Assembly: GCA_012520945.1 (NCBI GenBank)
Contig: JAAYNH010000081.1
Location: 1-64,000 of the forward strand
Source: Treponema sp.
GTDB lineage: Bacteria > Spirochaetota > Spirochaetia > Treponematales > Treponemataceae
DNA length: 64,000 bases
Reading direction: 5' to 3'
The translations under genes and the position numbers were made by a program. A model generated the notes under the pieces. That model searched no databases. It saw only the letters and a list, made by a program, of their open reading frames with translations, and was not told the DNA's origin. How positions within the stretch are numbered: position 1 is the first letter of the stretch; the number at the start of each line of letters is the position of its first letter. This document shows, in pieces, positions 1 through 64,000 of this stretch.

Positions 1-2824
1 TACTCGTGAATATCGTGAGTCTTTAATAGGAAAAGTACTTGCAAGTGCAGTTTATATTAAAGATACGGAAAGTGATGAAGAGCGTTGTATCTTTCGTGCC
101 GGTGAAAAACTTCGTCCTCATGATATTGATGAATTATTTATGCATAATATCAAAGAACTGCTTGTAATAAATTTTACAAGCGAAAATTCACTGGATTCGC
201 AAATTATTATAAACTGTTTTGAACGTGAAGAAATCGTTTTTTCTAAAGAAGTTAGTGAAAGTGGTGAGCCAACAAGAGAAAATGCACTTTCAAAGGTATA
301 TTCAATTCTTATGCCGGGTGAACCGATAACATTGGAAACAGCTGAAAAAGATTTGGAATCGATGTTCTTTTCTTCTAGACGTTATGATTTAGGCCGTGTA
401 GGTCGATATAAATTAAATAAAAAATTCGATTATGCAACTCCGCTTGAAGAAACTACTTTGACAAATCAAGATATTGTTGCAACTATGAAGTATCTTATTC
501 AAGTTTATTCGGGAGACGCAAAAACAGACGATATTGACCACTTGGGTAATCGTCGTATTCGTTCCGTTGGCGAATTAATGACAAATCAACTAAAAACAGC
601 ATTTAATCGCATGGAACGCCTTGCAAAAGATCGCATGAGTTCAAAAGAAACTGAAACGATTAAACCGCAAGATTTAATTTCAATAAAACCTATTGTTGCA
701 TCAATTAAAGAATTTTTCGGTTCAAGTCAATTATCACAGTTTATGGATCAAGTTAATCCTTTGGCAGAGTTGACACATAAACGACGTTTGAACGCACTTG
801 GTCCCGGAGGCCTTTCTCGTGATCGTGCAGGTTTTGAGGTACGTGATATTCACTATACACATTATGGTCGTATGTGTCCAATTGAAACACCGGAAGGCCC
901 AAACATCGGTTTGATTGTTTCTTTGGCAATTTATGCTCGTGTAAATGATTATGGCTTTTTGGAAGCTCCATTCCGTAAAATTGAAAATGGTAAAGCTACT
1001 CAGCAAGTTGACTTTTTGTCTGCGATGGATGAGGATAAGTATTATATCGGTCAAGTTTCCGTTAATATGAAAGAAGATGGCACTTTTGCTACAGATACAA
1101 TTGCTTGTCGCCGTTATGGTGATTATACTGCACGTTCTCCAAAAGATGTTCAATATATGGACGTTTCTCCAAAACAAATTATTTCCGTTTCTGCAGCTTT
1201 AATTCCTTTCCTTGAACATGACGATGCCAACCGTGCATTGATGGGTTGTAATATGCAACGACAAGCAGTACCTTTGTTATTCCCTGAACCGCCACGTGTT
1301 GGAACAGGTTTGGAGAAAAAGTGTGCATATGATTCCGGTGTTCTCATTAAAGCAAAACGTGCCGGTGAAGTTGTTTGGGTTACTTCGGATTTAGTTAGAG
1401 TTAAGCCTAATAAACAATCAAATCCTGAAGATTTTGATGAATATCCTTTGTTAAAATACCAACGAACGAACCAGGATACTTGTTATCACCAACGACCTGT
1501 TGTAGATTTCGGCCAAAAAGTTGAAGCGGGACAAGTTCTTGCTGACGGTCCTTCAACATTTAACGGTGAGTTGGCGCTTGGTAGAAATATTTTAGTTGGT
1601 TTTGTTCCTTGGAATGGTTATAACTATGAAGATGCTATTCTCATTTCACAACGTGTTGTAACTGAAGATATGTATACTTCTATTCATATTAAAGAATTTA
1701 TCACTGAAATTCGTGAAACGAAACTTGGCCCTGAAAAAATTACGCATGATGTTCCACATACAGGTGAAAAAGCATTGGATAACTTAGATGCTGAAGGTAT
1801 TATTCGTATAGGTGCAAAAGTTCGTTCCGGTGATATTTTGGTTGGAAAAGTAACTCCAAAATCCGAAACGGAAACTACTCCCGAATTTAAGCTTTTGAAT
1901 TCAATTTTCGGTGAGAAAGCAAAAGAAGTACGCGACTCTTCTTTACGCGTACCGCATGGTGTTGAAGGAACCATAATTGATGTTCAACGTTTGCGTCGCA
2001 ATGAAGGAGATGACTTAAATCCTGGTGTTGACGAAGTTGTAAAAGTTCTTATTGCTATTAAACGTAAATTACGTGAAGGCGATAAAATGGCCGGCCGTCA
2101 CGGAAATAAAGGTATTGTTGCACGTATTCTTCCTGTTGAAGATATGCCATATCTTGAAGATGGTACACCTCTAGATGTTTGTTTAAATCCACTGGGTGTT
2201 CCTTCACGTATGAATATCGGTCAAATTTTGGAAAGTGAGCTTGGGCTTGCCGGTTTTTATTTGGATGAATGGTATGAAACACCTGTTTTCCAATCACCAA
2301 ACAGCGAACAAATTAAGGAAAAGCTTGTTAAAGCCGGATTTAGCGGTAATTCGAAGGCTATTTTGCATGACGGTCGTACGGGTGAACCATTCCAAAACCC
2401 TGTTTTTGTTGGCGTAATCTACTTCTTAAAATTACATCACTTAGTTGATGAAAAAATGCACGCTCGTTCAACAGGCCCTTATTCTCTTGTTACGCAACAA
2501 CCACTTGGTGGTAAAGCACAATTTGGTGGTCAACGTCTTGGTGAAATGGAAGTTTGGGCTCTTGAAGCTTATGGTGCCGCAAATACATTGCAAGAATTAT
2601 TGACAATTAAATCTGATGATATGATTGGTCGTTCAAAGATTTATGAATCAATTGTAAAAGGTGAACCGTCAACTACAGCCGGAGTGCCGGAAGCATTTAA
2701 TGTTCTTGTTCAAGAATTGCGCGGTTTGGCTTTAGATTTTACAATTTATGATGCAAAGGGAAAACAGATTCCGCTTACAGAGCGTGATGAAGAATTAATC
2801 ACAAAAGCCGGTTCTAATTTCTAA
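1..2824 (+). CDS. rpoB: RNA polymerase beta subunit, 3' part (5' end outside window)
   Basis: Beta subunit of RNA polymerase; the reading frame is already open at base 2, so only about 940 C-terminal residues are present. Recognisable blocks are the rifampicin-pocket region ([13 protein letters not shown], then [12 protein letters not shown] and [12 protein letters not shown], about 700-920), the catalytic-region block GYNYEDAIL and the C-terminal [22 protein letters not shown] that contacts beta-prime. The residue equivalent to E. coli Ser531 is Asn (codon 791-793), as in other spirochaetes, which are naturally rifampicin resistant. It is followed after 65 nt by rpoC in the same direction. 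Confidence 0.98.
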
Positions 2825-2832
2825 AATCGATT

Positions 2833-2855
2833 ATGCCTGCCTTAATGGCGGGCAT
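2833..2855 (+). other. rpoB-rpoC intergenic hairpin
   Basis: Nine-base-pair stem (ATGCCTGCC pairing with GGCGGGCAT, one G-U pair) with the loop TTAAT, 9 nt after the rpoB stop. No T-run follows, so it is not an intrinsic terminator. It could be an RNA-processing or stability element that adjusts rpoB/rpoC output. Confidence 0.55.
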
Positions 2856-2889
2856 TTAGGCAATTGCCAAGCATATATAGGAGAAATAA

Positions 2890-5800
2890 ATGCGTGATAT
2901 TCAAGATTTTGATAGCTTGATGATCAAACTTGCTTCACCTGACACAATTCGTGCGTGGTCATACGGTGAAGTAAAAAAGCCTGAAACAATAAATTATCGT
3001 ACGTTGCGTCCGGAAAAAGAAGGCCTTTTTTGTGAACGAATTTTCGGTACAACTAAAGAATGGGAATGTTATTGTGGAAAATTCAAGTCTATTCGTTATA
3101 AAGGTGTGATTTGTGACCGATGTGGCGTTGAAGTTACTCATTTTAAAGTACGTCGTGAACGTATGGGACACATTGAGTTAGCAACTCCTGTTTCACACAT
3201 TTGGTATTATCGCTCAGTTCCTTCTCGAATGGGTTTACTTCTTGATTTGCAAGTTGCCGCTTTACGTTCTGTTCTTTATTATGAAAAATATATTGTAATT
3301 GATGCCGGCGACACCGACTTGAAAAAAATGCAACTCCTTACTGAAGATGAGTATCAAGAAGTAAGAGACCGTTACGGAGAGTCATTTAGTGCCGGCATGG
3401 GTGCGGAAGCCATTAAAACATTGCTTGAAAATCTTGATTTAGATTCTCTTGCGGCAGAACTCCGTGCAAAAATGATTGAAAAAGGTTCAAAAACAGACAA
3501 GCGTCTATTAAAACGAATTGAAATTGTAGAAAATTTTCGTTCTTCAACGAATAAATGTTCATGGATGATTTTAGATGTTATTCCCGTTATTCCGCCGGAT
3601 TTGCGTCCGATGGTTCAGCTTGACGGTGGCCGTTTTGCAACATCTGACTTGAATGATTTGTATCGTAGAGTAATTAATAGAAATAATCGTCTTAAGAGAT
3701 TGATGCAGTTAAATGCTCCTGATATTATCATTCGCAATGAAAAACGTATGCTCCAAGAAGCTGTTGATTCGTTGTTCGATAATTCAAAACGCAAACGTGT
3801 AGTTAAAGGTGCTTCAAATAGGCCTCTTAAATCAATTTCGGATATGCTCAAAGGAAAACAAGGACGCTTCCGACAAAATCTTCTTGGAAAGCGTGTAGAC
3901 TACTCCGGGCGTTCAGTAATTGTTGTTGGTCCTGAATTGAAATTATGGCAATGCGGTTTGCCTACAAAAATGGCTATGGAATTATTCAAGCCTTTTATAA
4001 TGAAAAAACTTGTAGACAAAGGTGTTGTTGGAAATATAAAAAAAGCAAAAATTTTGGTTGAACAAGAAGCTACTGAAGTTTTTGCCATTTTAGATGAAGT
4101 TGTCAGAGAACACCCTGTTATGCTAAACCGTGCTCCGACTTTGCACCGTTTGGGTATTCAGGCGTTTGAACCTGTTTTGGTGGAAGGAAAGGCAATTAAG
4201 CTACATCCTCTTGTTTGTCATGCATTTAATGCGGACTTTGACGGTGACCAGATGGCAGTTCACGTTCCTTTGACACAAGCAGCTCAAATGGAATGTTGGA
4301 CATTGATGCTTTCTGCACGAAATTTACTCGACCCTGCAAACGGAAAAACGATTGTGTATCCATCACAAGATATGGTTTTGGGTATCTATTATTTAACAAA
4401 AATTAAAACATCCGGCAAGGGAACAGGTAAACGTTTTTCAAGTGTAAATGAAGCAATTTTAGCTGCAGAGTCAAAGGCAATTGAATGGCAATCCGAAATT
4501 AAAGTGCCTGCTCCAAAAGATGCAATTGATGGTAGTTTTAGAAAAGACGATATAATTTCAACATCGGCAGGGCGTTTGATTTTTAATGAGGAAATGCCGG
4601 AAGAAGTAAATTTTGTAAATGAATTGCTTGCCGATAAACAACTTAAAACACTTATTGAAAAAGTGTTGAAAGAAAATGGACCGTGGCTTACTGTTCAGAT
4701 GGTTGATGCTATAAAAAATGTTGGATATAAATATGCAACATTCTTTGGAGCAACATTTTCTATGGATGATATTATCGTTCCAAAAGAAAAAATTGAAATG
4801 CTTGAAAAAGCCGGAAAAGAAGCGGAAAGCACATATAAAGATGCACGACGCGGTCATATTACATCGACAGAATGTCACGATCGTGTAATTGATATTTGGA
4901 CAAAAACAAATGATGAGCTTACCGATGTAATGTATAAAAATTTGGAAAAAGATCAAGATGGTTTTAATACTATCTATATGATGGCCGTTTCCGGTGCTCG
5001 CGGTAGTAAAAATCAGATTCGTCAGCTGGCAGGTATGCGTGGTTTAATGGCTAAACCGAACGGTGAAATTATTGAATTACCTATTCGTTCAAACTTTAAA
5101 GAAGGTTTATCTGTTATTGAATTCTTTATTTCAACATCGGGTGCTCGTAAAGGTCTTTCAGATACTGCTCTTAAAACGGCTGATGCCGGATATATGACTC
5201 GTCGTCTTGTTGATGTTGCTCAAGATGTTGTTATAAATGAAGAAGATTGTGGCACAATTAACGGAATTGAGTATACTGTAATTAAAGATGGGGACGAAAT
5301 AAAAGTACCGTTGAAAGAACGTATTGTTGGACTTTTTACATTGGAACGCATTTTAGACCCGATTACTTCGGAAGTAATTTGTGATGTAAATGAATATATT
5401 ACTGAAGAACTTGCAGAAGCAATTGAAGATGCAGGTGTGGAATCCGTAAGACTTCGTTCTGTTCTTACGTGTGAATCCCGACATGGTGTTTGTTGTAAAT
5501 GTTATGGACGAAACTTAGCCCGTAATAAAATTGTTGATATTGGTGAAGCTGTTGGTATTATTGCTGCACAATCAATCGGTCAGCCGGGTACACAGTTAAC
5601 GATGCGTACGTTCCATGTTGGAGGAACCGCATCCAGTGTTAGTCAAGAAAATCGTATTATGCTTAAACATAAGGTTCTTATAAACAAAATTTCCGGAACA
5701 CACGTGAAAATGAAAGACGGAGCATGGCTTTTTACTCGAAAAGGCTCCATGTCTGTTAGTCGAATAATTGATGAGTTTGTTGTTCCAACTGGTGCAAATC

Positions 5801-7155
5801 TTCTTGTTGGTAATCGTGATGTTGTTAGAAAAGATGTTCCTTTGTTTGAAGTTAAAGGTAAAGAAACATTTGCAGGCGACACTGCAGTAGTTGTTTTTGC
5901 TGATAAAGGTAAAAAACTTTTGTTAATTGGCAAAGAACAAATGATTGAAATTAAAAACGGTTCTAGAGTGATTGTAAAAGAAGGCGATGTTGTTGACGCA
6001 AATGCTACGATTGCAACGTTTGATCCGTTTAGTGAGCCTATTATTGCTGAAGTAGACGGATATGTTCACTTTGAGGATATAATTGAAGGTTCAACATTAT
6101 CGACTGAAGTTGATGAATCAACTGGTAGTATTGAAAATAAAATTACAGATTTGCATCTTGATACAAAACAACCGCGTGTTCTTATTACCGATGAAGTTGG
6201 AAATGAGCTCGGAAGCTATTATTTGCCAGGTGGTGCGGTTCTCTCTGTTGAAGATAATCAAAAAATTACAACAGGTACGATTATTGCAAAGATGCCGAAG
6301 GCAACTGTAAAAACAAGCGATATTACGGGTGGTTTGCCTCGTGTTTCTGAATTATTTGAAGCACGAAAACCAAAAAATCCGACTGTTTTAGCACAAATTT
6401 CCGGAACAGTTGAGTTTAAAGGAATTTCAAAAGGCAAACGCAACATTGTTGTTAAGGACAAATATGGCAAAGCATTCGAACATGCCGTTCCAATGACAAA
6501 GCGTTTGTTAGTTAGAGACGGTGACGTTGTTGATGCAGGCGAACAACTTTGCGACGGTTCATTGAACCCTCATGATATTTTGACAATTAGCGGAGAAAAT
6601 GCTCTTCAAAATTATTTGCTTAACGAAATTCAAGATGTTTATAGCACACAAGGTGTAAGCATTAATGATAAGCACATTGGTGTTATTTTGCGTCAGATGT
6701 TACGTAAAGTTGAAATTGTTTCAGTTGGAGACACTAGATTTATCTATGGACAACAAGTTGACAAATATCGTTTCCATGAAGAAAATCGTCGTGTTATTTC
6801 AGAAGGTGGACAACCAGCAGTTGCTCGTCCTATGTTCCAAGGTATTACAAAAGCCGCATTGAACATTGATTCGTTTATTTCTGCTGCATCTTTCCAAGAA
6901 ACTACTCGTGTTTTAACGAATGCTGCAATTGCCGGACAAACGGACGGTTTGCGCGGTTTGAAGGAAAATGTTATTATAGGTCATATGATTCCTGCAGGAA
7001 CAGGTATTCGTAACTATAAGAATGTGAAACTTTTTGATAGTAATTCAAAAGATTTAGATTTACAGATGGAAGAAATTCTTGAAGCACGTAAGTTAGAAAA
7101 AGAAATGGAATATCAAATGGATGATTCTGCTTTTGATTCTAATGATGGTTTGTAA
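2890..7155 (+). CDS. rpoC: RNA polymerase beta' subunit
   Basis: Largest RNA polymerase subunit, 1421 aa, a full-length bacterial beta-prime. The N-terminal zinc site is formed by C60, C62, C75 and C78. The catalytic Mg-binding loop NADFDGDQM sits at about 447-455, and the second zinc cluster ([15 protein letters not shown]) at about 861-875. The bridge-helix/trigger-loop region follows at about 680-900 ([19 protein letters not shown]). The start is an ATG preceded by AGGAGA. It is cotranscribed with rpoB, with a hairpin but no terminator between them. Confidence 0.99.
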
Positions 7156-7292
7156 AAATTTTATTGCATAAATAATTAATGTGATAAAATAACAACTGGC
7201 TATAGACAAGAATTTGTTTATTTGTTAGATTAAAATTTACTGTTTTGTTTATTCACCGGAGTGCTGCCGGTTATAATTATAGGAGAAGGCTA

Positions 7293-7667
7293 ATGCCTAC
7301 AATAAATCAATTGATTCGTCAAGGGAGAAAAAGTGCCGATAATCATACAAAGTCACCGGCACTCCAGTCATGTCCTCAAAAGCGTGGTGTTTGTACGCGT
7401 GTAATGACTGTAACTCCTAAAAAGCCAAACTCAGCTCTTCGTAAAGTAGCTCGTGTTCGCTTAAGCAATGGAATTGAAGTTACTGCATACATTCCAGGCA
7501 TTGGACATAATTTGCAGGAACACTCAGTTGTTCTCATTCGTGGAGGTCGTGTTAAAGACCTTCCGGGTGTTCGTTATCATATTATACGTGGTACAAAAGA
7601 CACTCTCGGTGTTACAGATCGCAAGCGTAGTCGTTCTAAATACGGTGCCAAACGTCCAAAGGCATAA
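7293..7667 (+). CDS. rpsL: 30S ribosomal protein S12
   Basis: S12 of the decoding centre, 124 aa, the normal family length. It carries the universally conserved [11 protein letters not shown] segment and the [11 protein letters not shown] segment, whose lysines are the classic streptomycin-resistance positions; both are wild type. The ATG at 7293 is preceded by AGGAGA; the longer open frame back to 7245 has no support. It lies 137 nt after rpoC and 11 nt before rpsG. Confidence 0.98.
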
Positions 7668-7678
7668 GGAGATAAGTT

Positions 7679-8149
7679 ATGGGAAGAAAAAATAAATCCG
7701 TAGATCGTCCTATTTTGCCTGACACAAAGTACAATAGTGTAGTTGTTTCAAAATTTGTTACTCGCATGATGTTGGATGGCAAAAAAGCGACAAATACTCG
7801 TTTAGTTTATGAAGCAATGGATATTCTTAAGGCAAAAACAGAAAAAGATCCTTTAGAAGTTTTCCTCAAGGCTTTAGATAATGTAAAACCAATGGTTGAA
7901 GTAAAAAGTCGCCGTGTTGGTGGTGCTACATATCAAGTACCTATTGAAATTCGCGACTCTCGTAGAGAGGCTTTGGCAATGCGTTGGGTAATTGGTGCCG
8001 CTCGTACTAAGAGTGGACGTGGCATGGGTGAACGCCTTGCACAAGAACTTCTTGATGCTTACAATAATACCGGTACAGCGTTCAAGAAAAAAGAAGATAC
8101 ACACAGAATGGCAGAAGCAAATAAAGCCTTTGCACATTATCGTTGGTAA
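7679..8149 (+). CDS. rpsG: 30S ribosomal protein S7
   Basis: S7, the 16S rRNA 3'-domain assembly initiator, 156 aa. It starts [15 protein letters not shown] and keeps the conserved central [11 protein letters not shown] and C-terminal AHYRW. An AGGAG-type site (AAGGAGATAAGTT) precedes the ATG. It is followed by a strong terminator, so the rpoBC-rpsLG unit ends here. The usual next str-operon gene, fusA, is missing. Confidence 0.98.
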
Positions 8150-8160
8150 ATTATATGCTT

Positions 8161-8194
8161 AAAATAGTCGCAAGGTTTTTCTTGCGACTATTTT
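8161..8194 (+). terminator. Terminator after rpsG
   Basis: A perfect 14-bp inverted repeat (AAAATAGTCGCAAG and its complement) around GTTTTT, 11 nt after the rpsG stop. The 3' arm ends in TATTTT. It separates the rpoBC-rpsLG unit from tuf. Confidence 0.85.
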
Positions 8195-8251
8195 CGCTAT
8201 TATAGATATTTATACAAAATAAAAAAAACGTAAAAAAAATCGATTTACCAC

Positions 8252-8280
8252 TTGAAACTTTTTTTTAAATAATGTATAAA
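8252..8280 (+). promoter_or_regulatory. Sigma-70-type promoter for the tuf leader
   Basis: TTGAAA at 8252-8257 and TATAAA at 8275-8280, separated by 17 nt. The predicted start is near 8287, which would give a leader of about 500 nt before tuf. It lies downstream of the rpsG terminator, as needed to start a separate transcription unit. Confidence 0.6.
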
Positions 8281-8286
8281 TTAATA

Positions 8287-8784
8287 ACCTATACTTTTTT
8301 ACTATAGGGAATTATACGCTTTTTTGCGTAATAACGGGTTCTTTAATTGTTAGGCGAACATTTATATTATGTTCGACAAAAATCGTAAAGTTTTATCTAT
8401 AATATGTTATGTATTATAGATAGTTCAGGTTTTTGTAGCCCCAAATGCATGATTGAAATCTGTCGTTGATAGAATCAATATAATGGATGGTGTTAGGGGT
8501 TCTTGACTTGCGGTTGTTTATGCCGTCGGCTCCGTGATACCAGACCGGTCATTAATTTGCTTAATGATGATAGGTGGTTCCAGCCAAACAAACTGAAGAT
8601 ATAGTTTGTTCACAAGTATTACTCTTAAATATACTTATCTGGAATAATCACTTTTCACAAAATCAGCAAATTGCAAACAATAGTGTGTGTAGTAGAATGT
8701 GCGGCACTGTCGTGCACGGCATTCGATAAAATACAACACAAATATTTTAATTTTTAAATGCCTTTAATCTGTAAGGAGGATCAA
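8287..8784 (+). promoter_or_regulatory. Hairpin-rich, gene-free tuf leader or unassigned structured RNA
   Basis: About 500 nt with no convincing ORF, tRNA or known RNA. Hairpins visible by eye: 8312-8334 (arms around ACGC/GCGT), 8355-8375 (CGAACAT/ATGTTCG), 8394-8422 (perfect 11-bp TATCTATAATA repeat), 8549-8567 (TCATTAA/TTAATGA), 8587-8610 (AACAAACT/AGTTTGTT) and 8614-8636 (AAGTAT/ATACTT). AGCCCC at 8437 could pair with GGGGTT at 8496. Between the hairpins lies a GC-richer stretch (about 8500-8550) unlike ordinary AT-rich spacers here. It ends at the AAGGAGG site of tuf. It could be a translational or transcriptional control leader, or a separate ncRNA. Confidence 0.5.
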
Positions 8785-9972
8785 ATGGCAAAGGAAAAAT
8801 TTGAACGTAATAAGCCGCACATGAACGTTGGTACTATCGGTCACGTTGACCATGGTAAAACAACACTTTCTGCAGCAATTACAGCTTACTGTGCAAAAAA
8901 GCACGGTGACAAACTTCTGAAGTATGATGAAATTGACAATGCTCCGGAAGAAAAAGAACGTGGAATTACAATTAATACACGTCACCTTGAGTATCAGTCA
9001 GACAAACGTCACTATGCACATATTGACTGTCCGGGACACGCTGACTACATCAAAAATATGATTACCGGAGCAGCTCAGATGGATGGTGCTATTCTTGTAG
9101 TTTCAGCTCCTGACTCAGTTATGCCTCAAACAAAAGAACATATTTTGCTTGCTCGTCAGGTAGGTGTACCTAAGATGGTTGTATTCTTGAACAAGGCTGA
9201 TTTGATGGACGATCCGGAATTGTTGGAATTGGTTGAAGAAGAAGTTCGTGACACATTAGAAGGATATGGTTTCCCACGTGATACACCGATTGTTAAAGGT
9301 TCCGCTTTTAAGGCTTTGGCAGAAAATGCATCAGCTGAAGATACTGCTCCTATTGATGAATTGATTAATGTAATGGATACATATTTTGATGATCCTGTAC
9401 GTGCTTCAGATCTTCCTTTCTTGATGCCTATTGAAGACGTTTTTACAATTTCAGGACGTGGTACGGTTGTTACCGGTCGTATCGAACGCGGTGTTGTTAA
9501 TATGAACGAAGAAGTTGAAATTGTTGGTATTAAACCTACACAAAAAACAGTTGTTACAGGAATTGAAATGTTCAACAAATTGTTGGATAATGGTCAAGCT
9601 GGTGATAACGTTGGTCTTCTTCTTCGCGGTATTGACAAAAAAGCTGTTGAACGCGGTCAAGTTCTTGCAAAACCGGGTTCAATTAAACCTCATACAAAAT
9701 TCGAAGGTCAAATTTATGTTCTTTCTAAGGAAGAAGGAGGACGTCACAATCCGTTCTTCAGTGGTTATCGCCCACAATTCTATTTTAGAACAACTGACAT
9801 TACAGGTACAATTATGCTTCCGGAAGGTGTTGATATGGTTAAACCTGGTGACAACACAAAGATTTTTGGTGAGCTTATTCACCCTGTTGCTATGGATAAA
9901 GGTCTTAAGTTCGCTGTTCGTGAGGGCGGAAGAACTATCGCTTCAGGTCAGGTAACTGGCATTACTGAATAA
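8785..9972 (+). CDS. tuf: Elongation factor Tu
   Basis: GTPase that delivers aminoacyl-tRNA to the ribosome, 395 aa. The P-loop GHVDHGKT is at 19-26; DCPGHAD and NKAD (G3, G4) follow at about 81 and 136. Domains 2 and 3 are intact, ending in [14 protein letters not shown]. The start at 8785 is preceded by TAAGGAGG; the open frame continues 9 codons upstream but that ATG lacks a site. It is the first gene of the tuf-S10-spc-alpha run. Confidence 0.99.
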
Positions 9973-9990
9973 TTGTAATTGTCGGATACA

Positions 9991-10020
9991 AGATGGGTTT
10001 TGTGTTTGCAAAGCCCATCT
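9991..10020 (+). other. tuf-rpsJ intergenic hairpin
   Basis: Twelve-bp stem (AGATGGGTTTTG with CAAAGCCCATCT, one G-U pair) and a 6-nt loop, 18 nt after the tuf stop and 18 nt before the rpsJ start codon. No T-run follows, so it is more likely a processing or stability hairpin that lets tuf mRNA accumulate separately from the S10 message. Confidence 0.55.
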
Positions 10021-10038
10021 AAAAGTCCTGGAGGAAAA

Positions 10039-10347
10039 ATGGCTACCGAAAAAATTCGTGTTAGACTTCGCGCTTTTGACGTGGAGTTAATAGATCAAAG
10101 TGCAAAATCAATTGTGCAAACTGTACAAAAAGCAGGAGCTAAGGTTTCAGGACCAATTCCGCTTCCAACAAGAATTAATAAGGTTACAGTTTTGCGTTCA
10201 CCTCACGTAAATAAAAAAGCACGTGAACAGTTTGAGATGCGCACGCATAAACGCTTGATTGACATTATCGAGCCATCGGCGGATGTTATGGATTCGTTGA
10301 TGAAGCTTGAGTTGCCGGCAGGTGTTGATGTTGAAATTAAGCAATAA
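10039..10347 (+). CDS. rpsJ: 30S ribosomal protein S10
   Basis: S10 (NusE), 102 aa, a component of the 30S head and of Nus antitermination complexes. It starts [14 protein letters not shown] and contains the conserved [17 protein letters not shown] loop. The true start is the ATG at 10039 behind GGAGG; the open frame from 9979 runs through the upstream hairpin and is not coding. First gene of the S10 group. Confidence 0.97.
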
Positions 10348-10451
10348 ATATATATTGCAAAAAAAACAGTACGGTCCCTAGGATCAAGGGATGGCGACTA
10401 AATAATGACGAAAATTCATTAATTTGAGTTTTCATTTAAGGAGATATCAGA

Positions 10452-11072
10452 ATGAAAGGTCTGATTGCAAAAAAAGTTGGCATGACACAGGTGTTTGATG
10501 AAAACGGGAGCCTTGTTCCGGTAACCGTGATCCGCGTCGATCCTAATGTTGTAATTGCCAAAAAAACAAAGGAAGACTTTGGATATGATGCTGTAGTGCT
10601 TGGTCTTGATGATGTGAAAAAGCCTACAAAACCTTATGCGGGTCAATTTCCTGAAAAAATTTCCCCAAAAAAGAACTTAAAAGAGTTCCGTGACTTTGAG
10701 AATGATGTTGCGGTTGGTGATGAAGTTGGTTTGGAACTTTTTGAAGGCGTTCGCTATCTTGACGTAACAGCTACATCAAAAGGTAAGGGTTTCCAAGGTG
10801 TAATGAAACGTTGGGGCTTCCACGGTGGACGTAAAACTCACGGTTCTAAATTTCATCGTGCTGCAGGTTCGACAGGTCAGTGTACATCTCCTGGACGTAG
10901 TTTTAAAAACACAAAAATGCCGGGACGTATGGGGCGTGAAAGAATAACAGTTCAGAATCTAAAAATTGTTAAAATTGATCCTGAAATGAAAGTGTTGATG
11001 GTTCGTGGGTCAGTACCCGGGAATAAAGACTGTACGCTGATTGTCAAGTCCGCGGTAAAAAAAGAATTCTAA
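10452..11072 (+). CDS. rplC: 50S ribosomal protein L3
   Basis: L3, 206 aa, an early 23S-binding assembly protein. It begins MKGLIAKKVGMTQVF and has the long loop reaching the peptidyl-transferase centre (HRAAGSTGQCTSPGR, GRMGRERITVQNL). It starts behind AAGGAG. The 104 nt between rpsJ and rplC hold a small TCCCT/AGGGA hairpin near 10375 but no gene. Confidence 0.97.
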   Translation: MKGLIAKKVGMTQVFDENGSLVPVTVIRVDPNVVIAKKTKEDFGYDAVVLGLDDVKKPTKPYAGQFPEKISPKKNLKEFRDFENDVAVGDEVGLELFEGVRYLDVTATSKGKGFQGVMKRWGFHGGRKTHGSKFHRAAGSTGQCTSPGRSFKNTKMPGRMGRERITVQNLKIVKIDPEMKVLMVRGSVPGNKDCTLIVKSAVKKEF

Positions 11073-11087
11073 CGACGAGGAAGACAA

Positions 11088-11735
11088 ATGGAAAAGAAAG
11101 TCTATTCAGTCGATGGCAAAGAACTAAGGACAATTAATCTTGATGATGCGGTGTTTGGCCTCCCAGTCAATGAAGATGTTATTTATTATGCCATCAACAA
11201 TGAATTAGCTAATAAACGCGTTGGTACTGCTTGTACAAAAGATCGTTCTGAAGTGCATGGAAGTAATGCTAAGCCTTATAGGCAAAAGGGCACAGGTCGT
11301 GCACGCCGTGGTGATAAAAAATCTCCACTCACAAGAGGTGGCGGTGTGATTTTTGGACCTAAACCACGCGATTTTAGTTTTACATTGCCGAAAAAAGTAA
11401 AACGTTTGGCAATGAAGTCAATTCTTAGCTTAAAAGCTCAGGAAGACAGATTGACTATAATTGAAGATTTTACAATTGCAAGTGGAAAAACAAAAGAGCT
11501 GGCAGTGATTCTTAACCGTTTTGCAAAAGATGAAAGAACGGTATTAGTGCTGAAGGATGATGATGCTATGCTTAAACGTGCAGGACGTAATCTTCCTAAA
11601 CTTTCATATCTTGCATACAATCGTTTGCGTGCACATGATTTGTTTTATGGACGCAAAATTATTATGCTTGAAAGTGCTGCTAAACAACTTGCAGACTTTT
11701 ATGCGGTTAAAAACGATGAAGAGGAGGCAAAATAA
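11088..11735 (+). CDS. rplD: 50S ribosomal protein L4
   Basis: L4, 215 aa. The extended loop KPYRQKGTGRARRGDKKSPL that lines the exit tunnel is present at about 63-82. It starts 15 nt after rplC. Its stop codon overlaps the rplW start by one base (TAATG), indicating translational coupling. In some bacteria L4 represses its own S10 operon; no matching leader could be recognised here. Confidence 0.97.
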   Translation: MEKKVYSVDGKELRTINLDDAVFGLPVNEDVIYYAINNELANKRVGTACTKDRSEVHGSNAKPYRQKGTGRARRGDKKSPLTRGGGVIFGPKPRDFSFTLPKKVKRLAMKSILSLKAQEDRLTIIEDFTIASGKTKELAVILNRFAKDERTVLVLKDDDAMLKRAGRNLPKLSYLAYNRLRAHDLFYGRKIIMLESAAKQLADFYAVKNDEEEAK

Positions 11736-12019
11736 TGGTATACGAAGATATCCTTATTGAGCCTGTGTTGTCAGAAAAAGCTACTTTGTTGCGCGAAGAA
11801 AGTAAGTATGTTTTCAAGGTGCATCCTGGTGCAAATAAATTTCAGATAAAAGAAGCTGTTCGCAAACTTTTCGGCGTAAAAGTTGTTGACTGCACTGTAA
11901 TAAATGTGTGTGGAAAAATAAAACGGGTTCGCACAAGACCTGGCAAAACTTCCAGTTGGAAAAAAGCAATTGTCAGACTTGCTCCTGGCGAAACAATTAA
12001 GGTATTTGAGGGCGTTTAA
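11735..12019 (+). CDS. rplW: 50S ribosomal protein L23
   Basis: L23, 94 aa, at the tunnel exit where trigger factor and SRP dock. It has the family segments YEDILIEPVLSEKATLL and KVVDCTVINVCGK. The start codon overlaps the rplD stop (TAATG); GAGGAGG upstream lies inside rplD. Confidence 0.96.
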   Translation: MVYEDILIEPVLSEKATLLREESKYVFKVHPGANKFQIKEAVRKLFGVKVVDCTVINVCGKIKRVRTRPGKTSSWKKAIVRLAPGETIKVFEGV

Positions 12020-12052
12020 GCTCTTAAGTTCGATAGATAAGGGGAACCAATA

Positions 12053-12886
12053 ATGGCTCTTAAAGTTTATAAGCCAATCACTCCAGGTACTCGTGCTAGA
12101 ATTGACCTGAAGCGAGAGGAATTGACTACAAACAAGCCTGAAAAGAGCTTAACAAGTGGTCTAAAGTCGCAAGGTGGACGTGGTGCCGGCGGACGTATTT
12201 CTGTACGTCATCAAGGTGGCGGACACAAGCGAAAATACCGCATAATAGACTTCAAACGTGATAAAAACGGCATTCCCGGAACAGTTCGTACTATTGAGTA
12301 TGATCCTAACCGCAGTGCAAGTATCGCTTTGATTTTTTATGCAGATGGTGAAAAAAGGTATATCATTGCTCCTAAAGGGTTGCAAGTGGGACAAAAAATA
12401 ATGTCAGGCGAAAATGCACCTCTTACAGTAGGAAATGCATTACCGTTGGAGGCAATACCGGTTGGTTTTACTGTACATAACATTGAATTAACTATTGGTC
12501 GGGGCGGTCAATTGGCTCGTTCTGCAGGTACAAGTGCCTTGGTTGCAGCCAAAGAAGGAGATTATGTTACAATTCGTCTTCCTTCAAGTGAAGTGCGTCG
12601 TGTGCATAAAAAATGTTATGCAACGATTGGTACCGTTGGTAATGAAGATTTAATGAATACACAGCTTGGTAAAGCCGGTCGTAAAAGATGGTTGGGTTTC
12701 CGTCCGTCTGTTCGCGGTATGGCAATGAACCCTGTAGACCACCCTCTTGGTGGTGGTGAAGGTGCCGGCAAAGGTCATAACCCAGTTACACCATGGGGAC
12801 AACCTTGTCGTGGATACAAAACCCGCAAAAAGCGAAAGGTATCGAACAATTTTATTGTTTCACGCCGAAAAGCTGGTAGGAGATAA
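12053..12886 (+). CDS. rplB: 50S ribosomal protein L2
   Basis: L2, 277 aa, needed for subunit joining and the peptidyl-transferase centre. The conserved [12 protein letters not shown] block is near residue 52. The C-terminal block [13 protein letters not shown], containing the key His, is near 224-237, followed by the basic tail. Full length, preceded by AAGGGGA, 2 nt before rpsS. Confidence 0.98.
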
Positions 12887-12888
12887 CT

Positions 12889-13164
12889 GTGTCAAGATCG
12901 GTTAAAAAAGGCCCTTTTATTGAAAAGAGTCTTTATAAAAAGGTTATTGAAATGAATAAGCAAGCAGACAGAAAAATGATAAAAACATATTCTCGCTGCT
13001 CAACAATTATTCCTGAAATGGTAGGTAATACTATTTCTGTATACAACGGCAAAACTTGGATTCCTGTATATATTACAGAAAACTTGGTAGGGCATAAACT
13101 TGGTGAGTTTGCACCTACAAGAATTTTCAAGGGCCATGCCGGTTCAGACAAGAAGTCAAGATAA
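12889..13164 (+). CDS. rpsS: 30S ribosomal protein S19
   Basis: S19, 91 aa, of the 30S head near the A-site finger. It begins [10 protein letters not shown] and has the conserved [16 protein letters not shown] and [10 protein letters not shown] segments. The initiator is GTG, placed by the GTAGGAG site at the end of rplB and by family alignment. Confidence 0.96.
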
Positions 13165-13180
13165 GGAAGGTGGTTAGAAA

Positions 13181-13537
13181 ATGGCAGAAAAAACCGGATT
13201 TGTAGCCACGACAAAATTCCTTATTGCATCACCTACAAAGGTTCGTCCTGTAGCAAATGTAATTAAGAGAAAGACTTGTTCTGAGGCTATGGCTATTCTT
13301 GAGAATATGCCACAAAAGGGTGCAAAGTTAATTCGCAGTACATTAAAATCTGCAGTTGCTAATGCACTTTATGCAAATAAAAAACTCGATGAAGATATGC
13401 TTTATGTTAAGGATATTCGTATAGATGAAGGTCCTCGCCTAAAGAGAGTTTGGTTTCGTGCTCGCGGACGTGCCGATATGCTCTTGAAGCGCATGGCTCA
13501 TATCACAGTTGTAGTTGATGAAAAGGCGGGGGAATAA
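13181..13537 (+). CDS. rplV: 50S ribosomal protein L22
   Basis: L22, 118 aa. Its beta-hairpin (about 80-100, ending [15 protein letters not shown]) lines the exit tunnel near the macrolide site. The start is an ATG behind AAGGAAGG. The ribosome site of rpsC is embedded in the last codons. Confidence 0.96.
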
Positions 13538-13538
13538 C

Positions 13539-14291
13539 GTGGGACAAAAAGTAAATCCAATCGGACTACGTCTTGGTATTAACAAAACCTGGTCATCTCG
13601 CTGGTATGCAGATCCTCGTGAATATGCAGATTTGCTCCATGAAGATTTAAGAATTAGAAAGATGGTTCAGGATTTGCCAGAGTGTAAAAATGCTGATATA
13701 GCTGAGATAGAAATTGTTCGTCATCCTCAGCGTGTAACTATCGTTATTCATACAGCTCGCCCTGGTGTTATTATTGGTGCAAAAGGTGCTAATATTGAAA
13801 AAATTGGTGTTGAAATTCAAAAACAACTTTCTAAGAAAGTGCAAATTAAGATTAAAGAAATTAAACGTGCAGAACTTAATGCTTCTTTGATAGCTCAAAA
13901 TGTTGCCCGTCAATTAGTTAATCGTGCTTCTTTTAGAAAAACTTTGAAACAAGCAACAAGCAATACCATTAAAGCCGGTTCGCAAGGTATTAAGATTCGC
14001 CTTAGCGGTCGTCTAGGCGGTGCTGAAATGTCACGTACGGAAGAAATTAAGGAAGGACGCGTTCCTCTTCATACTCTTCGTGCGGATATTGATTATGGTT
14101 TCGCTGAGGCTCATACAACATTCGGTAAAATAGGTGTTAAAGTATGGGTTTATAACGGAATGATGTTTGGTCACGAACAAAAAGAAGATGCGGGTCAACT
14201 TCTAAAAAAACGTCGTGAGCGCACTGAACGTGCAAGTGGTTTAGAAAAACCGGCACGTGGTAGTCGCAGTAATAAATCTGCAAGGAGTTAA
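13539..14291 (+). CDS. rpsC: 30S ribosomal protein S3
   Basis: S3, 250 aa, with the KH domain GXXG motif ([11 protein letters not shown]) at about 80-90; part of the mRNA entry helicase. GTG start at 13539 giving [13 protein letters not shown], behind AGGCGGGGG inside the end of rplV. It has a basic, low-complexity C-terminal tail after residue 215. Confidence 0.97.
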
Positions 14292-14293
14292 TT

Positions 14294-14713
14294 ATGGCAA
14301 TGGCTCCTAAAAGAATCAAACACCGTAAGGTGCAACGGGGAAGAATCAAGGGCAATCAAACTCGTGGTTGTAATATTGATTTTGGCGACATTGCTTTGGT
14401 AGCTTTAGAACCGATTTGGCTTTCTGCTAAGCAAATTGAAGCTGCCCGTGTTGCTTTGAACCGTAAAATTAATCGTAAAGGTCAGGTTTGGATTCGTGTT
14501 TTTCCCGATAAACCAATTTCCAAAAAACCTGCTGAAACAAGACAGGGTAAAGGAAAAGGTGCTCCGGATTTCTGGGCGGCGGTAATTAAACCCGGTCAAA
14601 TAATATTCGAAATTGGCGGAGTAGATCTTGAACTTGCTGAAGCTGCAATTGAACTTGCAGGAAGCAAATTGCCAATTAAAACTAAAACGGCATTCCGTCA
14701 CAATGTAGAGTAG
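14294..14713 (+). CDS. rplP: 50S ribosomal protein L16
   Basis: L16, 139 aa, near the A-site tRNA elbow. It has [13 protein letters not shown] at the start, the conserved [10 protein letters not shown] helix and [16 protein letters not shown], where the hydroxylated Arg occurs in other species. The start at 14294 follows AAGGAG; an alternative ATG two codons later is possible. Confidence 0.96.
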
Positions 14714-14723
14714 GGGTATAATA

Positions 14724-14924
14724 ATGGCAAAAAAAGAAAAAGAATTGTCTTATTCCGAACTCATTGTAAAACGGAATGAGCTTAAAAGAAAGTATATGGA
14801 TTTGCGTTTTCAAATGGTAATTGGACACGTTGATAATCCATTGCAAAAACGCACAATGCGTCGTGAAATTGCAGCGTTGAATACGCTTATTCGGCAAAAA
14901 GAAATAGCCGGATTGGATAAGTAG
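14724..14924 (+). CDS. rpmC: 50S ribosomal protein L29
   Basis: L29, 66 aa, a two-helix protein next to L23 at the tunnel exit. It is recognised by the RNELKRKYMDLRFQMVIGHVDNP pattern and its place between L16 and S17. It starts behind a weak GGGG site 10 nt after rplP. Confidence 0.93.
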   Translation: MAKKEKELSYSELIVKRNELKRKYMDLRFQMVIGHVDNPLQKRTMRREIAALNTLIRQKEIAGLDK

Positions 14925-14934
14925 GAGCTGACTC

Positions 14935-15207
14935 GTGGAAGAACAAGTGGTTCAAAAAAAAGGTTCAAAGCGTTCTTTTGTTGGCTTGGTAACAAGTGAT
15001 AAAATGGATAAAACAATTGTTGTGTCTGTTTCAACAAAAAAACTTCATCGCCTTTATAAAAAATATGTTACACGTGTTAAGAAATGCAAGGCACATGATG
15101 AATTGAACGAGGCACGTATTGGTGACCGCGTTCGTATCGTGGAAAGTAGACCTTACAGCAAAGATAAGTGCTGGAGACTTACTGAAATTCTTGAAAGAGC
15201 TAAATAA
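14935..15207 (+). CDS. rpsQ: 30S ribosomal protein S17
   Basis: S17, 90 aa, an OB-fold protein that binds 16S helix 11. It contains [18 protein letters not shown] and the conserved [23 protein letters not shown] initiator behind TAGGAG. Ten nt after rpmC. Confidence 0.96.
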
Positions 15208-15223
15208 TTAGAGAGGTCGGAAA

Positions 15224-15592
15224 ATGATTCAAATGCAAACAACTTTGAACGTTGCTGACAATTCCGGTGCAAAGCTCGTTCAATGTATTAAGGTAATTGG
15301 TGGTTCAAAACGCCGTTATGCAAGTGTTGGTGATGTAATTGTAGTCGCAGTTAAGGATGCTATTCCAACTTCTACAATTAAGAAAGGTTCAGTTGAAAAA
15401 GCTGTTATCGTTCGTATTTCCAAAGAATACAGACGACCTGACGGAACATATATTCGTTTCGATGATAATGCTTGTGTTATTATCGATGCTAATAGTAATC
15501 CTAAAGGTAAACGTATCTTTGGACCGGTGGCTCGTGAGCTTCGTGATATGAATTATATGAAAATCGTTTCACTTGCTCCTGAGGTGCTTTAA
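15224..15592 (+). CDS. rplN: 50S ribosomal protein L14
   Basis: L14, 122 aa, a subunit-interface protein. It begins [17 protein letters not shown] and ends in the family-typical [13 protein letters not shown] behind GAGAGG, 16 nt after rpsQ. Confidence 0.97.
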
Positions 15593-15620
15593 TTCCCGGA
15601 TTTAGGAGATTTTAATTATT

Positions 15621-15935
15621 ATGCAAAAGAAATTCAAAATCCGTAAGGAAGACACAGTAGAAATCATTGCAGGAAAAGACAAGGGCAAACGTGGAGCAGT
15701 TGTTCGTGTTATTCGCGATAAAGATAGAGTTATTGTTTCCGGATGCAACCTTGTAAAAAAAGCAATGAAAAAACGCAGCCAACAAGACCGTGGCGGTATT
15801 GTTGAGGTTGAAGCTGCAATTCATATTTCAAATGTAGCGATCGTTTGTAAAAAATGCGGTCCTACTCGTATCGGTTACAAACTCGACGGCGACAAGAAAA
15901 TTCGTGTTTGCCGTAAATGTGGAGACACACTATAA
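15621..15935 (+). CDS. rplX: 50S ribosomal protein L24, zinc-ribbon form
   Basis: L24, 104 aa, an assembly initiator. The KOW motif ([20 protein letters not shown]) is near the N-terminus. The C-terminus keeps a four-Cys ribbon (VCKKCG, 17 residues, VCRKCG), the C-plus form lost in E. coli and B. subtilis. The stop overlaps the rplE start by one base (TAATG). Confidence 0.96.
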
Positions 15936-16486
15936 TGAGTAATTACGTACCTCGGCTTAAGAAAGTCTATAAGGACAAAATCGCCCCTGAGTTGTTTAAA
16001 GAACTCGGTTACAAATCTGTAATGCAAGTGCCTGAAATCAAAAAGATTGTGGTTAGCATGGGCGTTGGTGAAGCTCTCACAAACAAGAAACTCCTTGATG
16101 CCGCAGTAACTGACCTTACAATTATTACAGGTCAAAAAACTGTAAAAACTAAAGCAAAAAAGAGTATCGCGAACTTCAAACTTCGTGAGGGTAATGAGAT
16201 TGGCGCAATGGTAACACTTCGTGGAGCAAATATGTATGAGTTCCTCGACAGATTGATTAATGTTGCATTGCCTCGTGTTAAGGATTTCCGTGGAATCAAG
16301 GCTACCGGTTTTGACGGACATGGAAATTTTTCTCTTGGTATTACTGAGCAGATTATCTTTCCGGAAATTGATTTCGATAAAATCGAAAAAGTTTCAGGCT
16401 TGAATATTAGTATCGTTACAAATGCAAAAACAGATAACGACGCTCGTGCTTTGCTTACCAAGTTTGGAATGCCTTTCAGGAAGTAG
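15935..16486 (+). CDS. rplE: 50S ribosomal protein L5
   Basis: L5, 183 aa, a 5S rRNA-binding protein. It has [25 protein letters not shown] and GTP-free [25 protein letters not shown]. The ATG at 15935 overlaps the rplX stop; the open frame begins six codons earlier, inside rplX, with no evidence of use. Confidence 0.97.
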
Positions 16487-16496
16487 GTGAGAAGTC

Positions 16497-16682
16497 ATGG
16501 CTAAAAAATCAATGATTATAAAGGCGAACCGCACTCCTAAATTCAGCACACGTAAAGTAAATCGCTGTGGTGTATGTGGTCGACCTCGTGGATATTTGCG
16601 GAAATTCAAGATGTGTCGCGTTTGTTTCCGTAAGTTGGCTAGTGAAGGCTTGATTCCAGGCGTTACTAAGTCAAGTTGGTAG
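16497..16682 (+). CDS. rpsZ: 30S ribosomal protein S14, zinc (type Z)
   Basis: Short S14, 61 aa, with the zinc motif [10 protein letters not shown] and CRVCF (CX2C-X12-CX2C), unlike the 100-residue zinc-free form. It starts behind TAGGTGAGA, 10 nt after rplE. Confidence 0.96.
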
Positions 16683-16693
16683 GAGGATTTTAA

Positions 16694-17095
16694 ATGAGTG
16701 TTTCAGATCCTATTGCAGATATGCTTACCAAAGTTCGGAATGCGGCATCTGCTCGTCATGAAAAAGTTGACGTTTCAACTTCCAAATTAAAATTGGAAAT
16801 TGTAAAAATTCTGAAGACAGAAGGCTATATCAAAAACTTTAAGAAAATTACACAAGAAAACGGACATAATGTAATTCGTGTTTTTCTTAAATATGATGAC
16901 AATAATGACCCTGTGATTCATGGTATTAAAAAAATTTCAACTCCGGGTCGTCGTGTTTATTCGGGTTATAAGGACCTTCCACGTGTATATAATGGATATG
17001 GTACTATTATCGTTTCTACATCGCTCGGTGTAACAACCGGAAAAAAAGCTGCTGAAAAGTTAGTTGGCGGTGAGCTTATCTGTACGGTTTGGTAG
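16694..17095 (+). CDS. rpsH: 30S ribosomal protein S8
   Basis: S8, 133 aa, an early 16S-binding protein and in some bacteria the spc-operon repressor. It has [13 protein letters not shown] at the start and ends GGELICTVW, with the conserved ISTPGRRVY segment near 92. ATG behind TAGGAGG. Confidence 0.96.
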
Positions 17096-17103
17096 GAGGA
17101 AGT

Positions 17104-17643
17104 ATGTCAAGAATTGGTAAACTTCCTGTTGTTATACCTGCAGGAGTGGACGTAAAAATTACACCTGATACAATTACTGTTACCGGCCCAAAAGGTACAT
17201 TGACACAAAATTATTTAAATCTTGTGAAAATTGAAAATAACGGTAACGAAGTTGTTGTAACACGTGTTGATGAAAGCAAGCCGGCACGTAGTGCTCATGG
17301 TTTGTATCGCAATCTTGTAAATAATATGGTTGTTGGTGTAACTCAGGGCTTTAAAAAAGTTTTAGTCATCAACGGTGTTGGTTTTCGTGCAGAAGTTCAA
17401 GGAAATTTGCTTATTATGAACTTAGGTTATTCAAATGATTTTATTGCCGGCATTCCGGAAGGGTTGACAGTAACGGCTGATAATCAAGGTAAAGTTACAA
17501 TAACCGGTATTGATAAACAATTGGTTGGTGAATTTGCTGCAGGGATTCGTAAACTTAGAAAACCTGAACCTTATAAAGGAAAAGGTGTTCGTTACGAAGA
17601 TGAAGTTATTAAGCGCAAAGTCGGAAAGTCCGGCGTTAAATAA
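17104..17643 (+). CDS. rplF: 50S ribosomal protein L6
   Basis: L6, 179 aa, with two repeated domains, near the sarcin-ricin loop. It starts [17 protein letters not shown] and has the C-terminal [20 protein letters not shown] signature. The ATG at 17104 lies behind TAGGAGG at the end of rpsH. Confidence 0.97.
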
Positions 17644-17655
17644 GGGTAAAGCTAT

Positions 17656-18018
17656 ATGATCAGGAAACTTAATGATAAAGATAGAAGACGGCTTAAGAGA
17701 AAAGTTCATATACGCAAGAACTTGCATGGTACTGCATTGCGTCCTCGTATGACAGTTACTCGCAGCAACAGTAACCTTTATGTTCAGGTAATTGACGATG
17801 AAGCAGGAAAAACTCTTGCTGCAATTTCAACACTGGAAAAAGATTTTGCTGCCTTAAAGCCAAATGTTAAAGATGCTGAAAAGCTTGGAGAAGCAATGGG
17901 TCAGCGTCTTAAAGAAAAGGAAATTACAACTGTAGTTTTTGATCGCAATGGTTATTTCTACCATGGAGTAGTGAAAGCATTGGCTGACGGCGCTCGTAAA
18001 GCCGGTATTGTATTCTAG
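17656..18018 (+). CDS. rplR: 50S ribosomal protein L18
   Basis: L18, 120 aa, a 5S rRNA protein. It contains [20 protein letters not shown] and the C-terminal [23 protein letters not shown] behind AAGGGTAAAG, 12 nt after rplF. Confidence 0.96.
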
Positions 18019-18026
18019 GAGACTTT

Positions 18027-18539
18027 ATGGAACGCAAAAAAGATTTTGATAGAGATCAACCTAAAGAATTTGTTGAAAAACTTATCAAATTGAACCGAAC
18101 AGCTAAGGTTGTAAAAGGTGGACGTCGTTTCTCTTTTTCAGCTCTTACTGTTGTGGGTGACCAAAAAGGTCGTGTTGGCTTTGGTTTTGGTAAGGCTAAT
18201 GATGTTACTGAGGCTATTCGAAAGAGTATAGAGAAGGCCAAGAAAAGTTTGATTTCCGTACCGTTGAAAAACGGCACAATTCCACATGAAATTCAAGCTA
18301 GATATAAGAGTTCATCCGTTCTTCTTATTCCTGCTTGTTCAGGTACCGGTATTATTGCCGGTGGTCCAATTCGTGCAGTAATGGAAGCAGCTGGTGCAAC
18401 AGATGTTATGTCTAAATCACTTGGTTCAAATATTTCTATAAATGTAGTTCGTGCAACTTTTGAAGCATGTAAAGGTTTGATGAATGCACGTACAATTGCT
18501 AAAAACCGGGGTAAAACCCTTAACGAAATGTGGGGTTAA
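18027..18539 (+). CDS. rpsE: 30S ribosomal protein S5
   Basis: S5, 170 aa, an mRNA-entry/fidelity protein. The double-stranded RNA-binding-like N-terminal block ([18 protein letters not shown]) and the conserved [18 protein letters not shown] block are intact. ATG behind TAGGAG, 8 nt after rplR. Confidence 0.97.
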
Positions 18540-18541
18540 TC

Positions 18542-18724
18542 ATGGCTAAAAAGGTTAAAGTTACACTAGTTAAGAGTACTATAGGACAGAAGCCTGCAAA
18601 AAGGGCAACTGTTAAGGCTCTTGGCTTAAAAAAAATTAATTCAGTTGTAGAACATGAAGTAAATGATGCTATTATGGGTATGATTACTTCTGTTTCACAC
18701 CTTGTAAAATTTGAGGAGATCTAA
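18542..18724 (+). CDS. rpmD: 50S ribosomal protein L30
   Basis: L30, 60 aa. It has KVTLVKSTIGQKPAKRATVKALGL, typical of the family, and lies in its standard place between S5 and L15. ATG 2 nt after the rpsE stop. Confidence 0.95.
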   Translation: MAKKVKVTLVKSTIGQKPAKRATVKALGLKKINSVVEHEVNDAIMGMITSVSHLVKFEEI

Positions 18725-18725
18725 G

Positions 18726-19181
18726 ATGTCAGATTTTTGTCTTTCTGCACCACAAGGTGCTAACAAGAAAAAGAGAATTGTAGGACGCGGATCATCATCA
18801 GGTCGTGGAACTACAGCTGGACGAGGAAATAAGGGACAACAATCCCGTTCCGGTGGAAAAACATATGTTGGTTTTGAAGGCGGTCAAATGCCTTTGTATC
18901 GTCGTGTAGCAAGAAGAGGTTTTTCTAACTATCCATTTCGTAAAGAGTATGCAGTTTTTAATTTGGTAGATATTGAAGCTCGTTATAATGATGGAGAAAC
19001 TGTAAACAATGAATCATTGACATTAAAGGGATTGCTTAAAAAACCTGAAATGTTAGTGAAAATACTTGGTAACGGTGAAATTACAAAAAAAATCACTGTT
19101 AATGTTGATAAAGTTTCTGCTTCTGCGAAGGAGAAAATCGAAAAAGCCGGCGGTTCGGTTACTACCGGTTCTGACGAATAA
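18726..19181 (+). CDS. rplO: 50S ribosomal protein L15
   Basis: L15, 151 aa. The Gly/Arg-rich N-terminal extension (GRGSSSGRGTTAGRGNKGQ) threads into 23S rRNA, and the globular C-terminal half is complete. The ATG at 18726, one base after the rpmD stop, sits behind GAGGAG. Confidence 0.97.
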   Translation: MSDFCLSAPQGANKKKRIVGRGSSSGRGTTAGRGNKGQQSRSGGKTYVGFEGGQMPLYRRVARRGFSNYPFRKEYAVFNLVDIEARYNDGETVNNESLTLKGLLKKPEMLVKILGNGEITKKITVNVDKVSASAKEKIEKAGGSVTTGSDE

Positions 19182-19199
19182 ATAAAGTGAGAATAAGAC

Positions 19200-20519
19200 A
19201 TGGCAGGCAATCCAATTGTAAATATGTTTAGGGTAAAGGAAATTCGTGAAAGAGCTTTCTTTACGTTTGTTATTCTCGCTGTTTTCCGTTTTGGAAGCAT
19301 TTTGACAATGCCGGGTATCAATCCGCAAGCACTTACTGCTTATTTTGCTCAACTTACTAAAGGTAATGCCTTTGTAGACTATATGGACTTCTTTGCCGGC
19401 GGTGCATTTAGTAATTTTTCTGTGTTTATGCTTGGTGTTATGCCATATATTTCAACACAAATTATTTTTCAGCTTGCACTTATTATCTTTCCTTCTTTGA
19501 AAAGAATGGTTACGGAAGAAGGCGGACAAAAGAAGTTCCAAAAGTGGACACGTATTGGTACTGTTTTTGTTTGTTTGATTCAGTCATTGGCAGTTACTGT
19601 TTATGCAGCTAATATTCCGGGTGCAGTTGTAATTTCAAATCCTGTGTTTTTCAAAATTGTGGCTATGATTACAGTTACAACCGGTACAATGGTTACTATA
19701 TGGCTTGGTGAACAAATTACAGCACGTGGTATCGGTAATGGTATTTCAATGTTGATTTTTGCCGGTATTGTGGCACGTATGCCATCTGCTGTTTGGGAGC
19801 TTGGACGTATGGTAAAAAACGGTGAAATTAACGTTGTTTTTGTCATCGTTGCTTTAATTATGTTTGTTGCCATTGTAGCTTTGGTTGTTTTTGAGCAACA
19901 GGGTCAACGCAAAATTCCTGTTCATTATGCAAAACGCGTAGTTGGTAGAAAAATGTACGGTGGACAAAGTACTTATATTCCTTTTAAGATTAATCCATCC
20001 GGCGTTATTCCTGTAATTTTTGCGTCATCATTTTTAACATTCCCGCTCCAAATTGCTTCAAGCCTTGGACCTAATGTTCGTTGGCTTAGCCGTTTGGCAA
20101 CTTTTTTAACACCGTCAGGTGTGTGGTACAACATCTTCCTTGTTCTACTCATTGTATTCTTTGCCTACTTCTACACTCAGGTAACACTGAACCCTACAGA
20201 GATTGCAAAGAACATTCGGGAAAACGGCGGCACCATTCCCGGAATTAGAACGGATAAGATTGAAGATTACTTGCAAAAAGTGTTGAATCGCTTGGTTTTA
20301 CCGGGTTCACTTTATTTGGCAGGTATCGCAGTGTTACCTACAATTATCCAAAGGCTTTTTGGATTCCCGCAATCAATTTCAATGTTGATGGGAGGTACTT
20401 CACTGTTAATTCTTGTTGGTGTTGATTTGGATACTATGAGTCAAATTGAATCTATTATGAAAATGCATCATCATGACGGATTAGTGAAAAAGGGTAAGTT
20501 GCGTTCAAGAAATCTTTAG
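19200..20519 (+). CDS. secY: Protein translocase subunit SecY
   Basis: Core of the Sec translocation channel in the inner membrane, 439 aa with the ten-helix pattern. Signature segments are MPGINPQ, FAGGAFSNFSVFMLGVMPYIS (plug/TM2 region), and the cytoplasmic loops KIPVHYAKRVVGRKM and NPTEIAKNIRENGG. It is 18 nt after rplO. adk, map and infA, which follow secY in many bacteria, are not here; rpmJ follows instead. Confidence 0.98.
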   Translation: MAGNPIVNMFRVKEIRERAFFTFVILAVFRFGSILTMPGINPQALTAYFAQLTKGNAFVDYMDFFAGGAFSNFSVFMLGVMPYISTQIIFQLALIIFPSLKRMVTEEGGQKKFQKWTRIGTVFVCLIQSLAVTVYAANIPGAVVISNPVFFKIVAMITVTTGTMVTIWLGEQITARGIGNGISMLIFAGIVARMPSAVWELGRMVKNGEINVVFVIVALIMFVAIVALVVFEQQGQRKIPVHYAKRVVGRKMYGGQSTYIPFKINPSGVIPVIFASSFLTFPLQIASSLGPNVRWLSRLATFLTPSGVWYNIFLVLLIVFFAYFYTQVTLNPTEIAKNIRENGGTIPGIRTDKIEDYLQKVLNRLVLPGSLYLAGIAVLPTIIQRLFGFPQSISMLMGGTSLLILVGVDLDTMSQIESIMKMHHHDGLVKKGKLRSRNL

Positions 20520-20557
20520 TTTTTTTGAAGCAATAGGTAGTAAAACTTTGAAAATAT

Positions 20558-20584
20558 AGTTTAATATGTTTATTGTATTAAACT
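20558..20584 (+). other. secY-rpmJ intergenic hairpin
   Basis: A perfect 9-bp inverted repeat (AGTTTAATA / TATTAAACT) with a 9-nt spacer in the 88-nt gap before rpmJ. It is AT-only apart from one pair and has no T-run, so it is a weak candidate processing site. Confidence 0.35.
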
Positions 20585-20607
20585 GTAAAATTCCCAGGGG
20601 GACTTGA

Positions 20608-20721
20608 ATGAAAGTACGAACCAGCGTAAAACCCATATGTGATAAGTGTAAGGTTATCAAAAGATTCGGTATTGTCCGCATCATTTGTTCAAATCCGAAG
20701 CACAAGCAGAGACAGGGTTGA
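20608..20721 (+). CDS. rpmJ: 50S ribosomal protein L36, zinc form
   Basis: L36, 37 aa, too short for most ORF lists. It reads [15 protein letters not shown] and ends in [11 protein letters not shown], so the zinc ligands (C, C, C, H) are present. ATG behind AGGGGG. Position between SecY and S13 is standard. Confidence 0.95.
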
Positions 20722-20731
20722 GGAGTATTAA

Positions 20732-21097
20732 ATGGCTCGAATTGCGGGAGTTGACCTCCCTAATAAACATTGCAATATTGCATTGACTTATATTTATGGC
20801 ATTGGCCGATCTTCTGCAGATAAAATCTGTGAAAAAGCAAAGATTGATCCGAACAGAAATATCAATGACTTAAACCAAGATGAGCTTGGAGAAATTCGTG
20901 CAGTTATTGATGCTGAATACAAAGTAGAAGGTCAACTTCGTACAGAAATCGGTTTGAATATCAAACGTCTTATGGACATTGGTTGTTATCGTGGCCTCAG
21001 ACACAGAAAGAGTTTGCCTGTTCGCGGTCAGCGCACACGCACTAATTCTCGTACACGCAAAGGTAAGAAAAAAACCGTTGCAGGTAAGAAGAAATAA
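20732..21097 (+). CDS. rpsM: 30S ribosomal protein S13
   Basis: S13, 121 aa, of the 30S head, contacting the P-site tRNA and L5. It has [13 protein letters not shown], the helix-hairpin-helix [11 protein letters not shown] and the C-terminal [22 protein letters not shown] behind GAGGAG, 10 nt after rpmJ. Confidence 0.97.
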
Positions 21098-21119
21098 TAG
21101 GTGAGTTGGAGGTAGAATC

Positions 21120-21500
21120 GTGGCAACTATAAAGAAAAGAAGAGAAAAAAAGAGTGTATATGAAGGTTGTGTATATATTCAAGCAACATTCAATAATACA
21201 ATCGTTACTATCACAGACTTAAAAGGAAATGCTCTTTCTTGGGCATCTTCCGGTGGTTTGGGATTCCGCGGTGCAAAAAAATCAACACCTTTTGCAGCTC
21301 AAACGGTAGCCGAAGCAGCTGTTCAGAAAGCCGCTAGCTATGGTTTGCGTGAAGTTCACGTATATGTAAAAGGTCCAGGCGTTGGACGTGATTCAGCTGT
21401 TCGTTCACTTGGCCAGCTCGGATTGAAAGTAAAATCAATTTCAGACATTACGCCTGTTCCGCATAATGGCTGTCGCCCTAGAAAAACACGTCGCATGTAA
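21120..21500 (+). CDS. rpsK: 30S ribosomal protein S11
   Basis: S11, 126 aa, of the 30S platform. Conserved blocks include [15 protein letters not shown] and the C-terminal [21 protein letters not shown] initiator behind GGAGG. Confidence 0.97.
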
Positions 21501-21517
21501 CGAAGGAGTCTTGAGAT

Positions 21518-22153
21518 ATGGCAAGATATACTGGTCCTGTTTGCCGTTTGTGCAGAACAGAACAAAAGAAACTTTTGTTGAAAGGTGATCGCTGTTATAG
21601 CGATAAATGCCCTCTCAATAAAAAACGTGGAGCTCCTGGTAAGGATCCAAAGGCTAGAGTTGGAAAACGCTCTGAATATGGAATTCAGCTCCGTGAAAAA
21701 CAAAAACTTAAAAGAATGTATGGTATGATGGAAAGACAATTCCGTCTTACATTTGACCGTGCATCTCGTATGAGTGGTGTTACAGGTGAAAACTTGATAG
21801 CATTGCTTGAAAGTCGCTTGGATAATGTTGCATATAGAATGCATCTAGCTACAAGTCGCTCACAAGCTCGTCAAATTGTATCCCATGGACACATTCTTGT
21901 TAATGGCAAGAAAGTAAATATTCCAAGTTACAGTATAAAACCGGGCGATACGATTGAAGTTAAAGAAGGTAGCAAAAAACTTGTTACTATTCTTGATTCT
22001 TTGAAAGAAGTTTCAAAATCAGGTGTTATGCCTTGGATTCAACTTGATATTGATGCACAAAAGGGCACATATGTTTCTTATCCACGCAGATCAGAAGTAA
22101 CTGACCTTGCGGACATAAAAGAGCAGCTCATAGTTGAGCTTTACTCTAAATAA
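21518..22153 (+). CDS. rpsD: 30S ribosomal protein S4, zinc form
   Basis: S4, 211 aa, a 16S assembly initiator. The N-terminus carries four Cys (CRLC near residue 10, then C and C in CYSDKC near 29-34), the zinc-binding C-plus form. The S4 RNA-binding domain is at about 96-160 (RLDNVAYRMHLATSRSQARQ). ATG behind AAGGAG. Confidence 0.97.
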   Translation: MARYTGPVCRLCRTEQKKLLLKGDRCYSDKCPLNKKRGAPGKDPKARVGKRSEYGIQLREKQKLKRMYGMMERQFRLTFDRASRMSGVTGENLIALLESRLDNVAYRMHLATSRSQARQIVSHGHILVNGKKVNIPSYSIKPGDTIEVKEGSKKLVTILDSLKEVSKSGVMPWIQLDIDAQKGTYVSYPRRSEVTDLADIKEQLIVELYSK

Positions 22154-22162
22154 GGAGTGTAA

Positions 22163-23218
22163 ATGGCTCGCAAAAATCTGCTTAAGGGATTTAAGAAACC
22201 TAAGGGAATTAATTTTGAACATATTGAAAACAGTTCAAATTATGGCAAATTTACAGCCTATCCCTTTGAAACGGGTTTCGGTACAACTGTTGGTAACACA
22301 TTAAGACGTGTATTGCTTTCATCGATTCAAGGATATGCAGTTACATCTATTCGTATTACTTCATTTGACGCAGATGGTGTTCAGCATGTTATTTCCAGTG
22401 AATTTGAAAATATTCCGAATGTAGTTGAAGATACATTAGAAATTGTGAATAGCATAAAGCAAGTTAGACTTGCACTTCCTGAAGATGAAGATCAAAGCAC
22501 TTTCCTTTTTGAATTTACCGGTCCTGGAAAGGTAACCAGTTCAGATTTGGCACGTGGTGAGCAACTTAAGATTTTTACTGAAGATATGCATCTTTTCACT
22601 ATGATGGACGGTGCACGTTTGGAAATTGAAGTTCAGATTGATTTGGGACGTGGTTATGTTCCTGCTGAAGTTAATGAAAATTACATTGAAATAGTTGGAA
22701 CTCTTCCAATGGATGCAATTTTCACTCCGGTTCTTAAAGTAAAATATTTTATTGAGCCTTGCCGTGTTGGTCAACGTAATGATTATGATAAACTTGTAAT
22801 GGAAATTTGGACTGACGGGACTATTTCTCCGGAAGATGCTTTAGCTGAAGCTGCAAAAATTGCGAAAGATCATTTTTCTATATTCATTAACTTTAATGAT
22901 AGTGATATTGCTAGAAATGAAGAACTTGAAGAAGGGGATGATTATATTCGTAAACTTTTGAATACTCCGGTAGAAGAGTTGGAATTGTCTGTTCGTTCTT
23001 CTAATTGTTTGAAAAATGCCAATATTAAAACAATTGGAGAATTAACTAAAAAAACCGAAGATGATATTGGTAAAACAAGAAATTTCGGGAAGAAGAGTTT
23101 AGCAGAAATCAAGGAAAAGCTCCAAGAATGGGATTTAAGCCTTGGAATGACTGATTATAGCCATGTTAGAAATACTGCTAATCTTGCAACTAAAAAGGAA
23201 GAATCAGATGAATCATAG
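22163..23218 (+). CDS. rpoA: RNA polymerase alpha subunit
   Basis: Alpha subunit, 351 aa. The N-terminal dimerisation domain ([17 protein letters not shown]) is at about 39-55. The C-terminal DNA- and activator-binding domain ([25 protein letters not shown]) is at about 280-325. Its last 11 nt overlap the start of rplQ. Confidence 0.98.
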
Positions 23219-23693
23219 AAGTGGTTTTAATGCGCTTTCTCGTACAACTGCTCATAGAAGAGCAATGTCACGTAATATGATAACTTCTCTTTTCAGATTT
23301 GAACGCATTACAACAACAAAAGCAAAAGCTTTGGAAGTGCGTAAAAAGGCTGAAAAGTTGATAACAAGAAGTAAAGTGGATACTGTTCACAATCGTAGAC
23401 AGGCTGCTCGTTATATTCAAGATGAAAAAATTCTTGCTAAATTGTTCACAGATATTGGTCCAAGAATGAAAGAACGAAATGGTGGATATACACGCGTTGT
23501 AAAACTTGGTTTTCGTGAAGGTGATGCAGCAGACATGGTTATTCTTGAATTGGTTGATTTTGATATCAATGCAAAAGATGCAAAAAAACCTGCAAAAGCA
23601 ACTGATAAAAAAGCCGGTGATAAAGGCACAAAAAAATCTACCAATAAAAAAACAGATGAAAAAAAATCAAAAGCTGAAGTTGCAGCTGAGTAA
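23208..23693 (+). CDS. rplQ: 50S ribosomal protein L17 with Lys/Ala-rich tail
   Basis: L17 at the tunnel exit, 161 aa. The core ([20 protein letters not shown] to about residue 120) is standard. The last 40 residues are a low-complexity Lys/Ala/Asp extension absent from the short E. coli type. The ATG at 23208 overlaps rpoA by 11 nt behind AAGGAAG, suggesting coupling. Confidence 0.95.
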
Positions 23694-23708
23694 TTAGGAG
23701 AAATAATT

Positions 23709-23885
23709 ATGTCTAAATCACATCGTGGTAAAGGTATTTTGAACCAAGTTGCTCACGGACGCGGAACATGTTCACGCTGTAAAGCAACAGGTATTAAAAT
23801 TTTGTACGAACAAGAAATTGATGGTAACAAAGTAAAGATTTGTAAATTTTGCAAAGCCGCAATAAAAAACGGTAAAACTGCATAA
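23709..23885 (+). CDS. Small zinc-ribbon protein ending the alpha operon
   Basis: 58 residues, too short for most ORF lists, with TAGGAG 10 nt before the ATG and a terminator right after. It starts MSKSHRGKGILNQVAHGRG and has CSRC, a 20-residue spacer, then CKFC: a four-Cys zinc ribbon. The spacer (ILYEQEIDGNKVKI) and layout recall the C-terminal ribbon of L24 in this same cluster. The predicted protein is very basic, and its place directly after rplQ suggests a ribosome- or RNA-associated role; that is inference. I do not recognise a named family. Confidence 0.85.
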   Translation: MSKSHRGKGILNQVAHGRGTCSRCKATGIKILYEQEIDGNKVKICKFCKAAIKNGKTA

Positions 23886-23902
23886 TTTTACTTAAAATTA
23901 GT

Positions 23903-23944
23903 AAAAGCTGTCGTAATGTAATTGCATAACGACGGCTTTTTTTG
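23903..23944 (+). terminator. Terminator of the tuf-S10-spc-alpha run
   Basis: Stem AAGCTGTCGT / ACGACGGCTT (one G-U pair) with a 12-nt loop, followed by a seven-T run, 18 nt after the small zinc-ribbon gene. Confidence 0.9.
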
Positions 23945-23962
23945 TTATATTTATATAATAGA

Positions 23963-25441
23963 ATGAATATTGAAAGAGTTCGTAAGGCTTTAGATGCTTT
24001 TTTTAGAAAGCAGTTACCAATTTTCTCATTGAAAGATGTTAAAAACTATTTGTCAAAAAGAAGAATTTATATTAATGATTCTGATTTGCTAATGATAACT
24101 GTTTCTTATCCAAATGTAATTCCAATAAGTAATGATAGCTTTATTACTAGAGCCGGTTTATTTACAGGAGTTCCGTTTTCAATTAAACCTACAAAATTTG
24201 AAATTAATAATAATATTTTATTTTTAGGGCATAGATTTATGCCTTTTGTAGATAATTATGTTTTACCGAATGAGATTTGTGTTAGATTTTTTGGAACCAT
24301 TATTACAAAAAAAGTTTTAAGAGTTCCTTCAAATGAAGTAGCTCCTCTGTATAAATTATTTGGCGATGAATTTGTGCCACAAATTATTTCCCTTGATACT
24401 GCAAATAAGGGAAATGACTTTTCAGAATCCGATTTTTTACTACCAACATATGTTGATGTTACGGTTTTAGATTGTACAACGATATATGATTTTTTTAAAT
24501 TTAAATACGGCGATAGAATACAGGCCGTGGTTTCAAATTGGAATAAATCTGTTGTTGAAATTATTCCATATATTGATAAATCGAATAATCCTTTTGAAGA
24601 AAATGATAAAACAAAAAAATATAAACAATGGTTTAAGGATGCAGAAAAAGGATTGTTACAAGTTTTCAAAAAATACGGGCCGTGTAAATCAATTGATGAG
24701 CAATTATTGCATCTTTATTTAGAAAACCGTAGAGAATTGTGTATTGCAGAATCCGGTTCTATTGATGAATTGCTTGAAAAGTCAAAAAAAATACAAATTT
24801 GTGATTATGGAGTAGAAAGTCGCTTATGGCAAAAAGGTTGTGAAATTTCTGCATCATATTTTTTTATTGATGCTATGATTAATTCAGAACATAATCAAAG
24901 TATTTTATATAATATTGACGGTCTACCTGTTTCGGATGAAATTTTGATTGCATTTATTTATGATATGTTTTATCACAAAGAAGAAGATTATTCTAAAATT
25001 ATAAAAAAATTTTATCCAAACAAAATGGATATTTCAAAGAAAAAATTTAACAATATTATGTTGCATTTGCAAGAATTTGGTGCTATAATAAAAAAAGATT
25101 ATAACTGGTTTGCAGATTATGAGATTGGGAAATTAAGAAAAAGGGCTTTGGCATTGTACCTAAGACTACTGAATCTCGAAGAAGAACTAGGTTATTATGA
25201 AAAGATAATAGATAACTTTCCACAACAACAATTAGTAATTTTTGCTCAATTGTCTAAACATGTGGCTAGGACGATTATTTCTTTTTCTAATCCATATTCA
25301 ATTGCCGATGAAGAAATTTCTTCTATTGAAGCGTCATTATTTGGTATGGAATTAAGTTTTGAAGAAATAAACACGATTTTGCTTGAAGAAATAAAAAAGC
25401 AAGAGAAAAAATTTTTTACTTTGGTAAAAGCGGAGGATTGA
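23963..25441 (+). CDS. Orphan protein coupled to PtsN-like EIIA
   Basis: A 492-aa soluble protein that I do not recognise. No signal peptide or membrane segment is visible. The N-terminal 60 residues (ERVRKALDAFFRKQ, FSLKDVKNYLSKR) look like a helical winged-helix-type segment. The middle (about 170-200) has a beta-rich patch (VDVTVLDCTTIYDFF) and the C-terminal third is helical. The ATG at 23963 has no Shine-Dalgarno; -10-like sequences TATATT (23946) and TATAAT (23954) lie just upstream, after the preceding terminator. Its last codons contain GGAGG for the EIIA gene, whose ATG is one base after this stop, so the two proteins are probably made together. Confidence 0.8.
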   Translation: MNIERVRKALDAFFRKQLPIFSLKDVKNYLSKRRIYINDSDLLMITVSYPNVIPISNDSFITRAGLFTGVPFSIKPTKFEINNNILFLGHRFMPFVDNYVLPNEICVRFFGTIITKKVLRVPSNEVAPLYKLFGDEFVPQIISLDTANKGNDFSESDFLLPTYVDVTVLDCTTIYDFFKFKYGDRIQAVVSNWNKSVVEIIPYIDKSNNPFEENDKTKKYKQWFKDAEKGLLQVFKKYGPCKSIDEQLLHLYLENRRELCIAESGSIDELLEKSKKIQICDYGVESRLWQKGCEISASYFFIDAMINSEHNQSILYNIDGLPVSDEILIAFIYDMFYHKEEDYSKIIKKFYPNKMDISKKKFNNIMLHLQEFGAIIKKDYNWFADYEIGKLRKRALALYLRLLNLEEELGYYEKIIDNFPQQQLVIFAQLSKHVARTIISFSNPYSIADEEISSIEASLFGMELSFEEINTILLEEIKKQEKKFFTLVKAED

Positions 25442-25442
25442 A

Positions 25443-25919
25443 ATGGATTTTGATATGAACATTGCTGAACTTATTCAACGTGGTGGCGTTTACTTTAATG
25501 TGCCTGGCACAACTCCTGAAGAAGTATATAAATATGTGAGTCATAAAATTTCATTACCGGAAGGAGTTGATCCGGATGTTTTGTGTGCGGAAATTTGTCA
25601 AAGAGAAACCTTAATGAGTACGGCAGTTGGTAATGGTGTTGCTCTTCCTCACCCGCGATATCCGCTTTTAAAATGTTATGATGACCAGAAAATTATTGTT
25701 TGTTATTTAGATACTCCAATAACTATGAATGCTCCGGATTCCAAGCCCGTTTATGTAATGATGATTCTTTTAACAAGCACAACACAATCACATCTTAAAA
25801 TTTTATCACAGTTAGCATATTTGTTTCAGCAATCTGCTTTCCGTGCAGAAATGTCGAATAAACCAGGAGAAGCTGATTTGATAAAACTTATTGAAAAAAC
25901 TGTCTCAGAAACTATTTGA
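25443..25919 (+). CDS. ptsN: PTS EIIA (PtsN/EIIA-Ntr-like) domain protein
   Basis: A 158-aa single-domain PTS EIIA of the fructose/nitrogen family. The phosphorylated His lies in VGNGVALPHPR (about residue 69). The order of blocks (AEICQRETLMSTAVGNG, ILLTSTTQSHLKILSQLAYLF) matches EIIA-Ntr. Such proteins usually regulate rather than transport; treponemes typically have partial PTS systems without sugar permeases. No other PTS gene is in the window. It starts one base after the upstream orphan gene. Confidence 0.85.
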   Translation: MDFDMNIAELIQRGGVYFNVPGTTPEEVYKYVSHKISLPEGVDPDVLCAEICQRETLMSTAVGNGVALPHPRYPLLKCYDDQKIIVCYLDTPITMNAPDSKPVYVMMILLTSTTQSHLKILSQLAYLFQQSAFRAEMSNKPGEADLIKLIEKTVSETI

Positions 25920-25932
25920 TTGGAAATGTGCT

Positions 25933-25968
25933 AAAAAAAAGCCGGCAATTATGTCCGGCCTTTTTTTT
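25933..25968. terminator. Bidirectional terminator between ptsN and pyrE
   Basis: GCCGG / CCGGC stem flanked by eight A on the left and eight T on the right, so it can act for the plus-strand ptsN and for the minus-strand pyrE that converges on it. Confidence 0.9.
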
Positions 25969-25982
25969 GAATAAAGCAATAC

Positions 25983-26651
25983 CTATTTTACTCCATATTC
26001 TGTGTAATATGCGTCAATAGCCGATTTAGTTTTTTCGTTAATAAGTGTGCCGTAAAGAGCTTCTACAACTTCACTCATTGAAACAATAGCACGTGCAGGA
26101 AAGCCATATAAGTCAGTGATTTCATCTAATGCACTTTTTGAACCTTTACCTCTTTCTTGACGATTTAGCGAAACAATTAAACCGATAATTTTTATAGAAT
26201 CTTTTGAAGAACCTTGTGCTTGAATAATTGGGAATGTTTCTTCGATTGATTTACCGGAAGTTGTAACATCTTCAATTATAACAACACGATCGCCATCTTT
26301 AATTTTTGTACCGAGAAGAATGCCGGTATCACCATGGTCTTTAATTTCTTTGCGGTTTGAGCAATAACGAATTTCTTTACCGTAAAGTTCGCTGTAGGCA
26401 ATAACAGTTGCAACGCTGAGAGGAATACCTTTGTATGCAGGACCAAAAAGGACATCAAAATCATCACCAAAATTTTCATGAATAGCCTGTGCATAATAAC
26501 GGCCGAGCTGCATTAATTGGCTACCGGTTTCATATGCTCCGGCATTCATAAAAAAAGGACTTTTTCTGCCACTTTTCAGCGTAAATTCTCCGAATTTAAG
26601 AACGTTGCATTCTACCATAAAATTAATAAAATCTTTTTTGTATGCTTTCAT
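25983..26651 (-). CDS. pyrE: Orotate phosphoribosyltransferase
   Basis: Converts orotate and PRPP to OMP in pyrimidine synthesis; 222 aa. The PRPP-binding motif VVIIEDVTTSGKS is near 115-127; LKSGRKSPFFMNAG (about 23-36) and FGPAYKGIPL (about 68-77) are substrate-binding segments. Last gene of a minus-strand unit behind a GT8 glycosyltransferase and an acyltransferase. No clear Shine-Dalgarno precedes its ATG. Confidence 0.95.
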   Translation of the reverse strand: MKAYKKDFINFMVECNVLKFGEFTLKSGRKSPFFMNAGAYETGSQLMQLGRYYAQAIHENFGDDFDVLFGPAYKGIPLSVATVIAYSELYGKEIRYCSNRKEIKDHGDTGILLGTKIKDGDRVVIIEDVTTSGKSIEETFPIIQAQGSSKDSIKIIGLIVSLNRQERGKGSKSALDEITDLYGFPARAIVSMSEVVEALYGTLINEKTKSAIDAYYTEYGVK

Positions 26652-26660
26652 AAAAAAACT

Positions 26661-27500
26661 CTATTTTGTTTGCGGTAAATATTCAAGTGGAATACCATAA
26701 AAATATTCATAAACTTTTACCCACATTTTGTAGTTTTCATTTTTTAGATATTCACAATTTTCTTTTATTGATAATTCTTTTTTTGGGTAAATAGGTCTTA
26801 AAATATGAACCGTATATTCTTGTGTTAAAAATCCATCGCCATCAAAATTACAAGAGTCACTCATAGTAATAAAAATAGGTATGATTGGAACATTATGTGT
26901 CGCTGCAAAATGAAATGCACCTTTTTCTAAAGGACGGGGTTTTTGATAATTCCACCACATTCCTTGTTCAGGATAAAAGAGGATTTTTTCGCCACGAGAA
27001 AGTAAAACTTTAATAGCATTCATAAAAAGTTTCATTACACGAAAGTTGCTACTTAAAGGTAAAGTGTTGCAATTGCGAAAAAACCAACCGTATAATCCGG
27101 GAAAATTTGTATAATTTCCTTCTCTGATTACCTTGTAAAGTTCACGGTTTTTTAAGTGTTTTTCAATTGCTTTATATACTGCAAAATTATCAAAAGCATT
27201 AAAATGATTGCATGTAAGTATTGCAGCACCGGGAACGGATTTAAAATTTGGAATGCCACGAACTTCACTAATAATCATTCTTTTGAATTTAAGTAAATTA
27301 TTAATATGGTGACGAGCAACTAAATTTGCAAATTTCATTTTAAACTTGCTGAATGGTTTTTCGTAAAGATAGTCAACCTTATCTTCCGTTAAGGGTATGG
27401 TTGGAGGGTCGTTTTCAACATCTTTATTAAACCATCTTTTTCTTTCATATTCATCAATTTTTTTTAAAATATCCAATCTTTCTTGAGAAGGTTCATACAT
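26661..27500 (-). CDS. PlsC-type acyltransferase
   Basis: 279 aa, lysophospholipid-acyltransferase superfamily. The HX4D catalytic motif appears as NHFNAFD (about 97-103). A second block, FYPEQGMWW (about 175-183), stands where the family has its Glu-Gly substrate-binding motif. No strong membrane helix at the N-terminus. It could acylate lysophosphatidate or a glycolipid; pairing with a GT8 gene one base upstream favours an envelope lipid. A second acyltransferase-GT8 pair occurs at 39987-41654. Confidence 0.8.
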   Translation of the reverse strand: MYEPSQERLDILKKIDEYERKRWFNKDVENDPPTIPLTEDKVDYLYEKPFSKFKMKFANLVARHHINNLLKFKRMIISEVRGIPNFKSVPGAAILTCNHFNAFDNFAVYKAIEKHLKNRELYKVIREGNYTNFPGLYGWFFRNCNTLPLSSNFRVMKLFMNAIKVLLSRGEKILFYPEQGMWWNYQKPRPLEKGAFHFAATHNVPIIPIFITMSDSCNFDGDGFLTQEYTVHILRPIYPKKELSIKENCEYLKNENYKMWVKVYEYFYGIPLEYLPQTK

Positions 27501-27501
27501 A

Positions 27502-28437
27502 TTAACATATTTCCTTTAGTTTTGTATTTTTATAATTATTAGGATTATTAGCATCCTTAATTGCACGATCAATTAATTTTTCATATGCGAGTTTATCTCT
27601 TTGTTTTTCAAATTCTGTATAATTATTGCGCATTTTTATTAGGTCTTTGTAAAAAATAGTTTTTTGGGCATATTTCCAAAAATAGTCTTCATACATGACA
27701 CCTTCATAATGCCATGGTTTCCAGTGAATTTTATAATGAATAATGCGTAAGTCTTTTTCATTAAAGTTAGGATTGTAATATGAAGTTTTATTCCAACCTA
27801 AATTTAATAGTGTTGTGCGGTTTTTACAAATTATATTAAGATAATCTTGATCTTGTGTAACAGTGAATGTAAATTTACTTAGTAAATCTACAAAAATTTT
27901 TTCAATATTAATTTCACGCATTGCTTTTGTATTCATAAGTAAAATACCTGCATTAAAATATTGTTTTCTCGAAACATCAAGCGTTTTTTCAACATATTCT
28001 CCAAAAACATCTATTGTATTCATTACTTCTTCGGGAACAGCACCAAGAAGATTGTTGCCTAATTCCGTATTATAAAGTTCTGAAATGTCACCAAGTACAA
28101 CAATGTCACAGTCTAAATACAAAACTTTGTCATATTGCGGAAATAAGTTAGCAATAAAAAATCTATAATATGTTTCTTTAGAATAATAATCGCGAAGGTG
28201 TAATTTGTCGTAAATTTTACTTAATTCATTTTGTAAAGAAATAAAAGATATTGACGAATTTAAGGTAGAACATTTTTTTAGCTTTTTTTCAATATCTTTT
28301 GAGAGATTTGTTTTTAAAACAATAATTTCATAAAAATATTTTTTTGATGCATTTTTGAGTAAAGATTTTAATGTAACAGATAAAAAAGGAGCATATTTAT
28401 CATCAGTTGCAAAAAAAATTGGAATGTGCGTTTTCAT
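27502..28437 (-). CDS. Glycosyltransferase family 8 protein
   Basis: 311 aa with the GT8 layout: MKTHIPIFFATDDKYAPFLSV at the start, the metal-binding DXD motif in LDCDIVVLG (about 105-113) and the late HYKIHWKPWHY block (about 242-252). It should transfer a hexose from a nucleotide sugar to an envelope acceptor (LgtC/GatL-like). The start is set at 28437 by GAAGAGGG and by the promoter at 28460-28488; the longer frame to 28488 runs into that promoter. Confidence 0.88.
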   Translation of the reverse strand: MKTHIPIFFATDDKYAPFLSVTLKSLLKNASKKYFYEIIVLKTNLSKDIEKKLKKCSTLNSSISFISLQNELSKIYDKLHLRDYYSKETYYRFFIANLFPQYDKVLYLDCDIVVLGDISELYNTELGNNLLGAVPEEVMNTIDVFGEYVEKTLDVSRKQYFNAGILLMNTKAMREINIEKIFVDLLSKFTFTVTQDQDYLNIICKNRTTLLNLGWNKTSYYNPNFNEKDLRIIHYKIHWKPWHYEGVMYEDYFWKYAQKTIFYKDLIKMRNNYTEFEKQRDKLAYEKLIDRAIKDANNPNNYKNTKLKEIC

Positions 28438-28459
28438 AAAACCCTCTTCTTTTAATTTT

Positions 28460-28488
28460 ATTATAATATTTATATTGTTAATGTACAA
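28460..28488 (-). promoter_or_regulatory. Promoter of the GT8-acyltransferase-pyrE unit
   Basis: On the minus strand TTGTAC (28488-28483), 17 nt, then consensus TATAAT (28465-28460). The expected start near 28453 gives a 16-nt leader that just holds the Shine-Dalgarno site. Confidence 0.7.
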
Positions 28489-28573
28489 GTATTAGACACA
28501 ATTTTTGAAGTAATGTTGCAAAATGTTTTGAGATTTTAGGGTTATATTTAGGATTATATTTATGGATTTTATA

Positions 28574-28602
28574 TTGATTTTTTTAATTATATAGTAGATA
28601 AT
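28574..28602 (+). promoter_or_regulatory. Leaderless-type promoter of the EAL protein gene
   Basis: TTGATT (28574-28579), 17 nt, GATAAT (28597-28602), then only 5 nt to the ATG. No Shine-Dalgarno sequence is present. Confidence 0.5.
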
Positions 28603-28607
28603 AACTT

Positions 28608-29957
28608 ATGTGTATAAAACTAATTTTAGTGCTTAGTTTGTTTTTTTCTTTGGTTTTTGTTTTTTTTATTTTTTTTATATATAAGTTTTATCGAAAGGCT
28701 TTTTTTGATAGTGTAACAAATTTATATAATCAAGTGTATTTTAGAGAAAAAACATTAAAGCTGTTAAAAAAGAATACTGAAAAAAAATATTCTCTTATAG
28801 CAACAAATATTGCACATTTTAGAACAATATACGGAAGCTATGGTCCTCGTTTAGGTAATATTATTTTAAGATATTTTGCAAAGTGTGTTTCTTTGATACG
28901 TAAAGATGCTTTGGTTGCAAGGGCAAAAGAAGACAAGTTTCAAATTTTATTGTCTTATAAAACAAAAGATGAAATCATTGATTTTTTAGAAAAATTATCG
29001 GTTGAAGTACATAAATTTCATTCGGATGAAATGTCAACAAAGTTATTTATTCGCTGTGGTGTAGGCCTTCTTGATGGAAAAGTTGGTTTTTATAATATGC
29101 TTTCATATGTAGAGTTAGCACGAAAAGAAGCTATAAAACATGGAATAGTTTATTACTTTTTTAATGATGAGATGGCTCAAAAGTTACATAAAGAAAAAGA
29201 ATTTTCAGATTTAATGGAAGGTGCTCTGTCAAAAGGTGAGTTTAAAGTATATTATCAACCGAAATATGATATTTTAACAAATCAAGTAATTGGTGCAGAG
29301 GCGTTAGTGCGTTGGGCAAGTTCAAAATTTGGTTTTTTGCGTCCGGATGAATTTATTCCGATTTTTGAACAAAATGGTTTCATAGTTGAAATTGATTTTT
29401 TTGTTTTAGAAGAAGTTTGCAAAATGTTACGCAAGGAATTAGATGAAGGGCGTAAGCCGAAGCCGGTTTCTGTAAATCAGTCGCGAATGCATTTGTCTCA
29501 ACCTAATTATATTGAAAGAATGCAAAAAATTTTGGAAAAATATAATTTACCAAAAGGTTTGGTAGAGTTGGAGTTAACAGAAACCGTGCATATGGATTTA
29601 AGAAAAGCTTGTAAGACTATGATTGAATTAAAAAAATTGGGTTATATGCTTTCAATTGATGACTTTGGAAATGGTTATTCATCGTTTCCGATTTTATTTA
29701 ATGTTCCAATTGATACATTAAAAATTGATAAAGATTTTTTGTATAGTGTTGGAAATTTAAAGATAAAAGAAGTTCTTTTGAAAATGGTTGTTGAAATGAC
29801 AAAAGAACTTAAATTAAATTTGATTTGTGAAGGCGTAGAACGCCCGGAACACGTACAGTTTCTTTTAGCAAATAATTGTCGTAATGCACAAGGAAATTTT
29901 TATTCAAGTCCTGTGTCTCAAGAAGATTATTTAAAAGAAAGCTATCTTAAAAAGTGA
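28608..29957 (+). CDS. Membrane-anchored degenerate GGDEF / intact EAL protein
   Basis: 449 aa. One N-terminal transmembrane helix (about 3-25). A GGDEF-like domain follows (about 33-190), but the signature is AKEDKF rather than GGDEF, so cyclase activity is unlikely. The EAL domain (about 200-445) keeps GAEALVRW, the Asn in SVNQS, LELTET, IDDFGNGYSS, LKIDKDF, CEGVE and the Gln in NAQGNF. It should hydrolyse cyclic-di-GMP at the membrane. It is transcribed divergently from the GT8 gene. Confidence 0.9.
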   Translation: MCIKLILVLSLFFSLVFVFFIFFIYKFYRKAFFDSVTNLYNQVYFREKTLKLLKKNTEKKYSLIATNIAHFRTIYGSYGPRLGNIILRYFAKCVSLIRKDALVARAKEDKFQILLSYKTKDEIIDFLEKLSVEVHKFHSDEMSTKLFIRCGVGLLDGKVGFYNMLSYVELARKEAIKHGIVYYFFNDEMAQKLHKEKEFSDLMEGALSKGEFKVYYQPKYDILTNQVIGAEALVRWASSKFGFLRPDEFIPIFEQNGFIVEIDFFVLEEVCKMLRKELDEGRKPKPVSVNQSRMHLSQPNYIERMQKILEKYNLPKGLVELELTETVHMDLRKACKTMIELKKLGYMLSIDDFGNGYSSFPILFNVPIDTLKIDKDFLYSVGNLKIKEVLLKMVVEMTKELKLNLICEGVERPEHVQFLLANNCRNAQGNFYSSPVSQEDYLKESYLKK

Positions 29958-30002
29958 AATTATTAAGTAAATATTCACTGTGACGAAAATTTAAAAGTAT
30001 GA

Positions 30003-30008
30003 TATATT
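30003..30008 (+). promoter_or_regulatory. -10 box of a leaderless-type promoter for pth
   Basis: TATATT ends exactly 6 nt before the pth ATG; the intervening bases are nearly all T and there is no Shine-Dalgarno. The -35 (around 29979-29984, TGTGAC) is weak. Confidence 0.4.
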
Positions 30009-30014
30009 GTTTTT

Positions 30015-30587
30015 ATGATAAGGTTATATGCATTTTTAGGAAATTTTGGTAAAGAATATGAAAAAAGCAGACATAATGTTGCGTGGCAATTTGCCGATTC
30101 GCTTTCATTTCTTTCATGTTTAAATTGGCAAAAAAAATTCAAAGGACAGTTTGCTTCACAAGTTATAAATGAAAATCAAATTTATTTTTTAAAGCCGGAA
30201 ACATATATGAATCTATCCGGTGAATCAATCGGTGATGCTTTGCGTTTTTATAAAATTAAACCGGAAGAAATTCTTGTTATTCATGATGAATTGGAATTAT
30301 CTTGCGGGATAATTAGTTTAAAATGGTCGGGTGGTTTGGGCGGTCATAATGGATTGCGCTCAATAAAGGCAACTTTAGGTACTGCAGATTTTTGGCGTTT
30401 AAGATTTGGTATCGGTAGGCCAAGTCATGATGATGTTTCCGGTTATGTTTTAGGGAATTTTTCAAAGGATGAAAATATTGTGTTATCACAAAGTTTTCTG
30501 AAAACCGCTGAGTTAATTGATTTGCTAATGATAAAAGAACCAAATGAATTACTTAAAGATTGGAAAAAAGTGGTTAACAATGATTGA
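30015..30587 (+). CDS. pth: Peptidyl-tRNA hydrolase
   Basis: Recycles peptidyl-tRNA released from stalled ribosomes; 190 aa. The family active-site residues are present: N10, H20 (SRHNV), N66 (YMNLSG), D91 (VIHDELEL) and N112 (GGHNG). The GNPG motif of the family reads GNFG here. Its end overlaps mazG by 8 nt. Confidence 0.95.
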   Translation: MIRLYAFLGNFGKEYEKSRHNVAWQFADSLSFLSCLNWQKKFKGQFASQVINENQIYFLKPETYMNLSGESIGDALRFYKIKPEEILVIHDELELSCGIISLKWSGGLGGHNGLRSIKATLGTADFWRLRFGIGRPSHDDVSGYVLGNFSKDENIVLSQSFLKTAELIDLLMIKEPNELLKDWKKVVNND

Positions 30588-31428
30588 ATTACAAGATATA
30601 AATAATGAAACAAGTGATGAGCAAAAAAAAGCAAAAAATAGCTTTGAAAAATTATATGCGGCAATAAAAAAGTTACGTTCCGAACAAGGATGCCCGTGGG
30701 ATAAAAATCAAACGCCTCTTTCAATGCGAAGTGACTTAATTGAAGAGACGTTTGAAGCAGTGGATGCAATTACACAAAATGATGTTTTTCATACAAAAGA
30801 AGAATTAGGAGATGTTTTTTTGAATGCATTAATGATTTCATATATGTATGAGCAAGAAAAATATTTTAATGTCAGCGATGTCTTTGATGAAGTTGTTGAA
30901 AAAATTGTCAGACGCCATCCGCACGTTTGGGAAAATTCTGAAGGAAAAGAAAATGCAAATGAAAAAAAAGCAACTACAAGTGAAGAAGTTTTACTTCAAT
31001 GGGAAAATATAAAACAAGGTATAGAAGGTAGAAAAAAAAATTCTATTTTAAATGAAATAAGTGAAGGACTTCCTCCTTTGATGCTTGCATATAAAATGCA
31101 AAAAAAAGCGGCCAAAAAAGGTTTTGATTGGCAAGATATTGAAAGCGTTTGGAAAAAAGTAGAAGAAGAATTAAATGAACTTCATGAAGCTACAAAGGAA
31201 AAAAATCAGCAAAATATTGAAGAAGAAATGGGAGATGTGTTTTTTTCAGTAGTGAATTTAGCTAGAAAATTAAAAGTTGATCCAAGTGTTGCATTGGCAC
31301 GTAGTAATGAAAAATTTAAAAAAAGATTTTCGTATGTTGAAAAGCAATGTGAAAAAAATGCTATTCCAATGAATAATGAAAATTTGAAACAAATGGATAA
31401 TTTTTGGGAAGAATCTAAGAATTATTAA
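30580..31428 (+). CDS. mazG: Nucleoside triphosphate pyrophosphohydrolase MazG
   Basis: 282 aa, two tandem all-helical MazG domains. The first has CPWDKNQTPLSMRSDLIEE and EELGDVF; the second has EEELNEL and EEEMGDVFFSVVNLARK, giving the Mg-binding acidic clusters. It hydrolyses NTPs and dNTPs to monophosphates, a housecleaning role. The ATG at 30580 overlaps the pth stop; the open frame from 30544 lies inside pth. Confidence 0.93.
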   Translation: MIELQDINNETSDEQKKAKNSFEKLYAAIKKLRSEQGCPWDKNQTPLSMRSDLIEETFEAVDAITQNDVFHTKEELGDVFLNALMISYMYEQEKYFNVSDVFDEVVEKIVRRHPHVWENSEGKENANEKKATTSEEVLLQWENIKQGIEGRKKNSILNEISEGLPPLMLAYKMQKKAAKKGFDWQDIESVWKKVEEELNELHEATKEKNQQNIEEEMGDVFFSVVNLARKLKVDPSVALARSNEKFKKRFSYVEKQCEKNAIPMNNENLKQMDNFWEESKNY

Positions 31429-31477
31429 GAGTAACCGGAAAAGTTAAATTGACTATTGAGCAAAATTGAGGTATATT

Positions 31478-32092
31478 ATGTATATGTATAGATTTGAAGA
31501 TGAGAATTGCGAGTGCGATTCGGAATGCGAAAAAAAGAAAGCTGAAGAATCTGATGGTATGAATGAGAAGTTTTTTAAAACAAGACAAATCATTCTTTCC
31601 GGAGAAATTAATGACGAAATGGCTCAAGATATTGTCAGGCAGCTTTTTACGATGGAAGCGGAAAATAATGAACCAATTCGTATTTTTATAGACTCACCGG
31701 GTGGCAGTGTTGATTCCGGATTTGCAATTTTTGATACGATTCGTTTTATTAATTGTCCGGTTTATACGATTGGAATGGGACTTGTAGCCAGTGCTGCCGC
31801 TTTAATTTTACTAGCAGCTCCAAAGGAAAATAGGTTTGCTTTTCCAAATAGCCATTATTTATTGCATCAACCTTTATTGAGTGGTATGCGTGGAACTGCA
31901 ACGGAAATTGAAATTCAGGCTGCAGAAATTGAAAAAACTAAAACACGTTTAAATGAGCTTATTTCAGAAGAAACAGGAAAGGCGATAAAACAAGTTGAAA
32001 AAGATACAGATCGCGATTTTTGGTTGGGAGCAAAAGAAGCATTAGAATATGGATTGGTAAGTAAAGTGCTTACGAAACGTAGTGAACTATAA
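31478..32092 (+). CDS. clpP: ATP-dependent Clp protease proteolytic subunit
   Basis: Serine protease chamber of Clp, 204 aa. Catalytic triad: S105 in GLVASAAA, H130 in YLLHQP and D180 in TDRDF. SPGGSV at 73-78 is the family signature. The N-terminus is unusual: residues 8-21 hold three Cys and six acidic residues (ENCECDSECEKKK) instead of a short propeptide. GAGG at 31468 sets the ATG at 31478. Treponemes often have two ClpP paralogues; this may be the divergent one. No Clp ATPase is adjacent. Confidence 0.9.
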   Translation: MYMYRFEDENCECDSECEKKKAEESDGMNEKFFKTRQIILSGEINDEMAQDIVRQLFTMEAENNEPIRIFIDSPGGSVDSGFAIFDTIRFINCPVYTIGMGLVASAAALILLAAPKENRFAFPNSHYLLHQPLLSGMRGTATEIEIQAAEIEKTKTRLNELISEETGKAIKQVEKDTDRDFWLGAKEALEYGLVSKVLTKRSEL

Positions 32093-32111
32093 TTATAATT
32101 AAGCGGTGGGA

Positions 32112-33062
32112 ATGCAATTTTCATTAAATGAGGCCATAATCGATGAAATCCTCTTTTATATGGAAAATCAAGACGGGAATTTTATGTTTGATTCTGTTTT
32201 GGAAGAAGTAGTTTCATATGATGAATTTGATGATTATGAACTAGAATCTTTTGAGCAAGAAAATGATAATACAGAAAGATTTTATGAATTACCACAGTGG
32301 TCAAGTAGAGACGGTTTTAACATGATGAAGGATTTTGCAAATAATTTGCATAATCCGCCGGCAAAAAATCAATTGATTGATATTTTATCTTCAGGACGTG
32401 GTGTTTTTAGAAATTTTAAAAATGTTTTATCAAATTTTCCTAAAGTGGAAAAAATTTGGTATGTTTATAAACGCAATCAAATGAAAAAAAATATTCGTGA
32501 GTGGTATAATGATTTACGAGAAATTTGGCATTTGGAACGGCTTACATATGATGAAGAAACGGAAGAAAATGAAGAAATAATTTTTGCAGATTTTTCTATT
32601 AGAAAATTAGTTTCGAATGATTTAGATAAAAATATTTTACAAATAATAAAAGAGAAGATGATAGAAGAGTATAAAATTGTACTTGAAGATTCTTTGTTTG
32701 CAAAAGCATGTACTGAATTATGGTTGAAACAAATTGCAGTTGATGAAGATTGTGAAGAAATTATTTTAATTGCTGAAACTCCTAGTGGAGAATTTGCGGG
32801 TATGGTTCAAGTAAATGCGGTATCACAAAATTTAAGAAATTGTGGATTGATTGCTTTGATTTATGTAGAAACAGAGTTCAGAGGAATAGGTTTAGGGTCA
32901 ACATTGTTAGAAAAGGCTATTGAAGAAGCTAAAAATAAAAAGATGCAACGATTAATTGTATCAAATGCAATATTATCTGATGGATTTGCACAAACACTTG
33001 TTCGACACAAATTTTATCGTTCCGGCTCTGACTATTTATTAAATTTGGATTTGAACGGCTAA
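32112..33062 (+). CDS. GNAT N-acetyltransferase with novel N-terminal region
   Basis: 316 aa. The C-terminal 140 residues are a GNAT domain: GEFAGMVQVNAV, the acetyl-CoA motif RGIGLGSTLLEKAIEEA (about 257-273) and a final FYRSGSDYLLNL strand. The first 160 residues are acidic and helical, with no family I recognise. GCGGTGGGA precedes the ATG at 32112. Substrate unknown; 19 nt after clpP, so probably in the same transcript. Confidence 0.8.
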   Translation: MQFSLNEAIIDEILFYMENQDGNFMFDSVLEEVVSYDEFDDYELESFEQENDNTERFYELPQWSSRDGFNMMKDFANNLHNPPAKNQLIDILSSGRGVFRNFKNVLSNFPKVEKIWYVYKRNQMKKNIREWYNDLREIWHLERLTYDEETEENEEIIFADFSIRKLVSNDLDKNILQIIKEKMIEEYKIVLEDSLFAKACTELWLKQIAVDEDCEEIILIAETPSGEFAGMVQVNAVSQNLRNCGLIALIYVETEFRGIGLGSTLLEKAIEEAKNKKMQRLIVSNAILSDGFAQTLVRHKFYRSGSDYLLNLDLNG

Positions 33063-33110
33063 TTCTTTTTTTTATATTAAGTCGTTATTTTTTATGCAGG
33101 AGTAATAATT

Positions 33111-33752
33111 ATGGGATTTCATGGCAAAAACATGATTGATGAGGATCGTTTTGTTGCTTTGTTAAAAAACGCAGTTAATCGGGTTAAAACAGAAGAAGAT
33201 CCGTTGGTTTTGAATCAGTACAAAAAACTTTTCAAAAAAAATGTACCGTTTTCATTGAGAATGTATGTTGCTGCATATTTTGCAAAAAATGCTTCTTTCC
33301 GTGGTGGACGAAAAGATTATAGTCGTGAAAAATTTCGTTCAAATGAAAAACGTTCATTTAATTTAACGGAAAATGACTCAAAATCAAAATTAAAACAAAA
33401 AATTGAAATTGATGATAGTGTTGCAGCAACAATTTTTTTAAGTGTAGGTAGAAACAGAAGAGTGTTTCCGCGTGATTTAATTCATCTAATTGTTTCATCA
33501 ACCGGTGTTGATAGAGATCATATCGGTGAAATTAAAATTTTAGACAGTTATTCTTTTGTGCAGCTTTTTGCAGACGATGCTGAAAAAGTAATTTTAGGAT
33601 TAAACGGAACAAATTATCGTGGACGTTCATTACAAGTAAGTTATTCACGTAAAAAAGAAGACAAAGAAACAGGAGATACGATTGTTGAAGATACTTTAGC
33701 CGAAGTTTTCACTTCTGAGCTGAATGATTATGAAAATGTAAGTGCAGAATAG
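33111..33752 (+). CDS. Free-standing DbpA-type RNA-binding domain protein
   Basis: 213 aa. Residues about 105-185 form the DbpA/CsdA RNA-binding fold normally found at the C-terminus of DEAD-box helicases: ATIFLSVGRNRRVFPRDLIHLI, then GEIKILDSYSFVQLFADDAEKVI and GLNGTNYRGRSLQVSYSRK. No helicase domain is present. The N-terminal 100 residues are basic (RGGRKDYSREKF). An acidic tail follows the RNA-binding domain. AGGAG precedes the ATG. Likely an RNA-binding or ribosome-assembly factor; function inferred. Confidence 0.8.
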   Translation: MGFHGKNMIDEDRFVALLKNAVNRVKTEEDPLVLNQYKKLFKKNVPFSLRMYVAAYFAKNASFRGGRKDYSREKFRSNEKRSFNLTENDSKSKLKQKIEIDDSVAATIFLSVGRNRRVFPRDLIHLIVSSTGVDRDHIGEIKILDSYSFVQLFADDAEKVILGLNGTNYRGRSLQVSYSRKKEDKETGDTIVEDTLAEVFTSELNDYENVSAE

Positions 33753-33766
33753 TATTTAGTTTTGAG

Positions 33767-33799
33767 GCGACCGCTTAATTGTGTGTCGCTTTTTTTTTG
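33767..33799 (+). terminator. Terminator after the DbpA-domain gene
   Basis: GCGAC / GTCGC stem with a 13-nt loop followed by nine or more T, 14 nt after the stop codon. Confidence 0.75.
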
Positions 33800-33830
33800 T
33801 GTACTAAAAATTATATTTACAAAAGGAATT

Positions 33831-34460
33831 ATGATGAAAAAAAATATTATACATTTAAATTGTGGAATGCTTCAAACTTCTACTTATATTATTAAATTAA
33901 TACAAAGTAAGAAGGATTTTTTAGATACAAATATTAATGTTATGATTATTGATCCGGCAGATTGTTATAAATTAATCTATAAAACTTTACAAGACAATAA
34001 TTATACTCCTGTTTTATGTGTTCTCACTCATGCACATGCAGATCATCTTGGTTCTCTTTCAAAGCTAAAAAAAGATTTTCCTAATATGAAAATTGCTGCA
34101 CATGAAGCAGAAAAAAAATTTTATGGACCAGGCTCTTTTAACGAACATAAAAAGGCTATTCCTCAACTTGCTCCTGTAATGCTCAGAGGTGATTTGCCTT
34201 CGTTAGACTATTCATTGAAAGATGGGGATATACTGACCGATGCTCAACAGTGGCAAGTAATTCATACGCCCGGGCATAGTAGCGGTTCAATTTGTTTATA
34301 CAATAAATCTGAAAATATGCTTATCACAGGAGATACATTTTTCGATTATGGTATATATGGAAGAACGGATTTGTTCAGTGGTAGTGATGATGAGCTTGTG
34401 CAGTCATTGCAAAAAATCATGCCTTTAGTAAAGACTTGTGATGTTTATCCGGGGCATTAA
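33831..34460 (+). CDS. Metallo-beta-lactamase-fold hydrolase, short C-terminus
   Basis: 209 aa, glyoxalase-II-like. The metal-binding motifs are THAHADHLG (about 67-75), HTPGHSSGS, TGDTFFDYG and the final YPGH. The protein stops immediately after that last His ligand; homologues usually continue with a GPXT loop and 15-20 more residues. Reading the following bases in the other frames gives no continuation. AAAGGAATT precedes the double ATG at 33831. Possibly a thioesterase/glyoxalase; activity uncertain. Confidence 0.8.
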   Translation: MMKKNIIHLNCGMLQTSTYIIKLIQSKKDFLDTNINVMIIDPADCYKLIYKTLQDNNYTPVLCVLTHAHADHLGSLSKLKKDFPNMKIAAHEAEKKFYGPGSFNEHKKAIPQLAPVMLRGDLPSLDYSLKDGDILTDAQQWQVIHTPGHSSGSICLYNKSENMLITGDTFFDYGIYGRTDLFSGSDDELVQSLQKIMPLVKTCDVYPGH

Positions 34461-34490
34461 TAATTTGTGTTAAAACAAAATATGTTGAAA

Positions 34491-34546
34491 AAAAAGCCAC
34501 ACATATAGAAAAAAAATAAATGTTTTAAGTGTGGCTTTTTATTTTT
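34491..34546. terminator. Bidirectional terminator
   Basis: Twelve-bp stem AAAAAGCCACAC / GTGTGGCTTTTT with an AT-rich loop, lying between the converging hydrolase (plus) and Na/Pi transporter (minus) genes. Confidence 0.85.
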
Positions 34547-34558
34547 GAAAGATGTTTA

Positions 34559-36214
34559 TTATTTTGTTTGTACCAATGCCTCTGAAATTTCAAAAGCACG
34601 ATCACCGATTTTTTCAATGTAGCGAATAATATCAATATAAATCAATTCACTTCGAACGTCTGCACCGCATTCTAATCGTTTACGTGCTATACGTTTAAGT
34701 TTGGCACGATAGATGTCAATTTTATTTTCAATAGTTTCTGCATAGCGTAATTTTTCTTCACTTAAGGTTTTATTCAAGTTTTCTTTAATAAAAATTAAAA
34801 AGTGATTAACAAGCTCAAGATAAGGATCTAAACGTTCCATTTCTTCACGTGCAATTAATGTTTGTTTATTTATGCTTCTGTGAACAAGTAGTCCAATGGA
34901 TAAGCAGTCATCTGTCATATTTTCAATTTCATCAATGATATGTAGCATAATTGAAAGATTGTTTTGTGTTTTATCTGTGATAGACATTTGAGAACATTTG
35001 ACAATAAATTGAGAAAGCTGCTCTTGCATTTGATCTGCATATTCTTCTTGTGCACGTAAATCTTCAATGTATGAATCTATGTTACCTTCGAAGTCCGGCT
35101 TAAATCCTATTTGAACTTTATTTAACATTTGCATTGCTATGCCAATCATGTCAACAATTTCTTTTTCTGCACGGAGAATGTTAGCACCAATGTTTTCTTT
35201 TCCCCCTGCAGTAATCATTTCGAGTTTATATACATTAGGAATTTCATCATCTTTCGGTTTGATAATTTTTTCAGTAAATCGTGCTAAAGGAGTAACAAAA
35301 GGCATAAATAAAATAGTGTTAATAACATTAAATATAGTATGAAGCATTGCTAGGTGTGTAGGTTCGTTACCTTGAACTGGTCCGGGAACAATAAAATCAA
35401 CAAGCGAAAGAAACGGTCGCAGAACAAACATAGCCAAAATAGAACCTATTGCGTTAAATAAAACGTGTACTAAAGCCGCACGTCTAGCATTAACTTTTGT
35501 ACCCCAAGATGCTAAAACGGCATCAATTGTTGTACCTATGTTTGAACCGATAACCATTGCAGCGGCAAATTCCCACGATAACAAACCTTGATGGCTTAAT
35601 GTCAGAATAATTGCTGTTGATGCACTGGAAGAGTGAATAATTGCTGTAACAACAACACCTGCAATTAAACCGATAAAAAGTCCAAAGTTCCCTTTGTCAT
35701 TAAAATATGAAAGAAAAGTAATTTGTGATGCATCAACAGTCATTACGTCTTTTAATAAATCAAGACCTAAAAATAAAAGACCAAAGCCCATTACCGCTTC
35801 ACCAATATTTGGTTTGTTAAATTGTTTTATGTTTTTAAGAAGATAACCAATACCAAAAAGAGGAATAGCAAGAGCGGCTATATGAAATTTAAATCCAAAA
35901 ATTGCAACAATCCAAGCTGTAACAGTGGTACCAATGTTAGCACCAAAAATTACACCAATAGCTTGTGCTAAAGTCATTAAGCCGGCGTTTACAAAAGAAA
36001 CAACCATTACTGTTGTTGCACTTGAAGACTGAATAATCAAAGTGATAAATACTCCGGTAAGCATGCCTAAAAATCTATTTCCTGTCATGAGGCTTAAAGC
36101 TTTATGTAAACTTTTACTGGCACTTTTTTGAATACCATCACTCATGAGCTTCATACCAAACAGGAGAAAAGAAAGACTTCCTGCAAATTGAAAAATTATT
36201 TGTAAAATTTTCAT
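34559..36214 (-). CDS. Na/phosphate cotransporter with PhoU-like domain
   Basis: 551 aa, NptA/SLC34-type. Two inverted repeats carry the QSSSATTVM and HSSSASTAI motifs and GANIGTTVTAW / GSNIGTTIDAV. About eight or nine membrane helices occupy residues 1-310. The cytoplasmic C-terminus (about 335-551) is helical and PhoU-like (IIDEIENMTDDCLSI). It should import phosphate with sodium. The ATG has no Shine-Dalgarno; a -10 box sits 6 nt upstream. Confidence 0.92.
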   Translation of the reverse strand: MKILQIIFQFAGSLSFLLFGMKLMSDGIQKSASKSLHKALSLMTGNRFLGMLTGVFITLIIQSSSATTVMVVSFVNAGLMTLAQAIGVIFGANIGTTVTAWIVAIFGFKFHIAALAIPLFGIGYLLKNIKQFNKPNIGEAVMGFGLLFLGLDLLKDVMTVDASQITFLSYFNDKGNFGLFIGLIAGVVVTAIIHSSSASTAIILTLSHQGLLSWEFAAAMVIGSNIGTTIDAVLASWGTKVNARRAALVHVLFNAIGSILAMFVLRPFLSLVDFIVPGPVQGNEPTHLAMLHTIFNVINTILFMPFVTPLARFTEKIIKPKDDEIPNVYKLEMITAGGKENIGANILRAEKEIVDMIGIAMQMLNKVQIGFKPDFEGNIDSYIEDLRAQEEYADQMQEQLSQFIVKCSQMSITDKTQNNLSIMLHIIDEIENMTDDCLSIGLLVHRSINKQTLIAREEMERLDPYLELVNHFLIFIKENLNKTLSEEKLRYAETIENKIDIYRAKLKRIARKRLECGADVRSELIYIDIIRYIEKIGDRAFEISEALVQTK

Positions 36215-36220
36215 GAGTAA

Positions 36221-36249
36221 ACTATATCAAAAGTGTTAGGAAAAAACAA
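36221..36249 (-). promoter_or_regulatory. Leaderless-type promoter of the Na/Pi transporter
   Basis: Minus strand: TTGTTT (36249-36244), 17 nt, TATAGT (36226-36221), then 6 nt to the ATG. No Shine-Dalgarno. Confidence 0.6.
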
Positions 36250-36260
36250 CTAGAAGATAA

Positions 36261-37175
36261 CTAAAAAGAAAAACAAAAAGAGTGCTCCGGATTTTGTATG
36301 AAATGTATAAATTCCCATACTTTTTTTTCGCCACCTGAGCATAAAGCTGAAACAAGAGGTCTACCGATAAGTACTTCTGTTGCACCGAGAAAACGTGCTG
36401 CAAGTAAATCCGAAAAAGTACGTAATCCGCCGTCAACCCAGAGTTCTTCACAGTAATTTGATAATGTTAGTCCGTAATTATTGAGAAAATCAGCTGTACT
36501 TCCTGTTTCAGTTTCGATGCGTCCTCCATGATTTGATACAACAACAACATCCGGTTTAACTTCTTTAACAAGCTCAACAGATTCTTTTGTGAAAATTCCT
36601 TTTAAAACAAATGGAACTTTAATTGATTTTTTTATTTGATTTAATTGTGATGCAGATTTTTTTTCAAGTTGAACAAGTTTTTTCATTGTTAAAATATTAA
36701 AAGAATCGATATCAATTCCAATGTGTGAAGCAATTTTTTGTGACCATTCAATTCGTTCAAAAATTTTGTCGTTAGTATAAGGTTTAATAAAAAAAGCGGC
36801 TTTTGTTCCGTCAATAAGATTTAATTTTTCAATTGCATGAACGCCGTATTGGAATTTAAAATCAGGAAAACCGTCTCCTACAGAAAGATTAATTTGTGCA
36901 TTTTTACATGCTTGTGTAATATGATAATAAAATTTTTCTTCACATGGATAGCCAATATTTTCAACGCTACCTGTTATTGGAGCAAGACGAATTTGCGGTA
37001 ATAAGTTTTCAGCATTTTCATAATTATATAGTGTTGGAGTATATTTTTTCCAAGCATTACAATTTAATTGAAAATTTAAACTGTCATTCACTCCGCCCAT
37101 TCCGGGCATTTGTCCTTGACAACCAAAACCGAGACATCTTTGACAAAAATTACATTTGAAATTTTTAAAACTCAT
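36261..37175 (-). CDS. FMN-dependent alpha-hydroxyacid dehydrogenase-type protein with Cys cluster
   Basis: 304 aa in the FMN TIM-barrel family of lactate/glycolate oxidases. Family residues present: Lys in FVLKGIF, His and Arg in SNHGGR, and the phosphate-binding DGGLR / LLAARFLGATEVLIGRP. The N-terminus has CX2CX2CX4C (CNFCQRCLGFGC) followed by GQMPGMGG; similar clusters open the clostridial branch of this family. A bound metal or Fe-S centre is possible. Start chosen at 37175 because GATAAT lies 6 nt upstream; 37226 would add a hydrophobic stretch with no start signal. Confidence 0.75.
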   Translation of the reverse strand: MSFKNFKCNFCQRCLGFGCQGQMPGMGGVNDSLNFQLNCNAWKKYTPTLYNYENAENLLPQIRLAPITGSVENIGYPCEEKFYYHITQACKNAQINLSVGDGFPDFKFQYGVHAIEKLNLIDGTKAAFFIKPYTNDKIFERIEWSQKIASHIGIDIDSFNILTMKKLVQLEKKSASQLNQIKKSIKVPFVLKGIFTKESVELVKEVKPDVVVVSNHGGRIETETGSTADFLNNYGLTLSNYCEELWVDGGLRTFSDLLAARFLGATEVLIGRPLVSALCSGGEKKVWEFIHFIQNPEHSFCFSF

Positions 37176-37181
37176 TATTAT

Positions 37182-37211
37182 ATTATCGGAAAAAATGTTG
37201 ATTAAGATTAA
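37182..37211 (-). promoter_or_regulatory. Leaderless-type promoter of the FMN dehydrogenase
   Basis: Minus strand: GATAAT (37187-37182) ends 6 nt before the ATG, with a poor -35 candidate (TTAATC, 37211-37206, 18-nt spacer). Confidence 0.4.
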
Positions 37212-37239
37212 AAAAAATATCATCATGAATGCCTTTTTA

Positions 37240-37268
37240 TTGCTTTTTTAATATTTTCATTTTATAAT
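37240..37268 (+). promoter_or_regulatory. Leaderless-type promoter of the heparinase-like gene
   Basis: TTGCTT (37240-37245), 17 nt, consensus TATAAT (37263-37268), then 6 T before the ATG at 37275. No Shine-Dalgarno. Confidence 0.65.
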
Positions 37269-37274
37269 TTTTTT

Positions 37275-39551
37275 ATGCGTAAATTATTCATATGTGTTTT
37301 GTTAATATTATTATTTTCAATAGTGTGTTTTTCACAAAAATGGAAAAGCCCTTATAATAAACCTCCTGTATTTCCTCCTGCAAAAACACATCCTAGATTA
37401 TGTTTTACAAATGCAAAACTTGAACAGATTAAACAAAATTTTTTACATGAAGAAAATCTTTTTGCTTATAAAGAATACCAAAGGTTAATAAAAAATAAAA
37501 AGATAGTTTTTTTTGAAAAAAAGTTTGATGGGAAAATTTTGGGTTATATTGAAGCATATGCATTTAATGCACTTGTTGAAAAAGATAAAAGTTTTGCGAC
37601 ATTAGCATATGAGTCTCTTCTTAAGTGTTTTTCAACATTAAATGTAGAAGATATATATGATAAGTATAGACCTATTGGACAATTGATGTTTACTGCAAGT
37701 GAAGTTTATGACTGGTGTTATTATTATTTAACTAAAAGCCAAAAACAAAAAATAATTAATGAAGTTTTAAAAATTGCTGAACATATGGAAATAGGTTGTC
37801 CGCCGGCAAAACAAGGAAGTTTTACAGGACATGGTTGTGAATCACAATTGTTAAAAAATTATCTAGCTTTTTCAATTGCAATTTTTGATGAACGTCCGGA
37901 TGTTTGGGATTTTGTTGCGGGGCGTCTGTTTGATGATTTTGTTCCGGCAAGGAATTTTTATTATGAAGCAGGTTTATTGAATTTTCAGGGTTCAAACTAT
38001 GGACCGTATCGAGGAAGTTTTGATATTTGGTGTTCTTTATTATTTGAGAGAATGGATGTAAAAAATCCTTTTGAGAAAAATCAAAATAAAAGTTTGGATG
38101 CATTTTTATATTATGAAAGGCCAGACGGACAGATGTGGCGTATCGGTGATGACGTGGGGGAACGTTATGCAACATATTCAAAAAATCATTATGCATACTA
38201 TTCATTTTATGCAGCAATGATAGGACAAAACCCCTTTTTAAAAAATTATGCCAAAAAATTACTAAATAATTTTAATAAATTTAATTATAACAAAAGTGGA
38301 GAAAGTGATGATACCATAACTCCCATACAATTTTTAATTTTTAATGATATAGAACTAAAATGTGAATCCATAGAATCTATGCCACTTGTGCGTTTTAATA
38401 AAAGCCCAATGGGTGAATATTTTGCACGAAACTCTTGGACAAATGATGCAACAGCCGTTCATATGAAAATTGGAGAATGGAATTCTGCAAATCATGAACA
38501 TAGAGATAGTGGTACATTTGAAATTTTTTCCGGTACAATTTTAGCTTCCGATTCCGGTTATTATGTTGCAGGAGGAATTGGTGGCGGTTATAAAAGCGAT
38601 ACTACACAAAAATATTTGCACGGAACAATAGCCCATAATTGTCTTTTGATAGAAGGAGAAACAGTAACTCCTGAAGATTACGGTGGACAAACAAATGTGG
38701 GAGAAGTAAAAACAATAAAAGAATTTTTAGCAAATGAAAAGTATAATTTTGCAAAGATAATTTCAAATGCACATCATATGAAAGAAAATGAAAAAGGTTT
38801 TGTGCTTTTAAGCGGAGATCTTTCAAATGCATATATTCATGCAAATTTTGTTCAAAGAACGATGTTAGCTTTTTTTACTAATGAAAAAGAAAAGCCACTG
38901 TCATTTTTTGTATTTGATAAAATAGACACAAAAAAAAATGCGAATCCGGTTTTTTTGTTACATACTCAAGTTGAACCTATAGTAAAAAATAAACAAATTG
39001 AAGTAGATAATAAATATGGAATAAAATTATGCATGACAAGTTTGTTACCAAAACAAATAGATGTAAAAAAAATTGGAGGAGAAGGAAAGCAGTTTGATGT
39101 TGCCGGAATAAATTTTCCTCCACAAATAGAAGTGAAAAAAGATATAGTTGCAGAAATAGGCTGGGGAAGAGTTGAAATTCGAGAAGTAAAAAATATAATT
39201 GATAAAAATAATGATTCAATTTTTTTTAATGTGTTTGATGTAAAAAGAGAAAAGTTTAATAACGATTTAGAAATAAGTGATGATGAATGGAAGCTAACTG
39301 AAAGGGAAAATATTTATATTGCAGAAAATAATAAAATGTGTGTTATTTTTTGTGATAGTTTTGAAATTAATAATATTGAAATTGTTATAGAAAAAAGTAA
39401 AAAACAAAATATGAAAGAAGTTTTTATATATGGTTTACGAAGTGGAACATGGATTGTTAATGATGTCAAAATGAATGTAGCTGAAAAAGAAAATTATTTA
39501 TGGCTGAACAATTATGACTTAGAAGTTGTAAAAATGCTTAGAATAAAGTAA
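37275..39551 (+). CDS. Heparinase II/III-type polysaccharide lyase (PL21-like), secreted
   Basis: 758 aa with a signal peptide (about 1-20, ending FSQ). It follows Pedobacter heparinase II along its whole length: KTHPRL near 37, EVYDWCY near 143, the catalytic-region GHGCE (His and Glu near 187-190), YERPDGQMW near 275, then NHEHRDSG (about 406), ASDSGYY (about 425) and GTIAHNCLL (about 450), where heparinase II binds zinc. It should cleave heparin, heparan sulfate or a related uronate polymer by beta-elimination in the periplasm or outside. No sulfatase or transporter is adjacent; yhbY follows after 10 nt. Confidence 0.85.
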   Translation: MRKLFICVLLILLFSIVCFSQKWKSPYNKPPVFPPAKTHPRLCFTNAKLEQIKQNFLHEENLFAYKEYQRLIKNKKIVFFEKKFDGKILGYIEAYAFNALVEKDKSFATLAYESLLKCFSTLNVEDIYDKYRPIGQLMFTASEVYDWCYYYLTKSQKQKIINEVLKIAEHMEIGCPPAKQGSFTGHGCESQLLKNYLAFSIAIFDERPDVWDFVAGRLFDDFVPARNFYYEAGLLNFQGSNYGPYRGSFDIWCSLLFERMDVKNPFEKNQNKSLDAFLYYERPDGQMWRIGDDVGERYATYSKNHYAYYSFYAAMIGQNPFLKNYAKKLLNNFNKFNYNKSGESDDTITPIQFLIFNDIELKCESIESMPLVRFNKSPMGEYFARNSWTNDATAVHMKIGEWNSANHEHRDSGTFEIFSGTILASDSGYYVAGGIGGGYKSDTTQKYLHGTIAHNCLLIEGETVTPEDYGGQTNVGEVKTIKEFLANEKYNFAKIISNAHHMKENEKGFVLLSGDLSNAYIHANFVQRTMLAFFTNEKEKPLSFFVFDKIDTKKNANPVFLLHTQVEPIVKNKQIEVDNKYGIKLCMTSLLPKQIDVKKIGGEGKQFDVAGINFPPQIEVKKDIVAEIGWGRVEIREVKNIIDKNNDSIFFNVFDVKREKFNNDLEISDDEWKLTERENIYIAENNKMCVIFCDSFEINNIEIVIEKSKKQNMKEVFIYGLRSGTWIVNDVKMNVAEKENYLWLNNYDLEVVKMLRIK

Positions 39552-39561
39552 ACTTAAAAAC

Positions 39562-39858
39562 ATGGTTGAATTGAATAGTAAGCAGAGAAAGACTTTAGAA
39601 AAATTTGCTCATTTGTTAAATCCTGTTGTGATTGTTGGCAGTGCCGGTGTAACAGAAGGCCTTTTAGCTATGGTTGATTCTTCTTTGAGTGCACATGAAT
39701 TAATTAAAATAAAATTTAATGAGTATAAAGAAGATAAAATAGAATTGACAAAAAAAATTTGTTCTCAGTGTAATGCAGCCTTAGTAAGAATAATTGGAAA
39801 TAATGCAATTTTATTTCGTCAAGCGGAAAAATCTGAAGATAGAAAAATTAAAATTTAA
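39562..39858 (+). CDS. yhbY: YhbY-family CRM-domain RNA-binding protein
   Basis: 98 aa, a single CRM (YhbY) domain that binds pre-50S particles. It has LNSKQRKTLEKFAHLLNPVVIVG, the GXXG-type VGSAGVTEGLL and the late IIGNNAILFRQ. Gap of 10 nt after the heparinase-like gene and no Shine-Dalgarno, so it is probably cotranscribed. Confidence 0.92.
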   Translation: MVELNSKQRKTLEKFAHLLNPVVIVGSAGVTEGLLAMVDSSLSAHELIKIKFNEYKEDKIELTKKICSQCNAALVRIIGNNAILFRQAEKSEDRKIKI

Positions 39859-39891
39859 TTTTTTATTTTAGAAAAAAATGTTTTTAAAAAT

Positions 39892-39931
39892 ACAACGACT
39901 TAAAATAAAATTTAAGTTGTATATTTTTTTT
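39892..39931 (+). terminator. Terminator after yhbY
   Basis: Imperfect AT-rich stem (ACAAC-gac-TTAAA against TTTAAGTTGT) followed by ATATTTTTTTTAT. AT-richness lowers certainty. Confidence 0.55.
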
Positions 39932-39946
39932 ATATTTTTTTTGATC

Positions 39947-39976
39947 TTGTTTTAATATCCGTTTTTTTAATATAAT
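39947..39976 (+). promoter_or_regulatory. Promoter of the second acyltransferase-GT8 unit
   Basis: TTGTTT (39947-39952), 18 nt, consensus TATAAT (39971-39976). The ATG at 39975 lies inside the -10 box, so translation must begin at 39987, leaving a leader of only a few nt and no Shine-Dalgarno. Confidence 0.55.
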
Positions 39977-39986
39977 GTACATATAT

Positions 39987-40772
39987 ATGAAAGAAAAAAG
40001 AAAAGTGATTTATTATTCTGATGAATTGAATGATGAATTTTCCTTGACTCAAATTACAACGAGGAAAATAGATGCAGCTTATGATTATGACGGAAAACCA
40101 TTTACACGTTGTTTAGCAAGATTGATTATATATAGAATTATAGCTATTCCTTTGGCGGCTTTGTTTTTGAAAATTAAGTTTGGACATAAAATAGAAAATA
40201 AAAATATTATCAAAGAATTTTATAAAAAACATAAAAAGGGCTTTTTTATTTATGGCAATCATACAAATGATATGGCAGATGCTTATATTCCAACGATGAT
40301 TACTTTGCCAAGAGCCGCATATGTAATTGTGCATGCAAATAATGTATCTATTCCGATTATGGGAAAATTTACTCCCTATTTGGGAGCAATTCCTTTGCCT
40401 GATGATTTTACTGCAGCACGCAATTTTAATCAAAGCATAAAAAAGAAAATTGAAAAAAAATGTGCGATTATAATTTATCCGGAGGCACACATTTGGCCAT
40501 ACTATACAAAAATTCGCTCCTTTTCTGATACATCATTTAGATATCCTGTGCAATATAATGTCCCTGTTTTTGCTTTTACAAATGTATATCAAAAAAGACG
40601 TTTTAGAAAACTTCCCAAAATGATTACATACATAGATGGTCCGTTTTTTTTAGATAAAACTTTGACAGTTAAAGAACAAAAAAAAATATTACGTGATAAT
40701 GTTTATGCGGCAATGTGCGAACGAAGCAAGTTAAATAATGTTGAATATATTCGTTATGAAAAAAAAGTTTAA
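39987..40772 (+). CDS. PlsC-type acyltransferase (second copy)
   Basis: 261 aa of the acyltransferase superfamily with the HX4D motif in GNHTNDMAD (about 90-98) and IYPEAHIWPYY near 167 in place of the Glu-Gly block. A hydrophobic stretch lies near 44-60. It begins MKEKRKVIYYSDELNDEFS. The downstream neighbour is a GT8 glycosyltransferase, mirroring the pair at 26661-28437. Substrate unknown. Confidence 0.75.
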   Translation: MKEKRKVIYYSDELNDEFSLTQITTRKIDAAYDYDGKPFTRCLARLIIYRIIAIPLAALFLKIKFGHKIENKNIIKEFYKKHKKGFFIYGNHTNDMADAYIPTMITLPRAAYVIVHANNVSIPIMGKFTPYLGAIPLPDDFTAARNFNQSIKKKIEKKCAIIIYPEAHIWPYYTKIRSFSDTSFRYPVQYNVPVFAFTNVYQKRRFRKLPKMITYIDGPFFLDKTLTVKEQKKILRDNVYAAMCERSKLNNVEYIRYEKKV

Positions 40773-40811
40773 GAATAGTAAATATTTTTAAAATATAGTT
40801 TAGGGGTTATT

Positions 40812-41654
40812 ATGATTAATATTTTATTTTCCGGTAATAAAAAAGTATTTGACGGTATGTTAACATGTATGCTTTCTATATTTAAAAGAACAAAAACAAC
40901 AGAGCCGTTTTGTTTTCATGTTATGACTATGGATGTTTCGCAATTAAAGGAAGATTATGTTCCTATCTCCAACGAACAAATTTCTTTTATTGAGAAAGTT
41001 GCAAAAAAATATAATCCGAATAATTGTGTAAAAAAAATTGATGTTACGGAAATTTATGCAAAAGAATTTGCCGGATGTCCAAATGAAAATGCATATTGTT
41101 CACCCTATACTTTGTTACGTCTTTTTGCTGATATGGTTTTGAAAGATATTAAAGGAAAACTTTTATATTTAGATATTGATATAATGTTTAACAGAGATAT
41201 TCGTAATTTGTATGATATTGATATTTCGAATTATGAATATGCCGCAGCTCCTGACCATTACGGTAAATATTTAATTCGACCCGATTATATTAATGCCGGT
41301 GTTATTTTATTTAATATGGAAGAATGTCTTAAAACAGGTTTGTTTGAAAAAGCAAGGGCGCAAATTAAAAGAAAAAAATGGACATTTGCAGATCAAGATG
41401 CTATTTGGCACAGCACCACAAAGAAAAAAATTTTACCACAAAGATTTAATGACCAAAAATTTTTATGGAAGCATACAATTGTAAGGCATTTTTCGCAAAG
41501 ACTTTTTTGGTTGCCTTATCCTCATGTGGATAATATAAAACAATGGCATATTTTTAAGGTGCATAAAATTTTTAAGTATGATGTTTTTGATGATTGTTTG
41601 TTTGAATATATATATTTGAAAAAATGTTTTGAAAATGAATTGGAGAAAAAATGA
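40812..41654 (+). CDS. Glycosyltransferase family 8 protein (second copy)
   Basis: 280 aa. It has the GT8 opening MINILFSGNKKVFDGML, the DXD motif in LYLDIDIMFN (about 118-127), the NAGVILFNM block (about 162-170) and a late IKQWHIFKVHK. AGGGG precedes the ATG. It overlaps the next gene by 4 nt (ATGA). Acceptor probably an envelope glycolipid; not determinable here. Confidence 0.88.
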   Translation: MINILFSGNKKVFDGMLTCMLSIFKRTKTTEPFCFHVMTMDVSQLKEDYVPISNEQISFIEKVAKKYNPNNCVKKIDVTEIYAKEFAGCPNENAYCSPYTLLRLFADMVLKDIKGKLLYLDIDIMFNRDIRNLYDIDISNYEYAAAPDHYGKYLIRPDYINAGVILFNMEECLKTGLFEKARAQIKRKKWTFADQDAIWHSTTKKKILPQRFNDQKFLWKHTIVRHFSQRLFWLPYPHVDNIKQWHIFKVHKIFKYDVFDDCLFEYIYLKKCFENELEKK

Positions 41655-42484
41655 TGCAATTTAAATATTACAAAAAGTATTTTGGATTTATTAGTTTATT
41701 CATTTTAAAAACTATGATAATTTTTGCCACAGGTTTTTCAGAATTTGAAATTGAACAAATTAATAATTTTCATCAATTGCGTATGGAAATGAAAGCATAT
41801 GACAATACGGAATCTGCACTAAAAAAGCTTGATGAATTTTCTGAAAAAATTGCAAATAATGAAATACAAGAAAATCTTAAAGAAGAAGCAAAGTTTTATT
41901 TTGATGTATGTATTGATTGGGAAAGATATAATTGGCTTTATGAAATGGATAGAAAAAAAAATGAACTTAAAAATATGATGCTTGATATTTATAACAGAGC
42001 AGAAACATTTTTAAAAAATCATGAAAAAGAAAAATTAAATCCTTGGATATACGGTTGTGTAGGTGATATAATTTCTTCAACACTGCAATATCTTTCACTA
42101 GGAGAAGCAATGAAACAAGGATTAGCAATTAAAAAACTTTATGAGCAAAGTTTGGAGTTAGATGAAAATATAAGCTGGGTTTTAATGAATTTTGGTCAAT
42201 GGTATTTTCATGCACCGACGTTTGCAGGTGGAGGTAAAAAAAAGGCACTAGTTTTTTTTGAAAAAGCCATAAACGTTTGTAAAACCGAAAGTGAAAGTTT
42301 TTATGCAAATATGGTTTTATCACAATGTCTTTTTGAATTAAATAGAAAAGATGAGTGTGATGCGGCTTTGTCCATCATGGATAAGCTAACACCTCACTCA
42401 ACATTTGTAGCATTTTTAAAAAAACTTAACGCTGATGGTTTCTCTTATTATTATTATGTAGTTAATCGCGATAAGTTTGAATAA
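41651..42484 (+). CDS. Exported TPR-like helical protein
   Basis: 277 aa. An N-terminal hydrophobic segment (about 12-27, ending FATG) could be a signal peptide or anchor. The rest is helical, with one clear tetratricopeptide-like unit near 185-215 (GKKKALVFFEKAINVCKTES) and NFGQWYFHAPTFAGGG before it. I do not recognise a named family. Coupled to the GT8 gene by an ATGA overlap. Converges on pfk with a 3-nt gap and no terminator. Confidence 0.7.
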   Translation: MMQFKYYKKYFGFISLFILKTMIIFATGFSEFEIEQINNFHQLRMEMKAYDNTESALKKLDEFSEKIANNEIQENLKEEAKFYFDVCIDWERYNWLYEMDRKKNELKNMMLDIYNRAETFLKNHEKEKLNPWIYGCVGDIISSTLQYLSLGEAMKQGLAIKKLYEQSLELDENISWVLMNFGQWYFHAPTFAGGGKKKALVFFEKAINVCKTESESFYANMVLSQCLFELNRKDECDAALSIMDKLTPHSTFVAFLKKLNADGFSYYYYVVNRDKFE

Positions 42485-42487
42485 AAA

Positions 42488-43855
42488 TTAATCGAAGCAA
42501 TAATTTTTTGCAATTAACGATTCTTTGTCATTCACCATTAAAATTGGTTGACCTGTTGCATCCAAAGTGTCTCTCCACAAAGAGCCTTCAGGGTTAACCT
42601 TGTTTCGGCGTGCTGTTACTAAAGCTGTAGGCAAGTGAACAAACTTATCGTGCAAAAGACCAACAACAGTTTTTGTTTTTCCTGCCATTGCTGCATGAAC
42701 TGCATTGTTGCCTAATCGTTCACAATAAATTGAGTCGTGCGGAGATGTTACTGAAGAACGAATTTGATAACTTGGATCAATGTATTTTAAGTTTATGTGG
42801 ATTTTTTTCTTTTCAAAATATTCTGTAATTTTATTTTTTAAAAGCAAACCTATATCACTTAATCTTGTGTTCCCTGATGCATCCTTTTCGCCGGAAGATT
42901 CCTGCAAGTCTTGACCTGCTCCTTCTGCAACAACTACAACTGCATGACCTCTTCTTGCAAGCCGTTTTTCCAAACTGCATAAAAAGCCGTCTTTGCCTTC
43001 AAGATCAAAAGGAACTTCAGGAATAAGACAGAAGTTTGTTTCATGGCTTGCAATTGCTGTTGCAGACGCGATGAATCCGGAATGGCGACCCATAAGTTTT
43101 ATAAGACCAATGCCATTAATGTGTGAATGTGCTTCCATATGTGCAGCCGCAACTGCTTCTGTTGCTTTTTCAACTGCAGTATCAAAACCGAAAGATTTTT
43201 GAATGTAAAGTAAATCATTGTCTACGGTTTTTGGTATACCTACAACACTAACCTTTAGACCGCGTTTTTCAATTTCTTGAGCAACTTCTAAAGCTCCTCT
43301 TTGTGTTCCGTCGCCACCAATAATAAAAAGCATATTAATATTCATTGCTTCAATAGCGTCAACTATATCAGTTACTCTGTCGCCACCACCGCGACTTGTA
43401 CCTAAAAAAGAGCCACCCGTTCTGTGAATATCGTCCACAACGTCAGGATCCAAGTCTATAGGTTCAAAGCCGTGATCTGAGAAAAATCCTTTGAAACCAT
43501 AACTAATTCCACGAATACGACGGACGCCGTATCGATTATACAGACAACGAACAATAGCACGAATAACATCATTTATGCCCGGACACAAGCCTCCGCAAGT
43601 GCAAATTGCGGCATTTACATGTTTTGGATTAAAATAAATATATTCTCGCGGTCCGGCTTTTTGAATCAAATTATGTGCAAAACTGTCAGCCTCTTCTTTT
43701 GAGTCTTTATCATAGACACTAACGTTAAAACGAATGCATTCGTTGTCTTTTACATAGTTTGCCTTAAAGTCGCCGTAAATATTTGAAAGTTCAATAGGTG
43801 AACGAACTTTACATTCACCAAGTGTTTCAATAGTAAAATCAAATTTATCTGTCAC
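42488..43855 (-). CDS. pfkA: 6-phosphofructokinase (ATP/PPi family, long form)
   Basis: 455 aa. Phosphorylates fructose 6-phosphate in glycolysis. Motifs: [10 protein letters not shown] (about 88), GGDGTQ (about 181), PKTVDND (about 210), MGRHSG (about 256). Gly in GGDG is the residue of ATP users, while Lys in PKTVDND is shared with PPi enzymes; this mixture is found in long ATP-dependent forms. GGAGG at 43865-43861 fixes a GTG start at 43855 rather than the ATG at 43903, which lies upstream of that site. Confidence 0.88.
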
Positions 43856-43959
43856 ATAAGCCTCCAGTATATGTATAGTAATAATATCTGCATAAAATTT
43901 CAAGAGATAAAAAACAGAGTGTAAAAAACAGATACAAAAAAATCTAAGAAAATTTTGAA

Positions 43960-43988
43960 TTGTGTATTTAATATATTTTTGTTATAAT
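43960..43988 (+). promoter_or_regulatory. Leaderless-type promoter of the RluA-family gene
   Basis: TTGTGT (43960-43965), 17 nt, TATAAT (43983-43988) with an upstream TG one base before it (extended -10), then 6 nt to the ATG at 43995. No Shine-Dalgarno. Confidence 0.65.
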
Positions 43989-43994
43989 TGCCAC

Positions 43995-44750
43995 ATGAAA
44001 GATGCATTGAATTATACAGTTATATATTATGATGATGACATTGTGGTGTTGAATAAAAAATCAGGTTTGCTTGTTGCTGCAGACCGTTACGATACAAATG
44101 CTCTTCGTTTAGATAAATTAGCAGAAAAAGAATTCGGCACATTGTTTGCAGTACATAGAATAGATAAAGATACTTCCGGTATTGTTCTTTACGCAAGAAA
44201 TGCAGATGCTCATAAAAATATTTCACAAGCATTTGAAAAGCGTCTTGTAAAAAAAACATACCATGCACTTGTGTATGGGCGACCTATGTGGGAAAATCTT
44301 ACAGTTGAATTACCGCTTTTACCGGATGGAGATGCTCGACACAGAACTGTTGTAAATAAACGCATTGGAAAAAAATCTTTAACAATATTTCGCAATATAG
44401 GTAGTGCAGGACAGTTTTCATGGATTGAAGCAAAACCTATCACCGGTCGTACTCATCAAATTCGTGTGCATTTAGCAGAAAGCGGTTTGAGTATAGTTTG
44501 CGATCCACTTTATAGTGGTAATCAAAAACCTGTTCGGCTTTCAGAAATTAAGCGTTCGTATCGTGGTGATGTTTTTGAAGAGCGACCTCTTTTGAACAGA
44601 CTCGGACTTCATGCATATGAACTTACATTGGAACATCCTAAAACTGCAGAAGAAGTTACATTTACTGCTCCGTATTGGAAAGATATGAATAGCTTAAGAA
44701 ATCAGTTGGCAAAATTATATAAAACTGATCCGCTAAAAATATCGCAGTAA
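43995..44750 (+). CDS. RluA-family pseudouridine synthase
   Basis: 251 aa, converts uridine to pseudouridine in rRNA or tRNA. The catalytic Asp lies in VHRIDKDTSG (about 55-64); KKTYHALVYG, ITGRTHQIRVHL and CDPLYSG follow in family order. There is no S4 domain, so it resembles the short RluA/TruC-like types; target not predictable. Converges on the CBS protein gene with a 2-nt gap. Confidence 0.92.
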   Translation: MKDALNYTVIYYDDDIVVLNKKSGLLVAADRYDTNALRLDKLAEKEFGTLFAVHRIDKDTSGIVLYARNADAHKNISQAFEKRLVKKTYHALVYGRPMWENLTVELPLLPDGDARHRTVVNKRIGKKSLTIFRNIGSAGQFSWIEAKPITGRTHQIRVHLAESGLSIVCDPLYSGNQKPVRLSEIKRSYRGDVFEERPLLNRLGLHAYELTLEHPKTAEEVTFTAPYWKDMNSLRNQLAKLYKTDPLKISQ

Positions 44751-44752
44751 AA

Positions 44753-46018
44753 TTATACAAAACTAATTCGCACTAAAACAATTTTTCTGTCGTATTGTTC
44801 TTCCACTGTGTAAACAACATTACCACGTTTTATAGCCTCTCCGGAATTAGGTAATGTGCCGAATTGTTCTAAAAGCCATCCGCCAAAAGTTTCAAATTCT
44901 TCACTTTCTAAATTTAATTTAAAAAATTCATTTATAGTTTGTAACGGAATGTCTCCAGGTACGCGGTATTGAGCATGATTTAAAATTTCAATGCGTTCTT
45001 CCGGTGGAATGTCAATTTTTGCATATTCGTCTGTAATTCTGCCAAAGACGGCTTTTAAAATATCGTCCATTGTAACAATACCTGAAACCGAACCATGCTC
45101 ATCTATGGCAATGGCAATATTTTGTTTTTCTGTTTTAAATAGATGTAAAAGATTTTCTGCCGTTTTCGTTTCCGGTATAAAAAGAGGTTCAAGCATAACT
45201 TTTTTTAATTGGAAACTGTTTGATTTATTTTTATAAAAAAGAACATCTTTGTAATGAATGATGCCGGTAATTGTTGCAGGTGTTTCTGAAAAAACGGCAA
45301 GTCTTGAAAAACCTGAATTGGAAAAGGCTTCTACGGTTTCTTCATAAGTTGATTTTTCATCAATTGCAACAATGCTTGTACGATGATTCATGATGTCTCG
45401 CGTGCGTAAATCAGTAAATTCAAATATTTTGTTAAGCATGGTTTTTTCACCACTTTCTAAAGTACCTTCTTGATTTCCAACGTCTATTAGTGTTTTTAAT
45501 TCTTCTTCAGTAACAACAGGGGTTGCATCTTTGTTAATACCTTTTTCAATTTTGTTAATCATTTTTAAAACAATTGAAAAAACCTTTGTTACCGGTGCTA
45601 AAATAAATTTAACAATAGAAAGTGGAGTTGCAAATTTTAGTGCAGTTTTTTCAGGATGATACGTTGCAACTGTTTTTGGCAAGACTTCACTAAAAATAAT
45701 TATGATAATTGACATTACAAAAGTTGCAAGAGCTGTTCCTTTGTTACCAATTAACGAAATTGCTAATGCTGTTGCCAAAGAAGAAGAAAGAGAATTTACA
45801 AAATTGTTGCCTATTAAAATAGTTGTTAAAAGATCATCAATGTTGTTTTTTAATTTGGCAACCTTTTTGGCTCCACTTTTTTTTTCTTGAAGCATTTGTT
45901 TTAATTTAATTTTTGATATGGAAAGATAGGCAGATTCACATGATGAAAAAAAAGCGGAGAAAAGTAAAAGAATAATTAAAGTAACAATATATGCAATTAA
46001 TTGAAAAGTTGAAATCAA
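44753..46018 (-). CDS. CNNM/CorC-family transporter-like protein with CBS pair (copy 2)
   Basis: 421 aa. DUF21/CNNM membrane domain with four hydrophobic segments (about 5-165, SACESAYLSISKIKLKQ). Two CBS domains span about 205-330 (TRDIMNHRTSIVAIDE, IAIDEHGSVSGIVTMDDILKAVFG), followed by a CorC/HlyC domain. Usually linked to Mg or Co efflux. TTG initiator: AGGAGG ends 6 nt upstream and no ATG is available; it overlaps the upstream gene by 4 nt. Confidence 0.88.
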   Translation of the reverse strand: MISTFQLIAYIVTLIILLLFSAFFSSCESAYLSISKIKLKQMLQEKKSGAKKVAKLKNNIDDLLTTILIGNNFVNSLSSSLATALAISLIGNKGTALATFVMSIIIIIFSEVLPKTVATYHPEKTALKFATPLSIVKFILAPVTKVFSIVLKMINKIEKGINKDATPVVTEEELKTLIDVGNQEGTLESGEKTMLNKIFEFTDLRTRDIMNHRTSIVAIDEKSTYEETVEAFSNSGFSRLAVFSETPATITGIIHYKDVLFYKNKSNSFQLKKVMLEPLFIPETKTAENLLHLFKTEKQNIAIAIDEHGSVSGIVTMDDILKAVFGRITDEYAKIDIPPEERIEILNHAQYRVPGDIPLQTINEFFKLNLESEEFETFGGWLLEQFGTLPNSGEAIKRGNVVYTVEEQYDRKIVLVRISFV

Positions 46019-47295
46019 TGTGTACCTCCTGTTAAAATTTTGACTTTCAAAATTTTTCTATCGGTAACATCTTCAACAATAAATTTTGTATCTTGTTCGA
46101 AAATGGATTCGCCTATTTCCGGAATTTTATCTAACTTTTCAAAAATGAAACCGCCGATTGTTTCATAAAATTTAGAGTCTAATTGTAAAGAAAGAGATTC
46201 ATTAATATCAATTAATCGTAAATCTCCATTTGCAATAAATTCATTTTTTGAAATTTTTCTTAATCCTGAATAATTATGAGTATCAAATTCATCATACATT
46301 GTGCCGAAAATTTCTTGAGCAATATCTTCAACGGTAAGAAGACCGGCAACTCCTGAATATTCATCAATAACTATTGCTATACTTTGTTTTGCATCACGAA
46401 GAGTTTGTTGAACCGAAGACATTTTTTTTGTTTCTAAAACAAACAAGGGAGAACGCATGATATTTTTTAAGACGAACTTTTCATCTTTTGCAGAATGGAA
46501 CAAAATATCTTTCATATATACGGTTCCCTTTATGTCGTCGATGTCATTGTCATAAACAGGAAAACGTGACAAACGTGTTTTTTGTGAAAGTTCTAAAACT
46601 TCCCGCAGGGTTGAATCTATATGAATTGCAATCATTTGTGTGCGTGGTGTCATTATGTCTTTAGCACAAAGGTCGGTAAATTTAAAAACTTTATGCATCA
46701 TTTTTTTTTCATTTGTTTCTAAAACACCTTCTTCTTCACCCACGTCAATGAAAGTTTTAATTTCTTCTTCCGTAAATGAAACATTTTGTGTTTTGAAACT
46801 AACTCCAAAAATTTTTGCAAGAAACTTTGAAGAATTAGTTAAACTATAAACTATTGGTTTTAATATAATTGTAAAAAATTTAATAAAAGGGGAAGTGAAA
46901 AAAGCAACTTTTTCAGGGTTACGAGCACCAATAGCTTTGGGTGTAATTTCACCAAATATGAGTAATATAATTGTAACAAAGATTGTTGCAATGCCGACAC
47001 CGCTTGCACCAAAAACTTCTAAGGCAACCGAAGTAACAATGGCGGATAGTGCAATATTTACAATATTGTTTGCTACAAGACACGTATTTAGCAAAATATC
47101 TTTTTTCTCAAGAAGTTTGCATGCAAGTTTTGCACCTTTGTGTTTTTTTTCACGTAATAAACGTAAGCGTAATTTGTTAATTGAGAGGAAAGCACTTTCC
47201 GATGCACTAAAAAGCATGGAAAGTATAATGAGAATAAGTGCAGTAATAAGCAGTGGAATTAAAGATGATAAATTATCGGGTGGGGGTTGGACCAC
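46015..47295 (-). CDS. CNNM/CorC-family transporter-like protein with CBS pair (copy 1)
   Basis: 426 aa, same architecture as its downstream neighbour: CNNM domain (about 12-175, SASESAFLSINKLRLR), two CBS domains (AKDIMTPRTQMIAI, IVIDEYSGVAGLLTVEDIAQEIFG) and the CorC domain (about 345-426). GTG start overlapping the upstream TAG stop (TAGTG). The tandem pair probably arose by duplication and may form heteromers. Confidence 0.88.
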   Translation of the reverse strand: MVQPPPDNLSSLIPLLITALILIILSMLFSASESAFLSINKLRLRLLREKKHKGAKLACKLLEKKDILLNTCLVANNIVNIALSAIVTSVALEVFGASGVGIATIFVTIILLIFGEITPKAIGARNPEKVAFFTSPFIKFFTIILKPIVYSLTNSSKFLAKIFGVSFKTQNVSFTEEEIKTFIDVGEEEGVLETNEKKMMHKVFKFTDLCAKDIMTPRTQMIAIHIDSTLREVLELSQKTRLSRFPVYDNDIDDIKGTVYMKDILFHSAKDEKFVLKNIMRSPLFVLETKKMSSVQQTLRDAKQSIAIVIDEYSGVAGLLTVEDIAQEIFGTMYDEFDTHNYSGLRKISKNEFIANGDLRLIDINESLSLQLDSKFYETIGGFIFEKLDKIPEIGESIFEQDTKFIVEDVTDRKILKVKILTGGTH

Positions 47296-48287
47296 TAATT
47301 ATCATCCTTTTGTTCCGCTGAATTTTCTTCTATAAAATCTTCTGTAGTTTCTTCAGTTAATTCAGCATCTAATGCTTCAATCATTTTCAGAAATTCTTTT
47401 GACTGTTCGCTTTTCGGATCAATGTCATATGCTTTTTGCAAATTCGCTTTTGCTTCATTAATATATTCCGCTCCGCTCATTGCATATAAATATGCGGCAC
47501 AATAAAATGCTTCTTGTTTTTCAGGCTTGCTTAACAAATCACCGTCTGTCAATTGAAGAAAAGAATTTACTGCCGTATCTAGGTCGCCTTCAGAAAAGCT
47601 CATCATTGCTTGTGGATATGCTTGTTGAAGTTTGAATTTGCCCAAATAACCGCTTTTATTTTCAGGATCCAGTTCACATACTTCTAAACCTAAATCTTCA
47701 ATTGTAAATCTGTGAGATTGTGCAGTATTATCATAAATATCATTTATGATTTTTACTCTATCAAAGCCTTCTGTTGTTTCTAATTGTTGTGCAAGTTGTG
47801 AAAGTTTTTTTGCACGTTTTGCATGTTTTGTATAAAGCTTTGCAACTTTTTTTGCGTCTGTTTGTTCGTCAGGATTGTATGTTATGGCTTGAACAACTTG
47901 TCCGTAAGATGAAACAATAAAAAAGTCAGGCATCATTTGCACTGCAAATTCTTGTGCGAGCATATATTTTGTTACTTTTTCATCCGAAAGTTCTTCATCT
48001 TCAGATTCATTTGCTTCTTTTAAATCGATGTCAATATTTACTGCAATAAAATCTTTTGAAATAGCTTTTAAAAATTTATCTGTATTATAAATTCTTTCTT
48101 TTGCATCTGTACTCATGCCGTCCCAACTGTCTCCCGAAAAGAAAAGTAATACAGCTTTATCTTCTTCTTTTGCTTGTGCAAGTGCGGCTTGGTAATCTGT
48201 TAGCCAAACAGTAGGTTCGGTTTTAGCACATGCAAAAAAGCAAAGCGAAAGTGTGATAAGTACAAAAGTATAAATTAGTTTTTTCAT
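47295..48287 (-). CDS. Lipoprotein with thioredoxin-like fold lacking CXXC, plus TPR tail
   Basis: 330 aa. Lipobox LCFFAC at about 15-20 marks a lipoprotein with acylated Cys20. Residues about 30-150 follow the thioredoxin-7 type (AKEEDKAVLLFFSGDSWDGM, then the cis-Pro region QMMPDFFIVSSYGQ), but SGDSWDG stands where the redox CXXC should be. TPR-like helices lie at about 215-310, then an acidic tail. Probably a periplasmic binding or scaffold protein. GGAGA sets the ATG at 48287. Confidence 0.8.
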   Translation of the reverse strand: MKKLIYTFVLITLSLCFFACAKTEPTVWLTDYQAALAQAKEEDKAVLLFFSGDSWDGMSTDAKERIYNTDKFLKAISKDFIAVNIDIDLKEANESEDEELSDEKVTKYMLAQEFAVQMMPDFFIVSSYGQVVQAITYNPDEQTDAKKVAKLYTKHAKRAKKLSQLAQQLETTEGFDRVKIINDIYDNTAQSHRFTIEDLGLEVCELDPENKSGYLGKFKLQQAYPQAMMSFSEGDLDTAVNSFLQLTDGDLLSKPEKQEAFYCAAYLYAMSGAEYINEAKANLQKAYDIDPKSEQSKEFLKMIEALDAELTEETTEDFIEENSAEQKDDN

Positions 48288-48310
48288 TATTTTCTCCAAA
48301 AAAAATTTTA

Positions 48311-51300
48311 TTAAACAAAAAATCTAACACCGGCTTCAAAAATATTTTGATACATATTGCCGGGTATGTTTTTCAATAAGTCTGTTGAAACAACGTTATT
48401 TATGTTGCCTCTGTTCAAATGGTAATGTCCAGGTTCTATAGCACGTTCACTATGTCCTATTTTGCCAAGAACATTGCCATCCGGAGAGACAAGGCCTTCG
48501 ATTGCATAGTTTGATCCGGTTGGATTATCCGGTTCGGTAATAGCAGGTTTGCCATTTTCATCAATGTATTGAGAGAAAACCTGTCCTTTTTTAAATAATT
48601 CTTTTGCGGTTTTCTCATTAATTATGAGGCGGCCTTCTCTGTGAGAAATCGGCATAAGGTGATAATCCGGTATGATTAAGGATAAATCGTTTGCCCAAGC
48701 TGTTTTACAACTTGTCACACGAGTTCTAACAATGCGTGATACATGACGGCCTACTGTATTAAATGTCAAAGTAGGCATATCTTCTTCAGATTGTAAATAT
48801 ATTTCTCCGAAAGGTAGAAGTCCCACTTTTAGAAGAGCCTGAAAACCGCTACCAATACCTAAAACCAAACTGTCACGATCTTTTATTAATGACATAACAG
48901 CGTCCGAAATGTTATTAATACGTAAAATGTTTGCAATAAATTTTCCACTGCTGTCCGGTGAGTCTCCGGCACTGAATCCGCCGGAAAGTGCTAAAATTTG
49001 AGCTGTGTCTATTTCTTTTTGTAAAATTTCCAAAGATTCTTTCAATTCTTCTTTTGTGTTATTGCGGAAAACTAAAGTTTTTGTTTCTGCACCGGCTAAA
49101 GTAAATGCACGATCAAGGTCATATTCGATATTTGTTCCCGGAAAAACAGGAATTAAAACTTTAGGTTTATCTGCACCGACAACGTAAAAGTTGCGTGGTT
49201 TTTTCTCAACTTCTTTGCGAGATTTTTTGACGGATTTATGTAGTTTTTTTGCAAAGTTTGGCATTTTCTTTTTGCCGTTAAGTATTGTTGATTTAATTGA
49301 ATTATTATTTGAAACTTGAGGGAAAATTTCTGATAAAGGTTTTTCCCAAACATTGATTGCTTCATCTAAACTTATGCGAACAATGTCATTATTAGTCATT
49401 AAAATAGATATTTCTTTTTTTTCTTGTGTGCGACCAATTTCAAGCCATTGTAAATCGTTATATTTTATCTCTCCTTCTGTTTCTATAACTATGGACCCGT
49501 ACAATGGAACAAAAAGTAATTCTTGAATGCTGGAATTTAGATAACAACCGATTTTGTTTCCAAAGGCCATTTTACTTACTGCTTCAGCAATGCCACCGGC
49601 ACCGACAGGATACATTGCACGAATTTTGCCTGTTTTATTCATTTCATAAATGCGTCGTGCATTTTCTTTGAAAGTTTCAAATTCCGGTGCCAATACTTCC
49701 GAATATGATTGAATTGCAACATAAATATGGCTTTCTGTATTTTTAAAAGCACCGGAAGTTATATTTGCAACATTTTCAGTGGCAACGGCAAAACTAACTA
49801 ACGTTGGAGGTACACAAAGATCTTTGAATGTTCCGGACATACTATCTTTACCGCCGATGGAAGGTGTTCCCATAGCTTTTTGAGCAGAAAGAGCACCTAA
49901 GAGGGCGGCAGACGGTTTACCCCACGATTCATCATTAATCATTTTTTCAAAATATTCTTGGAAAGATAAACGAGCTTTTTCAGCGTCCCCGCCCATTGCC
50001 GTTATTTTTGCCAATGAATGTAAAACTGCAATTTGTGCTCCGTGCCACGGAGACCATTGTGCAATGCGTGGGTCATAGCCAAAACTCATCAAGCTTGTCG
50101 TTGAAGTTTCAAAAGGTGGTAGAACAGGAATTTTTGCAACCATACCGGCTTCAGGTGTACTTTGATATTTTCCGCCCATTGGAAAAAGTATTGTGGCGGC
50201 ACCTATTGAACTGTCAAAACGTTCTGTTAAACCACGCTGTGATGAACAAGCTAAATCACTTAAATTTTCTAAGAAAGCTTTTTTTAATGTTTGAGGTTGT
50301 ATGCCTTTTGTTTTGCCGGCCATTTCTGCCGGTTCCGTTGCTAATACTTTTTTTACGGAAGGCAAAGGTTGGCAAAGAGGAGAAGACATGCGAACCGGAT
50401 TTGTAATTTTTGCCCTTGTTGAACGACCCGCACCGGCAGTGTCTAAAAATTCTCTGTCAATGTCAACAATAGTTTTACCGCGCCATTTCATTACAAGACG
50501 ATTTTTGTTCGTAACTGTGGCGATAACTGTAGCATTTAGATTTTCTTCAGCTGCAGCCTTAATTAAAAAGTCAACGTCTTTTTCACGCACAACGAGTGCC
50601 ATACGTTCTTGACTTTCGGAAAGTGCCAATTCTGTTCCATTTAATCCTTCGTATTTTGTTGGAACAGCATCTAAGTTTATTTCTAAGCCGTCTGCCAGCT
50701 CCCCTACAGCAACGGAAACACCTCCTGCTCCAAAATCATTACAACGGCGAATAATGCGACTCACTTCGGGATTGCGGAATAAGCGTTGAATTTTGCGTTC
50801 TTCTACAGCGTTACCTTTTTGAACTTCTGCCGCCGCCGCAGTAAAAGATTCAGCAGTATGTACCTTTGATGAGCCGGTTGCTCCACCGATGCCGTCACGG
50901 CCTGTTGCTCCTCCTACAAGTACAATACAGTCTCCGGCTTCAGGTTCTTCGCGAATAACAATGTCAGCAGGAGCGGCAGCAATAACAGCACCTAGTTCCA
51001 TGCGTTTGGCTTCAAAGCCACTGTGATAAATTTCTGTAACTTGTCCGGCAGTTAAACCTATTTGGTTACCGTATGAAGAATAACCTTGAGCGGCTTCTTG
51101 TGTAAGTTTTCTTTGTGGTAGTTTGCTTTCAAGTGTTGCCGAAAATTGCACTGTTGGATCACTAGCTCCTGTAACGCGCATAGATTGATAAACCCACGAG
51201 CGTCCGGAAAGCGGATCGCGAATAGCACCGCCAACACAAGTTGCCGCTCCGCCAAAAGGCTCAATTTCCGTAGGATGATTATGTGTTTCATTTTTGAACA

Positions 51301-52300
51301 TTAAAAGCCAACGTTCTGTTTTTTCGGCATTTTTATTTGAAGTATCTTTTGTATGCACATCAATATAAATGGAGCAAGCATTTACTTCTTTTGAAATTTC
51401 AATATCATCAAGTTTGCCATGTTTTTTAAGATACTTTGCACCGATGCAAGCTATATCCATAAGGGAAACAGGCTTGTCTTTTTCTCCGTAAACATCCGTT
51501 CGCATTTGTGTATAATCTGATAAAGATTTTTCAAATAATTCCTTAAAATCACCATCTTCTATTTCAATATTTTCAAGCACTGTATTAAATGTTGTATGAC
51601 GGCAGTGGTCAGACCAATATGTGTCTAAAAGTTTTATTTCAGTTTCGGTTGGATCACGATTAATTTTTTTGAAATAATCTTGCATAAATTTAGTGTCAGC
51701 CATATCCATTGCTAACTGCATTTTATCGTGATAAGATTTTAATTCTTCGTTATTATAATTTATGAAACCGGTTTGAACGGGAATATCGTCAGGAGATTGT
51801 GTTTCTATCTGTAGTGTCTTTGGAATATTCGTATTTGTTATTAAACGCGAATCAACAGGATTTACAAGATAATTTTGTATTTGTTCAACATCGGCTAAAG
51901 AAATGTCTCCGGAAATTATTACTACTTTTGCACAACGAACCTTTGGACCTTCAGTGCCAAATTTAACATCTTCATTCAAAACTTCTTGTAAAATAGTTAA
52001 GTTTTGTTCTGCATTGTCTGCACGTTGATCATATTGTCCCGGAAGATATTCCCAAACAATTACAGTGTCATTGTCTTTTGTCTTAATCTCTCTGTGATAA
52101 ACATAATCTGTTTGAAAGTCAGAAAAAACGCGTTCGGTTGCAGAGTCGGCAACTGTGTAAGTAATGTTTTCAATGTCATATCTGTTTAAATATCGAACTT
52201 CTGTAATTCCAGAAATTCCCAAAAAATCGGTCAATTCAGACTTAATACGCAAAGCTTCATTGTCAAAGCCTGCTTTTTTTTCTATAAAAATGCGATACAT
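48311..52300 (-). CDS. purL: Phosphoribosylformylglycinamidine synthase, single chain; glutaminase Cys missing
   Basis: 1329 aa, fourth step of purine synthesis, the long clostridial-type fusion of PurS-, PurL- and PurQ-like parts. Synthetase motifs: ETHNHPTEIEPFGGAATCVGG and GTPSIGGKDSMSG. A Lys-rich linker (about 1010-1055) precedes the glutaminase domain (PVFPGTNIEYD, LSGGFSAGD, HREGR). The expected GICNGFQ nucleophile segment reads GIGSGFQ: Gly1150 (codon 48853-48851) replaces Cys. FGAM synthesis might then depend on free ammonia. First gene of a minus-strand unit with the lipoprotein and two CBS proteins. Leaderless-type start. Confidence 0.93.
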   Translation of the reverse strand: MYRIFIEKKAGFDNEALRIKSELTDFLGISGITEVRYLNRYDIENITYTVADSATERVFSDFQTDYVYHREIKTKDNDTVIVWEYLPGQYDQRADNAEQNLTILQEVLNEDVKFGTEGPKVRCAKVVIISGDISLADVEQIQNYLVNPVDSRLITNTNIPKTLQIETQSPDDIPVQTGFINYNNEELKSYHDKMQLAMDMADTKFMQDYFKKINRDPTETEIKLLDTYWSDHCRHTTFNTVLENIEIEDGDFKELFEKSLSDYTQMRTDVYGEKDKPVSLMDIACIGAKYLKKHGKLDDIEISKEVNACSIYIDVHTKDTSNKNAEKTERWLLMFKNETHNHPTEIEPFGGAATCVGGAIRDPLSGRSWVYQSMRVTGASDPTVQFSATLESKLPQRKLTQEAAQGYSSYGNQIGLTAGQVTEIYHSGFEAKRMELGAVIAAAPADIVIREEPEAGDCIVLVGGATGRDGIGGATGSSKVHTAESFTAAAAEVQKGNAVEERKIQRLFRNPEVSRIIRRCNDFGAGGVSVAVGELADGLEINLDAVPTKYEGLNGTELALSESQERMALVVREKDVDFLIKAAAEENLNATVIATVTNKNRLVMKWRGKTIVDIDREFLDTAGAGRSTRAKITNPVRMSSPLCQPLPSVKKVLATEPAEMAGKTKGIQPQTLKKAFLENLSDLACSSQRGLTERFDSSIGAATILFPMGGKYQSTPEAGMVAKIPVLPPFETSTTSLMSFGYDPRIAQWSPWHGAQIAVLHSLAKITAMGGDAEKARLSFQEYFEKMINDESWGKPSAALLGALSAQKAMGTPSIGGKDSMSGTFKDLCVPPTLVSFAVATENVANITSGAFKNTESHIYVAIQSYSEVLAPEFETFKENARRIYEMNKTGKIRAMYPVGAGGIAEAVSKMAFGNKIGCYLNSSIQELLFVPLYGSIVIETEGEIKYNDLQWLEIGRTQEKKEISILMTNNDIVRISLDEAINVWEKPLSEIFPQVSNNNSIKSTILNGKKKMPNFAKKLHKSVKKSRKEVEKKPRNFYVVGADKPKVLIPVFPGTNIEYDLDRAFTLAGAETKTLVFRNNTKEELKESLEILQKEIDTAQILALSGGFSAGDSPDSSGKFIANILRINNISDAVMSLIKDRDSLVLGIGSGFQALLKVGLLPFGEIYLQSEEDMPTLTFNTVGRHVSRIVRTRVTSCKTAWANDLSLIIPDYHLMPISHREGRLIINEKTAKELFKKGQVFSQYIDENGKPAITEPDNPTGSNYAIEGLVSPDGNVLGKIGHSERAIEPGHYHLNRGNINNVVSTDLLKNIPGNMYQNIFEAGVRFFV

Positions 52301-52306
52301 AAGAAT

Positions 52307-52335
52307 ATTATAGTGATATGAGATTTTTTGTTCAA
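52307..52335 (-). promoter_or_regulatory. Leaderless-type promoter of purL
   Basis: Minus strand: TTGAAC (52335-52330), 17 nt, consensus TATAAT (52312-52307), then 6 nt to the ATG. No Shine-Dalgarno and no room for a riboswitch. Confidence 0.65.
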
Positions 52336-52387
52336 TATGCGAAAAAAAAAAGTATTGGAAATAACAAAAAATGTTAAATAAAAATAT

Positions 52388-52428
52388 AAAAAAAAAGGCA
52401 GTTAAGCTTTTTATGTCTAAACTGCCTA
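52388..52428 (-). terminator. Terminator after the membrane protein gene
   Basis: On the minus strand a GGCAGTT / AACTGCC stem is followed by about nine T. It lies 30 nt beyond the stop at 52458. Confidence 0.8.
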
Positions 52429-52457
52429 TTATTCACTAAAAAATAATAGCTAATATT

Positions 52458-53129
52458 TTATTCTTGTATAGCTAATATTTCATTTGTTACATTATCTTTT
52501 TTTGCACAAGATTTGCAAAGACGTGTTTTGTTTTCTTCAAAGGCTTTTGAAACTTTAGCTTCAAAAACTTCTTTTGAATTTTTCAAATAACCGCAATCTG
52601 CGTGAGAGTGATATACTTTTCCGTTTTTTGTGTAGAAAACATCTGTATTTTGGAAATATGCTTCAGCACGAGCTAAGTCTTCTTGAGAAACAGGATTAAA
52701 GTCATAGCTGGAAACTCCTGCAATTGCTAAAGCAACGGCTGCAACAATAGCTGCAATTGTTTTTGTTTTTTTGTCAGCATCTTTATTTAACAAAATAAGA
52801 ATCAAAAGAGGGGCAAATGCAATTACACTAACTATTACACCAAGATTGTTATAAAGCCAAAAAGCAAGTGGATTTTTTTCTGAAGCAGGTTTAATATGAT
52901 TAGCTTTTTTCCACATTTGTGAACCGATAATTACGAAAATCAAGTCAATAACAATTGCACCGATTAAAAAATAAAGCAAATAAGCTTCAGGTGTAGGAAT
53001 GTTTCCTAAAAGAATCAATATACCGATAACTTCTGCAACAATAGCTAAAATCCAAAAAATAATTGCACCGAAGCGAAGAGCTGCCGAGTTGCCTGTGGGT
53101 TTTGCTTTTCGAATATTTTTTTCTGCCAT
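52458..53129 (-). CDS. Four-helix membrane protein with C-terminal metal-binding-like motif
   Basis: 223 aa. Four hydrophobic segments (about 20-42, 50-68, 93-111, 123-142). After them comes a soluble tail with KVYHSHADCGYL, about 27 residues, then LCKSCAKK: a His/Cys arrangement like the small metal-binding tails that follow transmembrane or nuclease domains in other bacteria. A basic N-terminus and AGGAGAA site support the ATG. Function unknown; no operon partner. Confidence 0.75.
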   Translation of the reverse strand: MAEKNIRKAKPTGNSAALRFGAIIFWILAIVAEVIGILILLGNIPTPEAYLLYFLIGAIVIDLIFVIIGSQMWKKANHIKPASEKNPLAFWLYNNLGVIVSVIAFAPLLILILLNKDADKKTKTIAAIVAAVALAIAGVSSYDFNPVSQEDLARAEAYFQNTDVFYTKNGKVYHSHADCGYLKNSKEVFEAKVSKAFEENKTRLCKSCAKKDNVTNEILAIQE

Positions 53130-53232
53130 AAAATTCTCCTTTTTTTGTGGATTGTACTAATAATACTATATCATTATTTCTGCAAAGAAGGCAATACTTT
53201 AATTGTATCTTTATTTTTTTTTTGTTTAGTTG

Positions 53233-53238
53233 TATAAT
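53233..53238 (+). promoter_or_regulatory. -10 box for the DRTGG gene
   Basis: Consensus TATAAT ends 8 nt before the ATG at 53247, so the transcript should start within 1-3 nt of the start codon. The -35 region is a T-rich tract without a clear hexamer, and there is no Shine-Dalgarno. Confidence 0.45.
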
Positions 53239-53246
53239 CAACGCAT

Positions 53247-53603
53247 ATGTTAACATTACAGGAAATCGTAGAAAATTTACCGATTCATTTATGTCATGGT
53301 GCAAATGGCTGGAAAGATGTAAAAATTAAAAAAATTGTAGCGGGGGACTTAATGAGCGATATTTTGGTGTCCATCGATGCAGATACTTTACTCATAACAA
53401 GTCTTGCAACTGAACAGGCTATTCGTACAGCTGATATAGTTTGTGCCGCTGCAGTTTTGTTAGTAAACGATAAATTACCGACCTTAGCCATGAAAGATTT
53501 AGCCGAAGATTCCAATATAACTTTGATGTGTTCTCCTTTTCCAATGTTTGAAACATGTGCGAATTTGACAAATTTGGAATTCAGCCTAAAGTTAAAACGC
53601 TAA
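53247..53603 (+). CDS. DRTGG-domain protein
   Basis: 118 aa, essentially one DRTGG domain, as found between CBS or kinase domains in regulatory proteins and in HPr-kinase relatives. It has KKIVAGDLMSDILVSIDADTLLITSLATEQAIRTADI and a C-terminal MFETCANL. Stand-alone versions are thought to bind a small ligand; its partner is not evident. The next open frame is the damaged methyltransferase, 20 nt or more downstream. Confidence 0.8.
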   Translation: MLTLQEIVENLPIHLCHGANGWKDVKIKKIVAGDLMSDILVSIDADTLLITSLATEQAIRTADIVCAAAVLLVNDKLPTLAMKDLAEDSNITLMCSPFPMFETCANLTNLEFSLKLKR

Positions 53604-53630
53604 GTTTTTTGTTGAACAGTTATGACAAAG

Positions 53631-54830
53631 CTTGACAAAAATGCATCAATTGAAAAGATTTCTCATAACTTTATAAGTGCTACTCTTTCAAAATCCGTAA
53701 AAGAAAGCAGATTTATTAAAGTATAGATAAATATCAAACCAAATTTTACCTATTATATAGAAGAATATACACAAACTCAAAGTTTTCAAAAGACTGTTTC
53801 TAAAACTGAATTGCTCGATTATTTGAAAAATAATATCGGTACAAATTTTAAAAATGCAATAATAAAAACAGATGATGCCACAGTTAATTTTTTTACAAAT
53901 AAAAAAGGTTTTACGAGAGTTTTGTGGCAAAATGTAACATTTGATAAAAAAATTAATGCCGAGACTTTTGTGCAAAATAGACAAAAAAAATATATTTTGC
54001 AAGAAGGTGAACCTGTGCCTTTTTTAGTTGAGTTGGGCTTAATGACAAAAGAAGGCAAAATTTATGCTAAACAATATGATAAGTTTCGTCAAATTAATAG
54101 ATTTTTAGAATTCATTGATGATATTTTGCCAAAACTTATGCAAAATGCATTTCATTCAAAATTACAAATTATTGATTTTGGTTGTGGAAAATCTTATTTA
54201 ACATTTGCTTTATATCATTTTTTGACAAAGTTGCGTAAAATTGATTGTCAAATTATAGGTATTGATTTAAAACAAGATGTAATTGAGTTTTGTAAAAATT
54301 TGGCAAAATCTTGTGCTTATGATGGTTTGCATTTTTTTTGCGATGACATAAGAAATTTTGGTGCAAAACAAATTGATGATTTGGAAGTGCAAAACGTTAT
54401 GCCGGACTTAGTCATTACGTTGCATGCTTGTGATGTTGCAACGGATTTTGCTCTTGAATTTGCCGTAAAAAACAATGCAAAGGTAATTTTGTCCGTGCCT
54501 TGTTGTCAACATGAGTTAAATAATTATTTGTCAAAAAAAGAAAATGCAAAAAACACAAATGAAACCGTTAAGCCGTTTTTAAAGCATGGAATTATTCGTG
54601 ATAAATTTTTAAGCCTTGCAACAGATTGTTTGAGAGGTGAGCTTTTGGAAAGAATGGGCTATAAAGTGCAAATGTTGGAATTTATAGATATGGAACATAC
54701 GTCAAAAAATGTTCTAATTCGTGCCGTTAAAGGTAATAGTTTTGCACAAACTAAAAATACCGAAGATTTTTGTGCACTTAAAAATGCTTTAGGCATGTCA
54801 ATTACACTTGAAAAATTACTGTCTGAATAA
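53631..54830 (+). pseudogene. SAM-dependent methyltransferase with in-frame amber in the N-terminal part
   Basis: The frame ending at 54830 encodes a class I methyltransferase: DFGCGKSYLTFALYHFL (motif I), IIGIDLK, HACDVATDFAL and PCCQHELN. Upstream of the first usable codons, the same frame reads ISHNFISATLSKSVKES, FIKV, a TAG at 53724-53726, then INIKPNFTYYIEEYTQ, which looks like the family's N-terminal domain. No ATG with a ribosome site opens this frame; an ATG at 53621 joins it only if one A is removed from the A6 run at 53636-53641. Either a decaying gene, recoded, or translated from an internal TTG (53811). Confidence 0.6.
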
Positions 54831-54861
54831 AAATTTCACGCAAAAATTGCAAAAATCTCTA

Positions 54862-54898
54862 TAAAAAAAGCCCTGTCTCAAATCTGAAACAGGGCAAT
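54862..54898 (-). terminator. Terminator of the pectate lyase gene
   Basis: GCCCTGT / ACAGGGC stem with a 12-nt loop; on the minus strand it is followed by seven T. It lies 19 nt beyond the lyase stop codon. Confidence 0.88.
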
Positions 54899-54914
54899 AT
54901 GCATCTTCAAAGAA

Positions 54915-56735
54915 TTATTCGGAAATTACACCGGCATTTGCAGGGATAGTCGTTGATAAATTTGTTGTGTCTTCTGCTGTCCATGTATATTTTGGTTTCC
55001 AGGTTGTTGTTGAAGTTGTAGGTGCAAAATCATTAGAGGCACCTCCGTATATGTTTCCTGAAACGTTCCATTTTCCTGATTTTGCAGTTCCCGTTTCAAA
55101 ATAAAATCCTACTGCTTTTTGAATTCCGTTGAAAACATTTTTTTCAACAAATACTTCACTGTTTGAACGTGCATTTACCGCAGATGTATCCGATATGTCA
55201 GCTTCCCAATAGTTGTTGAAAATGTGAGCTTTTCCGTAGCGTAAAAGTGGGGTTCTGCTACCAATGTTTTTAAAATAGTTATGATGGAATGTAATGCGTA
55301 TGTTAACATCGTTCATGGCATCGCTAGGGCCATCTCCCGAACCGCACAAAATTGCTTTGTAGTGGTCATGGAAATAACAATTTGAAACTGTTATGTTTCT
55401 TGCTCCGTTTGTTATGTCTAAAAGGCCGTCATAATAATCTTTATCTTCACTTAAATCCGAATAAAATTCACAATGATCTATCCATACGAATTTTCCACCA
55501 CCGATTTTTAAAGCATCGTTTCCTGTTCCCATATTTGCTTCAACTTCACTGAATTTCAAATTTTTAACAATGTAATTTTCGCCGTTGAGCTTAATTTCAA
55601 TATTTTTAATATGGCCGGTTCCATAATTACTTATAAGCGATTTGTTTGATTTTGCTGTAATTGATGTGCTTTTTTCATCCGCTGTTGTAATCAATGATTC
55701 AATATAAATTACTTTTGGTTCGTCAGACGTTAAAGCAGCTTCCAGTTCGGTTAATGAAGTAACGGTTACACTTTCTGAATTAGCACTACCACCGGTTAAT
55801 GTATATTTTATATTTCCGTCCAAGTCTGCACATGCACCGAAACCAATCAAATTTAAGTCTTGTTCGGCATCTGCCTGTATAAAACGTGCTTTTACTTTTA
55901 CATCAGAAGTCATTTTAATTGTTTGTTCCGCATCATTTGATGGATGTGTTCCAATCCAACAGTCAAATTTATAGCCTTCCTTTGGCGTTGCTTTTATCCT
56001 TACATTTGTATCTTTTGCATTATTTTCTTTTCCTTCAAGAATTTCAACGGTTCCGTAATTTTCATTTTCAGATGAAATATCCAAAGAAAAATACTCTACT
56101 GCATTGTTTGTACCTTTTACTACTAATCCTTCCGTTACGGAAACTACATGCAAATAGTCAAAGTTAGGTAATTTTCCTGAAGAAAGGCGTTCTTCTGCAG
56201 GAGGAGGCGTTGCAACGCTTGCCGGATATACAACATTCGGAAGATTAATTCCTTCAGGTACAGGTGTAATTAAAATAAAACAATCTCCTTGTGGTACGGT
56301 AACATCAATAGTTTCTGTTTCCTGCCAAATATTTACTCCGGTTTTGCTGGTCCAATTGCAATATATTGGATTATTTTCATTAACAAGTTCTCCATCCAGA
56401 TAAATATATGCAGCTCTAATTTCAGTTGTGCCACCCCAAAAAGCATATTTGAGTGACATTTTTACAGTCCCTGTTTTATTTGAGTTAATGGCAAATTTAA
56501 TATTTGAACCTACTCCCAAATTTTCAATAAATTTATTCACATAGCCCGGATATGAGTCATGTGTTCTTACAGTGCCTGTTGTGCTGATAAAACCAAGTTG
56601 CTCTTCGTTCAATTGCAAGTTAGTTGTTTCCTTTGTTGTGTCCGGTGTGTTGTTGACAGGATCTTTACATCCAATTGTAAAAAACAGCATAGCGATAATT
56701 GCAAAAGCTGCAAAGCTCTTCCATAATCTGTTCAT
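54915..56735 (-). CDS. Modular pectate lyase lipoprotein (PL1)
   Basis: 606 aa. A lipoprotein signal ends at Cys23 (FFTIGC). Residues about 50-200 are a beta-rich carbohydrate-binding-like module (SYPGYVNKFIENLG to the ITPVPEG strand). About 215-290 is a bacterial repeat-type module (KATPKEGYKFDCWIG). The parallel beta-helix lyase follows, with VWIDHCEF (about 417), DGLLDITNGARNITVSNC (about 438) and RTPLLRYGKAHIFNNYW (about 497), which holds the catalytic Arg. Should cleave polygalacturonate from the outer surface or periplasm. GGAGG fixes the ATG at 56735; the longer open frame upstream is untranslated spacer. Confidence 0.9.
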   Translation of the reverse strand: MNRLWKSFAAFAIIAMLFFTIGCKDPVNNTPDTTKETTNLQLNEEQLGFISTTGTVRTHDSYPGYVNKFIENLGVGSNIKFAINSNKTGTVKMSLKYAFWGGTTEIRAAYIYLDGELVNENNPIYCNWTSKTGVNIWQETETIDVTVPQGDCFILITPVPEGINLPNVVYPASVATPPPAEERLSSGKLPNFDYLHVVSVTEGLVVKGTNNAVEYFSLDISSENENYGTVEILEGKENNAKDTNVRIKATPKEGYKFDCWIGTHPSNDAEQTIKMTSDVKVKARFIQADAEQDLNLIGFGACADLDGNIKYTLTGGSANSESVTVTSLTELEAALTSDEPKVIYIESLITTADEKSTSITAKSNKSLISNYGTGHIKNIEIKLNGENYIVKNLKFSEVEANMGTGNDALKIGGGKFVWIDHCEFYSDLSEDKDYYDGLLDITNGARNITVSNCYFHDHYKAILCGSGDGPSDAMNDVNIRITFHHNYFKNIGSRTPLLRYGKAHIFNNYWEADISDTSAVNARSNSEVFVEKNVFNGIQKAVGFYFETGTAKSGKWNVSGNIYGGASNDFAPTTSTTTWKPKYTWTAEDTTNLSTTIPANAGVISE

Positions 56736-56861
56736 CGTTTCCTCCAATATCTTCATTATTAAATATAATTTTAACATAGAAGTATCCATAAAGATAGAAG
56801 AAAATATAGCTATTTTATAAAAAAAAATTGTCATAATATAGATTTTATTTAATAAAAAATG

Positions 56862-56867
56862 TATCTT
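56862..56867 (+). promoter_or_regulatory. -10 box for the NifU-like gene
   Basis: TATCTT ends 6 nt before the ATG at 56874, the same spacing as the other leaderless-type starts. No clear -35 at 17 nt; TTGTCA at 56828 is too far. Confidence 0.3.
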
Positions 56868-56873
56868 ATATGT

Positions 56874-57107
56874 ATGATAACAGAAGAAAAAATTAAAGAA
56901 GCTTTGGAGCAAATTAGGCCTCAGCTTCAAGAAGATGGCGGTGACTTGGAGTTTGTTTCTTTGGAACCGAATGGTAAGGTTTTTGTACGCTTAGTTGGTG
57001 CATGTGGAAGTTGTCCAATGGCAACAATGACTTTGAAACAAGGTGTCGAAACTTTTTTGCGTGAAGCATTTCCAAATGATAATTTGGAAGTTGTACGTGC
57101 TTTTTAA
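56874..57107 (+). CDS. NifU C-terminal (NfuA-type) Fe-S scaffold protein
   Basis: 77 aa, a single Nfu domain. ALEQIRPQLQEDGGDLEFV and the cluster-binding CGSCPMATMTLKQGVE (CX2C) are diagnostic. It carries or delivers Fe-S clusters in the cytoplasm. No A-type or SUF gene is adjacent. Start at 56874 rather than 56859 because of the -10 box position. 20 nt before slyD. Confidence 0.9.
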   Translation: MITEEKIKEALEQIRPQLQEDGGDLEFVSLEPNGKVFVRLVGACGSCPMATMTLKQGVETFLREAFPNDNLEVVRAF

Positions 57108-57127
57108 TATTTACAAAGGAATTTATT

Positions 57128-57667
57128 ATGGTTGTTGAAAAAGGTAAAGTTATATCCATTGAATACACATTAAAAGATGCTGAAGGTGAAGTTATGGACA
57201 CAACAGAAGGTGTTGGACCAATGGATTATATTCATGGAATGCAAGCCTTGATACCGGGACTTGAAAAAGAAATGGAAGGCAAAAAAACAGGCGACGCTTT
57301 TTCTGTTGTGGTTGAACCTGCAGATGCCTATGGGGATTATTCAGATGAGTTGGTTTTAGACGTACCTCGCAGTAATTTTCCTGCAGATGTTGACATACAA
57401 GTAGGAATGCAGTTTGAAGCTGAAAGTGGCCATGCTGTAACTATTCTTGAAATTAAAGATGATACGATAAAAATCGATGCAAACCATCCGTTAGCGGGCG
57501 AAAAATTATTTTTCGACATAAAGATTGTAGACATTCGCGAACCGACAAAAGAAGAACTGTCAAGCCTGTCTTGTGGTGGTGGCTGTAGCGGACATTGCGG
57601 TGATTGTGGTAGCGATTGTTATGATGACTATGATGACGGTTGTTGTGGTGGCAGTTGCAATTGTTAA
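57128..57667 (+). CDS. slyD: SlyD-type FKBP peptidyl-prolyl isomerase
   Basis: 179 aa. An FKBP domain with an insert-in-flap (about 70-120): KGKVISIEYTLKDAEG, YIHGMQALIPGLEKEMEG and the catalytic flap EPADAYGDYSDE. The C-terminal 35 residues are Cys/Gly/Asp-rich with nine Cys and one His, the nickel/zinc-binding tail typical of SlyD. AAAGGAATT precedes the ATG. May serve metal delivery as well as folding; no hydrogenase gene is in the window. Confidence 0.93.
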   Translation: MVVEKGKVISIEYTLKDAEGEVMDTTEGVGPMDYIHGMQALIPGLEKEMEGKKTGDAFSVVVEPADAYGDYSDELVLDVPRSNFPADVDIQVGMQFEAESGHAVTILEIKDDTIKIDANHPLAGEKLFFDIKIVDIREPTKEELSSLSCGGGCSGHCGDCGSDCYDDYDDGCCGGSCNC

Positions 57668-57683
57668 AAATATTGATTTAATT

Positions 57684-58736
57684 TCAATTATTTAGATATG
57701 TATGTAAAAGCTGTGAATCCAAATCTGAAAAAAAGGTTTGAGTTTTTACAGCTTTTTTTATGGAAGATAGTTTTTCAAAGTCATTAAAAATTTGTGTTAA
57801 AAGTGTACCGATTTTTCCTGGAATTTTCAAATTATCACTTATGGCAATTTTAGATAAAAAAACCGTACCAATTACAATGCAACCTCGCCTTATTCCTGCA
57901 AAAAGGGCACCGCTTGTGATGGAAAATGTTCCAATTTGAAAAAGTACTTTGCCAAACGGTTGAAGAAGACTACAAGCTACCACAGTTAAAAGTAAAAAAA
58001 ACGGTGGTAAAATTTGAGGCGGTTTTTTCTTTTTAATTATATTTTTTATGTATAGTATAATAAAAAAGATGACTGTGGCAACACTTATAATTTTTACATT
58101 TTTTTGCAATACAAACCATAGCATTACTATTAGGCTAACAAAGAACAAAAGATATAGATTAATTTTTTTTTCACTATTATGTGAAATTGGTTCGGTTTGT
58201 ATATTTTTTGTCGGAAAGGATTTGTTATTTATAAAATAATCAAACCATTGTGATTTTTTCACAAAAATATTTGCAAAAATACCTAAAGCAATGCCTGTAA
58301 TAAAACCTGAAGTTAATAGCAATGGAGAAATGTAACGAATACCGTCTTTGAACAGGAAAAACTTAGAAAAGATTATTTGTACAAAATTATTTGCTAAACT
58401 ACCTGAAATACTTAAGCCTATACAACTGATTTTTTGTGAAAAAAATTTATGTAAAAAAAACATCGTTATGCTACTAGCAAAAGTAGAAAAAAAAGAAAAT
58501 ATAAAGATATATGAAAAAAAAGTTCCACTGATAAAGGCTTGGCATAAGATTTTTAATAATACAAGAAAAAAGAAATCTTTTGAACTAAATTTAAAAAGGG
58601 CTAAAATGAGCGGTAAATTTGCCAAGCCCAAGCGCATAAAAGGCAATGGTTTGGGTACCATAAATTCAATGGCGGAAAGTGCCAAACATAATGCGGCAAA
58701 AAATGTTACATCACGGACAGACGCATTAAGAGACAC
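57684..58736 (-). CDS. Gx-transporter / HepS1-like membrane protein with extra C-terminal half
   Basis: 350 aa, many membrane helices. Residues 1-165 match the Gx transporter / heptaprenyl-diphosphate-synthase-component-I type: AALCLALSAIEFMVPKPLPFMRLGLANLPLIL and SISGSLANNFVQI. After a polar loop (165-195) comes a second membrane half (195-330) ending near SGALFAGIRRGCIVIGTVFLSKI. In some bacteria such a protein supports an energised uptake or quinone pathway; role unresolved. It overlaps the upstream TPR gene by 11 nt. Its 3' end contains the slyD terminator. Confidence 0.7.
   Translation of the reverse strand: MSLNASVRDVTFFAALCLALSAIEFMVPKPLPFMRLGLANLPLILALFKFSSKDFFFLVLLKILCQAFISGTFFSYIFIFSFFSTFASSITMFFLHKFFSQKISCIGLSISGSLANNFVQIIFSKFFLFKDGIRYISPLLLTSGFITGIALGIFANIFVKKSQWFDYFINNKSFPTKNIQTEPISHNSEKKINLYLLFFVSLIVMLWFVLQKNVKIISVATVIFFIILYIKNIIKKKKPPQILPPFFLLLTVVACSLLQPFGKVLFQIGTFSITSGALFAGIRRGCIVIGTVFLSKIAISDNLKIPGKIGTLLTQIFNDFEKLSSIKKAVKTQTFFSDLDSQLLHTYLNN
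57706..57759 (+). terminator. slyD terminator embedded in the opposite gene
   Basis: AAAAGCTGT (57706-57714) pairs with ACAGCTTTT (57748-57756), with an inner CAAATC / GGTTTG stem, and is followed by a T-run. It lies 39 nt after the slyD stop but inside the last codons of the minus-strand membrane-protein gene. Confidence 0.75.
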
Positions 58737-59376
58737 GTTTTACAGCTTCTTGAGCATCCGGATAGTTTGGTCTTAATCGTAAAGCTCTTTCATATGCGGA
58801 TTTAGCTCCTGCTTTATCATTGGCATTTTCGCGTACACGTCCCAATCGATACCACCAAAGTGAATTACCCGGTTCTTTGTATAAAGCTGCACAATATGCA
58901 ATATCTGCATGAGCATGTCTGCCTTGTAAACGATAAATTTCCGCCATAAAAAACATTGCAACAGAGGAGCGATCTCCGTTTGGTAAACCTGCCAAATAAT
59001 TTTCAAAATTTTTCAAAGACTCTGTGTAGTTATCTAAATAAAAATATGCTTCACCTAAAGTTTCAATGATGCGATATTCCTTTGGATTAATTTTTAAAGC
59101 TTCATTACAAAGGCGAACTGTTTCACGATAATCTTGTAAGCGAATTAAGGACCAAGTAATAACTACATAGCTTTCAATGTTACGTGAGTTTTCTTGCAAT
59201 TCTGCACGGCAAATATCAACTGATTCTTGGAATTTTGCTTTAGCTTCTGTCATATTTCCGGCAACTTCAAAATCACGTCCGGCACGGTACGATTTTAATG
59301 CATCTTTTTTTTCTTGTGCAAAAAGAGAAACAGAGGATAATAAACAAATTAAAGCAATGATTTTCTTCATATTCAT
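58726..59376 (-). CDS. Exported tetratricopeptide-repeat protein
   Basis: 216 aa. A signal peptide ends near residue 20 (VSLFAQ). About four TPR units follow (YRAGRDFEVAGNMTEAKAKF, NPKEYRIIETLGEAYFYLDNY, YCAALYKEPGNSLWWYRLG, SAYERALRLRPNYPDA). Periplasmic TPR proteins of this size are common in treponemes as adaptors. Start at 59376: TATCTT lies 6 nt upstream; the internal ATG at 59370 would be the choice if AAAGG acts as a ribosome site. Confidence 0.82.
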   Translation of the reverse strand: MNMKKIIALICLLSSVSLFAQEKKDALKSYRAGRDFEVAGNMTEAKAKFQESVDICRAELQENSRNIESYVVITWSLIRLQDYRETVRLCNEALKINPKEYRIIETLGEAYFYLDNYTESLKNFENYLAGLPNGDRSSVAMFFMAEIYRLQGRHAHADIAYCAALYKEPGNSLWWYRLGRVRENANDKAGAKSAYERALRLRPNYPDAQEAVKRVS

Positions 59377-59382
59377 ACCTTT

Positions 59383-59411
59383 AAGATATCAGTTCTTATC
59401 ATATTTAGCAA
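59383..59411 (-). promoter_or_regulatory. Leaderless-type promoter of the TPR-Gx unit
   Basis: Minus strand: TTGCTA (59411-59406), 17 nt, TATCTT (59388-59383), then 6 nt to the ATG at 59376. Confidence 0.5.
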
Positions 59412-59443
59412 GTGTTTTTTTTAGAGGTTTTTTTAGTGGATTT

Positions 59444-60160
59444 TTAGAAATTTTCAACAGTACCATCAGCATGAGAAATAAAGCAAATAGGGATATTTTT
59501 TGTGAAAAATCCGTTTTCAATAACACCAACAATATCATTTATTGCCATTTCCATTTTAACGGGGTCTACGGGTTTTTCCCATATACAGTCTATAATAATA
59601 TTACCGTTGTCAGTAATCACAGGACCGGCTTTTTTTATGCCTTCACGTACAGTGCATTTTGCTCCTAATTTTTCTAAAGCGGCGGTAACGCTCACTCTAC
59701 CTTCCGGAATTACTTCCACAGGCAAAGGGAATTTTGTGCCAAGTGTCAAAACTTTTTTGCTTTCATCGGCAACAATTACAAGTATCTTTGCGTTATATTC
59801 AATGAGTTTTTCCTGAAGATGAGCTGCACCGCCACCTTTAATTAAAAATTTTTCCGATGTAATTTCATCTGCACCGTCAATTGCCAAATCTAAACTGCCG
59901 GCTATTTCTTTTGCATTTAAAGTAAAAACAGGTATACCAAAATTTTCGCAAGCAATTTGTGTTTGAAAACTAGTTGGAACGGCTTTAATATTTTTTAATG
60001 TGCCGTCAGCTATACGTTCTGCAATACGCTTTACTGCCGGCATGGCTGTTGAACCGGTGCCCAGACCAAGTTTCATTCCTGAGACAAGTAAGCCTTTATC
60101 TATCAATGAGTCAACTGCACTTTTTCCTACTAATTCTTTCATTTCTTTTTGGCTCAACAT
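59444..60160 (-). CDS. rpiA: Ribose-5-phosphate isomerase A
   Basis: 238 aa, interconverts ribose 5-phosphate and ribulose 5-phosphate. It has the phosphate loop LGLGTGSTA (about 32-40), DGADEI (about 95) and the catalytic-region KGGGAAHLQEK (about 107). AAGGA precedes the ATG. Last gene of a minus-strand operon, 21 nt after aroDE. Confidence 0.96.
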   Translation of the reverse strand: MLSQKEMKELVGKSAVDSLIDKGLLVSGMKLGLGTGSTAMPAVKRIAERIADGTLKNIKAVPTSFQTQIACENFGIPVFTLNAKEIAGSLDLAIDGADEITSEKFLIKGGGAAHLQEKLIEYNAKILVIVADESKKVLTLGTKFPLPVEVIPEGRVSVTAALEKLGAKCTVREGIKKAGPVITDNGNIIIDCIWEKPVDPVKMEMAINDIVGVIENGFFTKNIPICFISHADGTVENF

Positions 60161-60181
60161 ATCTTTTATCCTTCTTAAAAA

Positions 60182-61696
60182 TTACTTTTTTTCTTCGTAA
60201 TGAGAAATTGTTTTTCCCGTATAAAGTGCAAATTGTTTTTCTGCTTGATATTCTAACATTGATAATCCGTTACAAATGCGACATCCGGCTTTTTCTGCGG
60301 CAGTTAAAAAAGGTGTTTTGTTTGGTACATAAATTACGTCATAAACTGCTTCTTTACCGGAAAATTTATAAAAATAAAGCGGATTGTTTTCTTCTTCAAA
60401 AAAGTTTTCATTATTTATGTCCATGCCTACGGAGGTTGTTTGTATAATCACGTCAGAATATTTTTTTATAAGTTCCATATTTTCAGCACCTAATGCGGCA
60501 TATTTGAAACCAAAATATTCTGCTAATTGCCTAGCACGACCAACGGTTCTGTTGAAAACACATGCTTTTCCGTGTAATTTTTTTATAACATAGGCAACTG
60601 CTTTTGCAGCTCCGCCGGAACCAATAATTGAAACTTTTTTCCGTGCTAAAGAATTTGTACCTAAAAACTCACACAAACTTCGTTCAAAACCAAAAGCGTC
60701 TGTGTTGTATCCTGCCCATTCCATGCCTCGACGTACAACCGTGTTGCAAGCATTAATTCGGTTTACTTCTGCAGAAACTGTGTGTAATTCTTCAATAATG
60801 GATTCTTTGTGAGGCACGGTCACAGAAAGTCCTCCAATGTTTACTTCTTCACAAAAGGCAAGAGCCTGTTTGACTGTATGGGCACGAATAGGAATAAAAA
60901 CCGCATTCATGTTATATTTTTTAAACCATTTATTGTGGATTTTAGGGCTTGATGTTGCATTGAGCGGATACCCTGTTATGCCAAAAACGCACGTGTTATT
61001 ATCAATGGTGCGAAAATTATACATTTCATTTAGAGTAATTGGATCTAAGTGTCCTAAAATGGGCATTTTTCCTGCTGTTTCTATTGGCGACACATATGTT
61101 AAAAAGTTTTTTAATTTGTTTGCTAAAATTCTTGTTGGTAAACCGATTGACTCCATAGCAACCAAAATATGATCAAAGTCGCCTATTTCTTTTGACTGTC
61201 TGAATAAATCGGTAACATCGTCTAATGTACGCGGCATACAGGCAATTTTAGGAATTTCATAGCCGGTTGTACGCATTTTTTTCATGCGTTCGGCGATGTT
61301 TTTCACAGGTTCGTTCATACTGTGAAAGCTACGAATGACGCGTGTGCCGAACGCCATGGCAGCATCTAATAAACTTGGCACGTTAAAATCTTCTTCCAAA
61401 TCGATGTATGCATAATTTTTTCTTGTGTCTTGTTCGGCAAAAGCTAAAGCACGTGCAAAAAGAGTGGTGCGCCGTGCTTCTCCTTCAGAAAACTGCCCGC
61501 CGTCAATTGTTCGGCGAATTGTTAAGATGCAAGGAATGTCAGTCATGGCAGGAAATTTGCGAATTTGCAACTGCTCATCTTTTGTTAGATAATCGGCACG
61601 TAATTCTACCATATCAATGTATGGTCGATATTTATTTAGAAGCAATAAGTTTTCTTCTAAGGTTTCACCGGTTAAACATAAACAAATTTTTGCCAT
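60182..61696 (-). CDS. aroDE: Bifunctional 3-dehydroquinate dehydratase / shikimate dehydrogenase
   Basis: 504 aa, steps 3 and 4 of the shikimate pathway on one chain. The N-terminal type I dehydratase (1-225) keeps His in RSFHSMNEP (about 126) and the Schiff-base Lys in PKIACMP (about 152). The C-terminal dehydrogenase (about 235-504) has FGITGYPLNATSSPKIHN, GLSVTVPHKE with the catalytic Lys, and the NADP loop IGSGGAAKAVAYV. AAGGA site at the ATG. Other aro genes are not in this window. Confidence 0.95.
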   Translation of the reverse strand: MAKICLCLTGETLEENLLLLNKYRPYIDMVELRADYLTKDEQLQIRKFPAMTDIPCILTIRRTIDGGQFSEGEARRTTLFARALAFAEQDTRKNYAYIDLEEDFNVPSLLDAAMAFGTRVIRSFHSMNEPVKNIAERMKKMRTTGYEIPKIACMPRTLDDVTDLFRQSKEIGDFDHILVAMESIGLPTRILANKLKNFLTYVSPIETAGKMPILGHLDPITLNEMYNFRTIDNNTCVFGITGYPLNATSSPKIHNKWFKKYNMNAVFIPIRAHTVKQALAFCEEVNIGGLSVTVPHKESIIEELHTVSAEVNRINACNTVVRRGMEWAGYNTDAFGFERSLCEFLGTNSLARKKVSIIGSGGAAKAVAYVIKKLHGKACVFNRTVGRARQLAEYFGFKYAALGAENMELIKKYSDVIIQTTSVGMDINNENFFEEENNPLYFYKFSGKEAVYDVIYVPNKTPFLTAAEKAGCRICNGLSMLEYQAEKQFALYTGKTISHYEEKK

Positions 61697-61720
61697 AATT
61701 ATTCCTTTACATATAAAATT

Positions 61721-62743
61721 TTATTGAATGGTTTTACGCATAACATCACGACTGTTTTCAATTGATAAAATCAATATCGAATTTTTTTGTAAATAATATG
61801 GAATTGTAAGATTTCCGCCCGGATGATTTAAAGTAACTAAATTATATCGTTCACCGTCATAAGTTTGTACATCTAATTGTAATTGAAGTGCATATGGATA
61901 TTTTGGCAATGTTTCTGAGAAGATGCCATAAACCATGTCGCCCGTTTGTTTTTCAGGGATTGCTAAAACAGCATTAACTCTTCCGTTTACATCTGCCCAT
62001 GACCCCGCTTCTTTTTCTTGGCTAACAATAGTTCCTGGAAGTTCGGTAATATCTGCAATTTTTGTTGTAAAGTCAAAAATAACTTTTGAGCGTGAAATTT
62101 GTAATAAAGTATCGTTTACGGAAAGTCCCGTCAAAGGAGGCACTTTTGTTTTTTCAAATTCAGGGCCTTTGCTTACAACTAATTCCAATTTAATGGGATC
62201 GATAATTATTGTGTCAGCAGGCGGATTTTGTTCCAATATGGTTCCCGCTTCTGCAATATTTGAAACATAAAAAGGAGGATCTTGCAAAGTAATCATTGCA
62301 CGGGTGCCTGTAAAAAGTGTTTGCAAATGAACTTTTACATCGTCAAATTTTTGATTGGTATAGTCTTCAACTTTATCAATGATAACTCCACGGCTAACAA
62401 TTAAGTTAACTCTGCGACTTGCTTTTATGATTGTTCCGGCGGGTGGATTTTGATCTAATATTAAGCCTTTTTCATCGGGATTATTTGAGTAACGTAATTG
62501 AATTTTGGGATAAAGCTCTTTTACTTGCAATTCTTCTAATGCTTTTGTCAGTTCTTTTCCTACAACGTTTGGCACTAAAACTTCTTCGCTACCTTTCACT
62601 ACGGCAAAAAAAACGATACCACAGGTTACTGCCATAATTACAACCATCAAAATAGCCGTAATAATATAGGCCTTGCCGCTTTTTTGCAATGATTCAAAAG
62701 TATCTGTAAAATCAATTCCAAATTTGAATTTATTAAAATTCAT
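61721..62743 (-). CDS. Membrane-anchored PASTA-domain protein
   Basis: 340 aa. A short cytoplasmic N-terminus, one membrane helix (about 26-50), then three PASTA repeats (about 55-118, 120-193 and 195-265: VLVPNVVGKELTKALEEL, DQNPPAGTIIK, EQNPPADTI, PPLTGLSVNDTLLQI). No kinase domain, unlike PknB-type proteins. PASTA domains bind peptidoglycan or beta-lactams. The last 75 residues are unassigned. Lies between fmt and aroDE; GGAGA site. Confidence 0.88.
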   Translation of the reverse strand: MNFNKFKFGIDFTDTFESLQKSGKAYIITAILMVVIMAVTCGIVFFAVVKGSEEVLVPNVVGKELTKALEELQVKELYPKIQLRYSNNPDEKGLILDQNPPAGTIIKASRRVNLIVSRGVIIDKVEDYTNQKFDDVKVHLQTLFTGTRAMITLQDPPFYVSNIAEAGTILEQNPPADTIIIDPIKLELVVSKGPEFEKTKVPPLTGLSVNDTLLQISRSKVIFDFTTKIADITELPGTIVSQEKEAGSWADVNGRVNAVLAIPEKQTGDMVYGIFSETLPKYPYALQLQLDVQTYDGERYNLVTLNHPGGNLTIPYYLQKNSILILSIENSRDVMRKTIQ

Positions 62744-62865
62744 AATTTATTCTCCAAAAAAATATTTATATATACTGTATTTTTATAAATGTTTTGTCTT
62801 TTAGCTGTTTGTATTTTTTTAGTTTAGGCTATTAAAGATATTTTAACAAAACATTTTTTCGTATT

Positions 62866-63852
62866 TTATTCAAAAACTTTATTGCATAGATTTTGATTTC
62901 CGTTAATAAAGTCTTTCCATGGCATAGCTTTTTTTGTTTGCCACTGCAAATTTTCCAGCTTCAACACTCCGTTGCCCGTTTTTACCAAAATGCCAAATTT
63001 TTTATCATTTTTTATAATTTGTCCATTTTGGGCAGTTTCCAAAACTTCTTTTAAAGCATCTATATCTTCATCATACACTTTGGCGGAGTGAATGTGCAAG
63101 ATGTTTTCACCGCATTTTGTAAAAGCTCCCGGCCAAGGGAAAAAAGCACGAATTTGTGCATCAATTTCTTTTGCACTTTTTGACCAATTAATCTGTCCAT
63201 CTTCTTTTTTTAACATGGAACAATAACTTGCTTTCCCTTTTTGTGGTGTTGAAGTTTCTTTGCCGTCAGCAATTTTATTCAAAATATCATGAATCATACC
63301 GCAACATTCTGTGGCACAATAATTCAGCAAGGACTCCGATGTTTCTTTTCCATCGAGCGGAATAATTTTTTGAGCTAATATATCACCACAATCCATTTCT
63401 TGTGCCAAACGCTGAATTGTAATGCCTGTTTCTTTTTCCATAGCTAAAATTGCAGCGGGAATAGGAGCACATCCACGAAACTTTGGAAGTAAAGACGGAT
63501 GTATATTAATGCCGCCGAATGGAAAAAGAGCCATAAATTTAGGGCCGAAAATCTTTCCGTAAGCAAAACAAACGAGCAAATCACATTTTAACTGAGAAAT
63601 TTTTTCACGCACGGAGGCATCAAGTTTGTCAGGGGTGAAAATTTGGACGGTTTTGCTTACATCTGAAAGAGAGGAATTATATTCACGGGCAACTTGTTCA
63701 ACAGGCGTTGGCACAAGGGTAGATTTTCTTCCTTGTGGAGCAGGCGGATTTGTTAATACACCTACAATTTTAAAAGAAGCATCTTGTAATTTGAGCAAAT
63801 AGTTTAAGAGAACGGCGGCGATGTCCGGACTACCCGCAAATAATATACGCAC
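62866..63852 (-). CDS. fmt: Methionyl-tRNA formyltransferase
   Basis: 328 aa, formylates initiator Met-tRNA. Catalytic Asn and His lie in GGINIHPSLLPKFRG (about 113-127), with the SLLP loop, and the Asp in AQEMDCGDIL. The C-terminal OB-fold half begins near 205. GTG start behind AAGGAAGG. The 122 nt to the next gene contain no feature I can support. Confidence 0.95.
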   Translation of the reverse strand: MRILFAGSPDIAAVLLNYLLKLQDASFKIVGVLTNPPAPQGRKSTLVPTPVEQVAREYNSSLSDVSKTVQIFTPDKLDASVREKISQLKCDLLVCFAYGKIFGPKFMALFPFGGINIHPSLLPKFRGCAPIPAAILAMEKETGITIQRLAQEMDCGDILAQKIIPLDGKETSESLLNYCATECCGMIHDILNKIADGKETSTPQKGKASYCSMLKKEDGQINWSKSAKEIDAQIRAFFPWPGAFTKCGENILHIHSAKVYDEDIDALKEVLETAQNGQIIKNDKKFGILVKTGNGVLKLENLQWQTKKAMPWKDFINGNQNLCNKVFE

Positions 63853-63870
63853 TTTTGCCTTCCTTTAGGA

Positions 63871-64000
63871 TTATGCTTTTTTTGTAGCCTTTGCGGCTTT
63901 TTTTTCGGCAATTTTTGTAGCTTTGGCTATTTTTGCCTTTTCACGAGCAAGATGTTTTTCTTTTCGTTCTGCAAATTGTTTTTCGACTTTGAACTTAAAA
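63871..64000 (-). CDS. C-terminal fragment of the gene before fmt (Lys/Ala-rich tail)
   Basis: The last 42 codons of a minus-strand gene running off the window, 18 nt before fmt. They read FKFKVEKQFAERKEKHL followed by a Lys/Ala repeat tail ending ATKKA. In many bacteria def (peptide deformylase) precedes fmt, but this tail alone does not prove it. Confidence 0.7.
   Translation of the reverse strand, partial: FKFKVEKQFAERKEKHLAREKAKIAKATKIAEKKAAKATKKA

Follow-up and report, generated by a model that had tools for sequence, protein, structure and literature searches.

The purL gene lies at positions 48311–52300 on the minus strand of the window, the whole stretch of 64,000 nucleotides that was analyzed, and all PurL features described here are on that strand. 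It encodes a single-chain FGAM synthase of the TIGR01857 type with 1329 amino acids. The gene had been described as full length, and the frame is indeed open from 52300 to 48311. In a profile search, the protein matched positions 2–1239 of the 1239 positions of TIGR01857 with 1598.2 bits, above the curated cut-off of 1057.05. The Pfam domains are the FGAR-AT linker, the AIRS domains, and GATase_5. The N-terminal PurS-like region (aa 1–180; 51761–52300) is assigned by homology through the full-length TIGR01857 match, and its boundary is approximate. It is followed by the linker and FGAM synthetase domains (aa 181–995; 49316–51760), in which the active-site and nucleotide motifs are intact. Motif comparison also found the conserved ATP and FGAR motifs of the synthetase unchanged, as had been stated from a reading of the sequence, and 2 of the 198 conserved columns in aa 1–995 are altered. 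The C-terminal GATase domain, a putative pseudo-glutaminase (aa 1044–1329; 48314–49171), matches PF13507 with 206 bits and has a predicted GATase fold.

A variable linker rich in Lys and Arg (aa 996–1043; 49172–49315) precedes the GATase domain and contains no conserved columns. The earlier note called this Lys-rich linker unusual. The richness is real (15 Lys or Arg in 56 residues), but it is not unusual. Since the same linker varies among all relatives and the intact relative L004 has 15 such residues in 50, the linker is uninformative and was rejected as a signal.

The nucleophile position of the GATase domain is occupied by Gly1150 (GGT, 48851–48853) in place of Cys, and the next residue is Ser1151 (AGC, 48848–48850) in place of Asn. 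The elbow thus reads LGIGSGFQ where GICNGFQ is expected, and the codons and coordinates first given for Gly-Ser are exact. In a profile of 34 GATase domains aligned with Thermotoga PurQ (3d54_D) and Salmonella PurL, the Gly1150 column falls on the Cys of GICNG/GVCNG, and the GICNGF/GVCNGC alignment is unambiguous. The domain therefore lacks the Cys of the class I G-x-C-x-G elbow. The predicted structure of the domain (pLDDT 86.5, pTM 0.88) has a strand at residues 103–107, residue 108 (Gly1150), and a helix at 109–117, which together form the nucleophile elbow. Its least certain parts are loop 69–73 in the GDSPD region and the insertion 247–269. In a Foldseek search, the best PDB matches of the model were Salmonella PurL structures (E = 1.5e-17), and PurQ 3d54_D was matched as well, so that the class I GATase fold is predicted to be intact. 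A nucleophile elsewhere in the domain, which would have overturned the initial reading, is ruled out by the alignment and the predicted elbow position.

The partner residues of the class I triad, His1220 and Glu1222 (48635–48643), are retained. The description of the HREGR segment as intact is right for these two residues, but the residue between them is Arg1221, where nearly all relatives have Gly. In addition, the loop that reads GGFSAGDEPDG in relatives is GGFSAGDSPDS (48950–48982), with Glu1114 and Gly1117 replaced by Ser. Ser1151, or the Cys of TSCKTAW at about aa 1198, could be proposed as a replacement nucleophile with which glutamine is still used. The Ser stands beside the lost Cys, and His1220 and Glu1222 are kept. 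However, Ser1151 lies in the Asn column, one residue past the elbow, and the Gly-to-Arg change at 1221 and the Glu-to-Ser change at 1114 would be unexpected in a working site. Moreover, human CPS1, in which Ser replaces the Cys itself, is inactive with glutamine (PMC4655335). We regard a replacement nucleophile as highly improbable.

The loss of conserved residues is concentrated in the GATase domain. Ten of its 62 conserved columns are changed, compared with 2 of 198 elsewhere in the protein (Fisher p = 1.4e-5). An error of sequencing or assembly is conceivable, as the genome is a draft and the only available assembly of its species. Yet the two adjacent codons are accompanied by changes in about eight other near-invariant GATase columns, all confined to this domain, and the frame is unbroken. 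Because of this combination, chance or sequencing error is unlikely. The same Cys-to-Gly change also recurs in other genomes, and the error explanation is extremely improbable.

Among 219 aligned PurL proteins, 211 have the Cys, one row is truncated, and seven, including that of the window, are without it. Four of the seven are from other spirochaetes, with the elbows GIGDGFH (G007), GIGTGFH (G042), GVASGFQ (G373), and GVGAGFA (G032). These four show the same one-sided, GATase-biased change as the window protein (p from 5e-4 to 5e-9), and the remaining 213 rows have a mean of 0.4 changed GATase columns. All five spirochaete proteins retain the GATase domain. The other two Cys-less proteins come from loci of Clostridia MAGs (L066, GIGNGFQ; L093, GISNGFQ), keep the His and Glu, and group together with 96% support. 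Gly is the replacing residue in five of the seven. Parsimony on a tree of the synthetase part alone requires at least four losses of the Cys. As reconstructed from these alignments, the loss is recurrent and mostly from Cys to Gly. The window protein and that of G007 may share one loss event, with a pairing support of 57%; the intact PurL of G014 joins these two at 96%. An alignment across related Treponema had been suggested as a check for lineage-wide loss. Loss throughout Treponema was rejected, as the Cys is present in the nearest relatives (G012, G014, G029, and G017) and the loss recurs elsewhere. In two further PurL proteins, L222 (from G329) and L098, the Cys is kept and the catalytic His is replaced by Cys or Asn (SCGEGR and SNGEGR).

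The genome that contains the window is a 2.19 Mb draft of 119 contigs, 95% complete, and the absences reported for it rest on that draft. Its named relatives by PurL belong to Treponema. A search for separate purQ and purS genes, which the earlier note had advised, found neither: in profile searches, the purL of the window is the sole match to PF13507 in the genome, and PF02700 (PurS) has no match. The genome thus does not encode the separate genes of a PurS/PurQ/PurL multi-subunit system. A search of plasmids brought nothing further. The sole PF00117 match is HisH, whose elbow GICLGSQ is intact and whose gene adjoins hisF, its usual partner. Since HisH is intact, some glutamine is, as judged from its motif, still used by the cell. 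Ammonia might then be supplied to PurL in trans by a separate glutaminase, such as this HisH or an undetected PurQ-like protein. HisH keeps its Cys, and small-PurL systems do function with a separate PurQ. On the other hand, the genome has one match each to PF13507 and PF00117, HisH is encoded beside hisF, and the docking place on PurL is still occupied by its own GATase domain. Supply in trans is very unlikely. Of the two ways out offered at first, ammonia is thus favored, and a separate glutaminase is disfavored.

Other glutamine-dependent enzymes of this genome are also altered. CarA, PyrG, GuaA, and TrpG of relatives, joined into one query, gave a single match in the genome, a short GuaA at C108:8577-9524. 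This is a stand-alone synthetase of about 317 amino acids with its motifs present and no GATase domain, and it scores 430.9 bits against the GuaA C-terminal model TIGR00884 (cut-off 338.75). CarA and PyrG had no match to this query of relatives' proteins in the 95% complete draft. By eye, an ORF at 25983–26660 on the minus strand of the window reads as orotate phosphoribosyltransferase (PyrE), even though neither CarA nor PyrG turned up.

PurM and PurC were recovered with a second query, as was a single PurF homologue. This homologue (L302; L318:10161-11607, on contig C73) starts with MGGFFG, in which a Gly aligns with Cys1 of Bacillus PurF. Its PRPP-site motif IDDSIVRGT is kept, and its score falls short of the PurF cut-off. 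The sole PurF homologue found in the genome is thus a paralogue without the N-terminal Cys. Its function may be another one, and G029 seems to carry a similarly diverged second PurF beside a normal one. In C73, purE is directly followed by purM. The order in G012 is purE-purF-purM, and purF also adjoins purM in G014, G007, and G042. This difference in gene order suggests that the ordinary purF was once present between purE and purM and has since disappeared. No match to PF13522 (class II GATase) or PF00120 (glutamine synthetase) was found in the 95% complete draft, and GlmS and AsnB had no match in this draft genome (G000).

The changes in PurL could also be read as early decay of the gene, in which the cell is giving up purine synthesis and drift has begun with the GATase domain. 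The faster change of the GATase domain than of the rest of PurL, the failure to find CarA and PyrG, and the existence of several Treponemataceae genomes without any PurL would agree with such decay. However, the 1329-residue frame is open, and conserved positions outside the GATase domain are nearly all unchanged. The frames of PurM, PurE, and PurC are open as well, and the Cys-less PurLs of four other spirochaete genomes are still full length. Decay is unlikely, though less so than the other alternatives.

Glutamine is regarded as an almost universal source of nitrogen in purine synthesis. Amidotransferases hydrolyze it on the enzyme and pass the resulting ammonia through a channel. Formation of the glutamyl thioester in class I glutaminases requires the nucleophile Cys. 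When the glutaminase of an amidotransferase is disabled, the enzyme often still accepts ammonia. E. coli PurF lacking its Cys remains able to use ammonia (PMC3261824), and mammalian CPS1 is an ammonia-using enzyme that keeps a GATase-like domain in which the catalytic Cys is replaced (PMC4655335). From class I glutaminase chemistry, the PurF mutants, and the natural precedent of CPS1, PurL of the window would be expected to use ammonia. The abolition of glutamine use in PurL, proposed from the missing Cys at the outset, is a well-supported inference, with the nucleophile and other conserved glutaminase residues gone and no PurQ in the genome.

We consider it likely that the PurL of the window is an ammonia-dependent FGAM synthetase with a retained pseudo-glutaminase, and that it is part of a wider change in the genome by which nucleotide synthesis has moved away from glutamine and toward ammonia. 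The synthetase half would be working, with glutamine hydrolysis lost. Free ammonia would enter the synthetase site, and FGAM would be formed from FGAR, ATP, and ammonia. The C-terminal GATase domain would be kept as a folded pseudo-glutaminase, probably with a structural role; the multidomain enzyme probably needs it either structurally or to keep the path of ammonia closed. All glutamine steps of purine synthesis found in the genome (PurF, PurL, and GuaA) are predicted to be without a functional glutaminase. Since glutamine synthetase was not found either, purine synthesis is most likely fed by ammonia from the surroundings. The habitat would be rich in ammonia, with glutamine probably scarce and ammonia plentiful for the cell. 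Related MAGs come from gut or rumen according to their record titles, which would agree with such a habitat.

Damage to glutaminase sites extends to further enzymes in the other four spirochaete genomes with a Cys-less PurL. The five genomes were followed by hand, and a large control set was used for glutamine synthetase only. In G007, PyrG (L149, LGIDLGMQ) and the TrpG-TrpD protein (L157, LGIDSGFL) have Asp for Cys in otherwise well-preserved proteins, and PurF has GHVLYETTN where GHVRYSTAG is expected. In G373, the Cys of CarA is replaced by Gly (L147, GIGLGNL), and GuaA is a short stand-alone protein. G042 likewise has a short stand-alone GuaA; its CarA (L148, GICIGHL) has GHL for GHQ with loss of the Gln, and its PurF reads GHVRYSPTD. 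PurF of G032 has Ser for Cys (VMSGIFG) and the motif GHVKYSFAN, and glutamine synthetase was not found in this single-contig, 99% complete genome. The PurF, CarA, GuaA, and TrpG motifs are normal in the intact controls G014 and G029. A second, extra PyrG of G014 (L164), otherwise well preserved, has Asp in place of the nucleophile Cys. G012 is intermediate. Its PurL is intact, and its PurF keeps the Cys but has lost conserved residues (GQVLYAKAK, SHTE). At its GuaA loci L254 and L262, one copy is without most of the GATase domain and has TGEFKST for SGGVDST in the PP-loop, and a separate, intact stand-alone GuaA is also encoded. As read from these motifs, glutaminase losses do not always travel together, since PurL of G012 is intact despite the damaged PurF and one damaged GuaA. 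Glutamine synthetase is missing from two of the five Cys-less genomes and from one of the 75 others (p = 0.009, which is only a guide since the genomes are related). Because G007, G042, and G373 keep it, loss of glutamine synthetase is not a general partner of the loss of the Cys in PurL.

In other families, amidotransferases that use ammonia and carry a relic GATase domain are already known. The PurL of the window shares the full-length match, domain order, and intact synthetase motifs of the TIGR01857 proteins of Clostridia and Treponema, and it differs in having lost the catalytic Cys along with several conserved residues of the glutaminase. Mammalian CPS1 resembles it in the retained GATase-like domain without the catalytic Cys. 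However, CPS1 is another enzyme, its change is from Cys to Ser rather than Gly, and its ammonia activity is proven, whereas that of the PurL of the window is predicted. Archaeal PurF' without the N-terminal Cys, which has been suggested to be ammonia-dependent, is likewise a purine-pathway amidotransferase homologue without its nucleophile, though of class II (Ntn); in the same survey, archaeal PurQ/PurL glutaminases had kept both Cys and Glu without exception (PMC3261824). The gammaherpesvirus vFGARATs are PurL homologues in other roles, which a cited study calls pseudo-enzymes (PMC5811070). They are viral tegument proteins with new functions, unlike the PurL of the window, whose synthetase half is conserved. 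Ammonia-only and glutamine-using NAD synthetases coexist across bacteria (PMC3376133). The glutaminase domain is absent from the single-domain ammonia-dependent forms, whereas the PurL of the window keeps an inactivated one. In the open-access literature, we found no report of a cellular Cys-less PurL, of coordinated glutaminase loss across nucleotide synthesis, or of glutamine-free purine synthesis in treponemes.

An annotation as glutamine-hydrolyzing that is taken from profile scores can mislead, since the PurL of the window lies far above its equivalog cut-off. For the wider group, the evidence is evenly balanced on whether these spirochaetes are giving up glutamine for nucleotide synthesis. 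PurL, PurF, GuaA, CarA, PyrG, and TrpG would then have repeatedly, and in part jointly, lost their nucleophiles or whole glutaminase domains, sometimes together with loss of glutamine synthetase, and the enzymes would run on environmental ammonia. Enzymes that have repeatedly lost the nucleophile and still keep the domain form a natural set for asking why an inactive GATase domain is needed. They also raise the questions of the route by which external ammonia reaches the synthetase site and of which ecology makes glutamine dispensable.
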